Positions 1 through 64,000 of a DNA stretch of 64,000 bases are shown one piece after another (position 1 is the stretch's first letter; every line of letters begins with the position of its first letter). Position numbers and translations under genes: made by a program. The notes beneath the pieces were generated by a model that saw only the letters and a list, made by a program, of their open reading frames with translations, was not told the origin of the DNA and made no database searches. Origin of the DNA: Falsiroseomonas algicola (GTDB lineage Bacteria; Pseudomonadota; Alphaproteobacteria; Acetobacterales; Acetobacteraceae); contig NZ_JAAIKB010000013.1 in NCBI RefSeq assembly GCF_011040385.1, positions 1 to 64,000 of the forward strand, read 5' to 3'.

Positions 1-67
1 GAAAGGGCCGACCCCGGGCGGGGGCCGAAGGCCGCAAGGCCTGGGGTCTCCACCAGATCGGCCTCGT

Positions 68-100
68 CGGCGCTGGCCTGCCGGGAAATGGCCAGCGCCG
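68..100. terminator. 11-bp perfect inverted repeat at the left edge
   Basis: The arms cggcgctggcc (68-78) and ggccagcgccg (90-100) are perfectly complementary around an 11-nt loop. The hairpin is followed by aaacc on the + strand and no T run is seen. It could end a rightward gene lying left of the window, or be one of the intergenic palindromes common here. The first 134 bases hold no convincing gene. Confidence 0.35.
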
Positions 101-107
101 AAACCGT

Positions 108-126
108 GCCCCCCGTCGGGGGGGGC
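108..126 (-). terminator. GC hairpin downstream of the small secreted-protein gene
   Basis: A run of six C (109-114), loop gtc and a run of G (118-125) form a short, very stable stem just past the stop codon of the leftward gene at 135-404. On the minus strand it is followed by acggtttc. It is a probable but unproven terminator. Confidence 0.35.
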
Positions 127-134
127 GAAACAAC

Positions 135-404
135 TCAGCCCTGGCCGGCCGGCGCCGTCGCGGCGGGGCGGGCGCGGCGCTGGGCGGCGCGCTGGCCGGA
201 CTGGCGATGGCGGCGCTGGGCCGCGGCTTCGCGGCGCTGGCGGCGCTGCGCGCGGGTCTGGGTCTGGCCATCGCGGGCCGCGGCCACTTCCTGATAGGGC
301 GTGCCGTTGGGGGCGACGGGGCTGTTGGCGCTGGCAGGCGCCGTCAGCAGGACGGGAGCGGCGATGGCGGCGGCGGCGAGCAGCAGGCGAAGGGTCATGC
401 GCAT
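135..404 (-). CDS. Small secreted Arg/Gln-rich protein (89 aa), unknown function
   Basis: The N-terminus is a clear signal peptide: MRMTLRLLL, an Ala-rich hydrophobic core and a likely cleavage site after APASA near residue 26. The mature part of about 62 residues is strongly basic, with TRAQRRQRREAAAQRR and further Arg-Ala-Gln runs, so it is probably disordered. It may bind an acidic partner such as nucleic acid, envelope polymer or a metal chelate; nothing in the sequence picks one. The gene stands alone, with a G/C hairpin after the stop. I do not recognise a named family. High GC makes small open frames common, but the export signal at the very start argues for a real gene. Confidence 0.6.
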   Translation of the reverse strand: MRMTLRLLLAAAAIAAPVLLTAPASANSPVAPNGTPYQEVAAARDGQTQTRAQRRQRREAAAQRRHRQSGQRAAQRRARPAATAPAGQG

Positions 405-482
405 GGGTGCGTTCCTGAATCCGGGGCGGTTGGCTAGCGTCGCTGGCGCCCGGGGGGAAACGCCGTCGAGGTACCGCCAGGG

Positions 483-516
483 TGCGCCCCAGCCCCTGAC
501 GGGGCGATGGGGCGCA
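483..516 (-). terminator. Bipartite hairpin downstream of the DUF1489 gene
   Basis: Outer arms tgcgcccc (483-490) and ggggcgca (509-516) enclose inner arms gcccc (492-496) and ggggc (501-505), giving a stable hairpin. It lies 56 bp beyond the stop of the leftward gene at 572-997. The rest of 405-571 holds no gene and would include the promoter of the small secreted-protein gene. Confidence 0.4.
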
Positions 517-571
517 ACTGAAATCCACGTAATCCAAGACGCTTGGCGGATGTTCTTCGCGCGATGTCTCG

Positions 572-997
572 TCAGATGAGGCAGAGCGCCTCAAGCTCCC
601 GCCGCAGGGCGGGCGGCAGGGCCTCCAGGCCGGTCGCGGCGGCGCCGCCACGGGCGACGTCCGGCGGTGCGGCCGGCGGTTCCAGGTAGCGCCAGCCCTG
701 GAAGGGCTTCTGCGGCCGCGGCTCGACCAGGACCAGCTCCGGGTCCAGGACCAGGCCAGCACAGGCGGAGCCGTCATCCCACCGCTCCTCCCGGATATCG
801 ACCAGGCGCTGGCGCACGCGGATGAGGCCGGCCACGACCCAGTAGAGGGATCCGCCATCCAGCAATTCGGCCGCGCGCTTCGGCACCATGCGGGTCTGGT
901 GGCGCAGCGGCGGGTCGAGCGCGGCGCGGCGCGCCTGGTTGGCGGCAAGCTCCGCCACCTCCTTCGGGCCGACGCAGAGTTTCAGGAGATGCAGCAT
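572..997 (-). CDS. DUF1489 family protein (141 aa)
   Basis: The protein begins MLHLLKLCVGPKEV, which matches the start of the alphaproteobacterial DUF1489 family (usually about 140 residues). Later blocks also fit: HQTRMVPKRAAELLDGGSLY, VRQRLVDI and LVEPRPQKPFQGWRYL. The frame runs open further upstream, but the family start and length point to the ATG at 997. The role is unknown; the protein looks soluble, with no signal peptide or membrane segment. It is divergent from the TAXI gene across 122 bp that must hold both promoters. The family assignment rests on remembered sequence patterns. Confidence 0.85.
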   Translation of the reverse strand: MLHLLKLCVGPKEVAELAANQARRAALDPPLRHQTRMVPKRAAELLDGGSLYWVVAGLIRVRQRLVDIREERWDDGSACAGLVLDPELVLVEPRPQKPFQGWRYLEPPAAPPDVARGGAAATGLEALPPALRRELEALCLI

Positions 998-1119
998 GCG
1001 ACGGGCATGTGGCCGCCGGCCGAGTCCCTGCAAGCCCCGATCCGGCACGCGGGCTTGCCCCCGGGCGCGATCCCGCTGTAATGCGGGTGGCATACAAGCA
1101 ACAAAACGGAGGAAGCGTC

Positions 1120-2112
1120 ATGCGTCGCCGCCATATTCTTGCTGCCTCGGCCGCCGGTCTCGCCCTGCCCTGGATGGCCAGCCCCGGCTTCGCGCAGCCG
1201 CGCAACGCGTCCTGGCCGCGCGCGCTCACGATGGGCACGGCGGCGCCGGGCGGGACCTATGCCCTCTATGGCCCCGCCTGGGGGCAGATTGCGCAGGAAG
1301 CGACCGGGGTCGCCATTTCCTACCGCACCACGCAGGGGCCGAACCAGAACATCATCCTGGTCAACCGGCGGGAGGTGGAGCTGGGCATGGTGACCATGGG
1401 CGTCGCGCTGCAGGCCTGGAACGGCCAGGGCGACTGGACCCAGGGCAACCGCTTCCGCGACATCCGCGCGCTGTTTCCGATGTACGACACGCCCTTCCAC
1501 GGCATCGCGCTGAAGCGCAGCGGCATCACCGGCCATGCGCAGCTCGGCGGCCGGTCCGTCGGCGTCGGCCCGCGCGGCGGCACGCCGGGCACCTACTACC
1601 CGCAGATCCTCAACACGCTCGGCGTCCGGCCCTCCGCCGTGCGCTACGGTTCGGCCTCCGACCTGGTGGGCCAGATCCAGGACGGGCTGCTGGACTGCTT
1701 CCTCTTCGCCTCCGGCGTGCCGGTGCCGGCCTTCAGCGAGATCGAGGTGCAGGCGGACGTCAACTACCTCGACTTCACGGCGGATGAGGTGCGGCGGCTG
1801 ACCGCGCAATTCCCGGAGCTGTCGCCCGGCACGCTGCCCATGGGCACCTACCGCAAGCAGGAGAAGCCGCTCAGCATCGTCGGCATGTACAACTTCGCCA
1901 TCGGCCACCGCAGCCTGTCCGACGACCTGGCCTACGAGATCACCAAGGCGGTGCTGGGCCAGAATGCCCGCTTCCGCCAGGCGATCGCCGCGGCGTCGGA
2001 GACGCTGGCGGAGAACTGGACGAAGAACACCTTCCTGCCCTTCCATCCCGGCGCGGCACGCTACCTGCGCGAAGCCGGGCATGCGGTGCCGGACAACCTC
2101 GTGCAGTCATAG
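1120..2112 (+). CDS. TAXI family TRAP-type solute-binding protein (330 aa)
   Basis: Periplasmic substrate-binding protein of the TAXI type (Pfam NMT1_3-like), normally the receptor of a TRAP transporter for organic acids or similar anions. The N-terminus MRRRHILAASAAGLAL followed by ASPGFAQ is a signal peptide, with MRRR resembling a weak Tat-like start. The mature domain opens with LTMGTAAPGGTYALYGPAW, the glycine-rich TAXI signature, and continues with IILVNRREVELGMVTMGVAL. An ATG at 1009 in the same frame was rejected because 1120 has a good Shine-Dalgarno site (ggagg near 1109) and gives the signal peptide. No TRAP membrane subunit is nearby, so it is an orphan receptor here. Two hairpins close the unit. 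Confidence 0.88.
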   Translation: MRRRHILAASAAGLALPWMASPGFAQPRNASWPRALTMGTAAPGGTYALYGPAWGQIAQEATGVAISYRTTQGPNQNIILVNRREVELGMVTMGVALQAWNGQGDWTQGNRFRDIRALFPMYDTPFHGIALKRSGITGHAQLGGRSVGVGPRGGTPGTYYPQILNTLGVRPSAVRYGSASDLVGQIQDGLLDCFLFASGVPVPAFSEIEVQADVNYLDFTADEVRRLTAQFPELSPGTLPMGTYRKQEKPLSIVGMYNFAIGHRSLSDDLAYEITKAVLGQNARFRQAIAAASETLAENWTKNTFLPFHPGAARYLREAGHAVPDNLVQS

Positions 2113-2113
2113 A

Positions 2114-2151
2114 CCTCACACAACCGTGAGGCGGGCGGTCACAACCGCCCG
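2114..2151 (+). terminator. Two tandem hairpins ending the TAXI gene
   Basis: The first hairpin has arms cctcac (2114-2119) and gtgagg (2126-2131). The second has arms cgggcggt (2132-2139) and accgcccg (2144-2151) with loop caca, followed by tcgttcatt. They begin one base after the stop codon and separate the TAXI gene from the MCP gene. Confidence 0.6.
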
Positions 2152-2219
2152 TCGTTCATTGTCCGGCAAGGTGGGTTTGCGAATTTCCGGATATTCATTC
2201 ATCCGGAAGCTCGAAAAGA

Positions 2220-4538
2220 ATGCGACTGATCCCGGACTTCACCGTGGGCCGCAAACTTGCGGCCTCGGCGCTGCTGACCCTTGCCATGCTGGCGGTGCTG
2301 ACCGGCCTCGTGTGGCGCGCCACCACCGGCATCATCGGGGAGCAGGCCGCCTCGGCCGAAACCGAATCCGCCATGGACCGCCTGGATGAGGGCGAGTCGA
2401 CGCTGCGGGACGTCGCGGTGCTGGAACGCGACCTGCTGCTGCTGCACCAGGAAGCCGCGCAGGCCCCGGCCTGGACGCGCATCGCCACCGCCCTGGAACA
2501 GGGAAGACGCATCGTGCAGGAGGCCGGGCAGCGGCTGAACCGCCCGGAGATGACGGCGGCGATCCAGCGGCTCGATGGCGCGGCCGGCAGCTACGGCCAG
2601 GCGCTGGAACAGGTGGCGCGGCTGCGCCTGCAGATGATCCAGGCCCGGGACAACGAGCTTTTCCCGCGCAGCGGCGAATATGACAGCCTATTCGAGGCGG
2701 TGGCCGCGGCGATTGGCTTCGACGTCCCGGCCGACCAGCAGGACGACGCCCGCCAGCGCCTGATGACGGTGCACGCGGCGGTGAACGACACGCGCATCGG
2801 CATCCAGCGCCTGCTGGCGACCGGGGAGGAGGAGCAGGTGCGCCGCATCCGCCGCGGCATCGCGCAGAGCCGCGTGCATGGCCGCGGCCTCGCTTCCATC
2901 GAGGCGCCGCCCCGGGTGAAGGAGGACATCAACCGGCTGATGGAGCGCGCGCTGGCGGTCGGCGAGGCGTCGAACAAGATCCTGGTGGCGGGCGAGGAGA
3001 TCGCGAAGCTGCGGCGGGAGCAGGTGGAGCCCGCGCGGGCTGCGATGCGGGAGGCGATCGGCGCGGTCGGCGAGGTGGCGCTTCGCATCTCCGCGACCCA
3101 GCGCGCCGCCGTGGCGGAGGAAGCGGAGGGCGCGCGCCAGGGCACGATCTGGGCGGCGATGGCCATCGCCGTGGTCCTGGTCCTGTCCGGCCTGCTGCTG
3201 GCCCGCGTGATCGGCACGCCGCTCCGCCGCCTGTCCGGCGTGATGCGCCGCATCGCCGATGGCGACGCCAGCATCGCCGTGCCGCACCGCAACCGGCATG
3301 ACGAGATCGGCGCGATCGCGGAAGCGCTGGAGACGCTGCGCGTGACCACCGGCCGCGCCTTCGCCCAGCAGCAGATGATCGAGCAGCTGCCGACCGCGGT
3401 GATGTCCGCCGATCCCAACAATGATTTCCGCATGACCTACATGAATGCGGAGACGAAGGCGCTGGTGGAGCGTCTCCGCCACCTGATGCCGACCGACGCG
3501 GATGGCATGATCGGCCAGTCCATCGACATCTTCCACAAGGACCCCAACCACCAGCGCGCGATCCTGTCCGACCCGTCCCGCCTGCCGCATACCTCCCGCA
3601 TCATGCTGGGGAACGAGGTGATCGAGCTGCGGATCTCCGCCATCCGCGATGCCGCCGGCAACTACACCGCCACCATGCTGTGCTGGAACATCGCGACGGA
3701 GAAGGTGCGCCTGGCCGATACCTTCGAGACGGAAGTGGGCAACGTGGTCGGCGCGGTGGCGGAATCCGCGCAGCGCCTGCGGCAATCCGCGGTCGGGCTC
3801 AGCGCCTCGGCCGAGACCTCGGGCACGGAGGCGGCGGCGGTGGCCGCGGCGGGCGGGCGCGCCCAGGCCGATGTGCAGGCCGTGGCCGCGGCGGCGGAGG
3901 AGATGGCGGCCTCGGTCACGGAAATCTCCCGCCAGGTGGCGGAAGCCGCCAGCGTGGCGAGCCAGGCGGTGGCGGAGACCCGCGCCACCGACGCCACCGT
4001 GCAGGGGCTGGCGGAAGCCGCCGCCCGCATCGGCGACGTGGTGCGGCTGATCGGCGACATCGCCGGCCAGACCAACCTGCTGGCGCTGAATGCCACGATC
4101 GAGGCCGCGCGCGCCGGCGATGCCGGCAAGGGCTTCGCGGTGGTGGCGAGCGAGGTGAAGACGCTGGCCGGCCAGACCGCCCGCGCGACGGAGGAGATCG
4201 GCCAGCAGATCGGCCAGATGCAGGCCGCCACCAGCCAGGCCGTCGCCGCCATCCGCGGCATCGGCACGACCGTGGAACGCACCAGCGAGATCGCGACGGC
4301 CATCGCCGCCGCGGTGGAGGAACAGGGCGCCGCGACGCAGGAGATCGCCCGCAGCGCCGCCCAGGTGGCGGAAGCCACCCAGACGGTCGCGACGGGGATC
4401 GAGGGCATCCGCGGCGCGGCGAATGCCACCGGCGGCGCCGCCACCGCGGTCCGCGACGACAGCGGCGCGCTGGCCAGCCAGGCGGAACTGCTGCGCGCCA
4501 AGACCGACGGCTTCCTGCGGGCCGTCCGCGCCCTGTAA
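2220..4538 (+). CDS. Methyl-accepting chemotaxis protein with a cytoplasmic PAS domain (772 aa)
   Basis: Inner-membrane chemoreceptor signalling to CheA/CheW. TM1 is at about residues 12-31 and TM2 at about 309-331, with a long, mostly helical periplasmic region between them. HAMP follows at about 330-380. At about 385-495 is a PAS-like domain ([15 protein letters not shown] ... [18 protein letters not shown]), then the MCP signalling domain with its tip at about 613-643 ([20 protein letters not shown]). A PAS between HAMP and the signalling domain suggests a second, cytoplasmic input such as redox or a small ligand. The ATG at 2220 has only weak ribosome-site bases (aaaagaa). No che genes are in the window. 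The signalling core is nearly identical to the second MCP at 29928. Confidence 0.93.
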
Positions 4539-4600
4539 TACCAGCGGACCGGCCTGTTGGCCGGTCCGAGCGCCCGAATGGGCGCCGCCGCTTATGCGTC

Positions 4601-4685
4601 ACGCCGCAGGCGTGCCTTTGGCACGACGAAGCCAAGGAAACCGGAGGTTTCCGCGCCACGCCGCAGGCGTGCCTTCGGCACGACG
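4601..4685. repeat. REP-like pair of 28-bp repeats with internal hairpins
   Basis: A 28-bp unit occurs at 4601-4628 and 4658-4685, differing at one base. Each copy contains two mini-hairpins: cgcc-gca-ggcg, and gtgcc-ttt (or ttc)-ggcac. Between them is a third palindrome, ggaaacc-gga-ggtttcc (about 4637-4653). The 4539-4816 interval has no gene; it ends the MCP unit and precedes the Asd-like gene. The unit looks like an interspersed palindromic repeat rather than CRISPR. Confidence 0.6.
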
Positions 4686-4816
4686 CGTCTGAGGGGGCCT
4701 TGAGCGGTCACGCGAAAAGGCCGTTGGAATAGCCCGACGCGGAAGGCGGCCTCTGCTTGCCCCCTTCCGCCTGAGCGCCTAAGCCGCCCCTCCCCTTCCA
4801 AGGCAGGAGCGGCAGC

Positions 4817-5839
4817 ATGGGCATGAAGGTCGCGGTCGTCGGCGCCACCGGCGCGGTGGGGCGGGAGATCCTCAAGACACTCGCGGAACGGTCCTTCCCG
4901 GCGGATGAGGTCGTGGCGCTCAGCGCCGGGCGCGGCGGCGGGCAGGAAGTCTCCTACGGCGAGGACGCGGTGCTGAAGGTCCGCGGCCTGGAGGGCCACG
5001 ACTTCTCCGACACCGACCTTGCCTTCTTCGCGGCCGGCGCCGCCGCCAGCCAGGTGCATGCGACGCGCGCCGCCGGCCAGGGCTGCATCGTGATCGACGA
5101 CACCAGCGCCTTCCGCATGGAGCCCGACGTGCCGCTGGTGGTGCCGGAGGTGAACGCCAATGCGCTGACCCGCTTCCGCAAGCGGCGCATCATCGGCAAT
5201 CCGAGCCCCGGCAGCATCCAGATGGCGGTCGCGCTGAAGCCGCTGCACGACATCGGCAAGGCGCGGCGCGTGGCGGTCTCCACCTACCAGTCGGTCTCCG
5301 GCGCGGGGCGGGAGGGGATGGATGAGCTCTGGACGCAGACGCGCGGCGTCTATGTGAACGAGACGCCGCCCGCCGAGCAGTTCCCGAAGCAGATCGCCTT
5401 CAACTGCATCCCGCATGTCGGCGACTTCATGGATGACGGCGCGACGCGGGAGGAATGGGCCCTGGCCGCCGAGGCGCGGAAGGTGCTGGACCCCGACATC
5501 GCCGTGGTGGCAACCTGCGTGCGCGTGCCGGTCTTCATCGGCAATGCCCAGGCCGTGCATGTTGCCTTCGAGCGCCCGGTGACGGAAGCCGATGCCCGCA
5601 ACGCGCTGCGGGAGGCGCCGGGCGTCATCGTGCTCGACCGGCGGGAGGATGGCGGCTACGCGACGGCGGCCGAGACCTCGGGCGAGGATGCCGTCTATGT
5701 CAGCCGGCTCCGCCGCGACCTGACGGTGCCGCATGGGCTGGCCTTCTGGAGCGTGACGGACAACCTCCGCAAGGGATCGGCGCTGAACGCGGTGCAGATC
5801 GCGGAGGAACTGGTGGCGCGGAAGCTGGTGGGGGAGTAG
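4817..5839 (+). CDS. Aspartate-semialdehyde dehydrogenase paralogue lacking catalytic Cys and His (340 aa)
   Basis: Full-length member of the Asd family. The dinucleotide-binding start VAVVGATGAVGREILKTLAE, the PDVPLVVPEVNANAL block, STYQSVSGAG, CVRVPVFIG and DNLRKGSALNAVQIAE are all present, and the length matches bacterial Asd. Key residues differ. The catalytic motif NPNCST is NPSPGS here, so residue 131 (codon ccc, 5207-5209) is Pro instead of the nucleophilic Cys. The catalytic His of GHSE is Asn243 (codon aat, 5543-5545). Gln158 and Arg236 are kept. It therefore should not make aspartate semialdehyde, and a true asd should lie elsewhere. USG-1-type Asd homologues are a likely precedent. 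The frame is intact across both changes. Start: ATG with gcaggagc upstream; an internal ATG two codons on is possible. Confidence 0.88.
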   Translation: MGMKVAVVGATGAVGREILKTLAERSFPADEVVALSAGRGGGQEVSYGEDAVLKVRGLEGHDFSDTDLAFFAAGAAASQVHATRAAGQGCIVIDDTSAFRMEPDVPLVVPEVNANALTRFRKRRIIGNPSPGSIQMAVALKPLHDIGKARRVAVSTYQSVSGAGREGMDELWTQTRGVYVNETPPAEQFPKQIAFNCIPHVGDFMDDGATREEWALAAEARKVLDPDIAVVATCVRVPVFIGNAQAVHVAFERPVTEADARNALREAPGVIVLDRREDGGYATAAETSGEDAVYVSRLRRDLTVPHGLAFWSVTDNLRKGSALNAVQIAEELVARKLVGE

Positions 5840-5867
5840 GGCGCGACCCTTCCGGGCCGTGGGACTC

Positions 5868-6431
5868 TCAGGCGCGGTAGAACAGCACCCGTCCCGCAGG
5901 CAGGACCTGCTGCATGAAGTCGAAGTCGCGGATGTTCCGGGTCAGCACCGTATGCCCGTTCTCCAGCGCATGCAGGTAGATCGCCGCGTCGTTGATGGCG
6001 TGCAGGGCCTGATGGGGCTGGAACCCGCCCAGGCGGTGCACCAGGCCGGCCATGATTCCGGCCTCCAGCATCGTGCCGGGGGCCACGCCCTCCACCCGAT
6101 GCGGCGGGATGTCGTCGATGGCTCCGGCAAGCTCGGCGAGCACGGCCGCGGTGCCGGGCGCCCTGGGATCGAGCTTCCCGAACCAGTTCGTGAGTTCCGC
6201 GAGCACGACCGACAGGTGGAACAAAGGCCGCGCCGCCAGCAGGGCATCGACCTCCGGCGGCGTGGTGCCGCTCAGCACATCAAGGTAGACGGTCGTGTCC
6301 AGCAGGACCGGGGATCCGACCGCGTCGCCCGGACCGACGAAAGTCAGCTGCGCATCCGCGCGCCGCGCCAGCTGGCCGGTCCTGCCCTGCGGCCGGAGGC
6401 GCCGCAACGACCGACGCAGGTCAATCCTCAA
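5868..6431 (-). CDS. PIN-domain (VapC-like) toxin (187 aa)
   Basis: Putative ribonuclease toxin. PIN-type acidic residues are visible in VLLDTTVYLDVLSG, VVLAELTNWFG, INDAAIYLHAL and LTRNIRDFDFM, which suit a metal-dependent RNase site. An N-terminal extension of about 45 residues precedes the PIN core. The frame runs open to an ATG at 6491, which would overlap the antitoxin by 71 nt. I prefer the TTG at 6431 (start of MRIDLRRSLRRLRPQG): it gives the more typical short overlap (11 nt) and has gaaggg upstream. Translational coupling to the antitoxin is likely. The gene is convergent with the Asd-like gene. The toxin role is inferred from domain and gene pair. Confidence 0.75.
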   Translation of the reverse strand: MRIDLRRSLRRLRPQGRTGQLARRADAQLTFVGPGDAVGSPVLLDTTVYLDVLSGTTPPEVDALLAARPLFHLSVVLAELTNWFGKLDPRAPGTAAVLAELAGAIDDIPPHRVEGVAPGTMLEAGIMAGLVHRLGGFQPHQALHAINDAAIYLHALENGHTVLTRNIRDFDFMQQVLPAGRVLFYRA

Positions 6432-6702
6432 CGGTGAGGATGCCCTTCGCCACGCGCCCCTTCCGGGCGAGCAGGCGACTGCCGAAATCATCCTCCATCG
6501 CGACCTTGATCAGGGCGTAGGTCAGGAGCTCCGTCGGCTCCGTGATGCCGGCCCGGCGCTGCGCCTCGGCGACCAGGTGGTCCGGAAACCGCCCGGCGAG
6601 CTGCCTGGATTTGGGTCCGGCAAGCAGCCCGGCCTCGTCCGCCGCCTTCTTCAGCCGCGCCCGCCGGCGCTCGCCGAGCGAGCCTTCCGCGATGTCGGCC
6701 AT
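6421..6702 (-). CDS. Probable antitoxin of the PIN toxin (93 aa)
   Basis: Small gene directly upstream of, and overlapping, the PIN-domain gene, as expected for an antitoxin. The N-terminus is basic and helical (GERRRARLKKAADEAG), and the C-terminal half (AMEDDFGSRLLARKGRVAKG) is the likely toxin-binding tail. I see no clear ribbon-helix-helix or AbrB signature, so the DNA-binding class is uncertain. The ATG at 6702 has cgggaggc upstream. Palindromes in the promoter at 6728-6760 fit autorepression by the toxin-antitoxin complex. Confidence 0.68.
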   Translation of the reverse strand: MADIAEGSLGERRRARLKKAADEAGLLAGPKSRQLAGRFPDHLVAEAQRRAGITEPTELLTYALIKVAMEDDFGSRLLARKGRVAKGILTVED

Positions 6703-6727
6703 GCAGTGCCTCCCGATCCGGTGACGT

Positions 6728-6760
6728 CAAACGAAATCGGATTTCTGTTTGACAAGTCAA
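6728..6760 (-). promoter_or_regulatory. Putative promoter/operator of the toxin-antitoxin pair
   Basis: AT-rich for this genome. It holds a near-perfect inverted repeat, caaacgaaat/atttctgtttg (6728-6751), and a second palindrome, ttgac-aa-gtcaa (6749-6760), which on the minus strand also reads as a -35 like ttgact. It lies about 26-58 bp upstream of the antitoxin ATG, where autoregulatory complexes bind. No strong -10 is seen. Confidence 0.45.
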
Positions 6761-6786
6761 GGCTGGCCGCACGGCCGGCCAGCGCC

Positions 6787-8043
6787 CTACCCGCCCCGGA
6801 ACATCGCCGCCACTTCGCGCGCCATCCAGGGCGCGGTCGAGAACTTGCCGCTATCCACGGACACGTAGCGGCCGCTGCGGCGGATGCCGAAGCGGTCGCG
6901 GCGGTGCAGGCCGGCAGTAGGGTCGTCGAGCCGCCCACGGCCCTGGGCCACCACCCAGCTGCCCTGCAGGTCCATCTGCGCCGCGCCATCGGCCACCTGG
7001 CGCACCGCCGGCACATGCTCCGCCAGCCCGTCCAGGATGCGCGCCTTCAGCGCGGCACGCCCAGCCTCGTCCAGCGCCGGCAGGGGTGGCGGCGCGGGAT
7101 CCTCCCCCACCGCGACCAGGCCGGCGGGGTACCAGGAGAGGTAGAAATCCCGGTCGCCATAGGCCTTCACGTCGCCAAAGGGCCCGGTGCCGATCAGCGC
7201 ATTGGGCTGCGCCACCGGGCGCTCCGTATGGACGAAAAGCGCGTAGCGGTAGCGATGGGTCAGCTCCGGCGCCGGCGCCAGCCCGATGCCCTGGTCGATG
7301 ACGCTGCGGCCTTCCCAGAGCGCATTCACCACGATGGTGAAGGGCCCGTCCTCCCCGCCATCGGTCCGGACCTGGAAGGGGCCATCGAGCCCCGTCGCCT
7401 CCGCCGATGGCCGGACAGAGACGACGCGGTGGCCGAGGCGCTGCTCGATCCGCGGTTCCGCCGCCAGCGCCGCGATGTAGCGCCGCGCGACCCAGCGGGA
7501 GGAGACGCTGCGTTCCGGCAGGCGCCAGCCGCCGAGGATGGCGCCGCCCTCGGTAGCCACCGCGGCCATCTCGGCGGGCGTCAGCGGCGTGACACCCCGC
7601 AGCGCGGCATCGTCCCAGTAGCGGCCGGCATCGGGATGGCGCCGCACCAGCTCCGAGACGCGGCGGAAATAGGCTTCGACCCCGTCCTGCTGCACGACCG
7701 AATCGCGGTGCAGCAGGAAGACCTCGTCCCGCGCCGTGGTGGCGCCGGCGATGGACCCGCCGAGCAGTTCCTCCACGATGTCGCGGAACAGCAGCCCGCC
7801 CGTCAGCAGCTGGCGCGCGGTGCCGAGGCTGGGGTCGGCGGCGTAGAGGTAGCCGAGGTGGAGCTTGCCGTCGTTCCAGCCGCTCGATCCCTCGAAGGGT
7901 TTCGCCGCCTGGTCGAACAGGGTCACGTCATAGCCCTGGCGCGCCATGAACAGCGCGGTCGAGCAGCCCATGATGCCCGCCCCGAGCACCGCCACCTTGC
8001 CTGTTGCCCGCCTGCCGCGGCGCCGAGACGTCTCCATCAACAT
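6787..8043 (-). CDS. FAD-dependent oxidoreductase, DAO family (418 aa)
   Basis: The N-terminal Rossmann motif VAVLGAGIMGCSTALFMAR (about residues 17-35), followed by an acidic strand end (VTLFDQA), is the FAD-binding signature of the D-amino-acid oxidase/GlyA-type family. The next block, SSGWNDGKLHLGYLYAADPS, resembles the substrate-proximal region of such enzymes. The C-terminus has GRYVSVDSGKFSTAPWMA, where the FAD-contacting end of the fold usually lies. No signal peptide is seen. The frame is open well upstream; starts at 8043 or 8037 (MLMETS) fit the Rossmann position, though no strong ribosome site is seen. The substrate is unknown and the gene stands alone. Confidence 0.82.
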   Translation of the reverse strand: MLMETSRRRGRRATGKVAVLGAGIMGCSTALFMARQGYDVTLFDQAAKPFEGSSGWNDGKLHLGYLYAADPSLGTARQLLTGGLLFRDIVEELLGGSIAGATTARDEVFLLHRDSVVQQDGVEAYFRRVSELVRRHPDAGRYWDDAALRGVTPLTPAEMAAVATEGGAILGGWRLPERSVSSRWVARRYIAALAAEPRIEQRLGHRVVSVRPSAEATGLDGPFQVRTDGGEDGPFTIVVNALWEGRSVIDQGIGLAPAPELTHRYRYALFVHTERPVAQPNALIGTGPFGDVKAYGDRDFYLSWYPAGLVAVGEDPAPPPLPALDEAGRAALKARILDGLAEHVPAVRQVADGAAQMDLQGSWVVAQGRGRLDDPTAGLHRRDRFGIRRSGRYVSVDSGKFSTAPWMAREVAAMFRGG

Positions 8044-8150
8044 GACGGTAGGCGGGCCGGTCGGGATCGGCAAGGAACCCGGGCGCGCGCGCGCAATACG
8101 ACCAGGAGATTCAACGGAATCGAACGCAGGCGACCCTTCCCGACAGATCC

Positions 8151-8366
8151 TCAGAAGAACAGCCGGAGGATGGCGCCGAGCGCCGCGCCGCCGGTCAGCA
8201 GCTTGTGCAGCACCTCCAGCGCGCGGGTGAAGCGCGGAACGGCCGCGGGCGGCGGGGTGCCAGGGCGCGCGGGGCCGCTGCCGCTTGCGCCAGCGTTGTC
8301 CGGGCAGGGATCGGCCGGGCGACGGGGGGCGAAGCGCGGCAGCGTGCGGGGCTCGGGCTTGCGCAT
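8151..8366 (-). CDS. Possible small protein with hydrophobic C-terminus (71 aa)
   Basis: A short frame beginning MRKPEPRTLPRFAPRRP, Pro/Ala-rich in the middle, and ending in an amphipathic then hydrophobic tail (LEVLHKLLTGGAALGAIL). No family was recognised and the ribosome site is weak. It sits between the oxidoreductase and the sdh promoter, where 8044-8150 and 8367-8564 hold nothing else that codes. The change from polar to membrane-like sequence is the main support. It could be a chance frame. Confidence 0.35.
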   Translation of the reverse strand: MRKPEPRTLPRFAPRRPADPCPDNAGASGSGPARPGTPPPAAVPRFTRALEVLHKLLTGGAALGAILRLFF

Positions 8367-8410
8367 GGCGAAGGATAACATTCCTATCGCCCTGATGCAC
8401 GATTCGCCGC

Positions 8411-8466
8411 ATGGACGTCTGTCCATGTTGCGCCGCGTTGACGCTATGGCGCGGTGCACCATAAAA
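8411..8466 (+). promoter_or_regulatory. Putative sdh operon promoter with upstream palindrome
   Basis: TTGACG (8438-8443), a 17-nt spacer and ATAAAA (8461-8466) make a good sigma70-like promoter in an otherwise GC-rich stretch, about 100 bp upstream of sdhC. Just upstream is a perfect palindrome, atggac-gtct-gtccat (8411-8426), a possible operator for carbon- or iron-linked control of sdh. Confidence 0.5.
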
Positions 8467-8564
8467 GCATCCACAAGGTTGAGCGTGCGCCCCGCCTCGA
8501 CGCCGGGCGCGCCATGAGGAGCGGGCGCCTTATGTCGACAATGCAGGATTCGCGGGAGGCGACC

Positions 8565-8975
8565 ATGATCGGTCGCCGGTCGGACGGCACGCCGGTCAGG
8601 CGGCCGCTGTCGCCGCATCTGCAGGTCTATGACATGCTGCAGATGACCAGCGCGCTGTCGATCAGCCATCGCATCACGGGCGTGATCTGGTCCGTCGGCG
8701 CGGCGGTGATGGTGTGGTGGCTGGTGGCCGCGGCCTCCGGGCCCGAGGCTTTCGGGAACGTCCAGTGGTTCCTGGGCTCCTTCCTCGGCATCCTGTTCCT
8801 GATGGGGCTGACGGGCGCCGCCTGGTTCCACACCCTGGCTGGCATCCGCCACCTGCTGTGGGATGCCGGCTGGGGCTACGACATCCCGACCGTCTACAAG
8901 ACGGGCCGCGCGGTGCTGATCGGCACGGGCGTGCTGACGGCGCTGACTTGGCTCGCGCTGCTGATCTCCTGGTAA
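8565..8975 (+). CDS. sdhC: Succinate dehydrogenase cytochrome b556 subunit (136 aa)
   Basis: Membrane anchor of complex II, carrying haem b and part of the ubiquinone site. RPLSPHLQVYDM leads into SALSISHRITGVIW, the SdhC signature whose His/Arg lie at the haem-quinone site. Three membrane helices follow, and WFHTLAGIRHLLWDAG contains the haem-ligand His region. Several in-frame ATGs lie upstream (8454, 8514, 8532), but only the one at 8565 has a strong Shine-Dalgarno site (gggagg, 8554-8559) and gives normal length. It is the first gene of sdhCDAB, 11 bp before sdhD. Confidence 0.93.
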   Translation: MIGRRSDGTPVRRPLSPHLQVYDMLQMTSALSISHRITGVIWSVGAAVMVWWLVAAASGPEAFGNVQWFLGSFLGILFLMGLTGAAWFHTLAGIRHLLWDAGWGYDIPTVYKTGRAVLIGTGVLTALTWLALLISW

Positions 8976-8986
8976 GGGGCGGAACC

Positions 8987-9394
8987 ATGTCGCATTCGAC
9001 CGGGGAAGCGCCCCGCCAGTCCCAGCTCCGCACGCCGCTCGGCCGCGTGCGCGGCGCGGGTTCCGCCAAGTCCGGCGTCGCGCATTGGTGGGGCCAGCGC
9101 GTCACCTCCATCGCGCTGCTGCCGCTGACGATCTGGTTCATCGCCTCGCTCGCGACCTCCGCCGGCATGCCGCACCATGTGGCGCAGGCCTGGATCGGGC
9201 ATCCGCTGAACGCGGTGCTGCTGCTGGCGCTGATCGGCCTGACCTTCCACCACATCGCGGCCGGGCTGCAGGTGGTGATCGAGGACTACGCGAGCACCGA
9301 GGGTTCCAAGATCGCTGCCGTGCTGGCGGTGAAGTTCGTCTGCGTGCTGCTGGCGCTGGCGGCGGCGCTCGCCGTGCTGCGCATTGCGGTCTGA
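8987..9394 (+). CDS. sdhD: Succinate dehydrogenase hydrophobic anchor subunit (135 aa)
   Basis: Second membrane anchor of complex II. The N-terminal part (TPLGRVRGAGSAKSGVAHWW) matches alphaproteobacterial SdhD, followed by three hydrophobic helices. FHHIAAGLQVVIEDY carries the conserved His and the Asp-Tyr pair near the quinone site. The start ATG follows aaggggcgga. With SdhC it holds the SdhAB catalytic dimer at the cytoplasmic face of the membrane. Confidence 0.93.
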   Translation: MSHSTGEAPRQSQLRTPLGRVRGAGSAKSGVAHWWGQRVTSIALLPLTIWFIASLATSAGMPHHVAQAWIGHPLNAVLLLALIGLTFHHIAAGLQVVIEDYASTEGSKIAAVLAVKFVCVLLALAAALAVLRIAV

Positions 9395-9466
9395 CGCGGC
9401 GACCATAGTTCAAGGCCTGGCGGCGCGGGCTACGGGGCCCCGCCTGATGAATGGACGGCACAGCTG

Positions 9467-11284
9467 ATGAACGCCATCTCGAAGCCCTCGATCGGCAATG
9501 GTGCGTATCGCATCGTCGATCACACCTATGACGTCGTCGTGGTCGGCGCCGGTGGCGCGGGCCTGCGCGCCACCTTCGGCATGGGGGCCTCCGGCCTCAA
9601 GACCGCCTGCATCACCAAGGTCTTCCCGACGCGCTCCCACACCGTCGCCGCGCAGGGCGGCGTCGGCGCCGCGCTCGGCAACATGGGCGAGGATGACTGG
9701 CGCTGGCACATGTACGACACCGTGAAGGGGTCGGACTGGCTGGGTGACCAGGACGCGATCGAGTACATGTGCCGCGAGGCGATCCCGGCGATCATCGAGC
9801 TCGAGCATTTCGGCGTGCCCTTCAGCCGGACCGAGGACGGCAAGATCTACCAGCGCCCCTTCGGCGGCCATATGCAGAACTACGGCAAGACGCCGGCGAT
9901 GCGCGCCTGCGCCGCGGCCGACCGTACCGGCCACGCCATCCTGCACACGCTCTACCAGCAGGCGCTGAAGGCCAATTGCGAATTCTTCGTCGAATACATC
10001 GCCCTCGACCTGATCATGGACGATGAGGGCGCCTGCCGCGGCGTCACCGCCTGGTGCCTGGAGGATGGGTCGCTCCATCGCTTCCGTGCCCAGTCCGTGG
10101 TGCTGGCGACGGGCGGCTACGGCCGCGCCTATTTCTCCTGCACCTCCGCCCATACCTGCACGGGCGATGGCGGCGGCATGGTGCTGCGCGCCGGCCTGCC
10201 GCTGCAGGACAACGAATTCGTCCAGTTCCACCCGACCGGCATCTACGGCTCCGGCTGCCTGGTGACGGAGGGTGCGCGCGGCGAGGGCGGGTACCTCACC
10301 AACTCCGAGGGCGAGCGCTTCATGGAGCGCTACGCACCGACCGCGAAGGACCTGGCGTCCCGCGACGTCGTCTCCCGCGCCATGTCGATGGAGATCCGCG
10401 AAGGCCGCGGCGTCGGCCCGCTGAAGGACCACATCCACCTGCACCTGGAACACCTCGGCGCCGACCTGCTGCATGAACGGCTGCCGGGCATCTCGGAGAC
10501 GGCGAAGATCTTCGCCGGCGTGGACGTGACGAAGGAGCCGATCCCGATGCTCCCGACCGTCCACTACAACATGGGCGGCATCCCCACGAACATCCACACG
10601 GAGGTCCTGAACCCGACGGCGGGCGACCAGGACCGGGTGGTGCGCGGGCTGATGGCGGTGGGCGAGGCCGCCTGCGTCTCCGTCCATGGCGCCAACCGCC
10701 TCGGCACCAACAGCCTGCTCGACCTGGTGGTCTTCGGCCGCGCGGCCGCGCATCGCGCTGCCGAGACGATCAAGCCGGGTGCGACCCAGGCGCCGCTGCC
10801 GCCGGGCGCGGGCGAGGCTTCCTTCGCCCGCTTCGACAAGGTGCGCCACACCAAGGGTTCCTCCAGCGTCGCCGATGTCCGCCTGCAGATGCAGCGGACG
10901 ATGCAGGAACACGCGGCCGTCTTCCGGACCAGCGAGCTGCTGGCCGAGGGCGTGCAGAAGATGAACAAGGTGGCGGCGGGCTACGAGGATATCCGCATCG
11001 CCGACCGCAGCCTGATCTGGAACAGCGACCTGCTGGAGGCGCTGGAGCTGGACAACCTGCTCGGCAACGCGCTGACGACGATCGTCGGTGCCGATGCGCG
11101 CAAGGAAAGCCGCGGCGCGCATGCGCATGAGGATTTCCCGGAGCGCGACGACCAGAACTGGATGAAGCACACCCTCGCCTGGGTCGATGACAAGCGGAAC
11201 GTCAAGCTCGACTACCGCGACGTGAAGATGCGCACGCTCACCAACGAAGTGCAGGTCTTCCCGCCCAAGGCCCGCGTGTACTAG
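9467..11284 (+). CDS. sdhA: Succinate dehydrogenase flavoprotein subunit (605 aa)
   Basis: Catalytic subunit of complex II: it oxidises succinate to fumarate in the TCA cycle and passes electrons through FAD to SdhB. The FAD Rossmann motif [17 protein letters not shown] is at about residues 23-39. The His that covalently binds FAD is in [11 protein letters not shown]. Substrate motifs include [13 protein letters not shown] and TEGARGEGG (active-site Arg), plus [19 protein letters not shown] near the C-terminal third. Length is typical. The start at 9467 follows a 72-bp gap after sdhD; the next gene, sdhB, starts 14 bp after its stop. Confidence 0.97.
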
Positions 11285-11298
11285 GAGCCCGATGGATC

Positions 11299-12081
11299 AT
11301 GGCTACCTTTACGCTGCCCAAGAACTCCACGATCTCGAAGGGCAAGCACTATCCCGCGCCGCATGGCGCGAAGAAGGTGCGGAGCTTCAAGATCTATCGC
11401 TGGGATCCCGATAGCGGGGAGAACCCGCGCACGGATACCTATGACATCGACCTCGATGCCTGCGGGCCGATGGTTCTTGATGCCCTCATCAAGATCAAGA
11501 ACGAGGTGGACACCACGCTGACCTTCCGGCGGTCCTGCCGGGAGGGCATCTGCGGCTCCTGCTCGATGAACATCGACGGGCTGAACACGCTCGCCTGCCT
11601 GAAGCCGATCGAGGATGTGACGGGCGAGGTGAAGATCCACCCGCTGCCGCACATGCCGGTGGTGAAGGATTTGGTGCCGGACCTCAGCCAGATCTACGCG
11701 CAGCTCCGCAGCGTCGAGCCCTGGCTGAAGGCCGATACGCCCCCGCCGCCGGATGGGGAGCGGCTGCAGTCGAAGGAGGAGCGGGCGAAGCTCGACGGCC
11801 TCTGGGAATGCATCCTCTGCTTCTGCTGCTCGACCGCCTGCCCCTCTTACTGGTGGAACGGCGACCGGTATCTCGGCCCGGCCGTGCTGCTGCAGGCCTA
11901 TCGCTGGATCGCGGACAGCCGCGACGAGGCGACGGGCGAGCGGCTGGATGCGCTGGAGGATCCCTTCAAGCTCTATCGCTGCCACACCATCATGAACTGC
12001 GCCCGCACCTGCCCGAAGGGTCTGAATCCGGGCCAGGCGATCGGCGAGATCAAGAAGATGCTGGCCGAGCGCCAGGTCTGA
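11299..12081 (+). CDS. sdhB: Succinate dehydrogenase iron-sulfur subunit (260 aa)
   Basis: Electron-transfer subunit of complex II with three Fe-S centres. The [2Fe-2S] ferredoxin motif [16 protein letters not shown] is at about residues 79-94. The dicluster domain shows [16 protein letters not shown] and later [18 protein letters not shown], providing the [4Fe-4S] and [3Fe-4S] ligands. Length is typical. It is the last gene of sdhCDAB, followed by a strong terminator. Confidence 0.97.
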
Positions 12082-12103
12082 CCGACCAGCGACCGATGAG
12101 CGG

Positions 12104-12131
12104 AAGGGCCCGCCGGCAACGGCGGGCCCTT
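12104..12131. terminator. Strong hairpin terminator after sdhB
   Basis: The arms aagggcccgccg (12104-12115) and cggcgggccctt (12120-12131) pair perfectly around loop gcaa, followed by tcgcgttt. It lies between sdhB and the convergent TauE-like gene, so it may serve both strands. Confidence 0.8.
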
Positions 12132-12138
12132 TCGCGTT

Positions 12139-12888
12139 TCAGCGCAGATACGGATCGAGCAGCGGCAGCGACAGCAGGGCGGAGGCCGCGATCATCGCGT
12201 AGCAGGCGCGGCGGAAGACCACCGGCGACATGACGGTGAAGAGGCGCGTGCCGACCCAGGTGCCGAAGGCATAGACCGGCCCCGCCACGACCAGCGGGCC
12301 CAGCAGCGCCGCGCTGAACAGGCCGGCGATGGCGAAGCCCGCCGCGGTCAGGAATCCGCTGGCCGCGAGGAACAGGTTGAACACGGCGCGCAGCTTCGCG
12401 GGCGGCAGGTGGCGGCCGAGCAGCCAGGCCATCACCGGCGGGCCGGGCACCAGCGCGACGCCGGCCAGCACGCCGGCCACGGCGCCGACGCCGACGGAGG
12501 CACCGCGATGCACCGTGGCCGGGAAGCGCAGGCCCGAGGCCGCCAGCGCCAGCAGCGCCAGGATCACGCCGGCCACCAGCCAGCGCAGCGCCAGGGGGGC
12601 CGCCATCGCCAGCAGCCCGATGCCGAAGGGCAGGCCCGCCAGCACGCCGAGGCTGAGCCAACCGACCTCCCGCTTGTCCGCCAGCGGCCAGGCACCGCGC
12701 AGCAGCAGGATCATCGGCACGAAGTCGATCACCAGCAGCAGTGGCGCCGCCAGCCGCGGCCCGATGGCGAAGGCCGCCAGCGGCATGAAGACCAGCGCCG
12801 CGCCGAAGCCCGAAAAGCCCCGCGCCACGCCGCTGGCCAGCGAAGCCAGGACCAGGGCGGCGAGCGGGATGCCCTCCGGGATCGTCAT
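12139..12888 (-). CDS. TauE/SafE family membrane permease (249 aa)
   Basis: Putative anion exporter of the TauE/SafE family (DUF81). About eight hydrophobic helices are visible. The family-type glycine motif GVARGFSGFGAALVFMP lies in helix 1 and a second repeat starts near GAVAGVLAGVALVPGPPVMAW. This family is linked to sulfite, sulfonate or other organic anion export; the substrate here is unknown. The ATG at 12888 overlaps the stop of the upstream DUF938 gene by 4 nt, so translation is probably coupled. A second, unrelated-looking TauE gene lies at 20598. Confidence 0.85.
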   Translation of the reverse strand: MTIPEGIPLAALVLASLASGVARGFSGFGAALVFMPLAAFAIGPRLAAPLLLVIDFVPMILLLRGAWPLADKREVGWLSLGVLAGLPFGIGLLAMAAPLALRWLVAGVILALLALAASGLRFPATVHRGASVGVGAVAGVLAGVALVPGPPVMAWLLGRHLPPAKLRAVFNLFLAASGFLTAAGFAIAGLFSAALLGPLVVAGPVYAFGTWVGTRLFTVMSPVVFRRACYAMIAASALLSLPLLDPYLR

Positions 12889-13481
12889 GCCCGGCGGAAG
12901 GCGACGACCAGGTTGTTGGCCGGCATGGACGTGACCTCGGGCGGGCCGAAGCCCTGCATGGCGGCCAGCGCCGCCACCGCCTCCAGATGGCGCAGCCCCC
13001 AGGCGGGGTCGCGGGCGTTGAGGCTGGCGTCGAACTCCTCGTTGCTGGGCGCGGTCGGCACGCCGTCCTGGCGGTAGGGGCCGTAGAGGATCAGGGGCGC
13101 GCCCGCTGGCAACGCGCGGGCGGCGCCGCGCATCAGGCCCTCGGTCGCCGCCCAGGGGGCGATGTGGATCATGTTGATGCAGAGCACCGCATCCGCGGCC
13201 GGCACCGGCCAGGCCGCGCCGGCATCCATCGCGATCGGCGCCCGCACATTCGGCAGGCCCTGGCACCAGGCGGCGATGCTGGCGCGGTTCTCGGGGTCGA
13301 GGTCCGTCGGCTGCCAGTCCAGCGCAGGCAGCGCCGCGGCGAAATGGGCGCAATGCTCCCCGGTGCCGCTGGCCACCTCCAGCACCAGGCCGGACGGCGG
13401 CAGCAGGCGGCGGAGTTCGGCCAGGATGGGGTCGCGGTTGCGCAGCGTGGCGGGGGCGTATCGGCGCGGGTCGTCGCTCAT
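12885..13481 (-). CDS. DUF938 SAM-dependent methyltransferase-like protein (198 aa)
   Basis: Class I methyltransferase-like protein. RYAPATLRNRDPIL followed by GLVLEVASGTGEHCAHFA gives the SAM-binding glycine motif, then LDWQPTDLDPEN (acidic residue for the ribose) and AVLCINMIHIAPW. These match the DUF938 family of about 200 residues. The methyl acceptor is not known. The ATG at 13481 was chosen because the next possible start lies in a less family-like extension. It forms a two-gene unit with the TauE permease and is divergent from the DUF2171 gene. Confidence 0.85.
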   Translation of the reverse strand: MSDDPRRYAPATLRNRDPILAELRRLLPPSGLVLEVASGTGEHCAHFAAALPALDWQPTDLDPENRASIAAWCQGLPNVRAPIAMDAGAAWPVPAADAVLCINMIHIAPWAATEGLMRGAARALPAGAPLILYGPYRQDGVPTAPSNEEFDASLNARDPAWGLRHLEAVAALAAMQGFGPPEVTSMPANNLVVAFRRA

Positions 13482-13584
13482 GCCCCTGGCATCCGCCCGC
13501 GACGGCCGCAGGTCAACGGGCAACCGCGCCGGCCGCTCCCCGTTCCTTCCCCGCGCCGCGATGGGCGGCGGAGGAGGATACGCC

Positions 13585-14022
13585 ATGACGCATCACGCGC
13601 TGCACCAGGTGCAGGAACACATGAAGGTCGTCGGCAGCGATGGGGAGGAGGTCGGCACCGTCGATCACCTCGATGGCGACCGCATCAAGCTGACGCGGGA
13701 CGAAAGCGGCCAGCACCACTTCCTGCCGGGCGAGGCCGTGGCCTCGGTCAGCGATGGGCAGGTGCGGCTTTCCATGCCGGCGGCGCAGGCCAAGCGGCAG
13801 TGGCAGGCAGAGCAGATGAATCCCGCCATGAACCCGTCCATGACCGGCGCCACCCAGGGCCAGCGCACCATGCTGGGCGCGGCCGAGGCCGGGCGCGGCG
13901 GCGGGCAGCACCAGGGTCAGCACGGCATGTCGCAGAAGCAGGGCGACAAGCCCGTGGTCGGCGGCGAGGGTGGGGCGAATGATGCCACCGGCGGCACGGG
14001 CAGGACGCGCGACCCGATCTGA
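13585..14022 (+). CDS. DUF2171-like protein with Gln/Gly-rich tail (145 aa)
   Basis: The N-terminal part of about 70 residues (VQEHMKVVGSDGEEVGTVDH, then IKLTRDESGQHHFLPGE) matches the DUF2171/PRC-barrel-like fold of small stress-related proteins. The remaining half is low-complexity, rich in Gln, Gly and Met, and probably disordered. No signal peptide is present. The ATG has a very good ribosome site (ggaggagg, 13571-13578). Function is unknown. Confidence 0.7.
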   Translation: MTHHALHQVQEHMKVVGSDGEEVGTVDHLDGDRIKLTRDESGQHHFLPGEAVASVSDGQVRLSMPAAQAKRQWQAEQMNPAMNPSMTGATQGQRTMLGAAEAGRGGGQHQGQHGMSQKQGDKPVVGGEGGANDATGGTGRTRDPI

Positions 14023-14129
14023 CAGGCGCGGGAGCCAGGGGCGGCAACCGATTGCATCCCCTGGCCTTTCCGGGCCATCCTTCCTGCTCCCGGTGGCCAT
14101 CGGAAGAGCGCACCGGAAGGGAGAGATAC

Positions 14130-15365
14130 ATGGTCCGCACCTCGTTGCTGGCGGCCGGCTTCCTCGCCGCGCTGGCCACCTTGCCGTCCCTCGGGCCTGC
14201 CTTCGCGCAGGCCCCTGCCCCCGCCCCGGTGCCCGGATGGGCGGTCGGGCGGCCCGAAGGCTCCACCCTCGCCCCCCATGCGCCGCGCCTGACGGTGACG
14301 CCGGCGGACCAGGTGCCGGTCGGCGCGCTGCGCCTGCCGCCGGGCTTCCAGGCCGAGATCTACGCGCATGGCATCCCCGGCGCGCGGATGATGGCGGAGG
14401 GGCCGAACGGCACGATCTTCGCCGGCTCCCGCGCCATCGGCCGGGTCTATGCCGTCCGCCGCAACGCCGACGGCACGACGCGCACCAGCATCGTGGCGCA
14501 GGGCCTGGCGCAGCCGAACGGGCTGGTCATGGTCGGCAACAGCCTGTTCGTCATCGCGGTCAACCGCGTGCTGCGCTACGACAACATCGAGGCCAACCTC
14601 GACAACGTGCCGGCGCCGGTCGAACTCACCGCCGCCTTCGGCCTGCCGACGGAGCAGGAGCACGCCGGCAACCACCACTGGAAATTCGCGTCGCTCGGCC
14701 CGGATGGCCGGATCTATACGAATGTCGGCGTGAACTGCAACGTCTGCGAAACGGACCGCGACAAGTTCGCCCTCCTCGTCTCCTTCAACCCGGATGGCAG
14801 CGACCGGCGGATCGAGGCGCGCGGCGTGCGCAACAGCGTCGGCATGGCGCATCACCCCGTGACGCGCGAGCTCTGGGCCACCAATAATGGCCGTGACTGG
14901 GCGGGGAATGACTGGCCGAACGACACGCTGCATCGCATCCGGCGCAGCGGGGAGGATCACGGCTTCCCCTTCTGCTCCGCCGGCAGCGCGGACCCGCAAT
15001 TCAATGGCGGCCGCGCCTGCAGCGAATTCGTCCAGCCCGCGGCGCTGCTCGGCCCGCACACCGCCGCCCTCGGCATGCGCTTCTACACCGGCACCATGTT
15101 CCCGGAGCAGTACCGCAACCAGATCTTCATCGCCCGCCGCGGGTCCTGGAATCGGGAGAGGCTTTCGGGCTTCGACGTCGCGGTGGCGCATCTGGACGCG
15201 CAGGGCAACGTGACGCGGGTGGAGGAATTCATGACCGGGCTGCGTGACGACGCCAACCAGCGCTTCCTCGGCCGTCCGGTGGATGTGCAGGTGGCGCGCG
15301 ATGGCGCGCTGCTGGTGGCGGATGAGCAGATGGGTGCGATCTACCGCATCACCTATCGCCAGTGA
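14130..15365 (+). CDS. PQQ-dependent sugar dehydrogenase-like protein, secreted (411 aa)
   Basis: Periplasmic beta-propeller protein related to soluble aldose/sorbosone dehydrogenases. The signal peptide is MVRTSLLAAGFLAALATLP up to AFAQ (about residue 27). Propeller features include LRLPPGFQAEIYAHGIPGAR, AGNHHWKFASLGPDGRIY, NSVGMAHHPVTRELWATNNG, WPNDTLHRI and LGRPVDVQVARDGALLVADE. NCNVC in the middle could form a disulfide. It probably oxidises a sugar or alcohol and passes electrons to the dihaem cytochrome c encoded next, whose GTG overlaps this stop. The start has ggaagggag upstream. Substrate and actual PQQ use are inferred. Confidence 0.85.
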   Translation: MVRTSLLAAGFLAALATLPSLGPAFAQAPAPAPVPGWAVGRPEGSTLAPHAPRLTVTPADQVPVGALRLPPGFQAEIYAHGIPGARMMAEGPNGTIFAGSRAIGRVYAVRRNADGTTRTSIVAQGLAQPNGLVMVGNSLFVIAVNRVLRYDNIEANLDNVPAPVELTAAFGLPTEQEHAGNHHWKFASLGPDGRIYTNVGVNCNVCETDRDKFALLVSFNPDGSDRRIEARGVRNSVGMAHHPVTRELWATNNGRDWAGNDWPNDTLHRIRRSGEDHGFPFCSAGSADPQFNGGRACSEFVQPAALLGPHTAALGMRFYTGTMFPEQYRNQIFIARRGSWNRERLSGFDVAVAHLDAQGNVTRVEEFMTGLRDDANQRFLGRPVDVQVARDGALLVADEQMGAIYRITYRQ

Positions 15366-15952
15366 CCCTGTTCCGACTTCTCGCGGCGGCCCTTCTGGCC
15401 GCCGCGTTCTCCGTGAGTGCCGAGGCCGCGGACCCGCGGCGGGGCGCCGACCTCGCCGCGCATCGTTGCGTGAACTGCCATGGCGACAATGGCCGCAGCC
15501 AGACGCCGGGCGTGCCCTCCCTCGCGGGGCAGCCGGCCGATTTCATCACCGTGCAGATGATCCTGCTGCGGGAAGGCATCCGCCAGGCACCGGCGATGAA
15601 CCCCTTCGCGCAGGGCGTGCCGGACCAGGACATCGAGGACCTGGCCGCCTTCTTCGCCAGCCTGCCGCCCGGCCCGCCCGATGACCGCGCGCCGAAGGAC
15701 GAGGCGCTGTTCGCCGCCGGCCAGGCGCTGGCGGGGCCGCGGCATTGTGCCACCTGCCATGTCGCCGACTATGGCGGCCGGGCCCAGATCCCCCGCGTGG
15801 CGGCGCAGCGGGAGGAATACCTGGTGCACGCCATGACGGAATACCGGGACGGCAAGCGGGCCGGCGTGGACACGCAGATGAACAGCGCCGTGGTGGGTCT
15901 CAGCAACGCCCATATCGCGGCGCTGGCGCATTACCTCGCGCATCTGGATTGA
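15362..15952 (+). CDS. Dihaem c-type cytochrome, secreted (196 aa)
   Basis: Two CXXCH sites, CVNCH at about residue 37 and CATCH at about residue 129, show a dihaem cytochrome c. The signal peptide is VTLFRLLAAALLAAAFSVSA. Likely methionine ligands lie in the QTPGVPSLAGQPADFITVQM region and the equivalent part of the second half (VDTQMNSAVVGL). The GTG start overlaps the stop of the sugar dehydrogenase by 4 nt, so the two are translated together and this cytochrome is probably its electron acceptor. The start is secure from overlap and signal peptide. Confidence 0.9.
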   Translation: MTLFRLLAAALLAAAFSVSAEAADPRRGADLAAHRCVNCHGDNGRSQTPGVPSLAGQPADFITVQMILLREGIRQAPAMNPFAQGVPDQDIEDLAAFFASLPPGPPDDRAPKDEALFAAGQALAGPRHCATCHVADYGGRAQIPRVAAQREEYLVHAMTEYRDGKRAGVDTQMNSAVVGLSNAHIAALAHYLAHLD

Positions 15953-15986
15953 CCGACCGGGGGCATGGCCCCCGGCGATCATGTTA

Positions 15987-15996
15987 TGGTATGCCA
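15987..15996. promoter_or_regulatory. Putative FCD/GntR operator upstream of the AA_synth gene
   Basis: TGGTATGCCA, nearly palindromic, lies 26 bp upstream of the ATG at 16022 in a relatively AT-rich patch (atgttatggtatgccaaact). Its exact reverse complement lies in front of the Bug receptor gene at 18589. FCD-type GntR regulators often bind TGGTATACCA-like palindromes. A shorter cggtat follows at 16002. Confidence 0.55.
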
Positions 15997-16021
15997 AACT
16001 CCGGTATCGGAGTTCAGCGCC

Positions 16022-16609
16022 ATGGCCTTCACCCCCCGCAAGATCGTCACCCATGCCGAGACCACCTTCATCGAGGGTGGCAAGGCCGCGCCCGTGCCGC
16101 TGCGGCTGTTCGGCGCGGCCGCGGTGCTGGCCAACCCCTGGGCCGGCCGCGGCTTCGTGGAGGACCTGAAGCCCGGGATCCACGCCATCGCGCCCCTGCT
16201 GGGGGAGATGCTGACGGCGGAGATCATCCGCCTGGCCGGGTCCGGGGAGGCGGTAGAGGGCTATGGCAAGGCCGCCATCGTCGGCACGGCAGGCGAGGTG
16301 GAACACGCCTCCGCCCTGATCCACACGCTGCGCTTCGGCAACCACTTCCGCCGCGCGGTCGGCGCGCGCAGCTACCTCTCCTTCACCAATTTCCGCGGCG
16401 GGCCGGGCACGCCCATCGTCATCCCGCTGATGGACAAGCTGGATGAGGGGCGGCGGTCCCACTACCTGACGGTCCACTTCGCCATCCCCGATGCGCCGGC
16501 GCCGGATGAGATCGTGGTGGCGCTCGGCGCTTCCATCGGCGGGCGGCCGCATCACCGCATCGGCGACCGGTACCAGGACCTCAAGGAACTCGGCGATACG
16601 CAGGGCTGA
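16022..16609 (+). CDS. Amino acid synthesis (DUF1185, AA_synth) family protein (195 aa)
   Basis: Matches the AA_synth/DUF1185 family by its start RKIVTHAETTFIEGGKAAP, the block AAVLANPWAGRGFVEDL and GYGKAAIVGTAGEVEHASAL. The biochemical role is not well defined and the family name is historical. It appears in catabolic clusters next to hydrolases and Bug receptors. The ATG at 16022 is chosen over 15965 from the family start. The next gene, a hydrolase, begins 7 bp after the stop, so they form an operon. The TGGTATGCCA motif upstream suggests control by the FCD regulator at 18686. Confidence 0.82.
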   Translation: MAFTPRKIVTHAETTFIEGGKAAPVPLRLFGAAAVLANPWAGRGFVEDLKPGIHAIAPLLGEMLTAEIIRLAGSGEAVEGYGKAAIVGTAGEVEHASALIHTLRFGNHFRRAVGARSYLSFTNFRGGPGTPIVIPLMDKLDEGRRSHYLTVHFAIPDAPAPDEIVVALGASIGGRPHHRIGDRYQDLKELGDTQG

Positions 16610-16616
16610 GCCGGAG

Positions 16617-17387
16617 ATGGGCAAGCTCGCCTTCCGCCGCGCGGGCACAGGCCCGGCGCTGCTGCTGCTGCATGGCGTCGGGCTGGATGGCAGCGTCTGG
16701 GCGCCGCAGGTCGCGCATTTCAGGGTGACGCATGACGTGGTGGTGCCGGACATGCTGGGCCATGGCGGCAGCGACCTGCCGCCGGAGCAGCCGGAACTCG
16801 CGGACTACAGCGACGCCGTGCTGGCGCTGATGGACGAACTCGGCATCGCGCAGGCCGCTGTGGTCGGCCATTCCATGGGGGCGATGCTGGCGCTGGACCT
16901 GGCGCTGCGCCATCCCGGCCGCGTCAGCCGCGTGGTGGCGATGAACGCGGTCTTCCGCCGATCCCCCGCCCAGCGCGCGGCGGTGGAGGCGCGGGCGGCG
17001 AGCCTGGAGGGGGTGGGCGAAGCCGCCAGTTCCGCCGCCACCATCGCGCGCTGGTTCGGCGACCCCATCCCGCCCGCGCTGCAGGACAGCGCCGTGCTGC
17101 TGCGGGACCTGCTGGCCCGGGTGGACCGGGAGGGGTATGCGCGGACCTACCGCCTGTTCGCACGGATCGACGAGGCACATGCGGCGGCGCTGCCCGGACT
17201 CGCCATGCCGGCGCTGTTCCTGACCGGGGAGCATGACCCGAACTCCACCCCCGCCATGTCCCAGGCCATGGCGGCGCTCGCCCCGCGGGGCCGGGCGGAG
17301 GTGCTGGCGGGGGAACGGCACATGATGGCCATGGCCGCCCCGGCCCTGGTGAACGAGAGCCTGGCGCGCTTCCTCGGCGAGAGATAA
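16617..17387 (+). CDS. Alpha/beta hydrolase (256 aa)
   Basis: Soluble alpha/beta-hydrolase fold enzyme. The oxyanion region is LLLLHGVGLDGSVW. The nucleophile elbow GHSMG is at about residues 83-87, the acid is in LTGEHDPNS and the general base His is in GERHMMAM, so the triad is complete. Carboxyesterase or enol-lactone hydrolase activity is plausible, since similar proteins sit with AA_synth genes in aromatic or organic-acid catabolism. The ATG at 16617 lies 7 bp after the AA_synth stop, so the two are cotranscribed. Confidence 0.85.
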   Translation: MGKLAFRRAGTGPALLLLHGVGLDGSVWAPQVAHFRVTHDVVVPDMLGHGGSDLPPEQPELADYSDAVLALMDELGIAQAAVVGHSMGAMLALDLALRHPGRVSRVVAMNAVFRRSPAQRAAVEARAASLEGVGEAASSAATIARWFGDPIPPALQDSAVLLRDLLARVDREGYARTYRLFARIDEAHAAALPGLAMPALFLTGEHDPNSTPAMSQAMAALAPRGRAEVLAGERHMMAMAAPALVNESLARFLGER

Positions 17388-17411
17388 CAGCGGCACGACG
17401 GAGTGACATGC

Positions 17412-17544
17412 GGCCGGCGAAGCCGGCCGAGGCCGCGAAGGCGGCCCGCCGCCTATGCGGCGCAGCTAAGCTCGCGGAGCGAGCGCCGGCGATTGAGGCA
17501 CGGAAAGGCAATACCAACGAGTCGCTGCAAGCGGCCGTTGGTAT
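17412..17544. repeat. Cluster of four short palindromes
   Basis: Consecutive mini-hairpins: ggccggc-gaa-gccggcc (17412-17428), ggccgc-gaag-gcggcc (17431-17446), gctcgc-gga-gcgagc (17470-17484) and ataccaacg/cgttggtat (17511-17519, 17536-17544). They fill the 162-bp gap between the convergent hydrolase and Bug genes, probably ending transcription from both sides. The style matches clusters near 4601 and 43605. No gene is seen. Confidence 0.55.
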
Positions 17545-17549
17545 GACGC

Positions 17550-18557
17550 CTATTGCGGCTCGATCCCCGCATCGCGGGCGATCGGCGCCCAGGCCGCGAA
17601 TTCCTCCCGCAGGGTGCGCGCGGTTGCGGGGCCATCGACCCAGAGCTTCTCGAAGCCCTGGGCGTTGAACAGCGCCTCCAGCGAGGGGTCCTGCACCACC
17701 GCGGCGAGTTCGGTGCCGAGGCGCTGCATGATCGGGTCCGGCACGCCGCGGGGTGCGGCCAGGAGGTAGCGGATATTGGCGTCGTAGTTGCGGACACCCT
17801 GCTCCTCGAAGGTCGGCACCTGCGGCGCCAGGCGGCTGCGCGCGGGGCCCGCCACGCCCAGCACCCGCATCTGCCCATCCCGCAGGAATTCCGTGACAGA
17901 GCCGAGCGTCAGGATGGCGGAGGCGACGTTGCCGCTGATGACATCCGTCATCGCCTGGGCGGTGCCGCGATAGGGCACATGGGTCAGGCGGATGCCCGCG
18001 GCCTGGGACAGCAGCTGTCCCGCGAAGTGATTGGCGGAGCCCACGCCGGCGGAGGCGTAGTCGATCTTCTCGGGCTCCGCCTTCGCCGCGGCGATGTAGT
18101 CCGCGAGCGTCCGATAGGGGCTGCGCCGCCCCACCACCAGCACGATCGGCGCCACCGCCACCATGCCGACCGGCACGATATCCCGCAGCGGGTCGAAGCC
18201 GAGCTGGCGGAAGATCAGCGGGTAGGTCGCGATGTTGTTGCCGTTCATCAGCAGGGTGTGGCCATCGGGCGCGGCGCGGGCCACGGCCTCGCTGCCGATG
18301 GCGCCGCCGCTGCCGGCGCGGTTCTCCACGATCACGGCCTGGCCGAGCCGCGGGGCGAGCCGTTCCGCCAGCGCGCGCGCCACCGCATCCGTGCCGCCGC
18401 CGGCGGGGAAGGGCACGACGATGCGGATGGGGCGGCTGGGCCAGGGCGTCTGCGCCAAGGCGGGCGTCGCCAGGCCGGCCAGGGCGGCGCCCAGCACCGC
18501 GCGGCGCGACGCCTCGGGATGCGACACCTCAGGATGCGATGGGGGCGTGCGGGGCAT
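17550..18557 (-). CDS. Bug/TctC family tricarboxylate-type binding protein (335 aa)
   Basis: Periplasmic receptor of the Bug (TctC) superfamily, which binds carboxylates and similar ligands. RRAVLGAALAGLATPALAQ is the signal peptide, probably Tat-type, cleaved near residue 35. It is followed by the family start WPSRPIRIVVPFPAGGGTDAV and VIVENRAGSGGAIGSEAVA. Two tandem SHPE motifs precede the signal core, which is odd. No TctAB partner is adjacent, so it would share a permease or act as an orphan. It is divergent from the FCD regulator, with a TGGCATACCA site between them. Confidence 0.88.
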   Translation of the reverse strand: MPRTPPSHPEVSHPEASRRAVLGAALAGLATPALAQTPWPSRPIRIVVPFPAGGGTDAVARALAERLAPRLGQAVIVENRAGSGGAIGSEAVARAAPDGHTLLMNGNNIATYPLIFRQLGFDPLRDIVPVGMVAVAPIVLVVGRRSPYRTLADYIAAAKAEPEKIDYASAGVGSANHFAGQLLSQAAGIRLTHVPYRGTAQAMTDVISGNVASAILTLGSVTEFLRDGQMRVLGVAGPARSRLAPQVPTFEEQGVRNYDANIRYLLAAPRGVPDPIMQRLGTELAAVVQDPSLEALFNAQGFEKLWVDGPATARTLREEFAAWAPIARDAGIEPQ

Positions 18558-18588
18558 GGCGCGGGATCCTTGGGCGTTATCGGTATTA

Positions 18589-18598
18589 TGGCATACCA
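18589..18598. promoter_or_regulatory. Putative FCD/GntR operator between Bug gene and regulator
   Basis: TGGCATACCA is the exact reverse complement of the TGGTATGCCA site at 15987. It lies 32 bp upstream of the Bug gene and in the leader of the divergent FCD regulator gene, so it could control both. The flank ttatcggtatta (18577-18588) contains a further half-site. Confidence 0.6.
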
Positions 18599-18685
18599 AG
18601 CCCAGGGCCCTGTCAACGCCGCCGCTTGACTTCGCGCCGCGCTGCTTCATCCAGGGCCGCATCGCGAATGGGATGGGCGCCGGGC

Positions 18686-19360
18686 ATGGGCGAGACCTCG
18701 ATGCTGGTGGACCGCAGCGCCAGGACGCTGCGCGAACTCGCGACCGAGAAGATGCGGGACGCCATCCTGGACCTGCGCCTGAAGCCGGGCGACCGGCTGG
18801 TGGAGCGTGACCTCTGCGTCCAACTCGGCGTCAGCCGCACGGTGGTGCGGGAGGTGCTGCGCCATCTGGAGGCGGAAGGGCTGGTGGACGCCACGGGCCA
18901 CCGCCCGACCGTGGCCCGCCCCACCCCCGACCAGGCCGCGCAGATCTACGAGATCCGAGCGCAGCTGGAGGGGATGGCCGCGCGGGCCTGCGCGGCACGC
19001 GGCGATGCGGCGCTGGCCGAGGCGCTGGAGGCGGCGCTGGGTGCCATCCGCGCGGCCTATGCGAAGCCGGACCTCCCCGGCGTGCTGGCGGCGACGCGGG
19101 AGTTCTACCGCCTGCTCTTCGAGGGCAGCGGGAGGGACATCGCCTGGGGGATCGTCTGTTCGCTGAATGCCCGCATCACGCATCTGCGGGCCATGACCAT
19201 CGCGACGCCGGGGCGGGACCGGACGGGACCGGACCGGATGGCGCGGATCGTGGCGGCGATCCGGGCGGGGGATGGCGATGCCGCCGCGCAGGCCTGCATC
19301 GACCATGTCGGCGATGCCTCCGCGATAGCCCGGGCGCTGCTGGAAGCAGCGCCCGGATAA
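18686..19360 (+). CDS. GntR-family transcriptional regulator, FCD subfamily (224 aa)
   Basis: The N-terminal winged helix-turn-helix shows ELATEKMRDAILDLRLKPGD, VSRTVVREVLRHLEAEGLV and TVARPTPDQA. The C-terminal all-helical FCD ligand domain follows (YEIRAQLEGMAARACAAR; REFYRLLFEGSGRDI). Members repress catabolic and transport genes and respond to organic acids. It is divergent from the Bug receptor and probably controls it, itself and the AA_synth/hydrolase pair through the shared TGGTATGCCA site. The start is uncertain: in-frame ATGs lie at 18668, 18686 and 18701. Its last codons lie in the first unit of a 41-bp tandem repeat. Confidence 0.87.
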   Translation: MGETSMLVDRSARTLRELATEKMRDAILDLRLKPGDRLVERDLCVQLGVSRTVVREVLRHLEAEGLVDATGHRPTVARPTPDQAAQIYEIRAQLEGMAARACAARGDAALAEALEAALGAIRAAYAKPDLPGVLAATREFYRLLFEGSGRDIAWGIVCSLNARITHLRAMTIATPGRDRTGPDRMARIVAAIRAGDGDAAAQACIDHVGDASAIARALLEAAPG

Positions 19361-19437
19361 TCAGCGTCCCTTGGGCGCTGCTGGAAGCAGCGCCCGGATA
19401 GTCAGCGTCCCTTGGGCGCTGCTGGAAGCAGCGCCAG
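19332..19437. repeat. 41-bp tandem repeat (about 2.6 copies), each with a 10-bp hairpin
   Basis: Units begin at 19332, 19373 and 19414, exactly 41 bp apart; the third is partial. Each contains the perfect stem gggcgctgct-gga-agcagcgccc. The first unit overlaps the end of the FCD regulator coding region (codons for ALLEAAPG and the stop), so the array probably grew by duplication of the gene end plus its terminator. The copies differ at one base (ggataa versus ggatag). Confidence 0.85.
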
Positions 19438-19447
19438 GGTAGTATCA

Positions 19448-19468
19448 GGCGCCGCCACCGGCGGCGCC
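19448..19468. terminator. Hairpin between convergent genes
   Basis: Arms ggcgccgcc (19448-19456) and ggcggcgcc (19460-19468) with loop acc. It lies between the FCD regulator array and the stop of the leftward membrane-protein gene, and so could terminate either. Confidence 0.45.
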
Positions 19469-19481
19469 CGACGGCCAGCGT

Positions 19482-20396
19482 TCAGGCCAGGCGGCGATCC
19501 ATGGCACGGACCGTGGTGCGGGTGCCGGTGCGGGCCCCGAGCACGGCCGCAACGGCGCCGAGCAGCATGGCGGCGAAGATCCAGTAGGCTCCGACCGCCG
19601 CGCCATTCGCGGCCGCATCGGCCGCGGCGCGGGCGCGCGTCTCGGCTTCCTGCGCCACGCGGGTGGCTTCGGCTTCCAGGCGATCGACGCGGGTCCGCGC
19701 TTCCTCCGCCGGGATGCCGTATTCGGCGGCAACCAGCTGGGACAGGCGGTCGCGCGCCCCCTGGTCGGCGCTGCCGCTGCTGATGCGGTTGCCGACGATC
19801 TGCGCCATCTCCGCCCGGCGCTGGTCGGTCGTCATGGCAGCCGGGTCGCCGCCGGTCTGGAGGCCGGCCTGCAGCCGTTCCGCCAGCGCACGCGGATCGA
19901 TCTCACGCGCCGCGGGCGCGACGGCGGAGATCGCCTCGCCTGCGCCCTGGCCCAGCCCCTGCGCCGCGCCGCCCACCATGCGGGAGACGCCGTTCACCGC
20001 ACCCGCCGCCGCATTGCCCAGCAGCACCGCGGAGATCAGGAAGCCGATGGCCCAGACGGACAGGCCGTGCAGCACGCCATCCGTGTCATCCGCCGTGCCC
20101 GACAGCCGCGCCGCGACATAGCCGCCGACGGCCAGGCCGATCAGGTTCGCCACCAGCAGCCAGATGCCGCCCGCGATGCCGAAGGTGCTGGCGGAAGGCG
20201 TCTCGCCCGCCACCACGGGATCGATCGTCGTCGCGCCGATGGCGAGGCCGAGGATGTTGAGCATGGCACCGACCGCGACGGCGACGACGCCGCCCGCAAT
20301 GACGGCGCCCCAGGAGATTCGGCTGGGCAGGGCGGGCGCGCCTTCCGGCGCAACGCCGCCGGTCATGCCTTGCGCGGTGGCAACATGGGTCTGCAT
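19482..20396 (-). CDS. Membrane protein with four helices and a central helical region (304 aa)
   Basis: Four hydrophobic helices are visible: WGAVIAGGVVAVAVGAMLNI, IWLLVANLIGLAVGGYVAA, LSVWAIGFLISAVLLG and a C-terminal GAYWIFAAMLLGAVAAVLG. Between helices 3 and 4 lies a soluble, coiled-coil-like Ala/Glu/Arg-rich part of about 120 residues. Similar proteins are sometimes called PhnA-like without evidence. Function is unknown; an envelope or stress role is possible. The ATG at 20396 is followed by a short Thr/Ala/Gly-rich cytoplasmic N-terminus. The 20397-20597 gap between it and the TauE gene holds no clear gene. Confidence 0.75.
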   Translation of the reverse strand: MQTHVATAQGMTGGVAPEGAPALPSRISWGAVIAGGVVAVAVGAMLNILGLAIGATTIDPVVAGETPSASTFGIAGGIWLLVANLIGLAVGGYVAARLSGTADDTDGVLHGLSVWAIGFLISAVLLGNAAAGAVNGVSRMVGGAAQGLGQGAGEAISAVAPAAREIDPRALAERLQAGLQTGGDPAAMTTDQRRAEMAQIVGNRISSGSADQGARDRLSQLVAAEYGIPAEEARTRVDRLEAEATRVAQEAETRARAAADAAANGAAVGAYWIFAAMLLGAVAAVLGARTGTRTTVRAMDRRLA

Positions 20397-20597
20397 GGGA
20401 AATTCCTTCGGCTTGAATGCCGTCCGCGCAACGCGTCACGCCCGGGACAGGTTCAGGGCCCACGCTTCCGCGGAATGGATGTTCCGCAGAATGTGGGCGG
20501 CACAGCCGGATTTTTTCCCGCCGCAAACTTGCAGCGTCGGCGTTCCGGGTCCAAACCGCCGCATTCCCGCCATCCCGCCCGGGAAGAATGGACAGCG

Positions 20598-21506
20598 ATG
20601 CAGGTCTATCTGCCGATCGCCGAAATGTCGGTGGATGCCCTGCTGCTGCTGGGCATCGGCTTTGGCGTGGGCTGGCTCTCGGGCCTGTTCGGCGTGGGCG
20701 GCGGCTTCCTGCTGACGCCGCTTCTGATCCTGATCGGCATCCCCTCTCCCGTCGCGGTCGGTTCGGGGGCGAACCAGACCCTGGGCGCCTCCGTCTCCGG
20801 GCTCATGGCGCAGTGGCGGCGCGGCAATGTCGATGTGCGCATGGGCAGCGTGCTGCTGGTCGGCGGCTTCGCGGGGTCGCTGCTGGGCGTGCAGCTCTTC
20901 GCGTGGCTGAGACGCCTGGGGCAGGTCGATCTCGCCGTCTCGATCTTCTACATCGTCGTGCTGGGCACCGTCGGCGCGCTGATGATGCGGGAGAGCCTGA
21001 CGGCGATCCTGCGCCGGCGCCGGGCGCGGCCGCGCCGGCTGCACGAGCATTTCTGGATGCACGGCCTGCCGCTGAAGATGCGGTTCCGGAAGTCCCGCCT
21101 CTACATCTCTGTCATCCCGCCGCTGCTGGTCGGCTTCCTGATCGGCGTACTCTCCGCCGTCATGGGTGTCGGCGGCGGCTTCATGCTGGTGCCGGCCATG
21201 ATCTACCTGCTCGGTATGCCGACGGCGGTCGTCATTGGCACCTCGCTGTTCCAGGTCGTCTTCGTGACCGCCAACGTGACCTTCCTGCAGGCCATCCAGG
21301 TCGGCAGCGTGGACATCGTGCTGACCCTGCTGCTGCTGGCCGGCGGCGTGGTGGGCGCGCAGATCGGCGCGGCCATGGGCACGCGGCTGCGGGGCGAGGA
21401 GACGCGCGCGCTGCTCGGCGCGCTGGTGCTCTCCGTCGCGCTGGCGCTGCTGTGGGATCTGCTGCGGGTGCCGGAGCAGCTCTTCGTCATCGGTCCGGTT
21501 CCTTGA
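20598..21506 (+). CDS. TauE/SafE family membrane permease (302 aa)
   Basis: Eight or so membrane helices in two homologous halves. The family signatures GWLSGLFGVGGGFLLTPLLI (half 1) and LSAVMGVGGGFMLVPAMIYL (half 2) are both present, with a basic cytoplasmic loop (RRRRARPRRLHEHF) between them. It probably exports sulfite or a small organic anion. The stop overlaps the TTG start of the TIGR02186 gene, and that gene overlaps a universal stress protein gene, so the three make one translationally coupled operon. TauE next to TIGR02186 recurs in alphaproteobacteria. Confidence 0.9.
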   Translation: MQVYLPIAEMSVDALLLLGIGFGVGWLSGLFGVGGGFLLTPLLILIGIPSPVAVGSGANQTLGASVSGLMAQWRRGNVDVRMGSVLLVGGFAGSLLGVQLFAWLRRLGQVDLAVSIFYIVVLGTVGALMMRESLTAILRRRRARPRRLHEHFWMHGLPLKMRFRKSRLYISVIPPLLVGFLIGVLSAVMGVGGGFMLVPAMIYLLGMPTAVVIGTSLFQVVFVTANVTFLQAIQVGSVDIVLTLLLLAGGVVGAQIGAAMGTRLRGEETRALLGALVLSVALALLWDLLRVPEQLFVIGPVP

Positions 21507-22276
21507 TCCGGCTCCTTCTTCTGCTGCTTCTGCTGGCCTTCCCGGCCGCGGCGCAGGTGGCGCCACCGCCGCCCGCCGCGCCGCCGACGATCGCGCCGCC
21601 CTCCCTCGCCGCGCAGCTCTCCGTCTCCACCATCGAGGTCACGACCGCCTTCACGGGCGGCGAGATCCTGGTCTTCGGCGCGACGGAACGGCTGATCGGC
21701 GCGCAGGGGGATGAGGTGGTGGTGCTGGCGACGGGGCCCTCCACCAGCCTCGTCGTGCGGCAGAAGGTCGAGATGCTGGGCGCCTGGATCAACGGCCCCT
21801 CGGCCCGCTTCAACCGGGTACCGACCTACTGGGCGCTGGCCTCCACCTCCCCCGTCGCCACGCTGCTGGATGGGGTGGAGCGGCAGGACCTGCGCCTCGG
21901 GCTCGACCTGCTGCCGCTGGTGCAGCTGGGCGCGCGCGGGCCGCAATTCCGCGCCGCACTCGCCAGCCTGAAGCAGGATGCCGGGCTCTGGGTGGACCAG
22001 GTGAAGCCGGTGGAGGTCTCGGGCGGCCGCCTGTTCCATGCGCGCCTTCCCCTGCCGGCCACGGTTCAGACCGGGGCCTACCAGATCCAGGTGATGCTGG
22101 TGCGGGAAGGCCGCGTGGTGGCACGGCAGGAATTGCGCCTGGATGTGGTGCGCAGCGGCACCGCGGCCTGGATCGCGGACGTCGCGCGCGGGCAGCCCGT
22201 GCTGTATGGCTTGGCCTGCATCCTGCTCGCCGCCCTGGCGGGGTGGATCGGCAGCGTGCTGTTCCGGAGGGGATGA
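21503..22276 (+). CDS. TIGR02186 family (Alph_Pro_TM) membrane-anchored periplasmic protein (257 aa)
   Basis: A signal peptide (IRLLLLLLLLAFPAAAQ), a Pro-rich stretch and then a periplasmic domain (LSVSTIEVTTAFTGGEILVF; VVLATGPSTSLVVRQKVEML; WINGPSARFNRVPTYWALAS) match TIGR02186. A single C-terminal membrane helix (GLACILLAALAGWIGSVLF) anchors it. Function is unknown; cooperation with the TauE permease is likely, perhaps as a periplasmic partner. The TTG at 21503 is the only start that keeps the signal peptide, and it overlaps the permease stop by 4 nt. Confidence 0.85.
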   Translation: MIRLLLLLLLLAFPAAAQVAPPPPAAPPTIAPPSLAAQLSVSTIEVTTAFTGGEILVFGATERLIGAQGDEVVVLATGPSTSLVVRQKVEMLGAWINGPSARFNRVPTYWALASTSPVATLLDGVERQDLRLGLDLLPLVQLGARGPQFRAALASLKQDAGLWVDQVKPVEVSGGRLFHARLPLPATVQTGAYQIQVMLVREGRVVARQELRLDVVRSGTAAWIADVARGQPVLYGLACILLAALAGWIGSVLFRRG

Positions 22277-22785
22277 TGGCGGATGAGGTGACGGAGGAGA
22301 CGGCCGCCGCCGCCAAGGCCAGGCGCGACCGCGTCTTCCTGGTGGTGGTGGATGACAGTCCCGAGCGTGGCGTCGCGCTGCGCTACGCGGCGCTGCGCAC
22401 CAAGAAATCCGGCGGCCGCGTGGCCCTGCTGCGGGTGATCGAGCCCGCGGGCCAGGTGGAATGGGCCGGCATCGGGGCGCTGATGGCGGAGGAACGGCGG
22501 GAGGAGGCCGAGAAGCTGCTCTCCGCCCTGGCGGCGGAGGTGCACGACATCACCGGCGGGCTGCCCATCCTGCTGATCCGGGAGGGCGAGCCGCGGGACG
22601 AGCTGCTGGCGCTGCTGGAGGAGGATCCGCGCATCTCCATCCTGGTGCTCGCGAGCTCTACGGATGGATCGGGCCCCGGCCCGCTGATCGCAGCGCTGAC
22701 CGGGCGCTACGCCGCCAAGCTGCCCGTGCCCATGACCATCGTGCCCGGCGCTCTGAGCGATGCGGAGCTGGAACGCGTGACCTGA
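22273..22785 (+). CDS. Universal stress protein family (170 aa)
   Basis: UspA-like fold: VFLVVVDDSPERGVALRYAA at the N-terminus and ILVLASSTDGSGPGPLIAAL toward the C-terminus, matching the nucleotide-loop region, with PVPMTIVPG as the last strand. Such proteins bind ATP/AMP and modulate partners under stress. The ATG at 22273 overlaps the TIGR02186 stop by 4 nt and has ggaggg upstream; ATG 22276 is the alternative. Third gene of the TauE operon, so it may sense energy state for that transport system. Confidence 0.85.
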   Translation: MMADEVTEETAAAAKARRDRVFLVVVDDSPERGVALRYAALRTKKSGGRVALLRVIEPAGQVEWAGIGALMAEERREEAEKLLSALAAEVHDITGGLPILLIREGEPRDELLALLEEDPRISILVLASSTDGSGPGPLIAALTGRYAAKLPVPMTIVPGALSDAELERVT

Positions 22786-22879
22786 AGGCCATGTCGCGGC
22801 AACCACCGTCCCGTTGCACGGGGCGGTGAAAAGGACCACATAGGTCCGGTATCGCCAGCCACCGCGGAAACCGCCAACA

Positions 22880-23446
22880 ATGTTCATCGAAACCGAAAAC
22901 ACGCCGAACCCGGCCACGCTGAAGTTCATCCCCGGCCGGGATGTGATGGGCGGCCGCGGCACGGCCGATTTCACCGCGGCGACGGACGCCGAGGGCCGGT
23001 CCCCCCTCGCCGCGCGGATCTTCGCGGTCGGCGACGTCGCCCGCGTCTTCCTGGGCCATGACTTCGTCACCGTGACCAAGACCGAGGATGCCGACTGGCA
23101 GCTGCTCAAGCCTCGCGTGCTGGGCGCGGTCATGGAGCATTACCTCGCCGGCCTTCCCACCATGGAAGGCGAGGATGAGGAGGCCGAGGCCGAGGATTTC
23201 GAGGCCGAGGACGGCGAGATCGTCGCCCAGATCAAGGAACTGCTCGACACGCGTGTGCGCCCGGCCGTCGCCGGCGATGGCGGCGACATCGTCTTCCGCG
23301 GCTTCCGCGAGGGCGTGGTCCGGCTGCGCATGCAGGGTGCCTGCAGCGGCTGCCCCTCCTCCCGCGCCACGCTGAAGCATGGGGTGGAGACGATGCTGCG
23401 CCACTACGTGCCGGAAGTGGTGCGGGTGGAGCAGGTGGAAGCCTGA
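22880..23446 (+). CDS. nfu: NifU-type Fe-S cluster scaffold/carrier (188 aa)
   Basis: Two-domain Nfu. The N-terminal Nfu_N domain starts MFIETENTPNPATLKFIPG, and the C-terminal NifU-like domain has GDGGDIVFRGFREGVV and the CXXC motif GACSGCPSS that ligates a [4Fe-4S] cluster for delivery to apoproteins. A very acidic linker (DEEAEAEDFEAEDGE) joins the two. Length is typical of alphaproteobacterial Nfu. The ATG at 22880 is supported by the family start. The 94-bp gap upstream holds only a small hairpin-rich leader. Confidence 0.93.
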   Translation: MFIETENTPNPATLKFIPGRDVMGGRGTADFTAATDAEGRSPLAARIFAVGDVARVFLGHDFVTVTKTEDADWQLLKPRVLGAVMEHYLAGLPTMEGEDEEAEAEDFEAEDGEIVAQIKELLDTRVRPAVAGDGGDIVFRGFREGVVRLRMQGACSGCPSSRATLKHGVETMLRHYVPEVVRVEQVEA

Positions 23447-23530
23447 CGTTCCATTCCCGAGGGGCCGGATTGGCCGGCGCGTGCCGCCGGCCTATCTCCC
23501 TCCGGCAGAGACCTGCCGGAGCCGCCTTCC

Positions 23531-24193
23531 ATGACCGACCAAGCCCCCGCCTCCCCCGGTATGACCACCGAGCCCGCGCCGCCCACCCCGCCGGCGGTCG
23601 CGGAGCGTCCGGTGCTGGATGGCGCGGGGCTCGACCTCCTGTTCCGGGAGGCCCGCACCCACTACGGCTGGCAGGACCGGCCGGTGCCGGAAGCGAAGCT
23701 GGAGGAGATGTACAACCTCCTCCGCATGGGCCCGACCTCGGCCAATTGCAGCCCGGCGCGCTTCGTCTTCATCCGCACGGCGGAGGGCAAGGCACGGCTG
23801 AAGCAGGTGCTCTCCCCCGGCAACATCGAGAAGACGATGAAGGCGCCGGTGGTCTGCATCGTGGCGCATGACCAGGCCTTCTACGACAAGCTCGGCTTCC
23901 TGTTCCCGGGTGCCGAGCTGCGCGGCTGGTATGCCGACAACCCGGCGCTCTCGGATGCGACCGCGCTGCGCAACGGCACGCTGCAGGGCGCCTACCTCAT
24001 CATGGCGGCGCGGGCCGTCGGGCTGGACGTCGCGCCGATGAGCGGCTTCGACAACTACCAGCTGGACAATTTGTTCTTCGCCGGCACGCGGTGGAAGTCG
24101 AACTTCCTGGTGGCGCTCGGCTACGGGGAGGCGGCGGCGCTGCCGCCGCGCAACCCTCGGCTCAGCTTCGACGAGGCTTGCCGCTTCGAGTGA
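23531..24193 (+). CDS. rutE: RutE-like malonic semialdehyde reductase, nitroreductase fold (220 aa)
   Basis: Nitroreductase-fold protein. GLDLLFREARTHYGWQDRPV and LRMGPTSANCSPARFVFIR match RutE, which reduces malonic semialdehyde to 3-hydroxypropionate in pyrimidine breakdown; FMN and NADH are used. LSPGNIEKTMKAPVVCIVA also fits. Other rut genes are absent, so a broader aldehyde or quinone reductase role is possible. The first 30 residues are Pro/Ala-rich and not family-like, so the true start may be a few codons downstream of the ATG at 23531. Confidence 0.82.
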   Translation: MTDQAPASPGMTTEPAPPTPPAVAERPVLDGAGLDLLFREARTHYGWQDRPVPEAKLEEMYNLLRMGPTSANCSPARFVFIRTAEGKARLKQVLSPGNIEKTMKAPVVCIVAHDQAFYDKLGFLFPGAELRGWYADNPALSDATALRNGTLQGAYLIMAARAVGLDVAPMSGFDNYQLDNLFFAGTRWKSNFLVALGYGEAAALPPRNPRLSFDEACRFE

Positions 24194-24230
24194 GGGGATC
24201 GGGGGGCGTCAGCCCCCCAACCCGCCGGCA

Positions 24231-24950
24231 TCAGGCCGCCTGGGCGCGCCCCGCGGCGGGGTCGAGGCGGTAGCCGCCGCCTTCCGTCACCAGCAGCCGG
24301 GCATTGGACGGATCCGGCTCGATCTTCTGGCGCAGGCGGTAGATATGGGTCTCCAGCGTGTGGGTCGTCACCGCGCTGTTGTAGCCCCAGACCTCGTTCA
24401 GCAGGATCTGCCGCCCGACCGGACGCCCGCCGGCACGGTAGAGGTACTTCAGGATCGCCGCTTCCTTCTCCGTCAGCCGGATCTTCCGGTTCCGCGCGGC
24501 TTCCAGCAGCAGCTTGGCGGAAGGGCGGAAGGTATAGGGCCCGACGGTGAAGACCGCGTCCTCGCTGTTGTCGAAGACGCGCAGCTGCGCGCGCAGCCGC
24601 GCCATCAGCTCGCTGACCCGGAAGGGCTTGGCGATGTAGTCATTGGCACCGGAATCGAGCCCGCGCACGATGTCCTGTTCGCCATCCGCCCCGGTCAGCA
24701 TCAGGATCGGCATGCGGAGCCCCTGCTTGCGCAGCCGCGCGCAGAGTTCCCGCCCATCGCCGTCCGGCAGGCCGATGTCGAGGACGATGGCGTCGAAGCG
24801 CGCATCCTCCGCCGCCAGCCTGGCCGCGGCTTCGGCCGCGGTCCCGGCTTCGGAGGCCACGAACTCGCCGTCATGGGCCAATTGTTCCGCCAGCGTCTGC
24901 CGGAGGGCTTCGTCGTCGTCCACGACGAGGATGGGGCGTGGACCGGCCAT
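24231..24950 (-). CDS. OmpR/PhoB family response regulator, orphan (239 aa)
   Basis: The receiver domain has the acidic pocket VVDDDEA, the phosphorylation site Asp58 (VLDIGLPDGDG), Thr86 (MLTGADG) and Lys108 (DYIAKPF). The C-terminal winged helix shows IRLTEKEAAILKYLYRAGGR, EVWGYNSAVTTHTLETHIYR and LLVTEGGGYRLD, the OmpR DNA-binding domain. No sensor kinase gene is adjacent; the HWE kinase at 61826 is far away and unlinked. The target is unknown. The minus-strand leader (24951-24990) contains a near-palindrome, gtgaggcgccttcac, that could be an autoregulatory site. Confidence 0.93.
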   Translation of the reverse strand: MAGPRPILVVDDDEALRQTLAEQLAHDGEFVASEAGTAAEAAARLAAEDARFDAIVLDIGLPDGDGRELCARLRKQGLRMPILMLTGADGEQDIVRGLDSGANDYIAKPFRVSELMARLRAQLRVFDNSEDAVFTVGPYTFRPSAKLLLEAARNRKIRLTEKEAAILKYLYRAGGRPVGRQILLNEVWGYNSAVTTHTLETHIYRLRQKIEPDPSNARLLVTEGGGYRLDPAAGRAQAA

Positions 24951-25225
24951 GGTAGCTCCCGTATCTGTGAGGCGCCTTCACAACGGGCGCGATGCGCATC
25001 GGTTTCACGCAGCCGTGCCTGAATCTCGCGAATTCGGGACGCGACACGCGATCTGATCGTCCCAATCTTGCCCGAGGCGTCATGCAAGGGGCAAGCCTCG
25101 TGACCATACCGTCACGATCACCCTCGCTTGACGGGCAGAACGTTTTTCTCGGGGGCCCGCCCCCTCCCAAACGCCTTCCGCACGCCACATTCGAGCGCGC
25201 CAATGGGCGAGTACCGGAACGCCAG

Positions 25226-26440
25226 ATGATGAAAACCTCCGCTCCCCTCGCATCACAGATGCGCGATCACGCCGTTGCTGCCCGAACCGATGCGGTGGGC
25301 AGCGACTCGGCGGTCGCCGCGCTTCGCGCCGTGCACCGTGTCGCCAGCGAATTGCGGCGCGGCACGCCGGTGCTGATCCGGGGGGCTGGAGGCGCCGTCG
25401 TGGTCGCGGCGGCGGAAACCGTCTCCGCGCGCGGCCTCGGCGAACTCGCCACCGCCGCGATCGGCCCGGCGCTGCTGCTGCTGGCCCCCGTTCGCGCCGC
25501 CGCGGTGCTGCAGCGCCCGGTGCCACAGGCCCTCGCCGCCGCCAATGCGGGCTCGCCGCCGGAGATGGGCGTGGTGGCCCTGCGCCTGCCGCCCGGCCTG
25601 CTGGACCCCGCCGCCCTGAAGACCCTGGCGGACCCGACGGCCGAGCGGTTGCTGCCGGCGGAGCCCGAGCGCGGCGCGGCGCCGCCCCATGCGCTGGCCG
25701 CCATCGGCCTGGCCAAGCTGGCGCGGCTGCTGCCGGCGCTGGTCGCCGCCCCGGCGGCGGAGGGCGCGGCCACGCGGCTGAACCTGCTGGCCGTCGATGC
25801 GGCCGACATACTCTCCTACCCCACCGGCGCCGCGGCGACGCTGACCCGGGTGGCGGAGGCGCGCGTGCCGCTCGAGGATGCGCCGGAGGCAAGGATCGTC
25901 GCCTTCCGCGCTGCCGATGGCGGGATCGAGCACCTGGCCATCCTGGTCGGCCAGCCGGAAGCGGCGCTGGAAGCCGGCACGGCACCGCTGGCCCGCATCC
26001 ATTCCGAATGCTTCACGGGTGACCTGCTCGGCAGCCTCCGCTGCGACTGCGGCCCGCAGCTGCGTGGCGCCATCAAGCGCATGGCGGAGGATCCCTCCGG
26101 CGGCGTGCTGCTCTACCTCGCGCAGGAAGGGCGGGGCATCGGCCTCGTGAACAAGCTGCGTGCCTATGCGCTGCAGGACACCGGGCTCGACACGCTCGAT
26201 GCCAATCGCGCGCTGGGTTATGGCGCGGATGAGCGGAATTTCTGGGTGGCGGCGGAAATGCTGCGCGCCGTCGGCATCGACCGCGTGCGCCTGCTGACCA
26301 ACAACCCCGACAAGCTGGCGGGCCTGGCGGCCTGCGGGATCGGGGTGGAGGGGCGGGAGGCCCACCAGTTCGAGGCCAATGGCGTGAACGACGCCTACCT
26401 CGAGACCAAGGCCCGGCGCTTCGGCCACCTCCTGGCCTGA
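25226..26440 (+). CDS. ribA: GTP cyclohydrolase II with degenerate N-terminal domain (404 aa)
   Basis: The C-terminal half (about residues 205-404) is GTP cyclohydrolase II, the first step of riboflavin synthesis: RIHSECFTGDLLGSLRCDCG carries the zinc-binding Cys, and GVLLYLAQEGRGIGLVNKL and LLTNNPDKLAGL are substrate motifs. The N-terminal 190 residues (VHRVASELRRGTPVLIRG) look like a degenerate RibB-type (DHBP synthase) domain without clear catalytic acids. The frame is open to 24992, but the ATG pair at 25226/25229 is preferred; the 24951-25225 leader lacks a clear FMN riboswitch. The stop overlaps the L,D-transpeptidase ATG by 1 nt. Confidence 0.9.
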   Translation: MMKTSAPLASQMRDHAVAARTDAVGSDSAVAALRAVHRVASELRRGTPVLIRGAGGAVVVAAAETVSARGLGELATAAIGPALLLLAPVRAAAVLQRPVPQALAAANAGSPPEMGVVALRLPPGLLDPAALKTLADPTAERLLPAEPERGAAPPHALAAIGLAKLARLLPALVAAPAAEGAATRLNLLAVDAADILSYPTGAAATLTRVAEARVPLEDAPEARIVAFRAADGGIEHLAILVGQPEAALEAGTAPLARIHSECFTGDLLGSLRCDCGPQLRGAIKRMAEDPSGGVLLYLAQEGRGIGLVNKLRAYALQDTGLDTLDANRALGYGADERNFWVAAEMLRAVGIDRVRLLTNNPDKLAGLAACGIGVEGREAHQFEANGVNDAYLETKARRFGHLLA

Positions 26441-26970
26441 TGCCGGCCGAGGCGGGTTACGCCCGCGTCCAGCCGCAGGGCGATGGCAAGCGCGGGCTGT
26501 TCATCCTGGATGGGCTCGTGCTGCGCTGTGCCCTCGGCAAGGGCGGCGTGCGCCCGGCGATCCAGAAGCGGGAGGGCGATGGCGCGACGCCGGCGGCCAG
26601 CATGGCGCTGCGCCGCGTGCTCTACCGCGCCGATCGCGGCCCGCCGCCGCGCTGCGCCGTGCCGGTGGAGCCGCTGTCGCCCAGCGATGGCTGGTGCGAC
26701 GACGCGAATGATCGCGCCTATAATCGCCCGGTCCAACTGCCTTTCGACGGATCGCATGAGCGGCTGTGGCGGGACGATTCGGTCTATGACGTGATCGGCG
26801 TGCTCGGCTGGAACGACGCGCCGGTGAAGCGCGGCCGCGGCAGCGCCATCTTCCTGCATCTGGCGCGGGAGGATTTCTCGCCCACCGAGGGATGCGTGGC
26901 GCTGGGCGCCCGCGACCTGCGGGCGGTGCTGGAGGCCGGGTTGCGCGGCGTCACGGTGCTGGAGGGCTGA
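26440..26970 (+). CDS. L,D-transpeptidase (YkuD fold) family protein (176 aa)
   Basis: IFLHLA followed by the catalytic block PTEGCVAL matches the YkuD signature (HXX...HGCV-type) of L,D-transpeptidases, which cross-link or modify peptidoglycan in the periplasm. The usual SHGC is TEGC here, as in a known subgroup. No signal peptide is seen, so it is either exported atypically or the start is upstream; the ATG at 26440 overlaps the ribA stop. Pairing with ribA seems to be simple gene packing. Confidence 0.78.
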   Translation: MPAEAGYARVQPQGDGKRGLFILDGLVLRCALGKGGVRPAIQKREGDGATPAASMALRRVLYRADRGPPPRCAVPVEPLSPSDGWCDDANDRAYNRPVQLPFDGSHERLWRDDSVYDVIGVLGWNDAPVKRGRGSAIFLHLAREDFSPTEGCVALGARDLRAVLEAGLRGVTVLEG

Positions 26971-26974
26971 CGCC

Positions 26975-27604
26975 TCATCCCTGCAGCGGCGGCGGCACCG
27001 TGGCCGCCACGGCGGGCCGGGCGAGCAGGCGGTCGAGATAGCCTGGAAGGTGCCGCGCCGCGGCGATGCGCGCGCCGGATTCCGGCAGGCCGCGCAGCCA
27101 GTAGAGAATGGGCACCAGATAGGCGTCCGCCAGGGTAAAGCTTGCGCCGCCGAGGAACCCCTCGCCCAGCGCAGCATCCAGCATCGCGAGGTGACGATCC
27201 AGCGCCGGCGCCACCTCCTCCACCCGCGCGCGGTCCGGGCTGCGGTCCGGCGTGCCGGGGAACAGATAGGCGAAGAGGTAGCGGCGGATCAGCACGGGCT
27301 CCGCGCTGGTCACGACGAGGGAGACCCATTGCTCCGCCTGCGCGGCCGCGCGGGGATCGCGCGGGATCAGGGCAGGTCCTTCGAAGCCCTGGTCGATGAA
27401 GGCCATGATGGCGCGGGATTCCGCCAGCACGAAGCCGTCCTGCCGCAGCAGCGGAATGCGGCCGAGCGGGTGCAGCCTCGCGACGTCCGGATGGCCGGGC
27501 GGCAGGGGGATGTTGGCATGCGCCACCCCCTTCTCCGCCGCCGCGATGCGGGTGGCCCAGACGAAGTTGCTCTGCGGGATGCCGATGATCTCGATGGGGG
27601 GCAT
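26975..27604 (-). CDS. Glutathione S-transferase family protein (209 aa)
   Basis: The N-terminal thioredoxin-like domain (IEIIGIPQSNFVWATRIAAA, GRIPLLRQDGFVLAESRAIM) contains the cis-Pro and the Glu-Ser pair that bind glutathione. The C-terminal helical domain is HLAMLDAALG to FTLADAYLVPILYWLRGLPE. The open frame extends far upstream through the antisense of murJ and beyond; the ATG at 27604 with gaggaga upstream gives normal GST length. The substrate is unknown. Convergent with the L,D-transpeptidase gene, 4 bp apart. Confidence 0.87.
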   Translation of the reverse strand: MPPIEIIGIPQSNFVWATRIAAAEKGVAHANIPLPPGHPDVARLHPLGRIPLLRQDGFVLAESRAIMAFIDQGFEGPALIPRDPRAAAQAEQWVSLVVTSAEPVLIRRYLFAYLFPGTPDRSPDRARVEEVAPALDRHLAMLDAALGEGFLGGASFTLADAYLVPILYWLRGLPESGARIAAARHLPGYLDRLLARPAVAATVPPPLQG

Positions 27605-27677
27605 GGGCGGTCTCCTCGGCGCCGGGATCGGCGTCCGGGGCGATGACGCGCGGGCCATGCCCGTTTCGACACGGCGG

Positions 27678-27844
27678 CTAGCAGGCTGCGGAAGAACGGG
27701 CGGCTGAGGATGGGCGAGCGAATTTTCGTGCAGGAAAGGATGACGCGAAGACACGATGTGGTTGCATCGTGGCGAGCGGCAGACGAATCCTGCGCGGAAA
27801 GGCGCCGCCCAGCCGACCCGTCCCGTTTTTCCGCAGCCTGCTAG
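27678..27844. mobile_element. MITE-like element with 23-bp terminal inverted repeats at the murJ stop
   Basis: The ends at 27678-27700 and 27822-27844 are inverted repeats with 22 of 23 bases matching; each begins CTAGCAGGCTGCGG, and the outermost CTAG is itself palindromic. The 121-bp interior has no gene but contains a perfect hairpin, cacgatg-tggttg-catcgtg (27752-27771). The murJ stop TAG (27841-27843) lies inside the right-hand repeat. The ends resemble those of IS1182/IS5-type elements from memory, so a non-autonomous derivative is plausible, but this is not proven. Confidence 0.6.
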
Positions 27845-29382
27845 GTCTTGCGCCGCCGCAGGCTCCGCAGCGCGTCGCGCAGGTCGAGTCCGCCCAGCGC
27901 CTGCGCCGCGCCGAAATAGCTGACGAGCCCGGCGCCGATCAGCAGCGCCAGCCCGCCGAAGCGGGCCAGGCCATGGTCCAGCGGGAAGATCGCGGCCTGC
28001 AGCGCGAGCAGGACGGCGGACATCACCAGGGCGGCGGCCAGCAGCCGCGGCACGGCGCGGCGCAGGCGGCGGTCCAGCACCAGCTGCCGCCGGCGGACCA
28101 GCAGCCAGCCCAGCACCAGCACATTGGCCCAGGAGGCGAGCGAGGTCGCGAGCGCGATGCCGACATGGCTGAGATAGCGGGTCAGCAGCAGGTTCAGCGC
28201 CAGGTTCAGCGCGACGACGCCGATCGCCACCTTCACCGGCGTCGCCGTGTCCCCGCGCGCGAAAAAGCCCGGGGTCAACGCCTTCACCAGCACGAAGGCC
28301 GGCAGCCCCGCGGCATAGGCGATCAGCGCGAGCGACGTCGCCGCGGTGGCCGTGGCGTCGAAAGCCCCGCGTTCGAACAGCGTGCCGATGATCGGCCGCG
28401 CGACGCAGGCCATGGCGAAGGCGGCCGGCAGGGCGAAGGCCAGCGTCAGCTCGATGGCCCTGTTCTGGCTGCGATGCGCCGACAGCGCCTTCCCCGTCCG
28501 CAGCTGGCGCGACAGCAGCGGCAGCAGCGCGGTGCCGACCGCCGCGCCGATGACGCCGAGCGGCAGCTGCGAGATCCGGTCGGCGTAATAGAGGAAACTC
28601 ACCGCCCCCGCCGGCAGCAGCGACCCGATGATGATGCCGATGGCGAGGTTGAGCTGCGTGACCCCCGCCCCGATCAGCCCTGGCCCCATCCGGCGCAGCA
28701 CGCCCCGCACCTCCGGCGTCAGCCGCGGCACCGAGAGAGGGTTGATCGCCATCCCCCCCATCCGCGCCGCCACGATCAGCATGAGGAGCTGCACGAGGCC
28801 GGAGGCGACGACGCCCCAGGCCAGCGCATGGGCGGGCGTGGCGACATAGGGCGTCAGGCCCAGCAGCGCCGCCATGGAGATCAGGTTGAACAGCACCGGC
28901 GCCGCGGCCGCGGCGGCGAAGCGGTCCATCCCGTTCAGCACGCCGGAGACCAGTGCCGCCAGGCAGATGAACAGCAGATAGGGGAAGGTGATGCGCGTGA
29001 GTTCCACGGCCAGCGGGAAGCGCAGCGCCTCCCCCACGAAGCCCGGGGCGAGGACGAACAGCAGCTGCGGCATGAAGATGATGCCGATGGCGACCAGGCC
29101 GCTCAGCGACAGCGTCATCAGCCCCGCCAGCGCATTGGCCAGCGCCCGGGCCTTGGCGGGGCCGTCCAACGCATAGGCGCCGGCGAAGGCCGGCACGAAG
29201 GCGGCGTTGAAGGCGCCCTCCCCGAAGAGCTGGCGGAACAGGTTGGGCAGGCGCAGCGCCACGAAGAAGGCATCGCCGATCGGCCCGGCGCCGAGGCGGG
29301 CGGCGATCAGCATGTCCCGCGCGAAGCCGAGGATGCGGCTCGCCATGGTCCAGCCGCCGACGGTGAAGATGCTGCGGAGCAT
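27841..29382 (-). CDS. murJ: Lipid II flippase MurJ (513 aa)
   Basis: Integral membrane protein with about 14 helices. The start SIFTVGGWTMASRILGFARD, then LIAARLGAGPIGDAFFVALR, LPNLFRQLFGEGAFNAAFVP and the later Arg-rich loops match MurJ, which flips lipid II for peptidoglycan synthesis. The frame opens with a GTG at 29439, but the ATG at 29382 (MLRSIFTVGG) fits the family. The final codons KT and the stop lie at or inside a MITE-like terminal repeat, so the C-terminus may differ slightly from relatives. Divergent from the small gene at 29474. Confidence 0.92.
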   Translation of the reverse strand: MLRSIFTVGGWTMASRILGFARDMLIAARLGAGPIGDAFFVALRLPNLFRQLFGEGAFNAAFVPAFAGAYALDGPAKARALANALAGLMTLSLSGLVAIGIIFMPQLLFVLAPGFVGEALRFPLAVELTRITFPYLLFICLAALVSGVLNGMDRFAAAAAAPVLFNLISMAALLGLTPYVATPAHALAWGVVASGLVQLLMLIVAARMGGMAINPLSVPRLTPEVRGVLRRMGPGLIGAGVTQLNLAIGIIIGSLLPAGAVSFLYYADRISQLPLGVIGAAVGTALLPLLSRQLRTGKALSAHRSQNRAIELTLAFALPAAFAMACVARPIIGTLFERGAFDATATAATSLALIAYAAGLPAFVLVKALTPGFFARGDTATPVKVAIGVVALNLALNLLLTRYLSHVGIALATSLASWANVLVLGWLLVRRRQLVLDRRLRRAVPRLLAAALVMSAVLLALQAAIFPLDHGLARFGGLALLIGAGLVSYFGAAQALGGLDLRDALRSLRRRKT

Positions 29383-29473
29383 GCCGGGGGTGTAGTCCGG
29401 ATGCCGGGGGCGGGGAACCGCGGCGCGCCGCCTGTTCACTGATGATTAGCGCGACCGGGGTAAGCCCAGGGCA

Positions 29474-29833
29474 ATGTCGCTCATCCCCGCATTGCCGCGC
29501 CTGACGCCGTCCCCGGTGCGGGGACTCGGCCCGGCCTGGCTGCTGCTGGGCGTGGCGACGATCGGCCTGCTCGCCCTGCAGGCCCTGCCGCGCGCCGGGT
29601 TGCCCGTGCTGGTGGTCTTTCCGCCAGGGCTCGGCCCTGACCGCGCGCTGGCCGGGCTGCTGGCGGTGCCGGGCTGGGACCCGGCGATGGTCCGGGCTTT
29701 CGGGCCCTTCGCCGTCGCGATCGCCGCACCGGCGGATCCCTCCGCGGAAGCCGGCACCTTGCGGCGCGGCAGCGGCGCCTGGCTGACCCTGTCCGCCCCC
29801 GGCCGCGCGGCCTGCATGGGACGGATCGGCTGA
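29474..29833 (+). CDS. Hypothetical protein with one N-terminal membrane helix (119 aa)
   Basis: One hydrophobic segment ([18 protein letters not shown], about residues 22-39) is followed by a small domain with repeated [19 protein letters not shown] and a predicted alpha/beta pattern, perhaps a thin periplasmic domain. No family recognised. The ATG at 29474 lies 91 bp from murJ, on the opposite strand. The following 94 bp up to the MCP gene hold no gene. Real coding is likely but not certain. Confidence 0.55.
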
Positions 29834-29927
29834 TACGCCGCGCGTGTCGCGCGGCGGGACTGGTGTGAAACGACCGCTCCACGCCGTGCTCGCGGCGCGC
29901 CGGCCATCTTGTGGAGACGATGTCTCG

Positions 29928-31388
29928 ATGGATCTCGATCGACTGCGCCAGGGCACGGCGCGCATGCTGCTGGCCACGCTCGCGGCCGGGGTGCCGCTGC
30001 TGGTCCTGACCGCCTGGATCTCGGGCGACCCCTGGGAACAGGTGCTGGGCGCGGGCGGGCTGTCGGCGGTGGCGCTGGTGGCCTCCCTCCTCGCGGCACG
30101 GGCCGGCATCGCGCATCCCGTGGCGCGCCCCGTCATCACGGTGGCGCTGATGGTGCAGGTCTCCGTGCTGGTCTGGGTGGCGCCCGATTCGCTCCGCATC
30201 GACATGCACATGGCCTATTTCGCGGCGCTGGCCGTGGCGGCGGGGCTGGTGGATCGCCGCGCGATCATCCTCGCCACGCTGACGGTCGCGCTGCATCACA
30301 CGGTGCTGGCGGGCATCGCGCCCCTGGTCGTCTTCGGCGGCGAAGGCTCCATCCTGCGCGTTGCCGTCCATGCCGGCATCCTGGTGGCGGAGGCCGCGGC
30401 GCTGATCGCGCTGGTCACCGGCCTGCAGCGCGCCTTCGCCGCCGCCAGCGACGCGATGCAGCAGGCCGAGGCCGCACGGGCCGCGGAGCAGGCGGAAGTG
30501 GAGCGCCGGCTGGCACGGGACGCGACGGCCGCGGCGGAAGCCCGGGCGGGCCGGCAGGCCCTGGCCGCGACGGTGGAATCCGAGGTCGGCGGCGTGGCCG
30601 CCCATGTGGTGACCGCCGCCGCCGATATCGGCCGGGCGGCCAGCGGCCTCGGCGAGGCCACCAAGGCGGGGCGCGACAGCGCGCAGGATGCGGCGCGCGC
30701 CACCGCCGCCGCCGCCGCGGGGGTGCAGACGGTCGCCGCCGCCGCCGAGGAACTCGCCACCGCGGTGGCGGAGGTGACGCGCCAGGTCTCCAACGCGGCG
30801 GAGGTCGCGGGCCGCGCCTCCAGCCAGGCGCGGGAGACGGATGTGCTGGTGAACGGACTGGCGGAGGGTGCGGAGCGCATCGGCCAGGTGGTGCGGCTGA
30901 TCAGCGACATCGCCGGCCAGACCAACCTGCTGGCGCTGAACGCGACGATCGAGGCCGCGCGCGCCGGCGATGCCGGCAAGGGCTTTGCCGTGGTTGCCAA
31001 TGAAGTGAAGGCGCTTGCCGCGCAGACCGCCAAGGCGACGGAGGAGATCGGCCAGCAGGTCACCGCCATCCAGGCCTCCACCGCCGAAGCCGTGAAGGCC
31101 ATCCGCGGCATCTCCGACGTGGTGGGGGACCTCGACGGCGTCGCCAGCGCCATCGCCGCGGCGGTGGAGCAGCAGGGCGCCGCGACGCGGGAGATTGCAG
31201 GCACCGCCGCCAAGGTCGCGCAGAGCACCGATGCCGCCGCCGGCGCGGTGGACCGCGCGGAGCAGGCGATCGGCACCACCAGCGCCGCCGTCGCCTCGCT
31301 GGACGAAACGGCGCGGCGGCTGGACCAGGGCGCGGCGACGCTGCGCCAGGCGCTGGGCAACACGGTGCAGGGGCTGCGCGCCGCCTGA
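29928..31388 (+). CDS. Methyl-accepting chemotaxis protein with membrane-embedded sensor (486 aa)
   Basis: Instead of a periplasmic domain, the N-terminal 180 residues form about six membrane helices, with [20 protein letters not shown] and [15 protein letters not shown] placing His residues at the membrane boundary, possibly a cofactor or metal site. An Ala/Glu/Arg-rich coiled coil ([20 protein letters not shown]) links to the signalling domain, whose tip [20 protein letters not shown] is the same as in the MCP at 2220. No HAMP is obvious. The ATG at 29928 ([14 protein letters not shown]) is preferred over an earlier in-frame start at 29844. Confidence 0.9.
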
Positions 31389-31413
31389 GGCGGGGCGGCA
31401 TGACCCCCGGGTG

Positions 31414-31442
31414 CTTGCCTGGGGGCATCGGGACGCCTAGGT
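31414..31442 (+). promoter_or_regulatory. Possible heat-shock promoter of grpE
   Basis: CTTG (31414-31417), an 18-nt spacer and CCTAGGT (31436-31442) resemble the alphaproteobacterial sigma32 pattern (CTTG plus CYTATNT). It lies 72 bp upstream of the grpE ATG. It is one mismatch-tolerant match in GC-rich DNA, so confidence is low. Confidence 0.3.
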
Positions 31443-31514
31443 GGGGGCGGCGCGTCCGTGACGCCTCCCCGTTCCGATCCGCCAACCAGGCCTGAGATCC
31501 AGATCATCACCGAC

Positions 31515-32093
31515 ATGAGCGACAAGCAGGATACCCCGAGCCCCGCCGAGACCCCGGCGGAGGCCGTTGCCGCGGCGACCGAGGGCAGCGCCGCCCAGCC
31601 CGGCGCCGTGCCGCCTTCGGATGCGGAGCGCGTTGCGGCGCTGGAGGCCGAGCTCGGCCAGATGCGCGACAAGTGGCTGCGCGCGGAAGCCGACAACGCC
31701 AATCTCCGCGCCCGCGCGAAGCGGGAGGCGGAGGATGCGCGGCTCTATGCCGTGCAGAAATTCGCCCGCGACGTGGTGGAGACGGCGGAGAACCTTCGCC
31801 GCGGCCTGGACAGCCTGCCGCCGGCCGCCGAGGGCGAGGCCGAGCTGCTGGCCAAGCTGCGCGGCGGGTTCGAGGGCGTGGAACGCGCCTTCGTCGCCAT
31901 GCTGGAACGCCATGGCGTGCAGAAGCAGGACGCGCAGGGCAAGGCCTTCGACCCGGAACTGCACCAGGCGATGGCCGAGCAGCCGGCGCCCGACGGCGTC
32001 GAGCCCGGCACCATCATCCAGGCCTGGACGCCGGCCTGGACGCTGCATGGCCGCCTGCTGAAGCCCGCCATGGTGGTGGTCGCGGGCAAGTAG
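31515..32093 (+). CDS. grpE: GrpE nucleotide exchange factor (192 aa)
   Basis: Co-chaperone that releases ADP from DnaK. A long N-terminal helix (ERVAALEAELGQMRDKWLRA, DNANLRARAKREAEDARLYA) is followed by FARDVVETAENLRRGLDSLP and the beta-wing LHQAMAEQPAPDGVEPGTII, QAWTPAWTLHGRLLKPAMVV, all typical GrpE. The ATG at 31515 is chosen over 31458 by family length. The next gene, a GNAT enzyme, begins 5 bp after the stop. Close to dnaK and dnaJ, though separated by two other genes. Confidence 0.95.
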   Translation: MSDKQDTPSPAETPAEAVAAATEGSAAQPGAVPPSDAERVAALEAELGQMRDKWLRAEADNANLRARAKREAEDARLYAVQKFARDVVETAENLRRGLDSLPPAAEGEAELLAKLRGGFEGVERAFVAMLERHGVQKQDAQGKAFDPELHQAMAEQPAPDGVEPGTIIQAWTPAWTLHGRLLKPAMVVVAGK

Positions 32094-32097
32094 CCTG

Positions 32098-32589
32098 TTG
32101 ACGCCTCGCGCCATCGCGCCGGCGGACCTGCCGGCGCTGAATGCGCTGAACGATGCCCATGCGGCGGCGGTGAACGCGCTGCCGCCGGCGGATTTCGCGG
32201 CGCTCGTCGGCATCGCCTTCCGTGCGCGGATGATCGAGGCCGCGGACGGCGCGCCGGCCGCGTTCCTCATCGCGCTGAGCCACGAGACGCCGCCGCAGGG
32301 GCCGAACCACGCCTGGTTTCTCGCCCGTCATCCACGCTTCGCCTATGTCGATCGCGTCGTCGTTGCGGACGCCTGGCAGGGGCGCGGGCTGGGGCGTGCG
32401 CTCTATGACGACCTCGCGGCCGAGGCGCGGGAAGCCGGCCTGCCGCTGCTGGCCTGCGAGGTGAACCTCGACCCGCCCAACCCCGGCAGCATGGCATTTC
32501 ATCAGAAGCTCGGCTTCGCGCCCGCGGGGGAAGCGACCGATCCGCGCAACGGCAAGCGCGTGCGCTACCTGGTCAAGGCGCTGGGATAG
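32098..32589 (+). CDS. GNAT family acetyltransferase (163 aa)
   Basis: YVDRVVVADAWQGRGLGRAL is the acetyl-CoA-binding motif A, and GSMAFHQKLGFAPAGEA is the C-terminal GNAT strand and helix. Substrate unknown. The start is a TTG at 32098, only 5 bp after the grpE stop, so it is probably cotranscribed. The last 17 nt overlap the end of the convergent DUF3422 gene. Confidence 0.85.
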   Translation: MTPRAIAPADLPALNALNDAHAAAVNALPPADFAALVGIAFRARMIEAADGAPAAFLIALSHETPPQGPNHAWFLARHPRFAYVDRVVVADAWQGRGLGRALYDDLAAEAREAGLPLLACEVNLDPPNPGSMAFHQKLGFAPAGEATDPRNGKRVRYLVKALG

Positions 32590-33859
32590 CCTTCCGCCGG
32601 TTGCGGCGCATCCGCACCCAGACCAGCGCCGCCACCACCGGCACCAGCAGCGCCAGCACCGTCTCCGCCTTCCAGGCGCCGAGCGGCACGGGCTTCAGCG
32701 CGTAGCCCATCAGCGACAGCACATAGTAGGAAATGCCGGCGACGGAGAGACCCTCCACCGTCTCCTGCAGCCGCAGCTGGGCGCGGCCGGTATCGGCCAT
32801 GGCGCCGAGCAACTTCTGCGTCTGCGCTTCCTGCGCCACGGCGACGCGGGCGCGGAGCAGGTCCACGGCGCGGCCACAGCGGACGGAGAGGTTGGCGATG
32901 CGCGTACCCGTCGCCTCCACCGTGGCGACGGCCGGGTCGAGCCGTCGTTCCAGGTATTCCGTCAGCGTCGGCAGCCCGTGCAGCCGGGCCTCCCGCAGCG
33001 ATTGCAGGCGGCGGCCGACCAGGGCGTGGTAGGCGCGGGTGCCGCTGAAGCGGTCCGCCGTCTCGGCCGCCAGGCGCTCGATGGTGGTGGCGAGGTCCGT
33101 CAGTTCCTCCAGCGCTTCCCGTTCCTCATCCAGCTTGTCGAGGCCGGGCAGGCGCGCGGTCAGCGCGGCGAGGCCCGCGGAGGCGCGGGCGAGTTCGGGG
33201 CCGCAGGCGCGCGCCTGGGGCAGCGCGAGCAGGGCCAGCAGGCGGTAGGTCTCGACCTCCCACACCGCCTGGGCGAGGCGGCCGGCCAGCGCGGCCGTCA
33301 TCCCGTGATCCTGCAGCAGGATGCGGGTGAAGCCATCCGCGCCGGGGCGGAAATCCGTCCAGGCCGTGGCGACGCCGGCGGAGAGGCTGGAACCCGCGAG
33401 ATTGTCCGGCACGAAGCAGCCGGGCGGCGGCGGCTCGTCCTCCCCCGCCGTGCGCGGCACGGCGATATGGGCGGCGACCAGCGTGCGGCCGGGAAGTTCC
33501 GCCAGCCAATCCGTGGGCACGGCCTCGATCGCCGTATCCTCGAAGGGATCGGGCGCGCTGGCATCGGGGCCGGGGCGGAGGAAGGTCCAGCCATCGAATT
33601 CCGTGTGGCGTTCGTAGCGCAACGTGAAGCGCCCGAAATCGGCCAGCACGAAATCGGCACCCGCCGCCGGCGGCGTCACGCCATAGCGGCGGCACAGCGT
33701 CTCCAGGTGGCGGATGGCGGCTCCCCGGTCGGCCCCGGGCTCGCGCAGCAAGGCGAGCCGGCTGATCGTGACGGGGGTGGCGAGCGGCAGGGCCGGGCGG
33801 GCATGAAGCTCGCCGGCCAGCAGGTCGCGGTCGGGGTGCAGGGGGAGGGTCTTGATCAT
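32573..33859 (-). CDS. DUF3422 family membrane protein (428 aa)
   Basis: N-terminal region [35 protein letters not shown] and [14 protein letters not shown] match the DUF3422 family of about 420-430 residues. Two C-terminal membrane helices ([29 protein letters not shown]) anchor a large cytoplasmic domain with long helices. The function is unknown; family members occur in many proteobacteria. The ATG at 33859 is chosen by family start over 33925. Convergent with the GNAT gene and divergent from dnaK. Confidence 0.85.
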
Positions 33860-34112
33860 CGGCCGCCGCAATCTACACGAAGGCAGGCCAGCGCCGGAAC
33901 GAAAGAAGCGACTTTTGCGCCACATGAGGCGGGAGGCTTCGGAACTTCCGCGCGCAAAGGTTGAGTCGCTGCCTCAATCCCCCTTCCGCCCCCTTGCCCG
34001 GGGCGACTGCGATGAATATGTCACAGCCCATCTACCAACCCCCATCCGGCAGGGGCCGGGGGCGGTGCCTTCAGGGGCCGCTCTCACGCCGCCGCAAGAG
34101 GAGCCACATCGG
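33860..34112 (+). promoter_or_regulatory. dnaK leader region
   Basis: A 253-bp non-coding leader. A palindrome ttgag-tcgctgc-ctcaa (33961-33977) could be an operator. CTTG at 33993 followed by aatat at 34015 is a weak sigma32-like pair. The ribosome site aggag (34099-34103) precedes the dnaK ATG. No CIRCE element is seen. Confidence 0.3.
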
Positions 34113-36047
<1,935 letters not shown>

Positions 36048-36198
36048 CAGGGCGAGGTCTCCGGATCGGCCACCGTTCCCGGCGCGCCCGGCTTCCGAAA
36101 GGGGGTCGGGCGTTGCCTTGTTGAAACAATGTCGCTGAACACGCTGCCCCACGGGCCCAGGCCCGACCGGGGCAGCCAGCGTGAGGACTTGGGGCCCC

Positions 36199-37356
36199 AT
36201 GGCCAAGCGCGACTACTACGAGGTCCTGGGCACGGCCCGGGACGCGAGCGAGGAGGACCTGAAGAAGGCCTACCGCAAGCTCGCCATGCAGTACCACCCC
36301 GACCGCAACCAGGGGGACAAGAGCGCCGAGGCCAAGTTCAAGGAATTGAACGAGGCCTATGACGTGCTGAAGGATGCCGAGAAGCGCGCGGCCTATGACC
36401 GCTACGGCCATGCCGCCTTCGAACAGGGCGGCGGCGGGCCCGGCGGCTTCGGCGGCGGCGGTGCGGGCGGCAATCCCTTCGGCGGCGCCTTCGAGGACAT
36501 CTTCGAGGAGATGTTCGGCGGCCTCGGCGGCCGTGGCCGTGGCGGGCGTGGCCCGGTGGGCCGCGGCGCCGACCTGCGCCAGCAGGTGGAAGTGACGATG
36601 GAGGAGGCCTTCGCGGGGGCGAAGAAGACCATCCGCGTCCCCTCCTCCGTCGTCTGCGAAGCCTGCAAGGGCACCGGCAGCGAAGGCCCCGCCGCACAGG
36701 CCGCCCAGACCTGCCCGACCTGCCAGGGGGCGGGCAAGGTGCGCGCGCAGCAGGGCTTCTTCCTGATCGAACGCACCTGCCCGACCTGCTCGGGCAGCGG
36801 GCGCATCATCAAGAACCCCTGCAAGGTCTGCGCCGGCCAGGGCCGCACGCAGCGCGACCGCACGCTGGCCGTGACCATCCCGGCAGGCGTGGAGGACGGC
36901 ACGCGCATCCGCCTGTCCGGCGAGGGTGAGGCCGGGCTGAGGGGCGCGCCGGCGGGCGACCTCTATGTCGATGTCGGCGTGAAGTCGCACCCGATCTTCC
37001 AGCGGGACGGCGCCAACATCTTCGTCCGTGTGCCGCTGCGGATGACGCAGGCGGCGCTCGGCGGGGGTGTCGAAGTCCCCGTCATCGATGGTGGCCGCGC
37101 CCGCGTGACCATCCCGGCCGGCACCCAGACGGGCGACCAGTTCCGGCTGCGGGGCAAGGGCTTCTCCGTCCTGCGCTCCGCCGCGCGGGGGGACATGTAT
37201 GTCCAGGTCGCGGTGGAGACGCCGCAGAACCTCTCGAAGCGGCAGCAGGAGCTGCTCGCGGAATTCGAGAAGGAATGCGAGAAGACCGGCCGGTCCAGCC
37301 CGGAATCGGAGGGTTTCTTCGCCAAGGTGAAGGAGTTCTGGGACGGGCTGAAATAG
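36199..37356 (+). CDS. dnaJ: Chaperone DnaJ, Hsp40 (385 aa)
   Basis: Full DnaJ: J domain with HPD at residues 33-35, then a Gly/Phe-rich linker with GGG runs (about residues 78-120). The zinc-binding region has four CXXCXGXG repeats ([32 protein letters not shown]), followed by the C-terminal substrate domains. It stimulates DnaK ATPase and binds unfolded proteins. The ATG at 36199 begins [12 protein letters not shown] strong terminator follows. Confidence 0.98.
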
Positions 37357-37385
37357 CCCGCTCTCTGACACCTGCGTGACCGGCA

Positions 37386-37411
37386 GGCACCGCCGCAACC
37401 CCGGCGGTGCC
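37386..37411 (+). terminator. Hairpin terminator after dnaJ
   Basis: The arms ggcaccgccg (37386-37395) and cggcggtgcc (37402-37411) pair perfectly around loop caaccc. It lies 30 bp after the dnaJ stop. The rest of 37412-37584 is a gene-free, GC-rich leader for the next gene. Confidence 0.65.
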
Positions 37412-37584
37412 GCCCCGTTGAGCCCGTGACCGTCGCATCCCCCCATCGGCGGTCCAGGCAGGCGGCGGCGCGGTTCCAGGTCCCACCCGCGCCGCCGCCC
37501 GCCCCCCTCACGACCTCCGACGACATCGCAGGAACCGCATTCAGGTGCTTGACCCGGCACCCTGGATTGCGGAAGGGATCGGGC

Positions 37585-38493
37585 ATGCGCTTTGCCCGTC
37601 CCGCGATCCTGTCGGTGCTGCTGGTCGCCCTCTCCGGGGGTGCCGCGCTGCCGCAATCCAGCATCGCGCCGTCCCAGGGGACGCTGCCGCCACCCCGGCC
37701 GGTTCAGGCGACGCCACCGGCCGCCAGCCCGCCCGCCGCGACTGCGCCAAGCCAGCCGCGCCCGGCCCAGCAGGGGCAGACCCCCGCGCGACCGGCCCAG
37801 CAAGCCACGCCGCCCAGGCCGCCGCAGCAGGGCGCCACGCCGCCGCGGCCCCAGGGCCAGCAGGGCAGCCAGGCGCAGCGTCCCGGCCAGCCACCGACCG
37901 TCGGGCGCAACCCGCAGCAGCCGAATCGCCGCCCCCCCGCCGCCGCCGCCGCCGCGGGGGCAGCGGCCGGGGCTGCGGCCGCCGGCGCCGCCGCCGCGAC
38001 CAGCCGCGCGCCGGAACCGGCACAGCCGCCGCCCCCGCCCGTGCCCTCCACCGGCTCCGTCACCGGCCTCGCCCTGCCCCGCTTCGCCGCGCTGCGGTCG
38101 GACGAGGTCAACATGCGGGTCGGGCCCTCCACCAGCTATCCGATCGAATGGACCTTCCAGCGCCGCGACCTGCCCGTGCAGATCGTGGGCGAGTTCCAGC
38201 TCTGGCGCCGCATCCGGGATGCGGAGGGTGCGGAGGGCTGGGTGCATTCCTCGACGCTCGCGGGGCGCCGGACCGTGCTGATCCGCCCGCCCGCCACGGC
38301 GCAGGAAGTGACGCTGCGGCGCCGGCCGGAGGATGGCGGCGTCGCCGTCGCGCGGCTCCGCCCCGGCGTCATCGGCCGCGTCAGGGAATGCGAGGCCGGC
38401 AATGCCTGGTGCGAGGTGCAGGTGGCCGGGCATCGCGGCTTCCTGAAGCGCGCCGAGATCTGGGGCGTCGGCCCGGATGAAGAGGTGAAGTGA
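37585..38493 (+). CDS. SH3-domain secreted protein with Pro/Gln/Ala linker (302 aa)
   Basis: The signal peptide MRFARPAILSVLLVALSGG is followed by about 110 residues of low-complexity Pro, Gln and Ala, including an uninterrupted poly-Ala/Gly run near residues 115-135. Then come two bacterial SH3-like beta domains: LRSDEVNMRVGPSTSYPIEW, WVHSSTLAGRRTVLI, VTLRRRPEDGGVAVARLRPG. These are found in periplasmic proteins that bind peptidoglycan or partners. The low-complexity part probably spans the wall. The ATG at 37585 has gaagggat upstream. Stands alone after dnaJ. Confidence 0.82.
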   Translation: MRFARPAILSVLLVALSGGAALPQSSIAPSQGTLPPPRPVQATPPAASPPAATAPSQPRPAQQGQTPARPAQQATPPRPPQQGATPPRPQGQQGSQAQRPGQPPTVGRNPQQPNRRPPAAAAAAGAAAGAAAAGAAAATSRAPEPAQPPPPPVPSTGSVTGLALPRFAALRSDEVNMRVGPSTSYPIEWTFQRRDLPVQIVGEFQLWRRIRDAEGAEGWVHSSTLAGRRTVLIRPPATAQEVTLRRRPEDGGVAVARLRPGVIGRVRECEAGNAWCEVQVAGHRGFLKRAEIWGVGPDEEVK

Positions 38494-38541
38494 CGCGCCA
38501 CGCCGTGGCATCGCGCCGCGGATTGCGCATAGGATGGGCGC

Positions 38542-38862
38542 ATGACGGACGAAATACCGCCCCCCGCTTTGCCCGTTTCGCCGCCACCGGCGACCCATGA
38601 CCTCGGCGGCGCGCCCCGCTTCCGCTGCACGGCCGTCGAGCCGGATGACGAGGCGCCGCCCGATGAGTTCGGCAAGCGCGTCGATGCGCTGCGCCAGATC
38701 CTCGGCCGCAGCGGGCTGATGACGGTGGATGAGATGCGCCGCTGCATCGAGGCGATCCCGGAGCCGGAATACCACGCGCTCGGCTATTACGAGCGCTGGC
38801 TGCGGGCGATCTCGGCGCTGATGGTGGAAAAGGGCGTGGTGCCCGCGGAGAGCCTGCGATGA
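38542..38862 (+). CDS. Nitrile hydratase beta-subunit N-terminal half (ScnB-like) (106 aa)
   Basis: HDLGG near residue 19 and the C-terminal half (MRRCIEAIPEPEYHALGYYE, then RWLRAISALMVEKGVV) match the N-terminal domain of the nitrile hydratase beta subunit, which also resembles the accessory activator. In thiocyanate hydrolase and toyocamycin nitrile hydratase this half is a separate subunit, as here. The stop overlaps the next gene by 4 nt (ATGA). The enzyme would hydrate nitriles or thiocyanate. An alternative reading is an activator protein, but the HDLGG motif favours a subunit. Confidence 0.75.
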   Translation: MTDEIPPPALPVSPPPATHDLGGAPRFRCTAVEPDDEAPPDEFGKRVDALRQILGRSGLMTVDEMRRCIEAIPEPEYHALGYYERWLRAISALMVEKGVVPAESLR

Positions 38863-39149
38863 CCGGAGCCTTCGAAGCTGGGCAGCGCGTCCGCGTGAAG
38901 CTGGATTTCCCGGAGCTGCGCGGCCCCTGCCACATCCGCACCCCGCATTACCTGCGCGGGCGCGAAGGTGTCGTGGAACGCCCCCTCGGCGCCTATCCGA
39001 ACCCCGAGGACTTGGCCTTCGCCCGGCCGGCGCCGCGCATCCCGCTCTACCACGTGCGCTTCGACCAGCCCTCCCTCTGGAACGAGGGCGCGGCGGGGGA
39101 CACGGTGCTGGTCGAGCTCTACGAGCATTGGCTGGAGGGCACGGCCTGA
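38859..39149 (+). CDS. Nitrile hydratase beta-subunit C-terminal half (ScnA-like) (96 aa)
   Basis: SH3-like barrel matching the C-terminal domain of the nitrile hydratase beta subunit: FEAGQRVRVKLDFPELRGPC, HIRTPHYLRGREGVVERPLG, PLYHVRFDQPSLWNEGAAG and DTVLVELYEHWLEG. It would pack against the alpha subunit and help form the active site. ATG overlaps the previous stop and its stop overlaps the ATG of the alpha gene by 1 nt. All three genes are therefore coupled. Confidence 0.85.
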   Translation: MTGAFEAGQRVRVKLDFPELRGPCHIRTPHYLRGREGVVERPLGAYPNPEDLAFARPAPRIPLYHVRFDQPSLWNEGAAGDTVLVELYEHWLEGTA

Positions 39150-39736
39150 TGGCCCATGCCCCCTCCGCGGAGAGCGTCGCGCTGCTCGACCGCTTCGTCG
39201 CCGCCCTGGTCGCCAAGGGCGTGCTGACGGAAGACCAGATCACGACCCAGATCGCGAGCACGGACCGCGCGAGCCCCGAGATCGGCGCGCGGATGGTGGC
39301 GCGCGCCTGGACCGATCCCGAGTACCGCGCCCTGCTGCTGCGCGACGGCGGCCAGGCGGCGGAGGCGATGGGCGTCTCCATGGCCGGCGCGCCGCCGCTC
39401 GGCGTGCTGGAGGATACGGACAAGGTCCATCACCTCGTCGTCTGCACGCTCTGCTCCTGCTACCCGCGCGCCGTGCTGGGCTATCCGCCGCACTGGTACA
39501 AATCGGCCGCCTATCGCGCGCGGGCGGTGCGGGAACCCCGCGCCGTGCTGGCGGAATGGGGCACCACGCTGCCGGATGGCGTCGCGGTGAAGGTGGTGGA
39601 CAGCACGGCGGATTACCGCTGGATGGTGCTGCCGCAGCGGCCCGCGGGGACCGAGGGCTGGGACGCGGCGCGGCTCGCCTCCATCGTCACACGGGATGCG
39701 CTGGTGGGAGTCGCGCTGCCGCGCGCGGGGCAATGA
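39149..39736 (+). CDS. Nitrile hydratase alpha / thiocyanate hydrolase gamma-like subunit (195 aa)
   Basis: Metal-binding catalytic subunit. VCTLCSCYPRAVLGYPPHWY holds the Cys-Thr-Leu-Cys-Ser-Cys claw; Thr in the second position marks the cobalt type (Ser marks the iron type). The two later Cys are oxidised in the active enzyme. Other family blocks: RDGGQAAEAMGVSMAG, VKVVDSTADYRWMVLPQRPA and SIVTRDALVGVALPRAG. No cobalt transporter or activator gene is adjacent. The substrate (nitrile, thiocyanate or other) cannot be told from sequence. The ATG at 39149 overlaps the previous stop. Confidence 0.88.
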   Translation: MAHAPSAESVALLDRFVAALVAKGVLTEDQITTQIASTDRASPEIGARMVARAWTDPEYRALLLRDGGQAAEAMGVSMAGAPPLGVLEDTDKVHHLVVCTLCSCYPRAVLGYPPHWYKSAAYRARAVREPRAVLAEWGTTLPDGVAVKVVDSTADYRWMVLPQRPAGTEGWDAARLASIVTRDALVGVALPRAGQ

Positions 39737-39755
39737 TGCTGCCGCGCGCCGGCGG

Positions 39756-40178
39756 GTGATCCGCCGGGCGATCCTGGACGACATTCCCGCGCTGATGCGC
39801 ATCCGCCTCGCGGTGCGGGAGAACACCTTCAACCCGGCGCGGGTCTCGCCGGCGGATGTGGTGTGGTTCGTCGAGCAGGCGCCGGTCTGGGTGTGGGAGG
39901 AAGCAGGCGCGATGCGCGGCTTCTCCGCCGGGGATCCCCGGGACGGCTCGATCTGGGCGCTGTTCGTCGAGCCGGGGTTCGAGGGGCGCGGCATCGGAAG
40001 CGCGCTGCTGGCCCGCGCCTGCGCCAGCCTGGCGGAAGCGGGCCATGCGACCGCGACGCTCGACACCGACCCCGGCACCCGCGCCGCCGAATTCTACCGG
40101 CGGCAGGGATGGGTCGAAGGCGGGCGGGATGCGGCGGGGGCGCTGCTGTTCAGCCGCGCCCTCGTCACGGGGTCGTAG
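39756..40178 (+). CDS. GNAT family acetyltransferase (140 aa)
   Basis: IWALFVEPGFEGRGIGSALL is the acetyl-CoA motif, with IRRAILDDIPALMRIRLAVR at the N-terminus and AAEFYRRQGWVEGGRDA at the end, typical of GNAT enzymes. Start: GTG at 39756, since the frame upstream overlaps the nitrile hydratase alpha gene. Downstream of the alpha gene by 19 bp, so probably in the same operon; its link to nitrile hydration is unclear. A 10-bp perfect hairpin follows. Confidence 0.78.
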   Translation: MIRRAILDDIPALMRIRLAVRENTFNPARVSPADVVWFVEQAPVWVWEEAGAMRGFSAGDPRDGSIWALFVEPGFEGRGIGSALLARACASLAEAGHATATLDTDPGTRAAEFYRRQGWVEGGRDAAGALLFSRALVTGS

Positions 40179-40196
40179 GGCCGCGCAGCCGCTCCC

Positions 40197-40222
40197 GCTT
40201 TCGCGCGTTGCAGCGCGAAAGC
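40197..40222 (+). terminator. Hairpin after the GNAT gene
   Basis: Arms gctttcgcgc (40197-40206) and gcgcgaaagc (40213-40222) pair perfectly around loop gttgca. It ends the nitrile hydratase-GNAT unit before the DoxX gene. Confidence 0.6.
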
Positions 40223-40256
40223 CAGGGCATTCCGCCCCATGGCCGGGAAGCCCTGC

Positions 40257-40673
40257 ATGCCAGACCTGACCAACCACCCGACGATGCTCGCCTGGGCGCC
40301 ACGGATGCTCTCCGTGCTGCGCATCATGGCGGGGCTGCTGTTCCTCGCGCATGGCACGCAGAAGATCCTGGGCTTTCCGCCCATGGCCGGCGGCGCGCCG
40401 TTGCCGGATGCGATGACCTTGTCCTGGGTGGCGGGGGTGCTGGAACTGGGGCTGGGCGCGCTGCTGGTGCTGGGCCTGCTGACGCGCCCCGCGGCCTTCA
40501 TCGCCTCCGGCGAGATGGCGGCGGCCTATTTCATCGGCCATGCGCCGCGCAACTTCTTCCCCGTGCTGAACGGCGGCGATGCCGCGATCCTCTACTGTTT
40601 CGTCTTCCTCTACATCACCTTCGCCGGGCCTGGCCCGTGGAGCCTGGACGCGTTGCGGCGGCGAAGCGCGTAG
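40257..40673 (+). CDS. DoxX family membrane protein (138 aa)
   Basis: Four membrane helices with DoxX features: [40 protein letters not shown] and FIASGEMAAAYFIGHAPRNF. DoxX proteins are membrane subunits linked to thiosulfate-quinone oxidation or redox control; their exact role varies. The ATG at 40257 has ggaag upstream; an earlier ATG is at 40239. Separate promoter expected after the hairpin at 40197. Convergent with the phosphodiester glycosidase-like gene, 1 bp apart. Confidence 0.85.
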   Translation: MPDLTNHPTMLAWAPRMLSVLRIMAGLLFLAHGTQKILGFPPMAGGAPLPDAMTLSWVAGVLELGLGALLVLGLLTRPAAFIASGEMAAAYFIGHAPRNFFPVLNGGDAAILYCFVFLYITFAGPGPWSLDALRRRSA

Positions 40674-40674
40674 C

Positions 40675-41640
40675 TCAGCGCGGCACGACGGCCAGCACCA
40701 CCGGCAGGCCGAAGCGCCGCCACCACAGCGGCCAGCGCAGCAGGCGGATGCGATCCTCCACCGTCTGCGTTTCCCACAAGCCGCAGAAGTCGCGCTCATA
40801 GCCTGCAAGCCGGACGGCCTGGCAGGCGACAGGCCCGCCATCGAGGTTCAGCGCGATGGCGAGGTCGAGCGGCGCTTCGCGCAGGAAGTCCGCGAAACGC
40901 CGCAGCGAGAAGAAGGCATCGGCGGTGGTGCCGATGAGGATGCGGCCGTCGCGGTCCTGGCCCAGGAAGCTGCGATTGGCGAGCCAGCGCGCATCGCCGG
41001 CCGCGCGGCTGCTGCCATCGGGCGCCAGCAGCAGGGGCCAGGAGACGACGCCATCCCGCGCGCCGGCCAGCGCCGCCCGCCAATCCTGGCCGCGGAGGTC
41101 GAGGAGGCGCGTGCCGGAAGCGTCGCTGACCACGGCGCCATGGCGTGCCTCATAGGTGGCGGGGCCGAGGCGCTGTCCGTCGCTGACCATCGGCGTGTCG
41201 GGATCGCCGTAGCGATCGTAGAAGCTGCCATTGACGACGAGCACGGCGCCCAGCGCCCGCCGCCAGTCCCGGAGGTCGCGGTTGCCGGCGGGCGCGCCGC
41301 GCGCGATGAGGCGGAAATGGCGCGGATCGATGCGCGTCAGCAGCAGGCGATCGACTTCCGCCTCCCCGGCCAGCACCGGCATCTCCGCCACCTCGAAGCC
41401 CTCGGCCAGGCTGCGCCAGGCGATGGGGCCCGCGCGCACCGCCGGGACGGGATCGCGCAGCGCCAGCCGCATGGCGGGCGAGAGGCGCGCATCATCCCGC
41501 GTGACATCGACCCAGTAGCTGCCGCCCCGCCGCAGCACGATGGTGACGCCGTAGAGCCCCGCCTGCGCATAGGCCCAGCCGAGCCCGGCCAGGATCGCAA
41601 GCAGCGCGAGACTCCCCAGCCAGGCGAGGCGGCGCCTCAC
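40675..41640 (-). CDS. Phosphodiester glycosidase (NAGPA)-like periplasmic protein (321 aa)
   Basis: An N-terminal membrane anchor or signal (RLAWLGSLALLAILAGLGWA) precedes a domain with VLVVNGSFYDRYGDPDTPMV and DLAIALNLDGGPVACQAV, which fit the phosphodiester glycosidase (NAGPA) fold. It may cleave sugar phosphodiesters in the envelope. Cys pairs near the end may form a disulfide. The start is a GTG at 41640 overlapping the MFS gene stop by 4 nt, which also supports translational coupling in this three-gene operon. Confidence 0.75.
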   Translation of the reverse strand: MRRRLAWLGSLALLAILAGLGWAYAQAGLYGVTIVLRRGGSYWVDVTRDDARLSPAMRLALRDPVPAVRAGPIAWRSLAEGFEVAEMPVLAGEAEVDRLLLTRIDPRHFRLIARGAPAGNRDLRDWRRALGAVLVVNGSFYDRYGDPDTPMVSDGQRLGPATYEARHGAVVSDASGTRLLDLRGQDWRAALAGARDGVVSWPLLLAPDGSSRAAGDARWLANRSFLGQDRDGRILIGTTADAFFSLRRFADFLREAPLDLAIALNLDGGPVACQAVRLAGYERDFCGLWETQTVEDRIRLLRWPLWWRRFGLPVVLAVVPR

Positions 41641-42860
41641 GCCATCGCCGCCTTGCCCCGCATGCCTTGCGCGCGGATCAGCAGGGTGGTGACGATGATG
41701 AGGTTCACCAGGTTCCAGGCGACGCCGTTGAGGAAGGCGGCGGCGTAGCTGCCGGTCAGGTCGAAGATCAGGCCGGAGACCCAGCCGCCGATCGCCATGC
41801 CCGCCAGCGTCGCCATCAGCACGATGCCGACGCGCGTGCCGGCCTCCCGCGCCGGGAAATACTCCCGCACGATGATGGCGTAGGATGGCACGATGCCGCC
41901 CTGGAACAGGCCGAACAGCGCGGAAATCACATACAGCGACACCAGGCTGTCGAAGCCGAGGTAGAGCACCAGCGCCGCGCCCTGCAGCAGCGATCCCAGC
42001 AGCAGCGTCCGCAGGCCGCCGATGCGGTCGGCGATGAAGCCGGAGGCGATGCGGGAGACGATGCCGAAGGCGAGCATGAGGGAGAGCATCTCCGTCCCCC
42101 GCGCCACGCCATAGCCGAGGTCCCCGCAATAGGCGACGATATGGACCTGCGGCATGGCCATGGCGATGCAGCAGCCGATGCCCGCGAAGCCCAGCACGCC
42201 CGTCAGCATATTCTTCGACATGCCGAGCGGACGGTCCACGCGCTGCGGCGGCGCGCCGGCGACGGCTGGCGCCACCCTCGCCACCGGCGGCCGCGCGCGC
42301 AGCATCAGCGCGATCAGCGGCATGGTCGCCAGCACGATGCAGCCGACGACGATATGCGCCACGCGCCAGCCCCAGCTGCCGATCAGCACCGTCAGCAACG
42401 GCGGCCAGACGACGCCCGCGAGGTAGTTGCCCGATGCCGCCAGCGCCACGGCGATGCCGCGGCGGCGCATGAACCACATCGACGCATCGGCCATCAGCGG
42501 GCCGAAGCTGGCGGAGGAGCCCAGCGCCCCGATCAGCACGCCCTGCACCAGGGCGAAGACCAGCAGGCTCGGCGCCAGGCCCGCCAGGATGTAGCCGAGC
42601 CCCATGACGCAGGAGGCGATCATCACGGGCCACATCGCGCCGAAGCGGTCCGACATGCGCCCCATCAGGATACCGCCGAGGGCGAAGCCCACCATGGTCA
42701 GCGTGTAGGGGAGCGACGCATCGGCGCGGGTCGCCTGGAATTCCGCCTGCACGAAGGGCAGCGCGACCACCACGGACCACATGCCCGCCCCGCCCAGCGT
42801 GGACAGCGCCATGATGGCGGAGAGCCGGATCCAGCTCTGCCGGCTGTCGAGATGCGTCAC
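41637..42860 (-). CDS. MFS transporter (407 aa)
   Basis: Twelve predicted membrane helices. LGGILMGRMSDRFGAMWPVM carries the MFS loop 2-3 motif (GxLaDrxGrrr-like), and SGFIADRIGGLRTLLLGSLL is its counterpart in the second half. SWIRLSAIMALSTLGGAGMW starts helix 1. Substrate unknown; the neighbours suggest an organic acid or drug-type solute. The GTG at 42860 overlaps the nitroreductase stop by 4 nt. Middle gene of the operon. Confidence 0.88.
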   Translation of the reverse strand: MTHLDSRQSWIRLSAIMALSTLGGAGMWSVVVALPFVQAEFQATRADASLPYTLTMVGFALGGILMGRMSDRFGAMWPVMIASCVMGLGYILAGLAPSLLVFALVQGVLIGALGSSASFGPLMADASMWFMRRRGIAVALAASGNYLAGVVWPPLLTVLIGSWGWRVAHIVVGCIVLATMPLIALMLRARPPVARVAPAVAGAPPQRVDRPLGMSKNMLTGVLGFAGIGCCIAMAMPQVHIVAYCGDLGYGVARGTEMLSLMLAFGIVSRIASGFIADRIGGLRTLLLGSLLQGAALVLYLGFDSLVSLYVISALFGLFQGGIVPSYAIIVREYFPAREAGTRVGIVLMATLAGMAIGGWVSGLIFDLTGSYAAAFLNGVAWNLVNLIIVTTLLIRAQGMRGKAAMA

Positions 42861-43528
42861 GCGCCGGGTCCGAAGGTGACGAAGGTGGAGAGCGGCTCCC
42901 GTTCCGTCACCAGCGCGTTGGTGGGCTCATCCGCATCGGCGATGCCGATCGACATGCCGCAGACCAGCGCCTGGTCATCCGGGATGCCGAGATGGGCGCG
43001 CACCACGTCGTGGTGGTCGCAGAAGGCGGCCTGGGCGCAGGTGTCGAGGCCCTCGGCGCGGGCCGCCAGCATGATGGACTGGAGGAACATCCCGTAGTCG
43101 AGCCAGGAGCCCTGTTCCATGTCGCGGTCGATGGAGAAGAAGAGGCCGACGGGCGCGCCGAAGAAGTCGAAGTTGCGGGCGCGCTGCGCATGGGCGGCCT
43201 GCGTGTCGCCGCGGCCGATGCCGGCGAGTTTGTAGAGCCCGAAGCCGCAGGCGCGGCGGCGCGCCAGGTAGGGTTCGCGCCAGACCCGTGGATAGTAGTG
43301 GTAGTCGCGTTCGACCTTGGCGCCGGCATCGTGCGCGGCGCGCAGCGCGCGGGAGAGGGCGGCCTTCTCCTCGCCTACCGTGACGCGCACGCGCCAGGGC
43401 TGGATGTTGGAGCCTGAGGGCGCGCGGGATGCCGCGCCAAGGATTTTTTCCAGTGTCGCGCGCGGGATGGGGTCTGGCCGGAAGCCGCGGATGCTGCGGC
43501 GCGTGGCCAGGGCCTCGAACACGTCCAT
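42857..43528 (-). CDS. Nitroreductase family protein (223 aa)
   Basis: FMN-binding fold: VFEALATRRSIRGFRPDPIP, RAPSGSNIQPWRVRVTVGEE and YGMFLQSIMLAARAEGLDTC are typical. Uses NAD(P)H to reduce nitro groups or quinones; substrate unknown. First gene of a unit with the MFS transporter and phosphodiester glycosidase-like gene, all in 4-nt overlaps. The ATG at 43528 was chosen because upstream residues are low-complexity. The 43529-43775 gap holds palindromes only. Confidence 0.87.
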   Translation of the reverse strand: MDVFEALATRRSIRGFRPDPIPRATLEKILGAASRAPSGSNIQPWRVRVTVGEEKAALSRALRAAHDAGAKVERDYHYYPRVWREPYLARRRACGFGLYKLAGIGRGDTQAAHAQRARNFDFFGAPVGLFFSIDRDMEQGSWLDYGMFLQSIMLAARAEGLDTCAQAAFCDHHDVVRAHLGIPDDQALVCGMSIGIADADEPTNALVTEREPLSTFVTFGPGA

Positions 43529-43604
43529 GGTTTTTGGCGCTGCTCCCGCTTGCTTGCTTTGAGTTTGTCGCGCCCGGTGAGTTGGCGCAAATCGATGGCG
43601 GGGT

Positions 43605-43749
43605 CCGGGGGGCGCCACGCCCCCCGGCGGAGCACGAGGCGGAGCCTCGTTCTGTTCATGCCCTCAAGCGCCGGGCGCGGCCTCCGGCCGCTTGGCTCGC
43701 CGGACTTCCGGCGGGCCGCATTCGCGGCCTCGGCCGCCAAAGGCGGCCG
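43605..43749. repeat. Cluster of short palindromes
   Basis: Successive hairpins: ccggggggcg-cca-cgccccccgg (43605-43627), acgaggc-gga-gcctcgt (43634-43650), ggccgc-attc-gcggcc (43714-43729) and cggccgcc-aaa-ggcggccg (43731-43749 approximately). They fill the 247-bp gap between the two leftward genes. Same style as at 17412. No gene is seen. Confidence 0.55.
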
Positions 43750-43775
43750 CAGGTCACTCCATCGTGCCGTTGGAG

Positions 43776-44864
43776 TCACCCGATCTGTTCGGCGATCGCT
43801 TCCGCCACGCCCTTCGTCCCCACGCCCCCGAATTCCGCGCTGCGGAGCCCTTTCGCGAAGGCCGCATCGACCGCGCCTTCCATCTCGGTCGCCGCATCCG
43901 CGAATCCCTGCCCCACGCCACGCATCGCCAGCCAGTCCAGCATCAGCGCGGCGGACAGGATCGCCGCCGTCGGGTTGGCGATGCCCTTGCCCGCGATGTC
44001 GGGACCCGTGCCGTGGCTGGGTTGGAAGACCGCGTGGGTGTCACCGATATCGGCGGAGGGGGCGTAGCCCATGCCGCCGATGAGGCCGGCGCCGAGGTCG
44101 GAGAGGATGTCGCCGAACATGTTCTCGGTCGGCAGCACGTCGAAGTCCCACGGCTTGCGGATCATGTCGAGCGCCATGGCATCGACGTAGTGCGCATCGG
44201 CGGGGACGCCGGGGAACTCCGCGGCGATCTCGAGGAAGACCTTCCGCATGAAGGCCATGGAGGTGAAGACGTTGGCCTTGTCCACCAGCGTCACGCGCTG
44301 CGGGCGCCCAAGCCGCGCGGCGCGCCGCTCCGCCAGGCGGAAGGCGAAGCGGGAGAGGCGTTCGGTGGTGGCGCGGGTGATGAGCATGGTGTCGCGCGCC
44401 TCGGCATCGTCGGTCACGGTGCCGCGGCCGCGGGCGTAGAAGAGTCCTTCCGTGCTCTCCCGCAGGATCACCAGGTCGATGTCCTTGGCGCGCGGGTCGG
44501 AGAGCGGCAGCGGCACGCCGGGGATGGCGCGGATCGGGCGCACGCCGGCGTAGAGGCCGAGGCGGAAGCGGAGGTCGAGCTGGGGCGCGATCTCCGTGCC
44601 GTCCTCGTAGCGGATGCCGGGCCAGCCCATGGCGCCGAGCAGGATGGCGTCGGCGGCTTTCGCGCGCTCGAAGGTCTCCTCCGACATCGCGGTGCCGCTG
44701 CGCTGATAGGCGAAGGCGCCGGCGTCCAGCGTTTCCGTCGCGATGCCGATGGCGTGGCGGCGGGCCAGCTTCTCCAGCACGAAGGTGGCGGCTTCCGTCA
44801 CTTCCGTGCCGATGCCGTCGCCAGGCAGAAGGGCGATGCGGACGCTGTTGCTGGGGGTGGCCAT
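43776..44864 (-). CDS. Isocitrate/isopropylmalate dehydrogenase family protein (362 aa)
   Basis: Beta-decarboxylating dehydrogenase. SVRIALLPGDGIGTEVTEAA at the start, ILRESTEGLFYARG (substrate serine region), VTLVDKANVFTSM (catalytic Lys) and DILSDLGAGLIGGMGYAPSA then FQPSHGTGPDIAGKGIANPT (NAD site) are intact. It is closer in style to the LeuB/tartrate dehydrogenase group than to isocitrate dehydrogenase, so the substrate is uncertain. The ATG at 44864 fits the family. Divergent from the FHA-type gene; a 39-bp region with a perfect 15-bp inverted repeat lies in between. Confidence 0.88.
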   Translation of the reverse strand: MATPSNSVRIALLPGDGIGTEVTEAATFVLEKLARRHAIGIATETLDAGAFAYQRSGTAMSEETFERAKAADAILLGAMGWPGIRYEDGTEIAPQLDLRFRLGLYAGVRPIRAIPGVPLPLSDPRAKDIDLVILRESTEGLFYARGRGTVTDDAEARDTMLITRATTERLSRFAFRLAERRAARLGRPQRVTLVDKANVFTSMAFMRKVFLEIAAEFPGVPADAHYVDAMALDMIRKPWDFDVLPTENMFGDILSDLGAGLIGGMGYAPSADIGDTHAVFQPSHGTGPDIAGKGIANPTAAILSAALMLDWLAMRGVGQGFADAATEMEGAVDAAFAKGLRSAEFGGVGTKGVAEAIAEQIG

Positions 44865-44929
44865 GGCGGGGTTTCCTGGGTGCTTTGCGCCATAACGGCA
44901 TGGCGGCGGCACGGCGCCAAGCCCGGCTA

Positions 44930-44968
44930 GCGTTAACGAATGCAGCCGGAAGATGCATTCGTTAACGC
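44930..44968. promoter_or_regulatory. Perfect 15-bp inverted repeat between divergent genes
   Basis: Arms gcgttaacgaatgca (44930-44944) and tgcattcgttaacgc (44954-44968) pair without mismatch around a 9-nt loop. Each arm contains gttaac. AT-rich against the surrounding GC. It is an operator candidate for the dehydrogenase, the FHA-type gene or both; a bidirectional terminator is less likely between divergent starts. Confidence 0.6.
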
Positions 44969-45013
44969 AATAATCGCCTTCCGGTTGGGGTCGCCTTAAG
45001 CGTATCTTGAGGA

Positions 45014-48000
45014 ATGGCCCGCCGCCCGCCCGTCTTCTCCATCGCCATGGCGCTGACCCTGGTGCCCTCGCCCGTGATGGCGCAGGCGGCGGATGCGCGG
45101 CCTTCCGGCGGCCAGGTGGTGGCCGGGCAGGCCAGCATCGGCCAGACCGCGACCCGCACCCAGGTGAACCAGGCCAGCGACCGCGCGGTGATCGAATGGC
45201 AGCGCTTCGATGTCGGCGCGCAGCACCAGGTGGATATCCGCCAACCCGCCGCGTCATCCTTCTCCCTGCAACGGGTGACGGGGGGCGATCCTTCCGCCAT
45301 CGCGGGGCGCATCACCTCGAATGGCGGCGTCGCGCTGGTGAACCCCGCGGGCGTGGTGTTCCACCAGGGCGCGCAGGTGGATGTGGCGGCGCTGATCGCG
45401 ACGACCTCCGACATCACCAACCAGAACTTCATGGCCGGGCGGATGGTCTTCGATGGCCAGCCGCGTCCCGGCGCGCGGGTGGAGAATCGGGGCACCGTCA
45501 CCGTCGCGGATCGCGGCCTGGCGGCGCTGGTGGCGCCCTCCGTCGCCAATTCCGGCACGATTCGCGCGCGGCTGGGCCGTGTCGCGCTGGCGGGCGGGGA
45601 GGCCTTCGCCCTGGACCTCGCGGGCGATGGCCTGCTGTCGCTCGACGTCACGCGCCAGGTCCAGGCGGCGCCCGGCGGCGCCACTGCGCTGGTGACGCAG
45701 GCCGGCACGATCGAGGCGCAGGGCGGCAGCGTGCTGCTCACCGCCTCCGCCGCGTCCAACGTGATCGAGACGCTGGTCCAGGCCAGCGGCAGCACCACCG
45801 CATCCCAGGTCGCCCTGCGCGGCCAGGGCGGCGGCGTCACCATCACCGGCGACGTCGCCGCGCCGCGCGGCGTGGTGGAGGCGACGGCCTCGGGCACCGT
45901 CCGCGTCGCCTCCGGCGCGCGGATCACCGCCGAGGCCGGGCGCGTCGCCATCGGTGCGGGGGCGGAAAGCCGGCCGGGGGCACCGCGCCGCCTCGCCGGC
46001 CGCACCGTCGTGGAGCAGGGCGCGCGCATCTCCGCCGATGGCGGCGGCAGCATCCTGGTGCATGGCGAGGGGCGCACGGAGATGCGCGGCGCCCTCTCCG
46101 CCACCGGCGGGGAGATCGAGGTGTCGTCGCGCGGCGCGCTGGCGCTGGACGGCGCGATGGCGGCGGATCGCGTGCTGGTCGATCCCGTCACGCTGCGGGT
46201 CGTCTCCACGCTGTCGGGCGCCACCGAACCGGCGGAGATCACCGCGGCCGCCGTCAATGCCACGACGGGCGCGCTCACCCTGCAGGCGGAGGCCGCCATC
46301 ACGGTGGAGGCCGCGATCAACAAGCCCAGCGGGCCGCTGACGCTGGAGACAACGAACGCCAGCGCGGCCGCCGGCGACGGCATCACCATTCTCCGCCCCG
46401 TGACCGTGGCCGGCGACCTGGTGCTGCGGAGCGCCGGCGACATCGCCCAGGCCGGCGCCGCCGCCCTGCTGAATGTCGGCACGCTGGAGGCACGGAGCAG
46501 CGCCGGGCAGGTGCGGCTCGAAGCCGCGGGCAACGCCATCCGCGCGCTGGCCGGCGGCGCTGCCGCCACGCGCCTCGGCATCGCCACCACCACCGCGCTC
46601 GCGGTCGATGGCGCCGTGACGGCGCCGGAGGTCGCGCTGGCGACAAGCGAATCGCTCACCCTGCGCGCTCCGCTCCTCGCCACCACCAGCCTCGACCTCA
46701 ACGCCGATCGCGGCGTGACGCAGGCGGCGACGGGGGCCGGCATCACGACCGGCCTGCTGCGCCTCCAGGCGCCGCTCGGCGCGGTCGCGCTGACGGGGGC
46801 GGGCAACGGCATCACCACGCTCGGCGACGCGACGGTGCCGGCCGGCCTCTCGCTGGTGAATGGCGGCGCGCTGAACATCGCGGGCAGCGTCAGCGGCGGG
46901 CGTCTGTCCTTCACCACGCTCGCGGGCGACCTGACGCAGGACCCCGCCGCATCACGGATCGTCGCCGATGAACTCCAGGCGGTGGCGGAGCAGGGCTCCG
47001 TGCTCTTCGACGGCACACTGAACAGCATCCCCCTGCTCTTCGGCCGCGCGCGGGACAGCTTCGTGGTGGATGCCGGCGGCGCCGTGCTGCTGGCCGCGCC
47101 GGTCACCGCGACCGATGTGGAGATCCGCGCCGTGGGCGAGATCGCGCAGGATATCGGCGCGCCGGTCACCGCCACGCGGCTGCGGCTGAACGCGACGGGC
47201 GGCGCCATCACGCTCGATGACCCCGCGAACCGGATCGCGGCGCTGGGCGATGTCGCGGCGGGCGGCGCCCTCATCCTCGCCACCGCCGATGCGCTCTCGA
47301 TCGAGGGCGCGCTCTCCGGCACCAGCGTCGGGCTGACCGCTGGCGGCGCCATCACGACGAATGGCGGCCACGTCGCGACGCCGCTGCTCACCGTCACCTC
47401 CACCGGCGGCCAGGTCAGGCTGGATGCCGCGGCGAATGCGATCGAGGCGCTGGGCGCCTCCGGCGCCGCCACCGACTTCACGCTGGTCAATGCCGGCGCG
47501 TTGCGCGTGGCGGGCGCGGTCGATGCGGGCACGGCGCTGCGGCTGACGGCGCAGAGCCTGGCGGTGGAGGCGCCGCTGGCCGCGCCGCTGGTGGTGCTGC
47601 GGGCGGAATCGGGCGACGTGACGCAGACCGCCGCGGGCGGCATCAGCGCGCCGCGCCTGCTGGCGGAAAGCCCGCTCGGCAATGTCCGCCTCGCCACCGC
47701 CAGCAACGGCATCGCGGCCTTCGGCGGCAGCGCCGCCTTCGAATGGGAGGTCGCGGCGGCGGGCAGCGCGGCGCCCGACGCCACGGCCGGCATCGTGGCG
47801 CCGCAGGTGCGGATGACCGTGGGCAGCGACCTGGTGCAGGACGGGGCCGCGGCCGGCATCCAGGCCGATCGCATCACCGTCTCCGCCGGCGGGCGGGTCG
47901 ATCTGCGGGCGGCGGCGAATGCGATCCGGGAACTGGGGGCCATCACCGCACCGGGGGGCCTCTCCCTCTCCACCACCACCGACCTGACGCTCGCGCTGCC

Positions 48001-49678
48001 GCTCGCCCTGCCCTCCGCGACGCTCACTGCCGCCGGCGGCATCACGCAGCTGACCGGCGCGCCGCTGGCGGCCGATGTCGTGCGGCTGGACGGCGGCACG
48101 GGCGACGTGACGCTGCCGGAAGGCGCCAATGCCATCGCGCGGGTCGCTTCCGGCCAGGCCGGCGGCGTTTTCCGCCTCTCCACCGCCGGCGCGCTGGCGA
48201 TCGAGGGCGCGGTCACCGCCGGCACGCGGATCGAGTTGCAGGCGGGCAGCGACATCAGCCAGGCCGGCACCGGGGCGGGGCTTTCGGCGCCGCTGCTCGG
48301 CGTGGTGTCGCTGGGCGGCAACGTCGCGCTGACCGGCGCGGGCAACCGCGTGCCGGCGCTGGGCTACAGCGCGGCGGCGGGCAATTTCACCCTGGCGCAG
48401 GAGGGCAGCGCGGCGCTCCGCCTGACGGGCCTGCTGGTCGCGCCCCTCGTCACGCTGCGGACGGAAGCGGGGGTGGAGGATGCCAGCGGCGGCGGGCTGC
48501 GCGCGGGCATGCTGGTGCTGGACACCACCGGGGCGGTGCGCCTCGACGCCGCCGGGCAGCACCTGCTGGATGCGGTGGCGGGCCGCGCCGGCAGCCTGGC
48601 GCTGACGGTGGAGGGCGCGCTCTCCGTCGCCGATCCGCTGGCGGTGACGGGCGCGGCCGCGCTCTCCGCCACCGCGATCTCGCTGGATGCGGGCATGGCG
48701 GCGGGCAGCGCGGCGCTGGTGGCGCGGGCGGGCGACGTGACCCAGGCGGCGACGGGGGCGGGGCTTTCGACCGGCAGCCTTTCCGTCCAGGCCAGCGGCG
48801 CCGTGGCGCTGGAAGGCGCGGGCAATGCCGTGACGCGGCTCACCGCCGGCAGCGCCGGGGCGGCCTTCGCGCTGGCCGATGCGGGGGCGCTGACGGTTGC
48901 GGGCGGCGTTTCCGGCACCGATGTCGTGCTGCGCGCCGCGGGGACCATGACGCTGGCGGGCGCCAGCCTGGCGGCGGATCGCGCCGTGCTGCTGGGCGTG
49001 CCGGGGGGACTCACCTCCACCTCCACGAGCCGGCTGCAGGCGCGGGACCCGCTGCTGCTGCCGGTGATGATCGTGGATACGCGGCGGGCAGGCGGGCTGA
49101 CCGCCATTCCCGCCGGCGTCGCGGCCGACCTGCCCGGCCTGCCGGCGGCGGCGCAGGCGACGCAGCTCTCCACCTTCGGCGCGCCCTCGGCGGCCGCGGC
49201 CGGCCCGGCGGTGTTCGACCTGGTGGTGGGGTCGTCCCCCCTCTTCCTGCTGCTCGATGCCGGCAGCGCGCTGGGGGTGCTGGAGGCCGGGCGGCTCGGC
49301 GTGCTGGGCAGTGGCGGCTCCGCCTTCATCGTCGGCACGCTGGGCGGCGCGGGGGGCGGCACCGCCGCGCAATCCGTGGCGGTGGCCGCCACCGGCAGCA
49401 GCTACCTCTTCAACAGCTGCGTCATGGGGGCGGCACTCTGCGGCGGGCAGGAGGTGACGCCGGAAGTGCCGGACCCCGGCGTGCCCGTGACGCCGCCCGT
49501 CGTGGTGGTCCCGGAAATCCCGACGCCCAGCGGCCCGACGCTGTCCGGCTCGCTGGTCCTGCTGCCCGGCGCCAGCATCGCGCCCCGGCTGCTGGCCGCG
49601 GATCTCCGCGCCGGCAGCCCGGACGGGCCGCCGGAATGGCTGCTGCTGTCACCCTGGCGGCGCGAGGAGGACCCCTGA
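45014..49678 (+). CDS. Filamentous hemagglutinin-type secreted exoprotein with degenerate repeats (1554 aa)
   Basis: Signal peptide (about residues 1-23, ending VMAQA) then a two-partner secretion domain: NQASDRAVIEWQRFDVGAQH, RITSNGGVALVNPAGVVFHQ with the NPxG-like motif VNPAGVVF. Behind it come about 10 degenerate repeats of 70-90 residues, each with a signature like GAGNGITTLG or AANAIEALG, then FTLVNAGALRVAGAV and DVTQ, predicting a long beta-helix. The last 90 residues are different: a C-rich patch, a Pro/Val linker and a Leu-rich end. No TpsB porin is in the window. The ATG at 45014 follows cttgagga. Probably an adhesin or contact protein. Confidence 0.87.
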   Translation: MARRPPVFSIAMALTLVPSPVMAQAADARPSGGQVVAGQASIGQTATRTQVNQASDRAVIEWQRFDVGAQHQVDIRQPAASSFSLQRVTGGDPSAIAGRITSNGGVALVNPAGVVFHQGAQVDVAALIATTSDITNQNFMAGRMVFDGQPRPGARVENRGTVTVADRGLAALVAPSVANSGTIRARLGRVALAGGEAFALDLAGDGLLSLDVTRQVQAAPGGATALVTQAGTIEAQGGSVLLTASAASNVIETLVQASGSTTASQVALRGQGGGVTITGDVAAPRGVVEATASGTVRVASGARITAEAGRVAIGAGAESRPGAPRRLAGRTVVEQGARISADGGGSILVHGEGRTEMRGALSATGGEIEVSSRGALALDGAMAADRVLVDPVTLRVVSTLSGATEPAEITAAAVNATTGALTLQAEAAITVEAAINKPSGPLTLETTNASAAAGDGITILRPVTVAGDLVLRSAGDIAQAGAAALLNVGTLEARSSAGQVRLEAAGNAIRALAGGAAATRLGIATTTALAVDGAVTAPEVALATSESLTLRAPLLATTSLDLNADRGVTQAATGAGITTGLLRLQAPLGAVALTGAGNGITTLGDATVPAGLSLVNGGALNIAGSVSGGRLSFTTLAGDLTQDPAASRIVADELQAVAEQGSVLFDGTLNSIPLLFGRARDSFVVDAGGAVLLAAPVTATDVEIRAVGEIAQDIGAPVTATRLRLNATGGAITLDDPANRIAALGDVAAGGALILATADALSIEGALSGTSVGLTAGGAITTNGGHVATPLLTVTSTGGQVRLDAAANAIEALGASGAATDFTLVNAGALRVAGAVDAGTALRLTAQSLAVEAPLAAPLVVLRAESGDVTQTAAGGISAPRLLAESPLGNVRLATASNGIAAFGGSAAFEWEVAAAGSAAPDATAGIVAPQVRMTVGSDLVQDGAAAGIQADRITVSAGGRVDLRAAANAIRELGAITAPGGLSLSTTTDLTLALPLALPSATLTAAGGITQLTGAPLAADVVRLDGGTGDVTLPEGANAIARVASGQAGGVFRLSTAGALAIEGAVTAGTRIELQAGSDISQAGTGAGLSAPLLGVVSLGGNVALTGAGNRVPALGYSAAAGNFTLAQEGSAALRLTGLLVAPLVTLRTEAGVEDASGGGLRAGMLVLDTTGAVRLDAAGQHLLDAVAGRAGSLALTVEGALSVADPLAVTGAAALSATAISLDAGMAAGSAALVARAGDVTQAATGAGLSTGSLSVQASGAVALEGAGNAVTRLTAGSAGAAFALADAGALTVAGGVSGTDVVLRAAGTMTLAGASLAADRAVLLGVPGGLTSTSTSRLQARDPLLLPVMIVDTRRAGGLTAIPAGVAADLPGLPAAAQATQLSTFGAPSAAAAGPAVFDLVVGSSPLFLLLDAGSALGVLEAGRLGVLGSGGSAFIVGTLGGAGGGTAAQSVAVAATGSSYLFNSCVMGAALCGGQEVTPEVPDPGVPVTPPVVVVPEIPTPSGPTLSGSLVLLPGASIAPRLLAADLRAGSPDGPPEWLLLSPWRREEDP

Positions 49679-50524
49679 CCCGCCCAGCGCCGGCAGATCC
49701 TGCACCCGCGGCAGCGCGGCGGGCCGCAGCGTGATGCTGCCATCCGGGTTGGGCTGCGCCGTGACGGGGCCGAGGCGGCTCAGCGCCTCCAGCGCCGCCG
49801 CCAGCCGCGCCTCGTCCAGCGGGGCCTGAGCGCCAGGCAACGGCTCCGCCGAAGGCTGGCCGCGCATCAGGTTGGCGGCGACGCGGGCGGGGTCGAGGTC
49901 CGGCGCCGCGCGCATCGCCTCCAGCAGCGCGGCCGCGGCGGCCGGTGCGGTCGCCAGCAGCGCGGCATGGATCTGGTCGCGCCGGGCGTCCGGCGGCAGC
50001 GGCGCCTGGACGGCCCGCGCGGCGGCGATCCGCCTGGCCGTCGCCGCCAGGTCAGCGGCCAGGACGGCGTGGCGACGGCTGGCCAGCAGGGCGCGCGTCG
50101 CCGTCTCATCGAGCCCCGCGGCCGCCGCGGCGAAGACCGGGTCATGCGCGCGCCGCGCCGCGATCTCCCGCCGCTCCGCCTCCGTCTCCGGCCGGGATGC
50201 CGCATCCAGCAGCAGTCGCGCGACCAGGGGCGCGGGCGCATCCGGCAGCGGCGCCGCGCGCACCGGCGCGGGCACGATCGCCAGGCTCCGCGGCGGGGGA
50301 GAGGGCGGACGCGGCTTCGGGAAGATCACGGCCTGGACCCAGAGGCAGGCGGCCAGCGGCAGCGTGCCGATGGCGATATGCGCGGGCAGGCCGATCTTCG
50401 GCACCGCCGCGCTGAAGACCAGGAAGCAGCCCAGACCGAGCAGCACCGCCCCCGCCCAGAGCCCGGCCAGGGCGGCAAGGCGGGCAGGCGGCAGGGGCGC
50501 GGGCTTCGCGCGGCGGCCCAGCAT
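49649..50524 (-). CDS. Membrane protein with two helices and Ala/Arg-rich domain (291 aa)
   Basis: Two N-terminal membrane helices (LAALAGLWAGAVLLGLGCFL, AHIAIGTLPLAACLWVQAVI) then a Pro-rich linker and a long Ala/Arg/Glu helical domain. No family recognised. Third gene of the convergent operon; the 3' end overlaps the FHA-type gene end by 30 nt. Start ATG 50524 with a TTG just before. It may be an inner-membrane partner of the two exported proteins. Confidence 0.65.
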   Translation of the reverse strand: MLGRRAKPAPLPPARLAALAGLWAGAVLLGLGCFLVFSAAVPKIGLPAHIAIGTLPLAACLWVQAVIFPKPRPPSPPPRSLAIVPAPVRAAPLPDAPAPLVARLLLDAASRPETEAERREIAARRAHDPVFAAAAAGLDETATRALLASRRHAVLAADLAATARRIAAARAVQAPLPPDARRDQIHAALLATAPAAAAALLEAMRAAPDLDPARVAANLMRGQPSAEPLPGAQAPLDEARLAAALEALSRLGPVTAQPNPDGSITLRPAALPRVQDLPALGGSGVLLAPPG

Positions 50525-50547
50525 CAAGGCGGGCGATCCAGGCAGGC

Positions 50548-51405
50548 TCAGCGCAGGTTCATCAGCCCCTCGAAGAGGCCGCGCAGCATGCCGGCGCCCT
50601 CGGTCAGGCCTTCCACCCGCAAGGGCCGGCCCTCCGCCGTGCCCGTCGCGGTGGCGAAGCCGGCGCGGTCCTGCGCCAGCTCCGCGGCGGAGAGCCTTCC
50701 ATCCCCGTCATAGTCCAGGCTTTCCAGCAGGGCGCGCCCGGCCAGGATGCCGGCGACGGCGCCGGCCCCGACCGCGGCGGCGATGACGTCCTGCGTGCCG
50801 CCTTCCTGCACCGCGCCCAGCCAGGCGGCGCCACGGGCGAGCCGCGCGATCTCCGCCGTGGTCAGCAGCCCGTCGCCGCTGACATCGGCCTGGGCGACGA
50901 TCGCCTGGGCGCAGACGCCGGGGGTTCCGCTGGCGCAGCCGGCTTCGAGGTTCTCGATGATGGAGAGGAAGGCAGCGCCTTCGCCATGCAGCGCGGCCAG
51001 CACGGGGGGCGGCGCCGGGCAGCGGCGCCAGGCGGCGACGGGGGTCTCGCCCGGCAGCCGGTCGTCGCGCAGCTTGGCGTCGGGCTCGGCCGTCTCCAGC
51101 GAATCACCGGCATTGCGCAGCAGGATGCGCGGCGCCTCGGCGCCGGTGGCGGTGCCGATGGTCCAGCTTTCCGTGGCGCGCGTCGCCGCCAGGCGGAACA
51201 GGCGGGCAGGCGCCTCGGCCTCCACCCGCGCGACGCTGCGGGCCGTGACCAGCAGCATCCCGCGGGGGTCGGCGCAGTCACCGGCGAACCAGGCGCCGCG
51301 CTGCGCATCCGGCAGCACCGCGGCGGGTTGTGCCGCCAGCGGCGGGATCGCGGCCAGCGACAGGGTGGCGGCGCCGATCAGGCGCCGGGTCCAGGCAGGC
51401 ATCAT
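50548..51405 (-). CDS. Secreted EF-hand protein (285 aa)
   Basis: Signal peptide MMPAWTRRLIGAATLSLAAI to PPLAAQ. The middle region has paired Cys and a beta-rich part (CADPRGMLLVTARSVARVEA). Two EF-hand loops near the C-terminus (QADVSGDGLLTTAEIARL and SLDYDGDGRLSAAELAQD) keep the Asp/Gly/Glu calcium ligands. It probably senses or stabilises with periplasmic calcium. The ATG at 51405 overlaps the previous gene stop (ATGATG), so it is coupled to the repeat-protein gene. Confidence 0.75.
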   Translation of the reverse strand: MMPAWTRRLIGAATLSLAAIPPLAAQPAAVLPDAQRGAWFAGDCADPRGMLLVTARSVARVEAEAPARLFRLAATRATESWTIGTATGAEAPRILLRNAGDSLETAEPDAKLRDDRLPGETPVAAWRRCPAPPPVLAALHGEGAAFLSIIENLEAGCASGTPGVCAQAIVAQADVSGDGLLTTAEIARLARGAAWLGAVQEGGTQDVIAAAVGAGAVAGILAGRALLESLDYDGDGRLSAAELAQDRAGFATATGTAEGRPLRVEGLTEGAGMLRGLFEGLMNLR

Positions 51406-52610
51406 CGCACCTCGATCTCCTCGCCGCGGCAGAGATCGATGCCGGGTCGCGACACTTCCCGCCCATCGCGGAACACCACCACCAGGTCGCCGGTGCAGAC
51501 GCCGCCCTCCAGCCCCGGCAGGTCCACCGCATCGCCGACCGGCACCACATCGGCGCCGAGGCGATCCGTCCCGCGCGGCGCGCCCGGCGCGCCGGCATAG
51601 ACCTCCACCACCGGCAGGGGCCCGGCATTGCGGAGACGGAAGCTGCCCGGGGAGGGTGTCGGCGTCGTGGCCGGCGCCGGCGTCTCCTCGATCCGCTGCA
51701 CCACCCAGCCGGGGGCAAGCACGATGCGCGGCTGTTCGCAGATATTGACCTCCCGCGCTTCCTCCGCCCCGCCATTGGGGAAGACAATGCGGATGTCGGC
51801 CTCGCAGCCGCCCTCCATCTGCACCACCGTCTCCTGCCCCTGCGGCAGGGTGGCGGCGCCCAGCCGGTCCGGACCCCAGTCGCTGTCGCTGCTGGGGGAG
51901 ACATAGACTTCCTGCACGGTGGCGAGGTGCCGGTTGACCAGCGCGACCGATTGCGTCGGCGGGCGCGGGATGCCGCTGCGGTCGAAGGCGACGGTCCGGT
52001 TGGCGCAGAGGTCGAGGCCCTGCTTCACCTCCTCCCGGTCATCGGCATAGACGGCGCGGAGATCGAAGGCGCAGTCCCGCGTGCGCATGCGCAGCCGGAA
52101 GGTCGCATTGGCGTCGATCACGCCGGCGCCGAGGCGATCCGGGCCCCAGGCATCCTCCGCGCGCGGTTCGGGCCGGGCGGGCGCCGCGTAGAGTTCGCGC
52201 AGCACCGTGTCGCTGCGGTTGGCGATCTCCGCCTCCAGCGTCGGCAGCGCGGGGTCGCCATAGATCAGGCGCTGGGTGCGGCAGATATCGACCCGGCGGC
52301 GCACATCCTCCGACCCGTCCTGGAAGATCGCGACGGTGTCCCAGGTGCAGTTCTGGATGCGGCCCAGGCGCAGCCGGAAGGTCGCGCCCTGCGGCACCGT
52401 GTCCCGCCCCAGCCGGTCCTGCCCGCGATCCTGGCTGTTGGGCGCGAAGAGGTAGAAATTCTGCAGGACGAGGTCGGTCTCGTTCTGCAGCGTGATCTCC
52501 CGGTTCGGCGCCTGCTGGGCGGGCTGCTGCTGGGCCATCGCGCCGCCCGCGATGGCAAGGCCGATCACCGCCAGGGCGCAAGCTCGCCTGATGGCTCGGA
52601 TGGGTCGCAT
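51402..52610 (-). CDS. Secreted protein with four Cys-pair repeats (402 aa)
   Basis: Signal peptide MRPIRAIRRACALAVIGLAI to AMAQ. Then four tandem domains of about 80 residues, each with a DRLG motif (at about residues 65, 158, 248 and 349) and an identical Cys spacing: C88/C110, C180/C202, C269/C291, C372/C394, always 22 residues apart. Shared pattern: Val-Tyr strand, WGPDRLG, Cys, DI..VF.DG, DLC. No other Cys lie in the mature part, so each repeat probably has one disulfide. Family not recognised. First gene of the operon with the EF-hand and membrane proteins. Start chosen at 52610 by the signal peptide. Confidence 0.78.
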   Translation of the reverse strand: MRPIRAIRRACALAVIGLAIAGGAMAQQQPAQQAPNREITLQNETDLVLQNFYLFAPNSQDRGQDRLGRDTVPQGATFRLRLGRIQNCTWDTVAIFQDGSEDVRRRVDICRTQRLIYGDPALPTLEAEIANRSDTVLRELYAAPARPEPRAEDAWGPDRLGAGVIDANATFRLRMRTRDCAFDLRAVYADDREEVKQGLDLCANRTVAFDRSGIPRPPTQSVALVNRHLATVQEVYVSPSSDSDWGPDRLGAATLPQGQETVVQMEGGCEADIRIVFPNGGAEEAREVNICEQPRIVLAPGWVVQRIEETPAPATTPTPSPGSFRLRNAGPLPVVEVYAGAPGAPRGTDRLGADVVPVGDAVDLPGLEGGVCTGDLVVVFRDGREVSRPGIDLCRGEEIEVR

Positions 52611-52690
52611 GTGTGGCCGGGCTCCCGCTGGTCCGCCCGACAATGCTCATGCGCCACGCCATACGCAAGCAAGCGTTTCTTTCCAGGCCG

Positions 52691-54052
52691 TTAACCAACC
52701 CTCGCCGTGTTGTCGGCGGGCTCCGGGCCTTCCAGGTCCTGCGCCTTCGGCCGCCAGATCGCATAGGCCAGCAGGATCAGCACCAGGAGCCCGCCGGCCA
52801 AAGCAGGGGCGCGCCAATCGCCGGTCATCAGCCGGTTCACCAGCAGGGACCCGCAGACCAGCGCGCCGAGCGCGGGGACGAATTGCGGCACCTCGAACCC
52901 GCCCGGCACCGGGCCGTCCCGCCGCTGCAGCGTGAGGAGCGCCAGGTTCACCACGGTGAAGACCGCCAGCAGCAGCAGCACGGTGGCGGCGGCGAGCTGG
53001 CCGATATTGCCGGCCAGCACCAGCGCCACCAGGATGGGCAGCAGCGCCAGCGTCGCGATGTGCGGCGTGCGGCGCGTGGGGTGGATGCGCGCGCAGGCCG
53101 CCGGCATCAGCCCCTGCCGCGCCATGCCGAGCAGCAGGCGCGACGCCGTGACGTAGTTCAGCAGCGCGGTGTTGGAGACCGCGAAGATGGTGATGGCGAC
53201 ATAGCCCCAGCCCGGGAACCAGGGCGCGGCGCGGGCCATCACCTCCGCCAGCGGGCCCGGCGCCGCCGCCAGTTCCCGCCAGGGCACGACGGAGACGGCG
53301 GTGATGGCGACGGCGATGTAGAGGGCGGTTGCCGCCAGCATGGCGGCGATGATGCCGATCGGCAGTGTCCGGCGCGGGTCCTTCGCCTCCTCCGCCACGT
53401 TCAGCGTGTCCTCGAAGCCGATGAAGGCGAAGAAGGTCAGGATGGCGCCGGTCATGAGGAAGGAGAGGCCGATGCCATCGGGGCTCGGCGTCTCGAACAG
53501 ATCGGCGCTGCCCCAATAGGGTGCGCCGACGGCGATCACGAGCAGCAGGCCCGCCGCCTCCACCGCCGTGCAGACCAGGTTCATCCACATGCTTTCCTGG
53601 ATGCCGCGCAGCACGACGCCCGCGATCAGCAGCAGGAAGCCCAGCGCCAGGATCAGCGGCGCCACCGCCTCCGCCCCCAGCAGCCGCAGCAGGTTCTCCG
53701 CCACCACGCGGGACTGGGTGGCGACGGAGGTGAGGCCGGAGGCCATGACCGCGAGGCCCACCACCCAGGTCAGCAGCGGCCGGGCGAAGGCGCGCTGGGT
53801 GACATAGGCCGCACCCCCCGCCCGCGGATGGCGGCTGCCGAGGGAGGCGTAGGAAAGCCCCGTCAGCAGCGCCGCCACCATGGCGACGATGAAGCCGAGC
53901 CAGACGGCGGAGCCGAGTTCGCCGGCCGCCCGCCCGACCAGGCCATAGATGCCCGCCCCCAGCATGCCGCCCAGCGTATAGGCGAAGAGCTGGACGGGCC
54001 CGATGCTGCGATGGAGCGCGGGCTCCGCGCCATCCGGTTGGGATGCGGGCAT
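52691..54052 (-). CDS. APC family amino acid permease (453 aa)
   Basis: Twelve predicted membrane helices. The start IGPVQLFAYTLGGMLGAGIY and later GFEDTLNVAEEAKDPRRTLP are the typical APC signatures; SRVVAENLLRLLGAE and VSNTALLNYVTASRLLLGMA also fit. Probably imports an amino acid or polyamine by H+ symport; substrate unknown. The ATG at 54052 has gggagga upstream. The long frame also starts at 54139, but that extension has no membrane start. Divergent from tctC. Confidence 0.9.
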   Translation of the reverse strand: MPASQPDGAEPALHRSIGPVQLFAYTLGGMLGAGIYGLVGRAAGELGSAVWLGFIVAMVAALLTGLSYASLGSRHPRAGGAAYVTQRAFARPLLTWVVGLAVMASGLTSVATQSRVVAENLLRLLGAEAVAPLILALGFLLLIAGVVLRGIQESMWMNLVCTAVEAAGLLLVIAVGAPYWGSADLFETPSPDGIGLSFLMTGAILTFFAFIGFEDTLNVAEEAKDPRRTLPIGIIAAMLAATALYIAVAITAVSVVPWRELAAAPGPLAEVMARAAPWFPGWGYVAITIFAVSNTALLNYVTASRLLLGMARQGLMPAACARIHPTRRTPHIATLALLPILVALVLAGNIGQLAAATVLLLLAVFTVVNLALLTLQRRDGPVPGGFEVPQFVPALGALVCGSLLVNRLMTGDWRAPALAGGLLVLILLAYAIWRPKAQDLEGPEPADNTARVG

Positions 54053-54207
54053 GGCGTTCGGTTCCTCCCGGCGGTGACACGGAAACAGGACGCACGGCAA
54101 CCCCTCCGGTTGCGCGGAGGCGCGTCGGCGCCCGGCCACGGTGCCACCTTCCGGCGCGGACGACAGCCTTCTAAGGTGGATGGGAAAGCGCCATTCCTGG
54201 AGGAAAC

Positions 54208-55179
54208 ATGACCACCCGCCGCAGCCTGATCGCCGCCACCGCTGGCCTGCCGATGGCCACCCTCCTGCCCGGCGCGGCCCGCGCCCAGCAGCGCTTCAAC
54301 AGCCTCTACGTCTTCGTCCCCGCCGGCCCCGGTGGCGGCTGGGACGGCCTGGGCCGTGCGATCGAGCAGGCGTCCCGTAGCGCGGGCCTGGTCAATTCCT
54401 TCCAGTTCGACAATGTCGGCGGCGCCGGCGGCACGGTGGGTCTGCCCCGCTTCGTTGGCCAGCGGCGTGGCCGCGGCGATGCCATCATGGTGGCGGGCGC
54501 CGTCATGGTCGGCGCCGTGCTGACCAACCGCACGCCGGTCGGCCTGAAGGACGTCACGCCGATCGCGCGCATGACGACGGAGCCCGGCGTGATCGTGGTG
54601 CCCGCCAGCAGCGACCTGCGGGACCTCGCGGGCTTCATGGCGGCGCTGCGGGCGAACCCCGGCGCGGTGTCGGTCGGCGGCGGCAGCGCAGGCGGCATCG
54701 ATCACATCACGCTCGGCCTGCTGCTGAAGTCGCTCGGCAAGAATGCGCGGGAAGCCAGCTACGTCGCCTTCGCCGGCGGCGGCCCGGCCCAGGCGGCGAT
54801 CCTCGGCGCGCAGGTCCGCGCCGGCATCTCCGGCGTGTCCGAGTTCGCGGAGCAGATCAAGGCGGGCCGCATGCGCGCGCTGGCCACGACCGGCGAGACG
54901 CGGAGCCTGGACGGCGTGCCGACGCTCAAGGAAAGCGGCATCGACATCGTCATCGGCAATTGGCGCGGCGTCTTCGGCGCGCCGGGGATCAACGCCACGC
55001 AGCGCCAGGCGCTGTCCGACTACATCGGCGCGCTGGTCGCAACCCCGCAGTGGAAGGAGATCGTGGCGCGCCAGGGCTGGGACGAGGCCTACCTCTCCGG
55101 CGCCGATTTCGAACGATTCCTGGCGCGCGACCAGGCGGATACCGAACAGGTGCTGCGCGACATCGGCCTGGTGACCTGA
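54208..55179 (+). CDS. tctC: TctC-family tricarboxylate-binding protein (323 aa)
   Basis: Periplasmic receptor of the tripartite tricarboxylate transporter. TRRSLIAATAGLPMATLLPG to ARAQ is a signal peptide, possibly Tat-type. The mature start YVFVPAGPGGGWDGLGRAIE and VVGGAGGTVGLPRFVG-like block match TctC. First gene of tctCBA. The ATG at 54208 has tggagga upstream. Substrate uncertain (citrate or other carboxylate). Confidence 0.92.
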   Translation: MTTRRSLIAATAGLPMATLLPGAARAQQRFNSLYVFVPAGPGGGWDGLGRAIEQASRSAGLVNSFQFDNVGGAGGTVGLPRFVGQRRGRGDAIMVAGAVMVGAVLTNRTPVGLKDVTPIARMTTEPGVIVVPASSDLRDLAGFMAALRANPGAVSVGGGSAGGIDHITLGLLLKSLGKNAREASYVAFAGGGPAQAAILGAQVRAGISGVSEFAEQIKAGRMRALATTGETRSLDGVPTLKESGIDIVIGNWRGVFGAPGINATQRQALSDYIGALVATPQWKEIVARQGWDEAYLSGADFERFLARDQADTEQVLRDIGLVT

Positions 55180-55244
55180 CAACGGATAGGGCCGTGCCGC
55201 CGCCGCGGCATGGCGACTGATGGCAAGCGGAGGCCCTGGGCCGG

Positions 55245-55739
55245 ATGCGTGATACCCAACGTTCGGACCTGGGGGCGGCGGTCTTCGTGCTGGTCCTCGG
55301 CCTCGTCGCCGCCTGGCAGGCCGCGGTCATCCCGACCACGCCGCTCTACGCCCAGGTGGGTCCCAAGGCGATCCCCTACCTCATCGCGGCGGGCCTCATC
55401 GCGCTCGGCATCGGGCTGGTCGCCGCGGCGCTGCGCGGCGGCTGGTCGCATGACCTGGAGGACATGCAGGGCGCGCCCCGCACCAACTGGCGGGCGCTGT
55501 CGCTGCTGCTGGCGGGGCTGCTGGCGAACATCGCGCTGATCGTGCCCTTCGGATTCACCGTCGCGGCGACGGTGCAGTTCACGCTGGTTGCCGCGGCCTT
55601 CGGCAGTACCGCCCATGCGCGCAACGTCGTCATCGCCTTCATCGTCTCGCTCGGCGCCTATGCGCTCTTCGTCAAGGCGCTCGGCGTCAACATCGGCGCC
55701 GGGGTGATCGAGGCGCTGGTCTTCGGGGATCCCGGCTGA
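55245..55739 (+). CDS. tctB: TctB-family small membrane subunit (164 aa)
   Basis: Four or so membrane helices: [60 protein letters not shown] and [20 protein letters not shown], as in TctB. It is the small membrane subunit of the transporter with TctA. The ATG at 55245 has gcggagg upstream. The stop overlaps tctA by 1 nt. Confidence 0.9.
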
Positions 55740-57238
55740 TGGAGACGCTCTCCGGCCTGGCCATGGGCTTCGGCCATGCGCTGACGCTCACCAATCTCGG
55801 CTGGGCGCTGCTCGGCTGCTTCCTCGGCACCGCGATCGGCGTGCTGCCGGGCATCGGCCCCGCGCTGACCATCGCGCTGCTGCTGCCCATCACCTTCAGC
55901 GTGCCGGCGACGGGCGCCTTCATCCTGTTCTGCGGCGTCTTCTACGGCGCCATGTATGGCGGCTCCACCACCTCCATCCTGCTGAACACGCCGGGCGAAT
56001 CGGGGTCCATCATCACCTCCCTCGAAGGGGCGAAGATGGCGAAGAACGGGCGCGCGGGGCCGGCGCTGGCGACGGCCGCCATCGGCAGCTTCGTGGCCGG
56101 CACGGTGGGGACCATCGGCATCGCCTTCCTGGGCCCCGTCGTCGTCGAACTCGCGCTCAAGCTCGGCCCGGCCGAGTATTTCTGCCTGATGGTGCTCTGC
56201 TTCGTCACCGTCTCCGCGGTGCTCGGCGGCTCCGCGCTGCGGGGGCTCACCAGCCTCTTCTTCGGGCTGCTGCTGGGCCTGGTCGGCATCGACCTGCAGA
56301 CCGGCCAGCCGCGGCTGACCTTCGGCATCCCCGAATTGCTGGATGGCGTGAACGTCGTGCTCGTCGCCGTCGCGCTCTTCGCGGTCGGGGAGACGCTGTA
56401 CCTGGCGTGGCGCTACGTGGAGGGGAAGCAGGAGGTGCTGCCGGTCGGCAGCATCATGATGTCGAAGACCGACTGGAAGCGCAGCTTCTGGCCCTGGGTG
56501 CGCGGTGCCGGCATCGGCTTCCCCTTCGGCGTCATGCCGGCGGGCGGCACCGAGATGCCGACCATGCTGAGCTACTACATGGAACGGAAGCTCACGAAGC
56601 CGGAGCACCAGAAGGAATTCGGCACCACCGGCGCGATCGAGGGCGTGGCCGGGCCGGAGGCCGCGAACAACGCCGCGGCGGCGGGCATCCTGGTGCCGAT
56701 GCTGACGCTGGGGCTGCCGACCAGCGCCACGGCCGCGATCATGCTCTCCGCCTTCCAATCCTATGGCATCCAGCCGGGGCCGCTGCTGTTCACCTCCCAG
56801 GCAGAACTGGTCTGGACGCTGATCGCCAGCCTCTTCATCGCCAATGTCATGCTGGTGGTGCTGAACCTGCCGCTGGTCGGGCTCTGGGCGCGGATCCTGA
56901 CGATCCCGCAGCCGCAGCTCTATGCCGGCATCCTGGTCTTCGCGACCATCGGCACCTACGGCATCAGCAACTCCGTCGTGGATCTGTTCCTGCTGTACGG
57001 CATCGGCATCATCGCGATGTTCATGCGGCGCTTCGACTTCCCGGTGGCGCCGGTGGTCATCGGCATGATCCTGGGGCCGATGGCGGAGCAGGCGCTGCGC
57101 CAGGCCATGACGATCAGCCAGGGCGACTGGTCCGTCTTCGTGACGCGGCCGATCAGCCTGGCGATCCTGCTGGTGGCGGTGGCGGCGCTGGTGGGGCCGC
57201 GGCTCTACGGCGCCTGGGTGCGGCGGATGGCGGCGTAG
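55739..57238 (+). CDS. tctA: TctA-family large membrane subunit (499 aa)
   Basis: Large permease subunit with about 12 helices. [40 protein letters not shown] and [20 protein letters not shown] are TctA signatures, and [20 protein letters not shown] fits later. Together with TctB and TctC it forms the tripartite tricarboxylate transporter, Na+- or H+-driven. The ATG overlaps the tctB stop. A hairpin follows at 57254. Confidence 0.95.
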
Positions 57239-57253
57239 TTTTTCGTTAGCGCG

Positions 57254-57276
57254 ATCCGTAGCCTTCGGCTACGGAT
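57254..57276. terminator. Palindrome between tctA and the HTH-CcdA gene
   Basis: Arms atccgtagcc (57254-57263) and ggctacggat (57267-57276) pair perfectly around ttc. It follows the tctA stop by 15 bp and ends 5 bp before the antitoxin ATG, so it could be a terminator, an operator for the toxin-antitoxin unit, or both. Confidence 0.55.
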
Positions 57277-57281
57277 TGGCG

Positions 57282-57677
57282 ATGGAAGCAACGCCGTCCC
57301 CCATCACGGAAGCGATCGCGGCCGCCGGCGGCGTCATGCGGCTGGCCGAGCGCCTCGGCCTCTCCCATCCTTCCGTGCTGCGCTGGCAGCGTAGCGGGAA
57401 GGTACCGGCGGAGCGCGTGGCGGCGGTGGAGGCCGCGACGGGCGTGCCGCGCCAGCGTCTCCGGCCGGACCTTTTCCCCGCCGGTGCCCCGACGACCTTC
57501 GACGAGGCACGCGCCCTCGGGCTCGACCCCGACCTCATCGCCGCGCAGGCGGTGGAGGACGCAGTCCGGGCCGAGAAGACGCGCCGCTGGCAGGAAGAGA
57601 ACCGCGCGGCGATGGATTCCTGGAACGAGTGGACGGAGCGGAACGGGCTGCCACTCGCGAAATACCGGATGTTCTGA
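57282..57677 (+). CDS. CcdA-like antitoxin with N-terminal YdaS/Cro-type HTH (131 aa)
   Basis: Residues about 7-65 are a Cro/YdaS-like helix-turn-helix (ITEAIAAAGGVMRLAERLGL, then HPSVLRWQRSGKVPAERV), replacing the ribbon-helix-helix domain of classical CcdA. Residues about 75-131 match the CcdB-binding tail (AVEDAVRAEKTRRWQEENRA, WNEWTERNGLPLAKYRMF). A TTG at 57276 is in frame; the ATG at 57282 is preferred. The CcdB-like gene follows 3 bp later. DNA binding at the upstream palindrome would be expected. Confidence 0.8.
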   Translation: MEATPSPITEAIAAAGGVMRLAERLGLSHPSVLRWQRSGKVPAERVAAVEAATGVPRQRLRPDLFPAGAPTTFDEARALGLDPDLIAAQAVEDAVRAEKTRRWQEENRAAMDSWNEWTERNGLPLAKYRMF

Positions 57678-57680
57678 GGC

Positions 57681-57980
57681 GTGGCGCGCTTCGACCTCTA
57701 TCGGCCGAAGGGGTCGGCGGCCTGGCTGCTCGATGTGCAGGCTGATTTCCTGGATCACCTCCGCACCCGGGTCGTCGTGCCACTCCTGCCGCCGGATGGG
57801 GTGCCGGCGCGGATCACGGACCTGCACCCCGCCTTCGAGGTCGAGGGGCAGCGGCTGCTCATGGCAACGCAGTTGATGGCCGCCGTGCCCCGCCGCGACC
57901 TCGGCCGGCCCGTCGGGAACCTCGCCCCCCACCGCGATGACATCACCCGCGCGCTGGACCTGCTGCTGACGGGGTTCTGA
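57681..57980 (+). CDS. ccdB: CcdB family toxin (99 aa)
   Basis: ARFDLYRPKGSAAWLLDVQA, TRVVVPLLPPDGVPARITDL and LLMATQLMAAVPRRDLGRPV match CcdB, which traps DNA gyrase. The length of 99 is typical. The start is a GTG at 57681, 3 bp after the antitoxin stop. Partner of the HTH-CcdA protein. The conserved C-terminal gyrase-binding end is replaced by ITRALDLLLTGF, in line with the family, but activity is untested. Confidence 0.87.
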   Translation: MARFDLYRPKGSAAWLLDVQADFLDHLRTRVVVPLLPPDGVPARITDLHPAFEVEGQRLLMATQLMAAVPRRDLGRPVGNLAPHRDDITRALDLLLTGF

Positions 57981-57986
57981 GGCGCC

Positions 57987-58613
57987 TCAAACCGGCGCCG
58001 CGCAGGCCTCCACGACCAGCGCCAGCATGTCATCCGCCACCTCCGCCGCGCGCTCCTCGCCCGCCCAGAGGTCGGCGCCGGGCACTTCCAGCCGCAGCGT
58101 GCCGAAGCCATGGACGGCGGACCAGGCGAGTGCCAGGCGGGCCCGCAGCGCCCGTCCCTCCAACCCCGGCGCGACAGCGGCCATGGCGGTGGCGAGCGGC
58201 GCCCAGGCGCCCCGCGCGGCCGCGCGCCATGCCTCGTCCGCCGTGTCGATCAGGTCGGTCCGGAACATCAGGCGGAAATGTGCGGGGTTCTCCCGCGCGA
58301 AGGCCAGGTAGCCGCGGCCCGTCGCCGCCAGCCGCGCACGGGCATCGGCGCTGGCCGGCAGGGCCGCCACCGCCGCCTCCATCGCGCGCGCCAGGCGTTC
58401 CGACTTCTCCACCGCGAAGGCCGTCAGCAGGCCCCGCTTGTCGCCGAAATGCGGCGCGGCGGCGGAGTGCGAAACGCCGGCGCGGCGGGCGCATTCGCGC
58501 AGGCTCACCGCCTCCGGCCCCGCCTCCAGCACGATTTCCGCCACGGCATCCAGCAGGGCGCGGCGCAGATCGCCGTGATGGTGCCGGCCGCGGGGCTTGG
58601 GGGTGACGGTCAT
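57987..58613 (-). CDS. TetR/AcrR family transcriptional regulator (208 aa)
   Basis: N-terminal HTH: RRALLDAVAEIVLEAGPEAV, LRECARRAGVSHSAAAPHFG, DKRGLLTAFAVEKSE. The C-terminal ligand domain has WHG-like features (AWSAVHGFGTLRLEVPGADL). Represses its neighbour or itself in response to a small ligand. Divergent from the ABA4-like gene with two operator-like repeats between them. The ATG at 58613 is chosen over 58649 by the HTH position. Convergent with ccdB, 6 bp apart. Confidence 0.9.
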   Translation of the reverse strand: MTVTPKPRGRHHHGDLRRALLDAVAEIVLEAGPEAVSLRECARRAGVSHSAAAPHFGDKRGLLTAFAVEKSERLARAMEAAVAALPASADARARLAATGRGYLAFARENPAHFRLMFRTDLIDTADEAWRAAARGAWAPLATAMAAVAPGLEGRALRARLALAWSAVHGFGTLRLEVPGADLWAGEERAAEVADDMLALVVEACAAPV

Positions 58614-58634
58614 GGCCGCGATCCTGCCGCGCGA

Positions 58635-58688
58635 GATCAAACTTGACAATGGTCAGTCGCCTGGGCGATCAAACTGACCATTGGACAG
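58635..58688. promoter_or_regulatory. Duplicated TetR operator candidate
   Basis: Two 22-bp copies (58635-58656, 58667-58688) begin with GATCAAACT and match at 17 of 22 bases; their centres lie about 31 bp apart, three helix turns. Each is itself partly palindromic: tgac-aatg-gtca and tgacc-att-ggaca. TTGACA (58643-58648) within the first copy may be the -35 of the ABA4-like gene. Confidence 0.6.
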
Positions 58689-58704
58689 TCGGAGCCCCTG
58701 ACCC

Positions 58705-59118
58705 GTGGAAACCTTTTTCTCGGCGGTGAACCTGATCGCCGTGGCAGGCTGGATCGGCCTGCTGGCGGCGCCGCGATCCCGCGCCGTCACCTGGTGGTTC
58801 GCGGGGCTCGCCGTGCCGGCGCTGCTGGCGGTGCTCTACCTGGTGCTGCTGGCCACCTACGCCCCGGGGGCGGAGGGCGGGTTCTCCTCCCTCGCCGGCG
58901 TGGCATCGCTGTTCAGCACGCCGGGCGTGCTGCTGGCGGGCTGGGTGCACTACCTCGCCTTCGACCTTTTCATCGGCGCCTGGATCTGCCGGCGCGGGGC
59001 GCAGGAGGGGATGAACCCCTGGCTGGTCCGCCTCTGCCTGCCGCCGACCTTCCTGGTGGGGCCGGTCGGGCTGCTGCTGTTCCTCGGCCTCCGCGCGGCG
59101 CGCGGGAGGGCGGCATGA
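58705..59118 (+). CDS. ABA4-like (DUF4281) membrane protein (137 aa)
   Basis: Four membrane helices with FSAVNLIAVAGWIGLLAAPR, GWVHYLAFDLFIGAWICRRG and PPTFLVGPVGLLLFLGLRAA, which match the ABA4-like family (the plant member is needed for neoxanthin synthesis). The bacterial role is unknown; a carotenoid link is only a guess. The start is a GTG at 58705. The stop overlaps the next gene (ATGA). Probably controlled by the divergent TetR. Confidence 0.82.
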   Translation: METFFSAVNLIAVAGWIGLLAAPRSRAVTWWFAGLAVPALLAVLYLVLLATYAPGAEGGFSSLAGVASLFSTPGVLLAGWVHYLAFDLFIGAWICRRGAQEGMNPWLVRLCLPPTFLVGPVGLLLFLGLRAARGRAA

Positions 59119-59888
59119 TCGCGATCCTGCGGGAGCTGGACCGCCGCCAGCCCACGCTGGCTCGGCTGGGCTTCGCGATGGCGGCGGTGCTGGCCTTCTG
59201 CCTGGCGGCGATGCTGCTGGACGGGCGGACGATCCATGGCGTCTCCGTCTGGACCAAGCCGGCAAAATTCGCGGCGTCGCTGGCCGTCTGGTGCTGGACG
59301 CTGGCCTGGGCCTGGGGGGTGCTGGCGCCGGTGGCGCGGGATGGCTGGATCGCGCGGGTCGTGCTGTGGGGCACGGTGGCGGCGGCGCTGTTCGAGCAGG
59401 GCTGGATCACGCTCCGCGCCGCGCTCGGCCTGCCCAGCCATTTCGCCACGGATGCGCTGGGCGCCTTCATGTTCGGCGTCATGGGCGCGGCGGCGCTGGG
59501 GCTGGTGCTGCTGGCGGCGGTGCTGGGGCTCCTGGTGCTGGCGCGTGGCGACGCGGCGCAGCCGCGGCCCTGGCGGCTGGCGGTCGGGCTCGGGCTCGTC
59601 ACGGCCGGCGTGATGGGCGGCGTCACCGGCTTCGCCATCGGCGGCCAGGGCTCGCCCCTGGTCGCGGGCAGCGTCACCGGCGCCTGGCCGCCCTTCTACT
59701 GGTCCCGCGATGGCGGCGACCTCCGCATCGCGCATTTCCTGGGCACCCACGCCATGCAGGCGGTGCCGGCCTTCGCCCTGCTGGCCTCCCCCGGCGTGGC
59801 GGGGGTGGTGCTGGCCGCGCTGGCCTGGCTGGCGCTGAGCCTCGGCGCCTTCGCCGCCGCGCTGGCGGGCATCCCCCTCATGCCGTAA
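59115..59888 (+). CDS. Multi-spanning membrane protein (257 aa), unknown
   Basis: Seven or so membrane helices (GFAMAAVLAFCLAAMLLDGR, FAASLAVWCWTLAWAWGVLA, AFMFGVMGAAALGLVLLAAV, LGLVTAGVMGGVTGFAIGGQ). Charged pairs within helices (HFATDAL, LRIAHFLGTHAMQ) suggest function. Family not recognised. ATG overlaps the ABA4-like stop by 4 nt, so coupled. The next gene, opgH, starts 32 bp on. Confidence 0.78.
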   Translation: MIAILRELDRRQPTLARLGFAMAAVLAFCLAAMLLDGRTIHGVSVWTKPAKFAASLAVWCWTLAWAWGVLAPVARDGWIARVVLWGTVAAALFEQGWITLRAALGLPSHFATDALGAFMFGVMGAAALGLVLLAAVLGLLVLARGDAAQPRPWRLAVGLGLVTAGVMGGVTGFAIGGQGSPLVAGSVTGAWPPFYWSRDGGDLRIAHFLGTHAMQAVPAFALLASPGVAGVVLAALAWLALSLGAFAAALAGIPLMP

Positions 59889-59919
59889 GGGCGCCATCAT
59901 CCCGCATGATGGATGGCGC

Positions 59920-61587
59920 GTGACCGACGAGAACCCCCTGCTCCGCCGCGCCGCCTTCGGCGCGCTGGTGTTCCTGATCGCCGCCTTCCTGTTCTGGCTG
60001 ACCTGGCGGGCGCTGACGCCGGTGAACGGGTGGGAGGCGCTGATCCTCCTGGCGGTCGCGCTGACCACGCCCTGGACGGCGCTCTCCGCCGCCAATTCGA
60101 TCGTGGGCCTCGCCCTCCTGCTCGGCACGCGGAACCCGCCGGCCGCGGTGCTGCCCGCGCTGGCGCGCGCCAGGCCTGGACTGCCCGATTCCGTCACCGC
60201 CATCGCGGTCTGCATCCGGAACGAGGCGATGGAGGCCGTGCTGCCGACGCTCGGCACGCTGCTGGACGGCCTCGCGGAGAATGGCGCCGCCGAACGCTTC
60301 CGCCTCTGGCTGCTCTCCGACACGCAGGACCCCGCGATCGCGGCCGCCGAGGAAGCCGCCATCGCGGCCTTCGCGGCCGCCCATCCCGGCCGCGTCCACT
60401 ACCGCCGCCGCGCCGACAACGCCGGCTACAAGGCCGGCAACGTCATGGATTTCCTCGACCATCACGTGACGGACGAGGCCTTCTTCATCACGCTGGACGC
60501 CGACAGCGTGATGACGCCCGCCGCCGTGCTGCGCCTGGTTTCGATCATGGAGGCCGAGCCGAGGCTCGCCATCGTGCAGCAGCTGATCGTGGGCCGCCCC
60601 GCCACCGCCGCCTTCCCGCGGCTGTTCCAGTTCGGCATGCGGGCCGGCATGCGGAGCTGGGCGACGGGGCAGGCGTGGTGGCAGCTCGATTCCGGGCCCT
60701 ATTGGGGCCACAACGCCATCATCCGCGTCGCGCCGTTCCGCGCGCATGCGAAGCTGGAACCGCTGCCGGATGGCAGCCGCATCCTGAGCCACGACATGGT
60801 GGAAAGCGTGCGCCTGCAGGCCGCGGGCTGGGCCGTGCGCTGCCTGCCCGCCGAGGATGGCAGCATGGAGGCCAACCCGCCCGCCATGCCGGAATTCATG
60901 CGCCGCGACGAACGCTGGGGCGCGGGCAACATGCAGTATTTCCGCCTGTTCGACCTGCCGGGCATGACGGCGCTTGGCCGCTTGCAGCTGGTGCAGGCCA
61001 TCCTGCTGTTCCTGGGCGCGCCGCTCTACGCCGCGATCCTGCTGCTGGCGGCGGGCAACGCGATCACCGGCGGCGGCACGGGCACGCCGATGGGCGCGCT
61101 GGCGCTGGCGGTCTTTGCCCATGCGCTCTGCTACTTCTCGCCCAAGCTGTCGGGCTATGCGCAGGCGCTGATCCAGCGCGAGGTCGCCGCGACCTATGGC
61201 GGGCGCTGTTCCTTCGCGCGCGGCGCCGTCGCGGAATTCGTCTTCATGCAGCTGTTCGAACCGCTGTCCACGCTGAACAAGGCGATGTTCCTGCTGACCT
61301 TGCCCTTCGGCGCGCGCACGGGATGGGCGCCACAGAACCGCGCAGACCGCGGCATCGGCTGGGGCGATGCCACGCGCCTGTTGTGGCGGCACACGCTGGT
61401 CGGCCTCGCACTGACGGCCTGCTTCGCCGCCGTCTCGCTGCCCGCCCTGCTGGTCGCGCTGCCCTTCACCGCCGGCATGGTGCTCGCGATCCCGCTCTGC
61501 GTCTGGAGCGCCGATCCCCGCATCTCGGCCTCGTTGCGCCGGAAGGGGATCGCGAGCACGCCCGAGGAGTTGGCCGCCGCCCCCTGA
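59920..61587 (+). CDS. opgH: Glucans biosynthesis glucosyltransferase OpgH (555 aa)
   Basis: Membrane glycosyltransferase (GT84 type) for osmoregulated periplasmic glucans. SVTAIAVCIRNEAMEAVLPT starts the GT domain, LDADSVMTP holds the DXD and RRDERWGAGNMQYFRLFDLP is the RxxRW-type acceptor motif. About eight helices flank it (FLIAAFLFWLTWRAL, LVQAILLFLGAPLYAAILLL). Shorter than E. coli OpgH, which has a long N-terminal tail. No opgG is in the window. The GTG at 59920 is the only good start. Confidence 0.9.
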   Translation: MTDENPLLRRAAFGALVFLIAAFLFWLTWRALTPVNGWEALILLAVALTTPWTALSAANSIVGLALLLGTRNPPAAVLPALARARPGLPDSVTAIAVCIRNEAMEAVLPTLGTLLDGLAENGAAERFRLWLLSDTQDPAIAAAEEAAIAAFAAAHPGRVHYRRRADNAGYKAGNVMDFLDHHVTDEAFFITLDADSVMTPAAVLRLVSIMEAEPRLAIVQQLIVGRPATAAFPRLFQFGMRAGMRSWATGQAWWQLDSGPYWGHNAIIRVAPFRAHAKLEPLPDGSRILSHDMVESVRLQAAGWAVRCLPAEDGSMEANPPAMPEFMRRDERWGAGNMQYFRLFDLPGMTALGRLQLVQAILLFLGAPLYAAILLLAAGNAITGGGTGTPMGALALAVFAHALCYFSPKLSGYAQALIQREVAATYGGRCSFARGAVAEFVFMQLFEPLSTLNKAMFLLTLPFGARTGWAPQNRADRGIGWGDATRLLWRHTLVGLALTACFAAVSLPALLVALPFTAGMVLAIPLCVWSADPRISASLRRKGIASTPEELAAAP

Positions 61588-61825
61588 CCTGCCCGGCGCC
61601 GCACGCCAGCACTGTCGATCACAAACCCGTGCGGCGTGACGTGAAGCGCCACGCAGCGCGCATGATGCGACGCGGACGCTACAGACCCACCGCAGCCTTC
61701 CGATTATGGTCAGGTGTGGGCAGCTCCCGTGATCTTCCTGCTGCCACCACCGACGGCGTGGCTGCCGGGGCCGAGAGGGGGGACGTCGCATCGGAACCCC
61801 AGCCAGCAACGCACCGGCCGCCCCC
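61588..61825. other. Intergenic stretch, no gene found
   Basis: The 238-bp gap between opgH and the histidine kinase has no convincing frame. It must hold the kinase promoter; no clear -35/-10 pair or terminator was identified. The base composition is slightly lower in GC around 61665-61735. Confidence 0.5.
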
Positions 61826-63931
61826 TTGAACGCTCATTCCGCACCACCTGACGGCCCGGGCATCGCCCGCCATCTCGCCGTCCTCTGCCTCGCCATCGTG
61901 GTCCCGGTGCTCGTGCTCGCGGCCGCGCTGGCCGGGCTCTACGTCGCCGCGGAACGCGACCGGCTGGGCCAGGCCGCGCTGCGCGCGGCCACAGCGACGT
62001 CGCGCGCGCTCGACCTCGACCTCGCGGGCCTGGTCGCCAGCGTCGAGATCCTGTCCCTCTCCCCCGCGCTCCGCGCCGGCGACCTCGATGCCTTCGATGC
62101 GGAGGCGCGCCAGGTGCGGGAAAGGCTCGGCGTGAACGTGGCCATGCGCGACCGCGGCGGCCAGCAGCTGGTGAATACCCGCCTGCCGCGCGGCGCGGCG
62201 CTGCCCCGCATCCAGGACTTCGCCTCCGACCGCCGCGTCGCGGAAACCGGCCAGCCTGACATCTCCGACCTGATCGCGGGCGCGACGACGGGAACGCCCC
62301 TTTTCGTCGTCAACACCCCGCTGTGGCGGGACGGCGCCGTCAGCCATTTCCTGAATTTCGGCGTGCCGCCCGCGCGCGTTCGCCAGGCCATCCGCGACGG
62401 CGGCGTGACCCCGGGCTGGAGCACGACGGTGCTGGACCGCAACGGCGTGGTGCTGGCCGACCTGGGCGCGCCGGACCCGGCGCTCGGCCAGCGCCTGCAA
62501 GGCGACGCCTGGTGGCGCGCCGATCCGGCGGAGGGGCTGCGCTGGATGGTCCTGCCCTGGCAGGGGGAGGATCGCCAGCTGGTGGCGCATGTGCGCTCCG
62601 CGCTCTCCGGCTGGACGGTGATGGTGGCGGTTCCGGCCCGGCTGGCCACCGCACCGCTGCGCCAGTCCCTGGCCGGGCTTGGCGCGCTGGTCGCGGCGCT
62701 GCTCGGCCTCTCGGCAGGCCTCGCCCTCCTCTTCGCGCGGCGCATCGCCAGCCCCATGGCGCGGCTGGCCGCGGCCGCGCAGCGTCTCGGCCAGGGCGAG
62801 CCCGAACCCTTCCGGACGACCGGGCTCCGGGAAGTGGACCAGGCAGGACAGGCGCTGGCCGATTCCGCGGCGGAAAGCCACCGGCGACAGGCGGAGGCGG
62901 AGGAAAGCGCCGCTCGCTTGCGGCTCGCGCTGGAAGCGGCGGGCTTCGGGCGATGGGAGGTCGATACGCGCACCGGCCTCGCGAGCCGCGCGGGGCATGT
63001 CATCAAGCCGCGGCCGGGCCTGCCGCTGGAAGGCTACCCGCTGGAGCATTTCCTGCGGGAGATCGTGCATCCCGAGGATGCCGCCCAGGTCCGCGCTTCC
63101 TTCGACGCCCTCCTGGCAGGCCGCGCCACGCGGCACCGCACAGAATACCGCGCCGCCACGCCGGATGGCGCGGGCTGGATCTGGGTGGAATCCTATGGCG
63201 GCGTCGTGGAGAGCGATCCCGCCACCGGCGCGCCGATCCGCATCAGCGGCGTGTCCCGCGACATCAGCGACCGCAAGGCCGCGGAGGCGCAGCGCCGCAT
63301 CCTGCTGCGGGAGATCGACCACCGCGCGAAGAACGCCCTCGCCGTCGCGCAATCCATCGTCGCCCTGACCCGCGCCGACGACCCGGCGGCCTATGCGAAG
63401 GAGGTCAACAGCCGCATCGCCGCCCTGGCGCGGGCGCATACGCGGCTGGCCGCGGAGGGGTGGGCTGCGGTGGACCTGCGCGACCTGCTGGCGGATGGGC
63501 TGCGGCCCTTCGGCGCGGTGGGCCTGGCGGAGGACGAGGCGGCAGCGCGCATCCTGCTGTCAGGCGATCCCGTCGCCCTGCCCGGGGATGTCGCGACGCC
63601 GGTCGCGATGGTGATGCATGAGCTCGCGACCAATGCCGCCAAGCATGGCGCCCTGTCCGTGCCGCCGGGGCGGGTGGAGGTTGCCTGGACCGTGGACGGC
63701 ACGGGCCTGCTGCATCTCCGCTGGACAGAGCATGAGGGCCCGCCCGCCACGCCGCCGGCCGGCAGGCCGCAGGGAGCGCGCGGCTTCGGGTCCCGCATGA
63801 TCGACGCCACCATCCGCCACCAGCTGGCCGGCGACTACAGCCTCGACTGGACGGCCACGGGGTTGCGCTGCCGGATCAGCATCCCGCTCCGCCGCGCGCC
63901 ATCGCAAGGCGTTGGTGCCGGGGTCACCTGA
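61826..63931 (+). CDS. HWE-type sensor histidine kinase with PAS domain (701 aa)
   Basis: A periplasmic sensor lies between two helices: RHLAVLCLAIVVPVLVLAAA (residues 14-33) and LAGLGALVAALLGLSAGLAL (about 285-304). HAMP follows. PAS at about 370-485 (GRWEVDTRTGLASRAGHVIK, ISGVSRDISDRKAAEAQ). HWE kinase: LREIDHRAKNALAVAQSIVA with the phospho-His, and MHELATNAAKHGALS as the N-box; the G-box is GFGSRMIDATI. No response regulator is adjacent. The TTG at 61826 is used because no ATG lies nearby and the signal anchor starts after it. Confidence 0.92.
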   Translation: MNAHSAPPDGPGIARHLAVLCLAIVVPVLVLAAALAGLYVAAERDRLGQAALRAATATSRALDLDLAGLVASVEILSLSPALRAGDLDAFDAEARQVRERLGVNVAMRDRGGQQLVNTRLPRGAALPRIQDFASDRRVAETGQPDISDLIAGATTGTPLFVVNTPLWRDGAVSHFLNFGVPPARVRQAIRDGGVTPGWSTTVLDRNGVVLADLGAPDPALGQRLQGDAWWRADPAEGLRWMVLPWQGEDRQLVAHVRSALSGWTVMVAVPARLATAPLRQSLAGLGALVAALLGLSAGLALLFARRIASPMARLAAAAQRLGQGEPEPFRTTGLREVDQAGQALADSAAESHRRQAEAEESAARLRLALEAAGFGRWEVDTRTGLASRAGHVIKPRPGLPLEGYPLEHFLREIVHPEDAAQVRASFDALLAGRATRHRTEYRAATPDGAGWIWVESYGGVVESDPATGAPIRISGVSRDISDRKAAEAQRRILLREIDHRAKNALAVAQSIVALTRADDPAAYAKEVNSRIAALARAHTRLAAEGWAAVDLRDLLADGLRPFGAVGLAEDEAAARILLSGDPVALPGDVATPVAMVMHELATNAAKHGALSVPPGRVEVAWTVDGTGLLHLRWTEHEGPPATPPAGRPQGARGFGSRMIDATIRHQLAGDYSLDWTATGLRCRISIPLRRAPSQGVGAGVT

Positions 63932-64000
63932 GCAGAATGTAACGGCCCCGACAGCATCGCCGGTCACGTTCAGTTAATGGGTATCCGGCAGCCTGGGTGG

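Follow-up and report, generated by a model that had tools for sequence, protein, structure and literature searches.

A retained Asd homologue of Falsiroseomonas algicola that has lost its active site, and the recurrence of this loss among related Alphaproteobacteria

The asd-like gene and its genome

The window analyzed here is a 64,000-nucleotide stretch of Falsiroseomonas algicola DNA (Acetobacteraceae; contig NZ_JAAIKB010000013.1, positions 1 to 64,000 of the forward strand). Between a chemotaxis-receptor-like ORF and a succinate dehydrogenase cluster it carries an Asd-type gene, here called copy B (Table 1). Asd acts at an essential branch point from which lysine, diaminopimelate, threonine, and methionine are made, and it is treated as a drug target (PMC3276109; PMC9385607). 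By profile, copy B belongs to the asd_B enzymes: it reaches 387.8 bits against NCBIfam TIGR01296 (cut-off 324.2) and 426.5 bits against NF011456 (cut-off 223), and contains both Pfam domains, Semialdhyde_dh and Semialdhyde_dhC. The active-site Gln and the carboxylate-binding Arg are present as Q158 and R236, while alignment to solved enzymes pairs NPNC with NPSP and the His of GHA with Asn (GNA), so that the catalytic Cys and His are absent. Seven further sites (S37A, S72A, N95D, N130S, S132G, T133S, and K215A) depart from residues that at most one of 91 live orthologues lacks. As aligned, nine active-site or coenzyme-site residues of the window protein are thus replaced, including C131P and H243N.

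A preliminary description of the sequence had reported a full-length Asd homologue with these two catalytic replacements and with Q158 and R236 remaining, and its coordinates, strand, length, and named residues were all exact. Its further statement, that there is no frameshift and that the fold is intact, agrees with the stop-free translation and with a predicted structure (AlphaFold model from 16 aligned sequences; pLDDT 87.1, pTM 0.87), for which the ASADHs 8juo and then 2qz9 head the 50 PDB matches listed by Foldseek, with TM-scores of 0.86–0.87, that of 2qz9 being 0.87. The phrase “otherwise conserved Asd” holds outside the active and coenzyme sites and fails within them. Sequencing error at both codons is ruled out by two relatives, 94–95% identical, that carry NPSPGS or NPSPAS together with GNA at the corresponding residues. 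Of the relatives that have names, Roseomonas ponticola (95%) and Falsiroseomonas stagni (86%) come closest.

Table 1. Features of the copy B locus, and the second asd of the same genome (window positions unless a contig is given)
Feature	Position	Strand	Basis or remark
Chemotaxis-receptor-like ORF, upstream syntenic anchor	2220..4538	+	reading of ORF
26-base repeat CGCCGCAGGCGTGCCTTYGGCACGAC, two copies just upstream of B	4602-4627 and 4659-4684		
Possible ribosome-binding site AGGAG, 7 bases before ATG of B	4805..4809	+	read from sequence
Asd-type (asd_B) ORF, copy B, full-length, catalytic residues lost	4817..5839	+	stop-free translation, 340 aa
Nucleophile-loop codons, NPSPGS, residues 128-133 (live family NPNCST)	5198..5215	+	translation, alignment
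P131 codon CCC, catalytic-Cys place	5207..5209	+	alignment to 2qz9, 8juo, 2yv3, and 91 live orthologues
Q158 codon, kept	5288..5290	+	
A215 codon (Lys in 91/91 live orthologues)	5459..5461	+	alignment
R236 codon, kept in dead and live B	5522..5524	+	
N243 codon AAT, catalytic-His place (GNAQ at 242-245)	5543..5545	+	alignments to solved enzymes and live orthologues
PIN-domain-like ORF, just downstream of asd	5868-6491	-	by reading
Succinate dehydrogenase cluster sdhC, sdhD, sdhA, sdhB, downstream anchor	8454..12081	+	names by reading, no family search
A1, second asd, intact NPNCTT and HAE	G000:C90:129379-130386		43% identical to B

The 26-base repeat occurs in five exact copies genome-wide, against none for a reversed control. 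The PIN-domain-like ORF looks like a recent insertion, because among 130 B loci it has a tblastn match at the window locus only.

A whole-genome Pfam search with the dimerization domain returned three genes: B, an argC-like gene on contig C22, and the second asd, A1. This finding of A1 rules out the absence of any other asd from the genome. A1 passes both asd models and, because its catalytic residues are intact, presumably supplies the Asd activity of the cell.

Other Asd-like genes were encountered in related genomes. A further paralogue, A2 (motifs NPNCVAAI and RAHAMA; for example L083:5001-5999 in G115), is approximately 50–55% identical to A1 and passes the asd models; in G073 it is present together with a weaker argC-like match, and B was not found there. 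A third Asd-like gene, which shares approximately 50% identity with B and retains both Cys and His (motifs VANCST and VAHAEA or VGHAEA), was seen in two genomes of different genera, at L019 (G006:C1:145684-146709), where an EamA-type-transporter-like ORF, named by reading, precedes it, and at L209 (G224:C706:19031-20056). In another family, A1 and a live B lie approximately 2 kb apart on the same strand at L292 (G559:C26:242500-251500).

Dead and live copies in the genus, family, and class

Copies of B lacking the catalytic Cys are termed dead below, and those retaining it live. Among 15 genomes of the genus, 13 carry a B without the catalytic Cys, with 12 different loops in its place: NPSPGS (two genomes), NPSPAS, NPTGAT, NPNGST, IPHPAT, CPAPLA, CPSALA, NPLDAI, CPGSAA, CPGGMA, CPGSVS, and SPCGIA, the last with a Cys one place earlier. 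One species of the genus (G014) has kept B with NPNCST and GHAE, another genome (G005) yielded no B, and in G010 the gene is split over two contig ends.

The family searches dealt with 120 genomes for B and 397 for A1; 71 genomes with A1 are considered, 69 from the 397-genome search and two from the genus search, the A1 of G006 being classed by score rather than by reading its sequence. Full-length B proteins read in the family number 130, a count that leaves out the two G010 pieces, a partial copy in G021, two loci of the third paralogue, and G043, whose alignment starts late and whose motif is live, as well as the partial copies of G040 and G078. The catalytic Cys is missing from 39, with 29 distinct loops. 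Genomes with A1 have 38 dead and 30 live copies (68 full-length B), and genomes without it 1 dead and 61 live (62 full-length B). Fisher's test of A1 against dead B gives p = 6e-13 with related genomes treated as independent; an independent-pairs test has only 3 supported contrasts and is not significant, and the association therefore depends on how rarely B is dead where there is no A1. The 62 A1-negative copies come from 56 of the 107 A1-negative genomes in the 120-genome search and 6 more, with high scorers over-represented. Because this set was partly the top of a ranked list, the lowest-scoring unread copies from 30 additional A1-negative genomes of the family were also read, and Cys131, His243, and Lys215 are kept in 30/30.

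In G104, a 560-contig assembly, B is dead and no further Asd came up in the A1 or Pfam searches, which points to either an assembly gap or a true exception. A missing argC was considered as a sign of poor assembly and set aside, as four other genomes lack argC in the same search. The paralogue A2 was rejected as a trigger of inactivation, B being live in 18/18 genomes that have A2 without A1, and dead B therefore goes with A1, not with A2. The presence of A1 does not force the inactivation of B, since 30 A1-positive genomes keep it intact. Within the 71 A1 genomes B is full-length in 68, split in G010, and not found in G005 (97% complete) or G330 (75%); the B search also failed to find it in G661 (96%), outside the family. 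B is therefore not strictly indispensable.

Among 289 genomes across the class, A1 (E below 1e-110) was found in 10 outside the family. The accompanying B is dead in 7, from five genera (G434, G562, and G659 of one genus, G436, G452, G529, and G564), live in G559 and G666, and not found in G661. The copies of G434, G562, and G659 share just 39% identity with the window protein and were taken as B by the leu-gene neighborhood in G434, and the alignment of the G436 copy ends at residue 290. Four Azospirillum genomes with A1, found by similarity to the window protein, comprise strain TSH64, with NPNGAT, and three with B intact. Control copies from A1-negative genomes of other families keep Cys and His in 60/60; they were picked from 114 genomes, none among the A1 genomes of the class-wide search, and a few are only 41–48% identical and may not be strict orthologues.

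Old loci, repeated losses, and constraint on the protein

By tblastn, sdhC lies downstream of B at 39/130 loci, 15 dead and 24 live, most of the available flanks extending only 1.5–5 kb. In genus g4, sdhC starts 1.1–1.9 kb after the start of B (itself 1.0 kb) at 10/10 dead and 4/4 live loci. By reading, the dead gene of G434 comes after ORFs for leuC, leuD, and leuB, and that of G529 has leuD and leuB ORFs nearby. Because the sdh synteny is common to dead and live B, and given these leu neighborhoods, the dead genes are long-standing residents of asd loci rather than recent arrivals; in the window, the gene is the ancestral Asd of the family, still in its old place. A plasmid or mobile origin was also considered and rejected: a near search of a plasmid collection returned nothing beyond a 53-base and a 63-base match, both to Streptomyces Asd genes.

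On a tree of 162 B proteins, built with the sites released in dead copies (see below) left out, dead B forms 13 separate clades if loss is irreversible, and collapsing weak forks leaves 11 (support below 80), 8 (below 90), or 6 (below 95) losses. With reversals allowed, the minimum is 10 changes on this tree and 4 on a 130-row tree. The independent losses thus number 6 to 13 if irreversible. The long dead branches of g4, g45, and g91 group together, which may hide further losses or reflect misplacement.

The 39 dead full-length genes contain 0 in-frame stops, and neither frameshifts nor neutral evolution mark them as pseudogenes. Median dN/dS (Nei-Gojobori) is 0.139 for dead–dead pairs (30 pairs, range 0.084–0.363) and 0.110 for live–live pairs (26 pairs), the pairs overlapping one another within each comparison. 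Live B has 156 positions with conservation of 97% or more; dead B has released 31 of these, including G12, S37, S40, S72, N95, S97, N130, C131, S132, T133, Q135, K215, H243, and E245, and 44 are kept throughout. Published ASADH work (PMC3276109; PMC9385607), together with motif position, assigns the released residues to catalysis, substrate binding, or NADP binding. In 13 disjoint pairs of each kind, dN/dS at the 31 released sites is 0.25 in dead and 0.005 in live B, and over the rest of the protein 0.139 and 0.133; since these sites were chosen for varying in dead and not live copies, both contrasts are partly built in, a circularity from which the whole-gene figures are free. Relaxation in dead B is largely confined to the chemistry.

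A similar partition emerges from 36 active-site and coenzyme positions drawn from literature motifs and background knowledge, where dead copies match the live consensus at 0.48 on average, against 0.82 over the other 120 conserved positions. Constraint specific to the dimerization domain was looked for and is absent: outside the site list, the coenzyme domain stands at 0.81 and the dimerization domain at 0.83, and no single binding surface is indicated, because both domains are conserved equally. Most of the substituted residues are small or non-polar, as would be expected if a disused pocket were filled for stability; K215A, S72A, and changes of C131 to P, A, G, S, or D turn up in several lineages. 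None of the 30 Cys-retaining B that accompany A1 shows loss at 27 other site residues, the Cys is gone from both G011 and G281, which are the dead copies with the fewest changes, and in Azospirillum sp. TSH64 the Cys and the next residue are the sole differences from its relatives in the motifs read. These observations are no more than a hint that loss always begins with the Cys, given that mutability differs between sites and that TSH64 is a single genome.

A retained fold and its possible role

The nearest parallel is USG-1, represented by E. coli Usg and the P. aeruginosa homologue of known structure (PDB 2hjs). Like the window protein, for which the fold is predicted, these combine an Asd fold with the absence of the catalytic Cys (VPDSLT in E. 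coli Usg; SPCAVA in 2hjs, with GDS at the His place), and like dead B they stand beside another Asd. They differ in locus, which is truA/pdxB for USG-1, and E. coli Usg keeps the His that is Asn in the window protein. The latter also falls below the cut-offs of PRK08040, the Usg model by its best match to E. coli Usg (260.3; cut-off 273), and of PRK05671, presumably also a Usg-type model (247.7; cut-off 284). The earlier comparison with USG-1-type relatives therefore stands as a parallel and not as membership, and by analogy the window protein may work like USG-1, as far as that is known, from outside that family. A Salmonella study (PMC6358828) describes usg as a putative Asd within an operon. 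In full-length homology, fold, Q158, R236, locus, and above-cut-off scores, the window protein instead follows the asd_B enzymes (TIGR01296/NF011456; Vibrio cholerae isoform II, 2qz9), from which it departs in lacking the catalytic Cys and His and the substrate-site Lys and in its replaced coenzyme-pocket residues.

In an ASADH, replacing the Cys with Ser all but abolishes catalysis, and replacing the His with Asn impairs it (PMC3276109). Since the window protein has Pro and Asn at those places, copy B is, judging from its residues, almost certainly catalytically dead, and there is equally little doubt that it is kept by selection on the protein. We favor, with a probability of about 0.6, the reading that A1 took over catalysis and that B was retained as a pseudoenzyme for a non-catalytic role, likely one inherited from the live enzyme. 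The ancestral alphaproteobacterial Asd would thus have turned pseudoenzyme at its old locus, with A1 carrying the NADP-dependent reduction of aspartyl phosphate. After the arrival of A1, B would have lost its nucleophile and base, its substrate lysine, and a number of residues in the coenzyme pocket, with everything else in the protein staying under approximately the constraint of the live enzyme. In many species B probably binds NADP poorly while its folded body is still constrained, and it would be kept for something that the folded protein does rather than the pocket, for example partner binding; candidate partners are A1, another aspartate-pathway enzyme, or something unrelated. The role itself probably dates from when B was a live enzyme and was not gained later. 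The “kept pseudoenzyme” of the preliminary description is supported by the full length, the predicted fold, the second intact asd, purifying selection, and recurrence in relatives.

Prozymes offer the closest competing model, in which a dead paralogue beside an active one enters a mixed oligomer, here with A1, and regulates or stabilizes it. Dead paralogues with a regulatory role are a known theme, and dead B occurs almost only alongside A1. ASADHs are, moreover, dimers with intersubunit communication (PMC3276109). A complex of B with A1 is only a proposal here, however: the two are just 43% identical, their binding would be needed in each of several lineages, and the dimerization domain is no better kept than the coenzyme domain. 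The tyrosine of the TYQ motif, which PMC3276109 places at the dimer interface of the Vibrio enzyme, is also replaced in four dead groups (g4, g45, part of g1, and g91). We regard such an arrangement as unlikely, though worth keeping in mind.

The preliminary description had also offered a new reaction as an alternative. In such a case B would have gained a different catalytic residue within its former pocket. Some lineages do hold their loop constant (CPLPAS in 4/4 of one g102 clade, SPVAGA in 5/10 of the g4 clade), R236 remains, and Q158 is present in many copies. Against this, the loop varies in almost every species, the 39 genes having 29 sequences in which G, A, S, P, or D has taken the place of the Cys; the coenzyme-pocket residues S37, S40, S72, N95, and S97, and in many copies G12, have been released; and no replacement among the sites compared is common to all 39. 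A new enzyme is accordingly improbable.

A decaying pseudogene, made redundant by A1 and awaiting deletion, would explain why rates are slightly raised, reaching 0.36 in g16. The absence of stops, dN/dS values that stay far under 1 across all 30 dead pairs, a level of constraint beyond the released sites that equals that of live B, and the retention of B in 69/71 A1 genomes make this very hard to sustain. Harder still to credit is a need for the region's DNA or RNA, such as a regulatory element for the sdh genes that lie downstream of B in many genomes, as the constraint acts on amino acids, two opposite-strand ORFs (by reading) separate asd from sdhC in the window, and leuD-leuB-like ORFs, again by reading, adjoin the dead gene in G434 and G529. 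The idea that B continues to work as an Asd despite its unusual active site, for which the kept Q158, R236, and overall fold might speak, is scarcely tenable with Cys, His, and the substrate-site Lys all gone, when the published Cys-to-Ser variant alone is nearly inactive (PMC3276109).

Our literature search, with most subscription journals beyond its reach, found no report of such a dead Asd. NF011456 is passed by 4/4 dead proteins scanned, and by such curated equivalog models dead copies are named active Asd, which can mislead metabolic models and target lists.

Near-full selection after repeated loss of the chemistry implies that the protein does something else as well as catalyze. We suggest, tentatively and at somewhat less than even odds, that the alphaproteobacterial Asd has a conserved second function that needs the fold and not the chemistry, and that B is repeatedly stripped once another Asd catalyzes. 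Species with A1 should tolerate deletion of B without losing amino-acid synthesis, which makes a direct test possible. If the suggestion is true, the dead copies would be natural separation-of-function mutants, with as many independent cases as there are irreversible losses, and USG-1 of the gammaproteobacteria may represent an earlier instance of this process.
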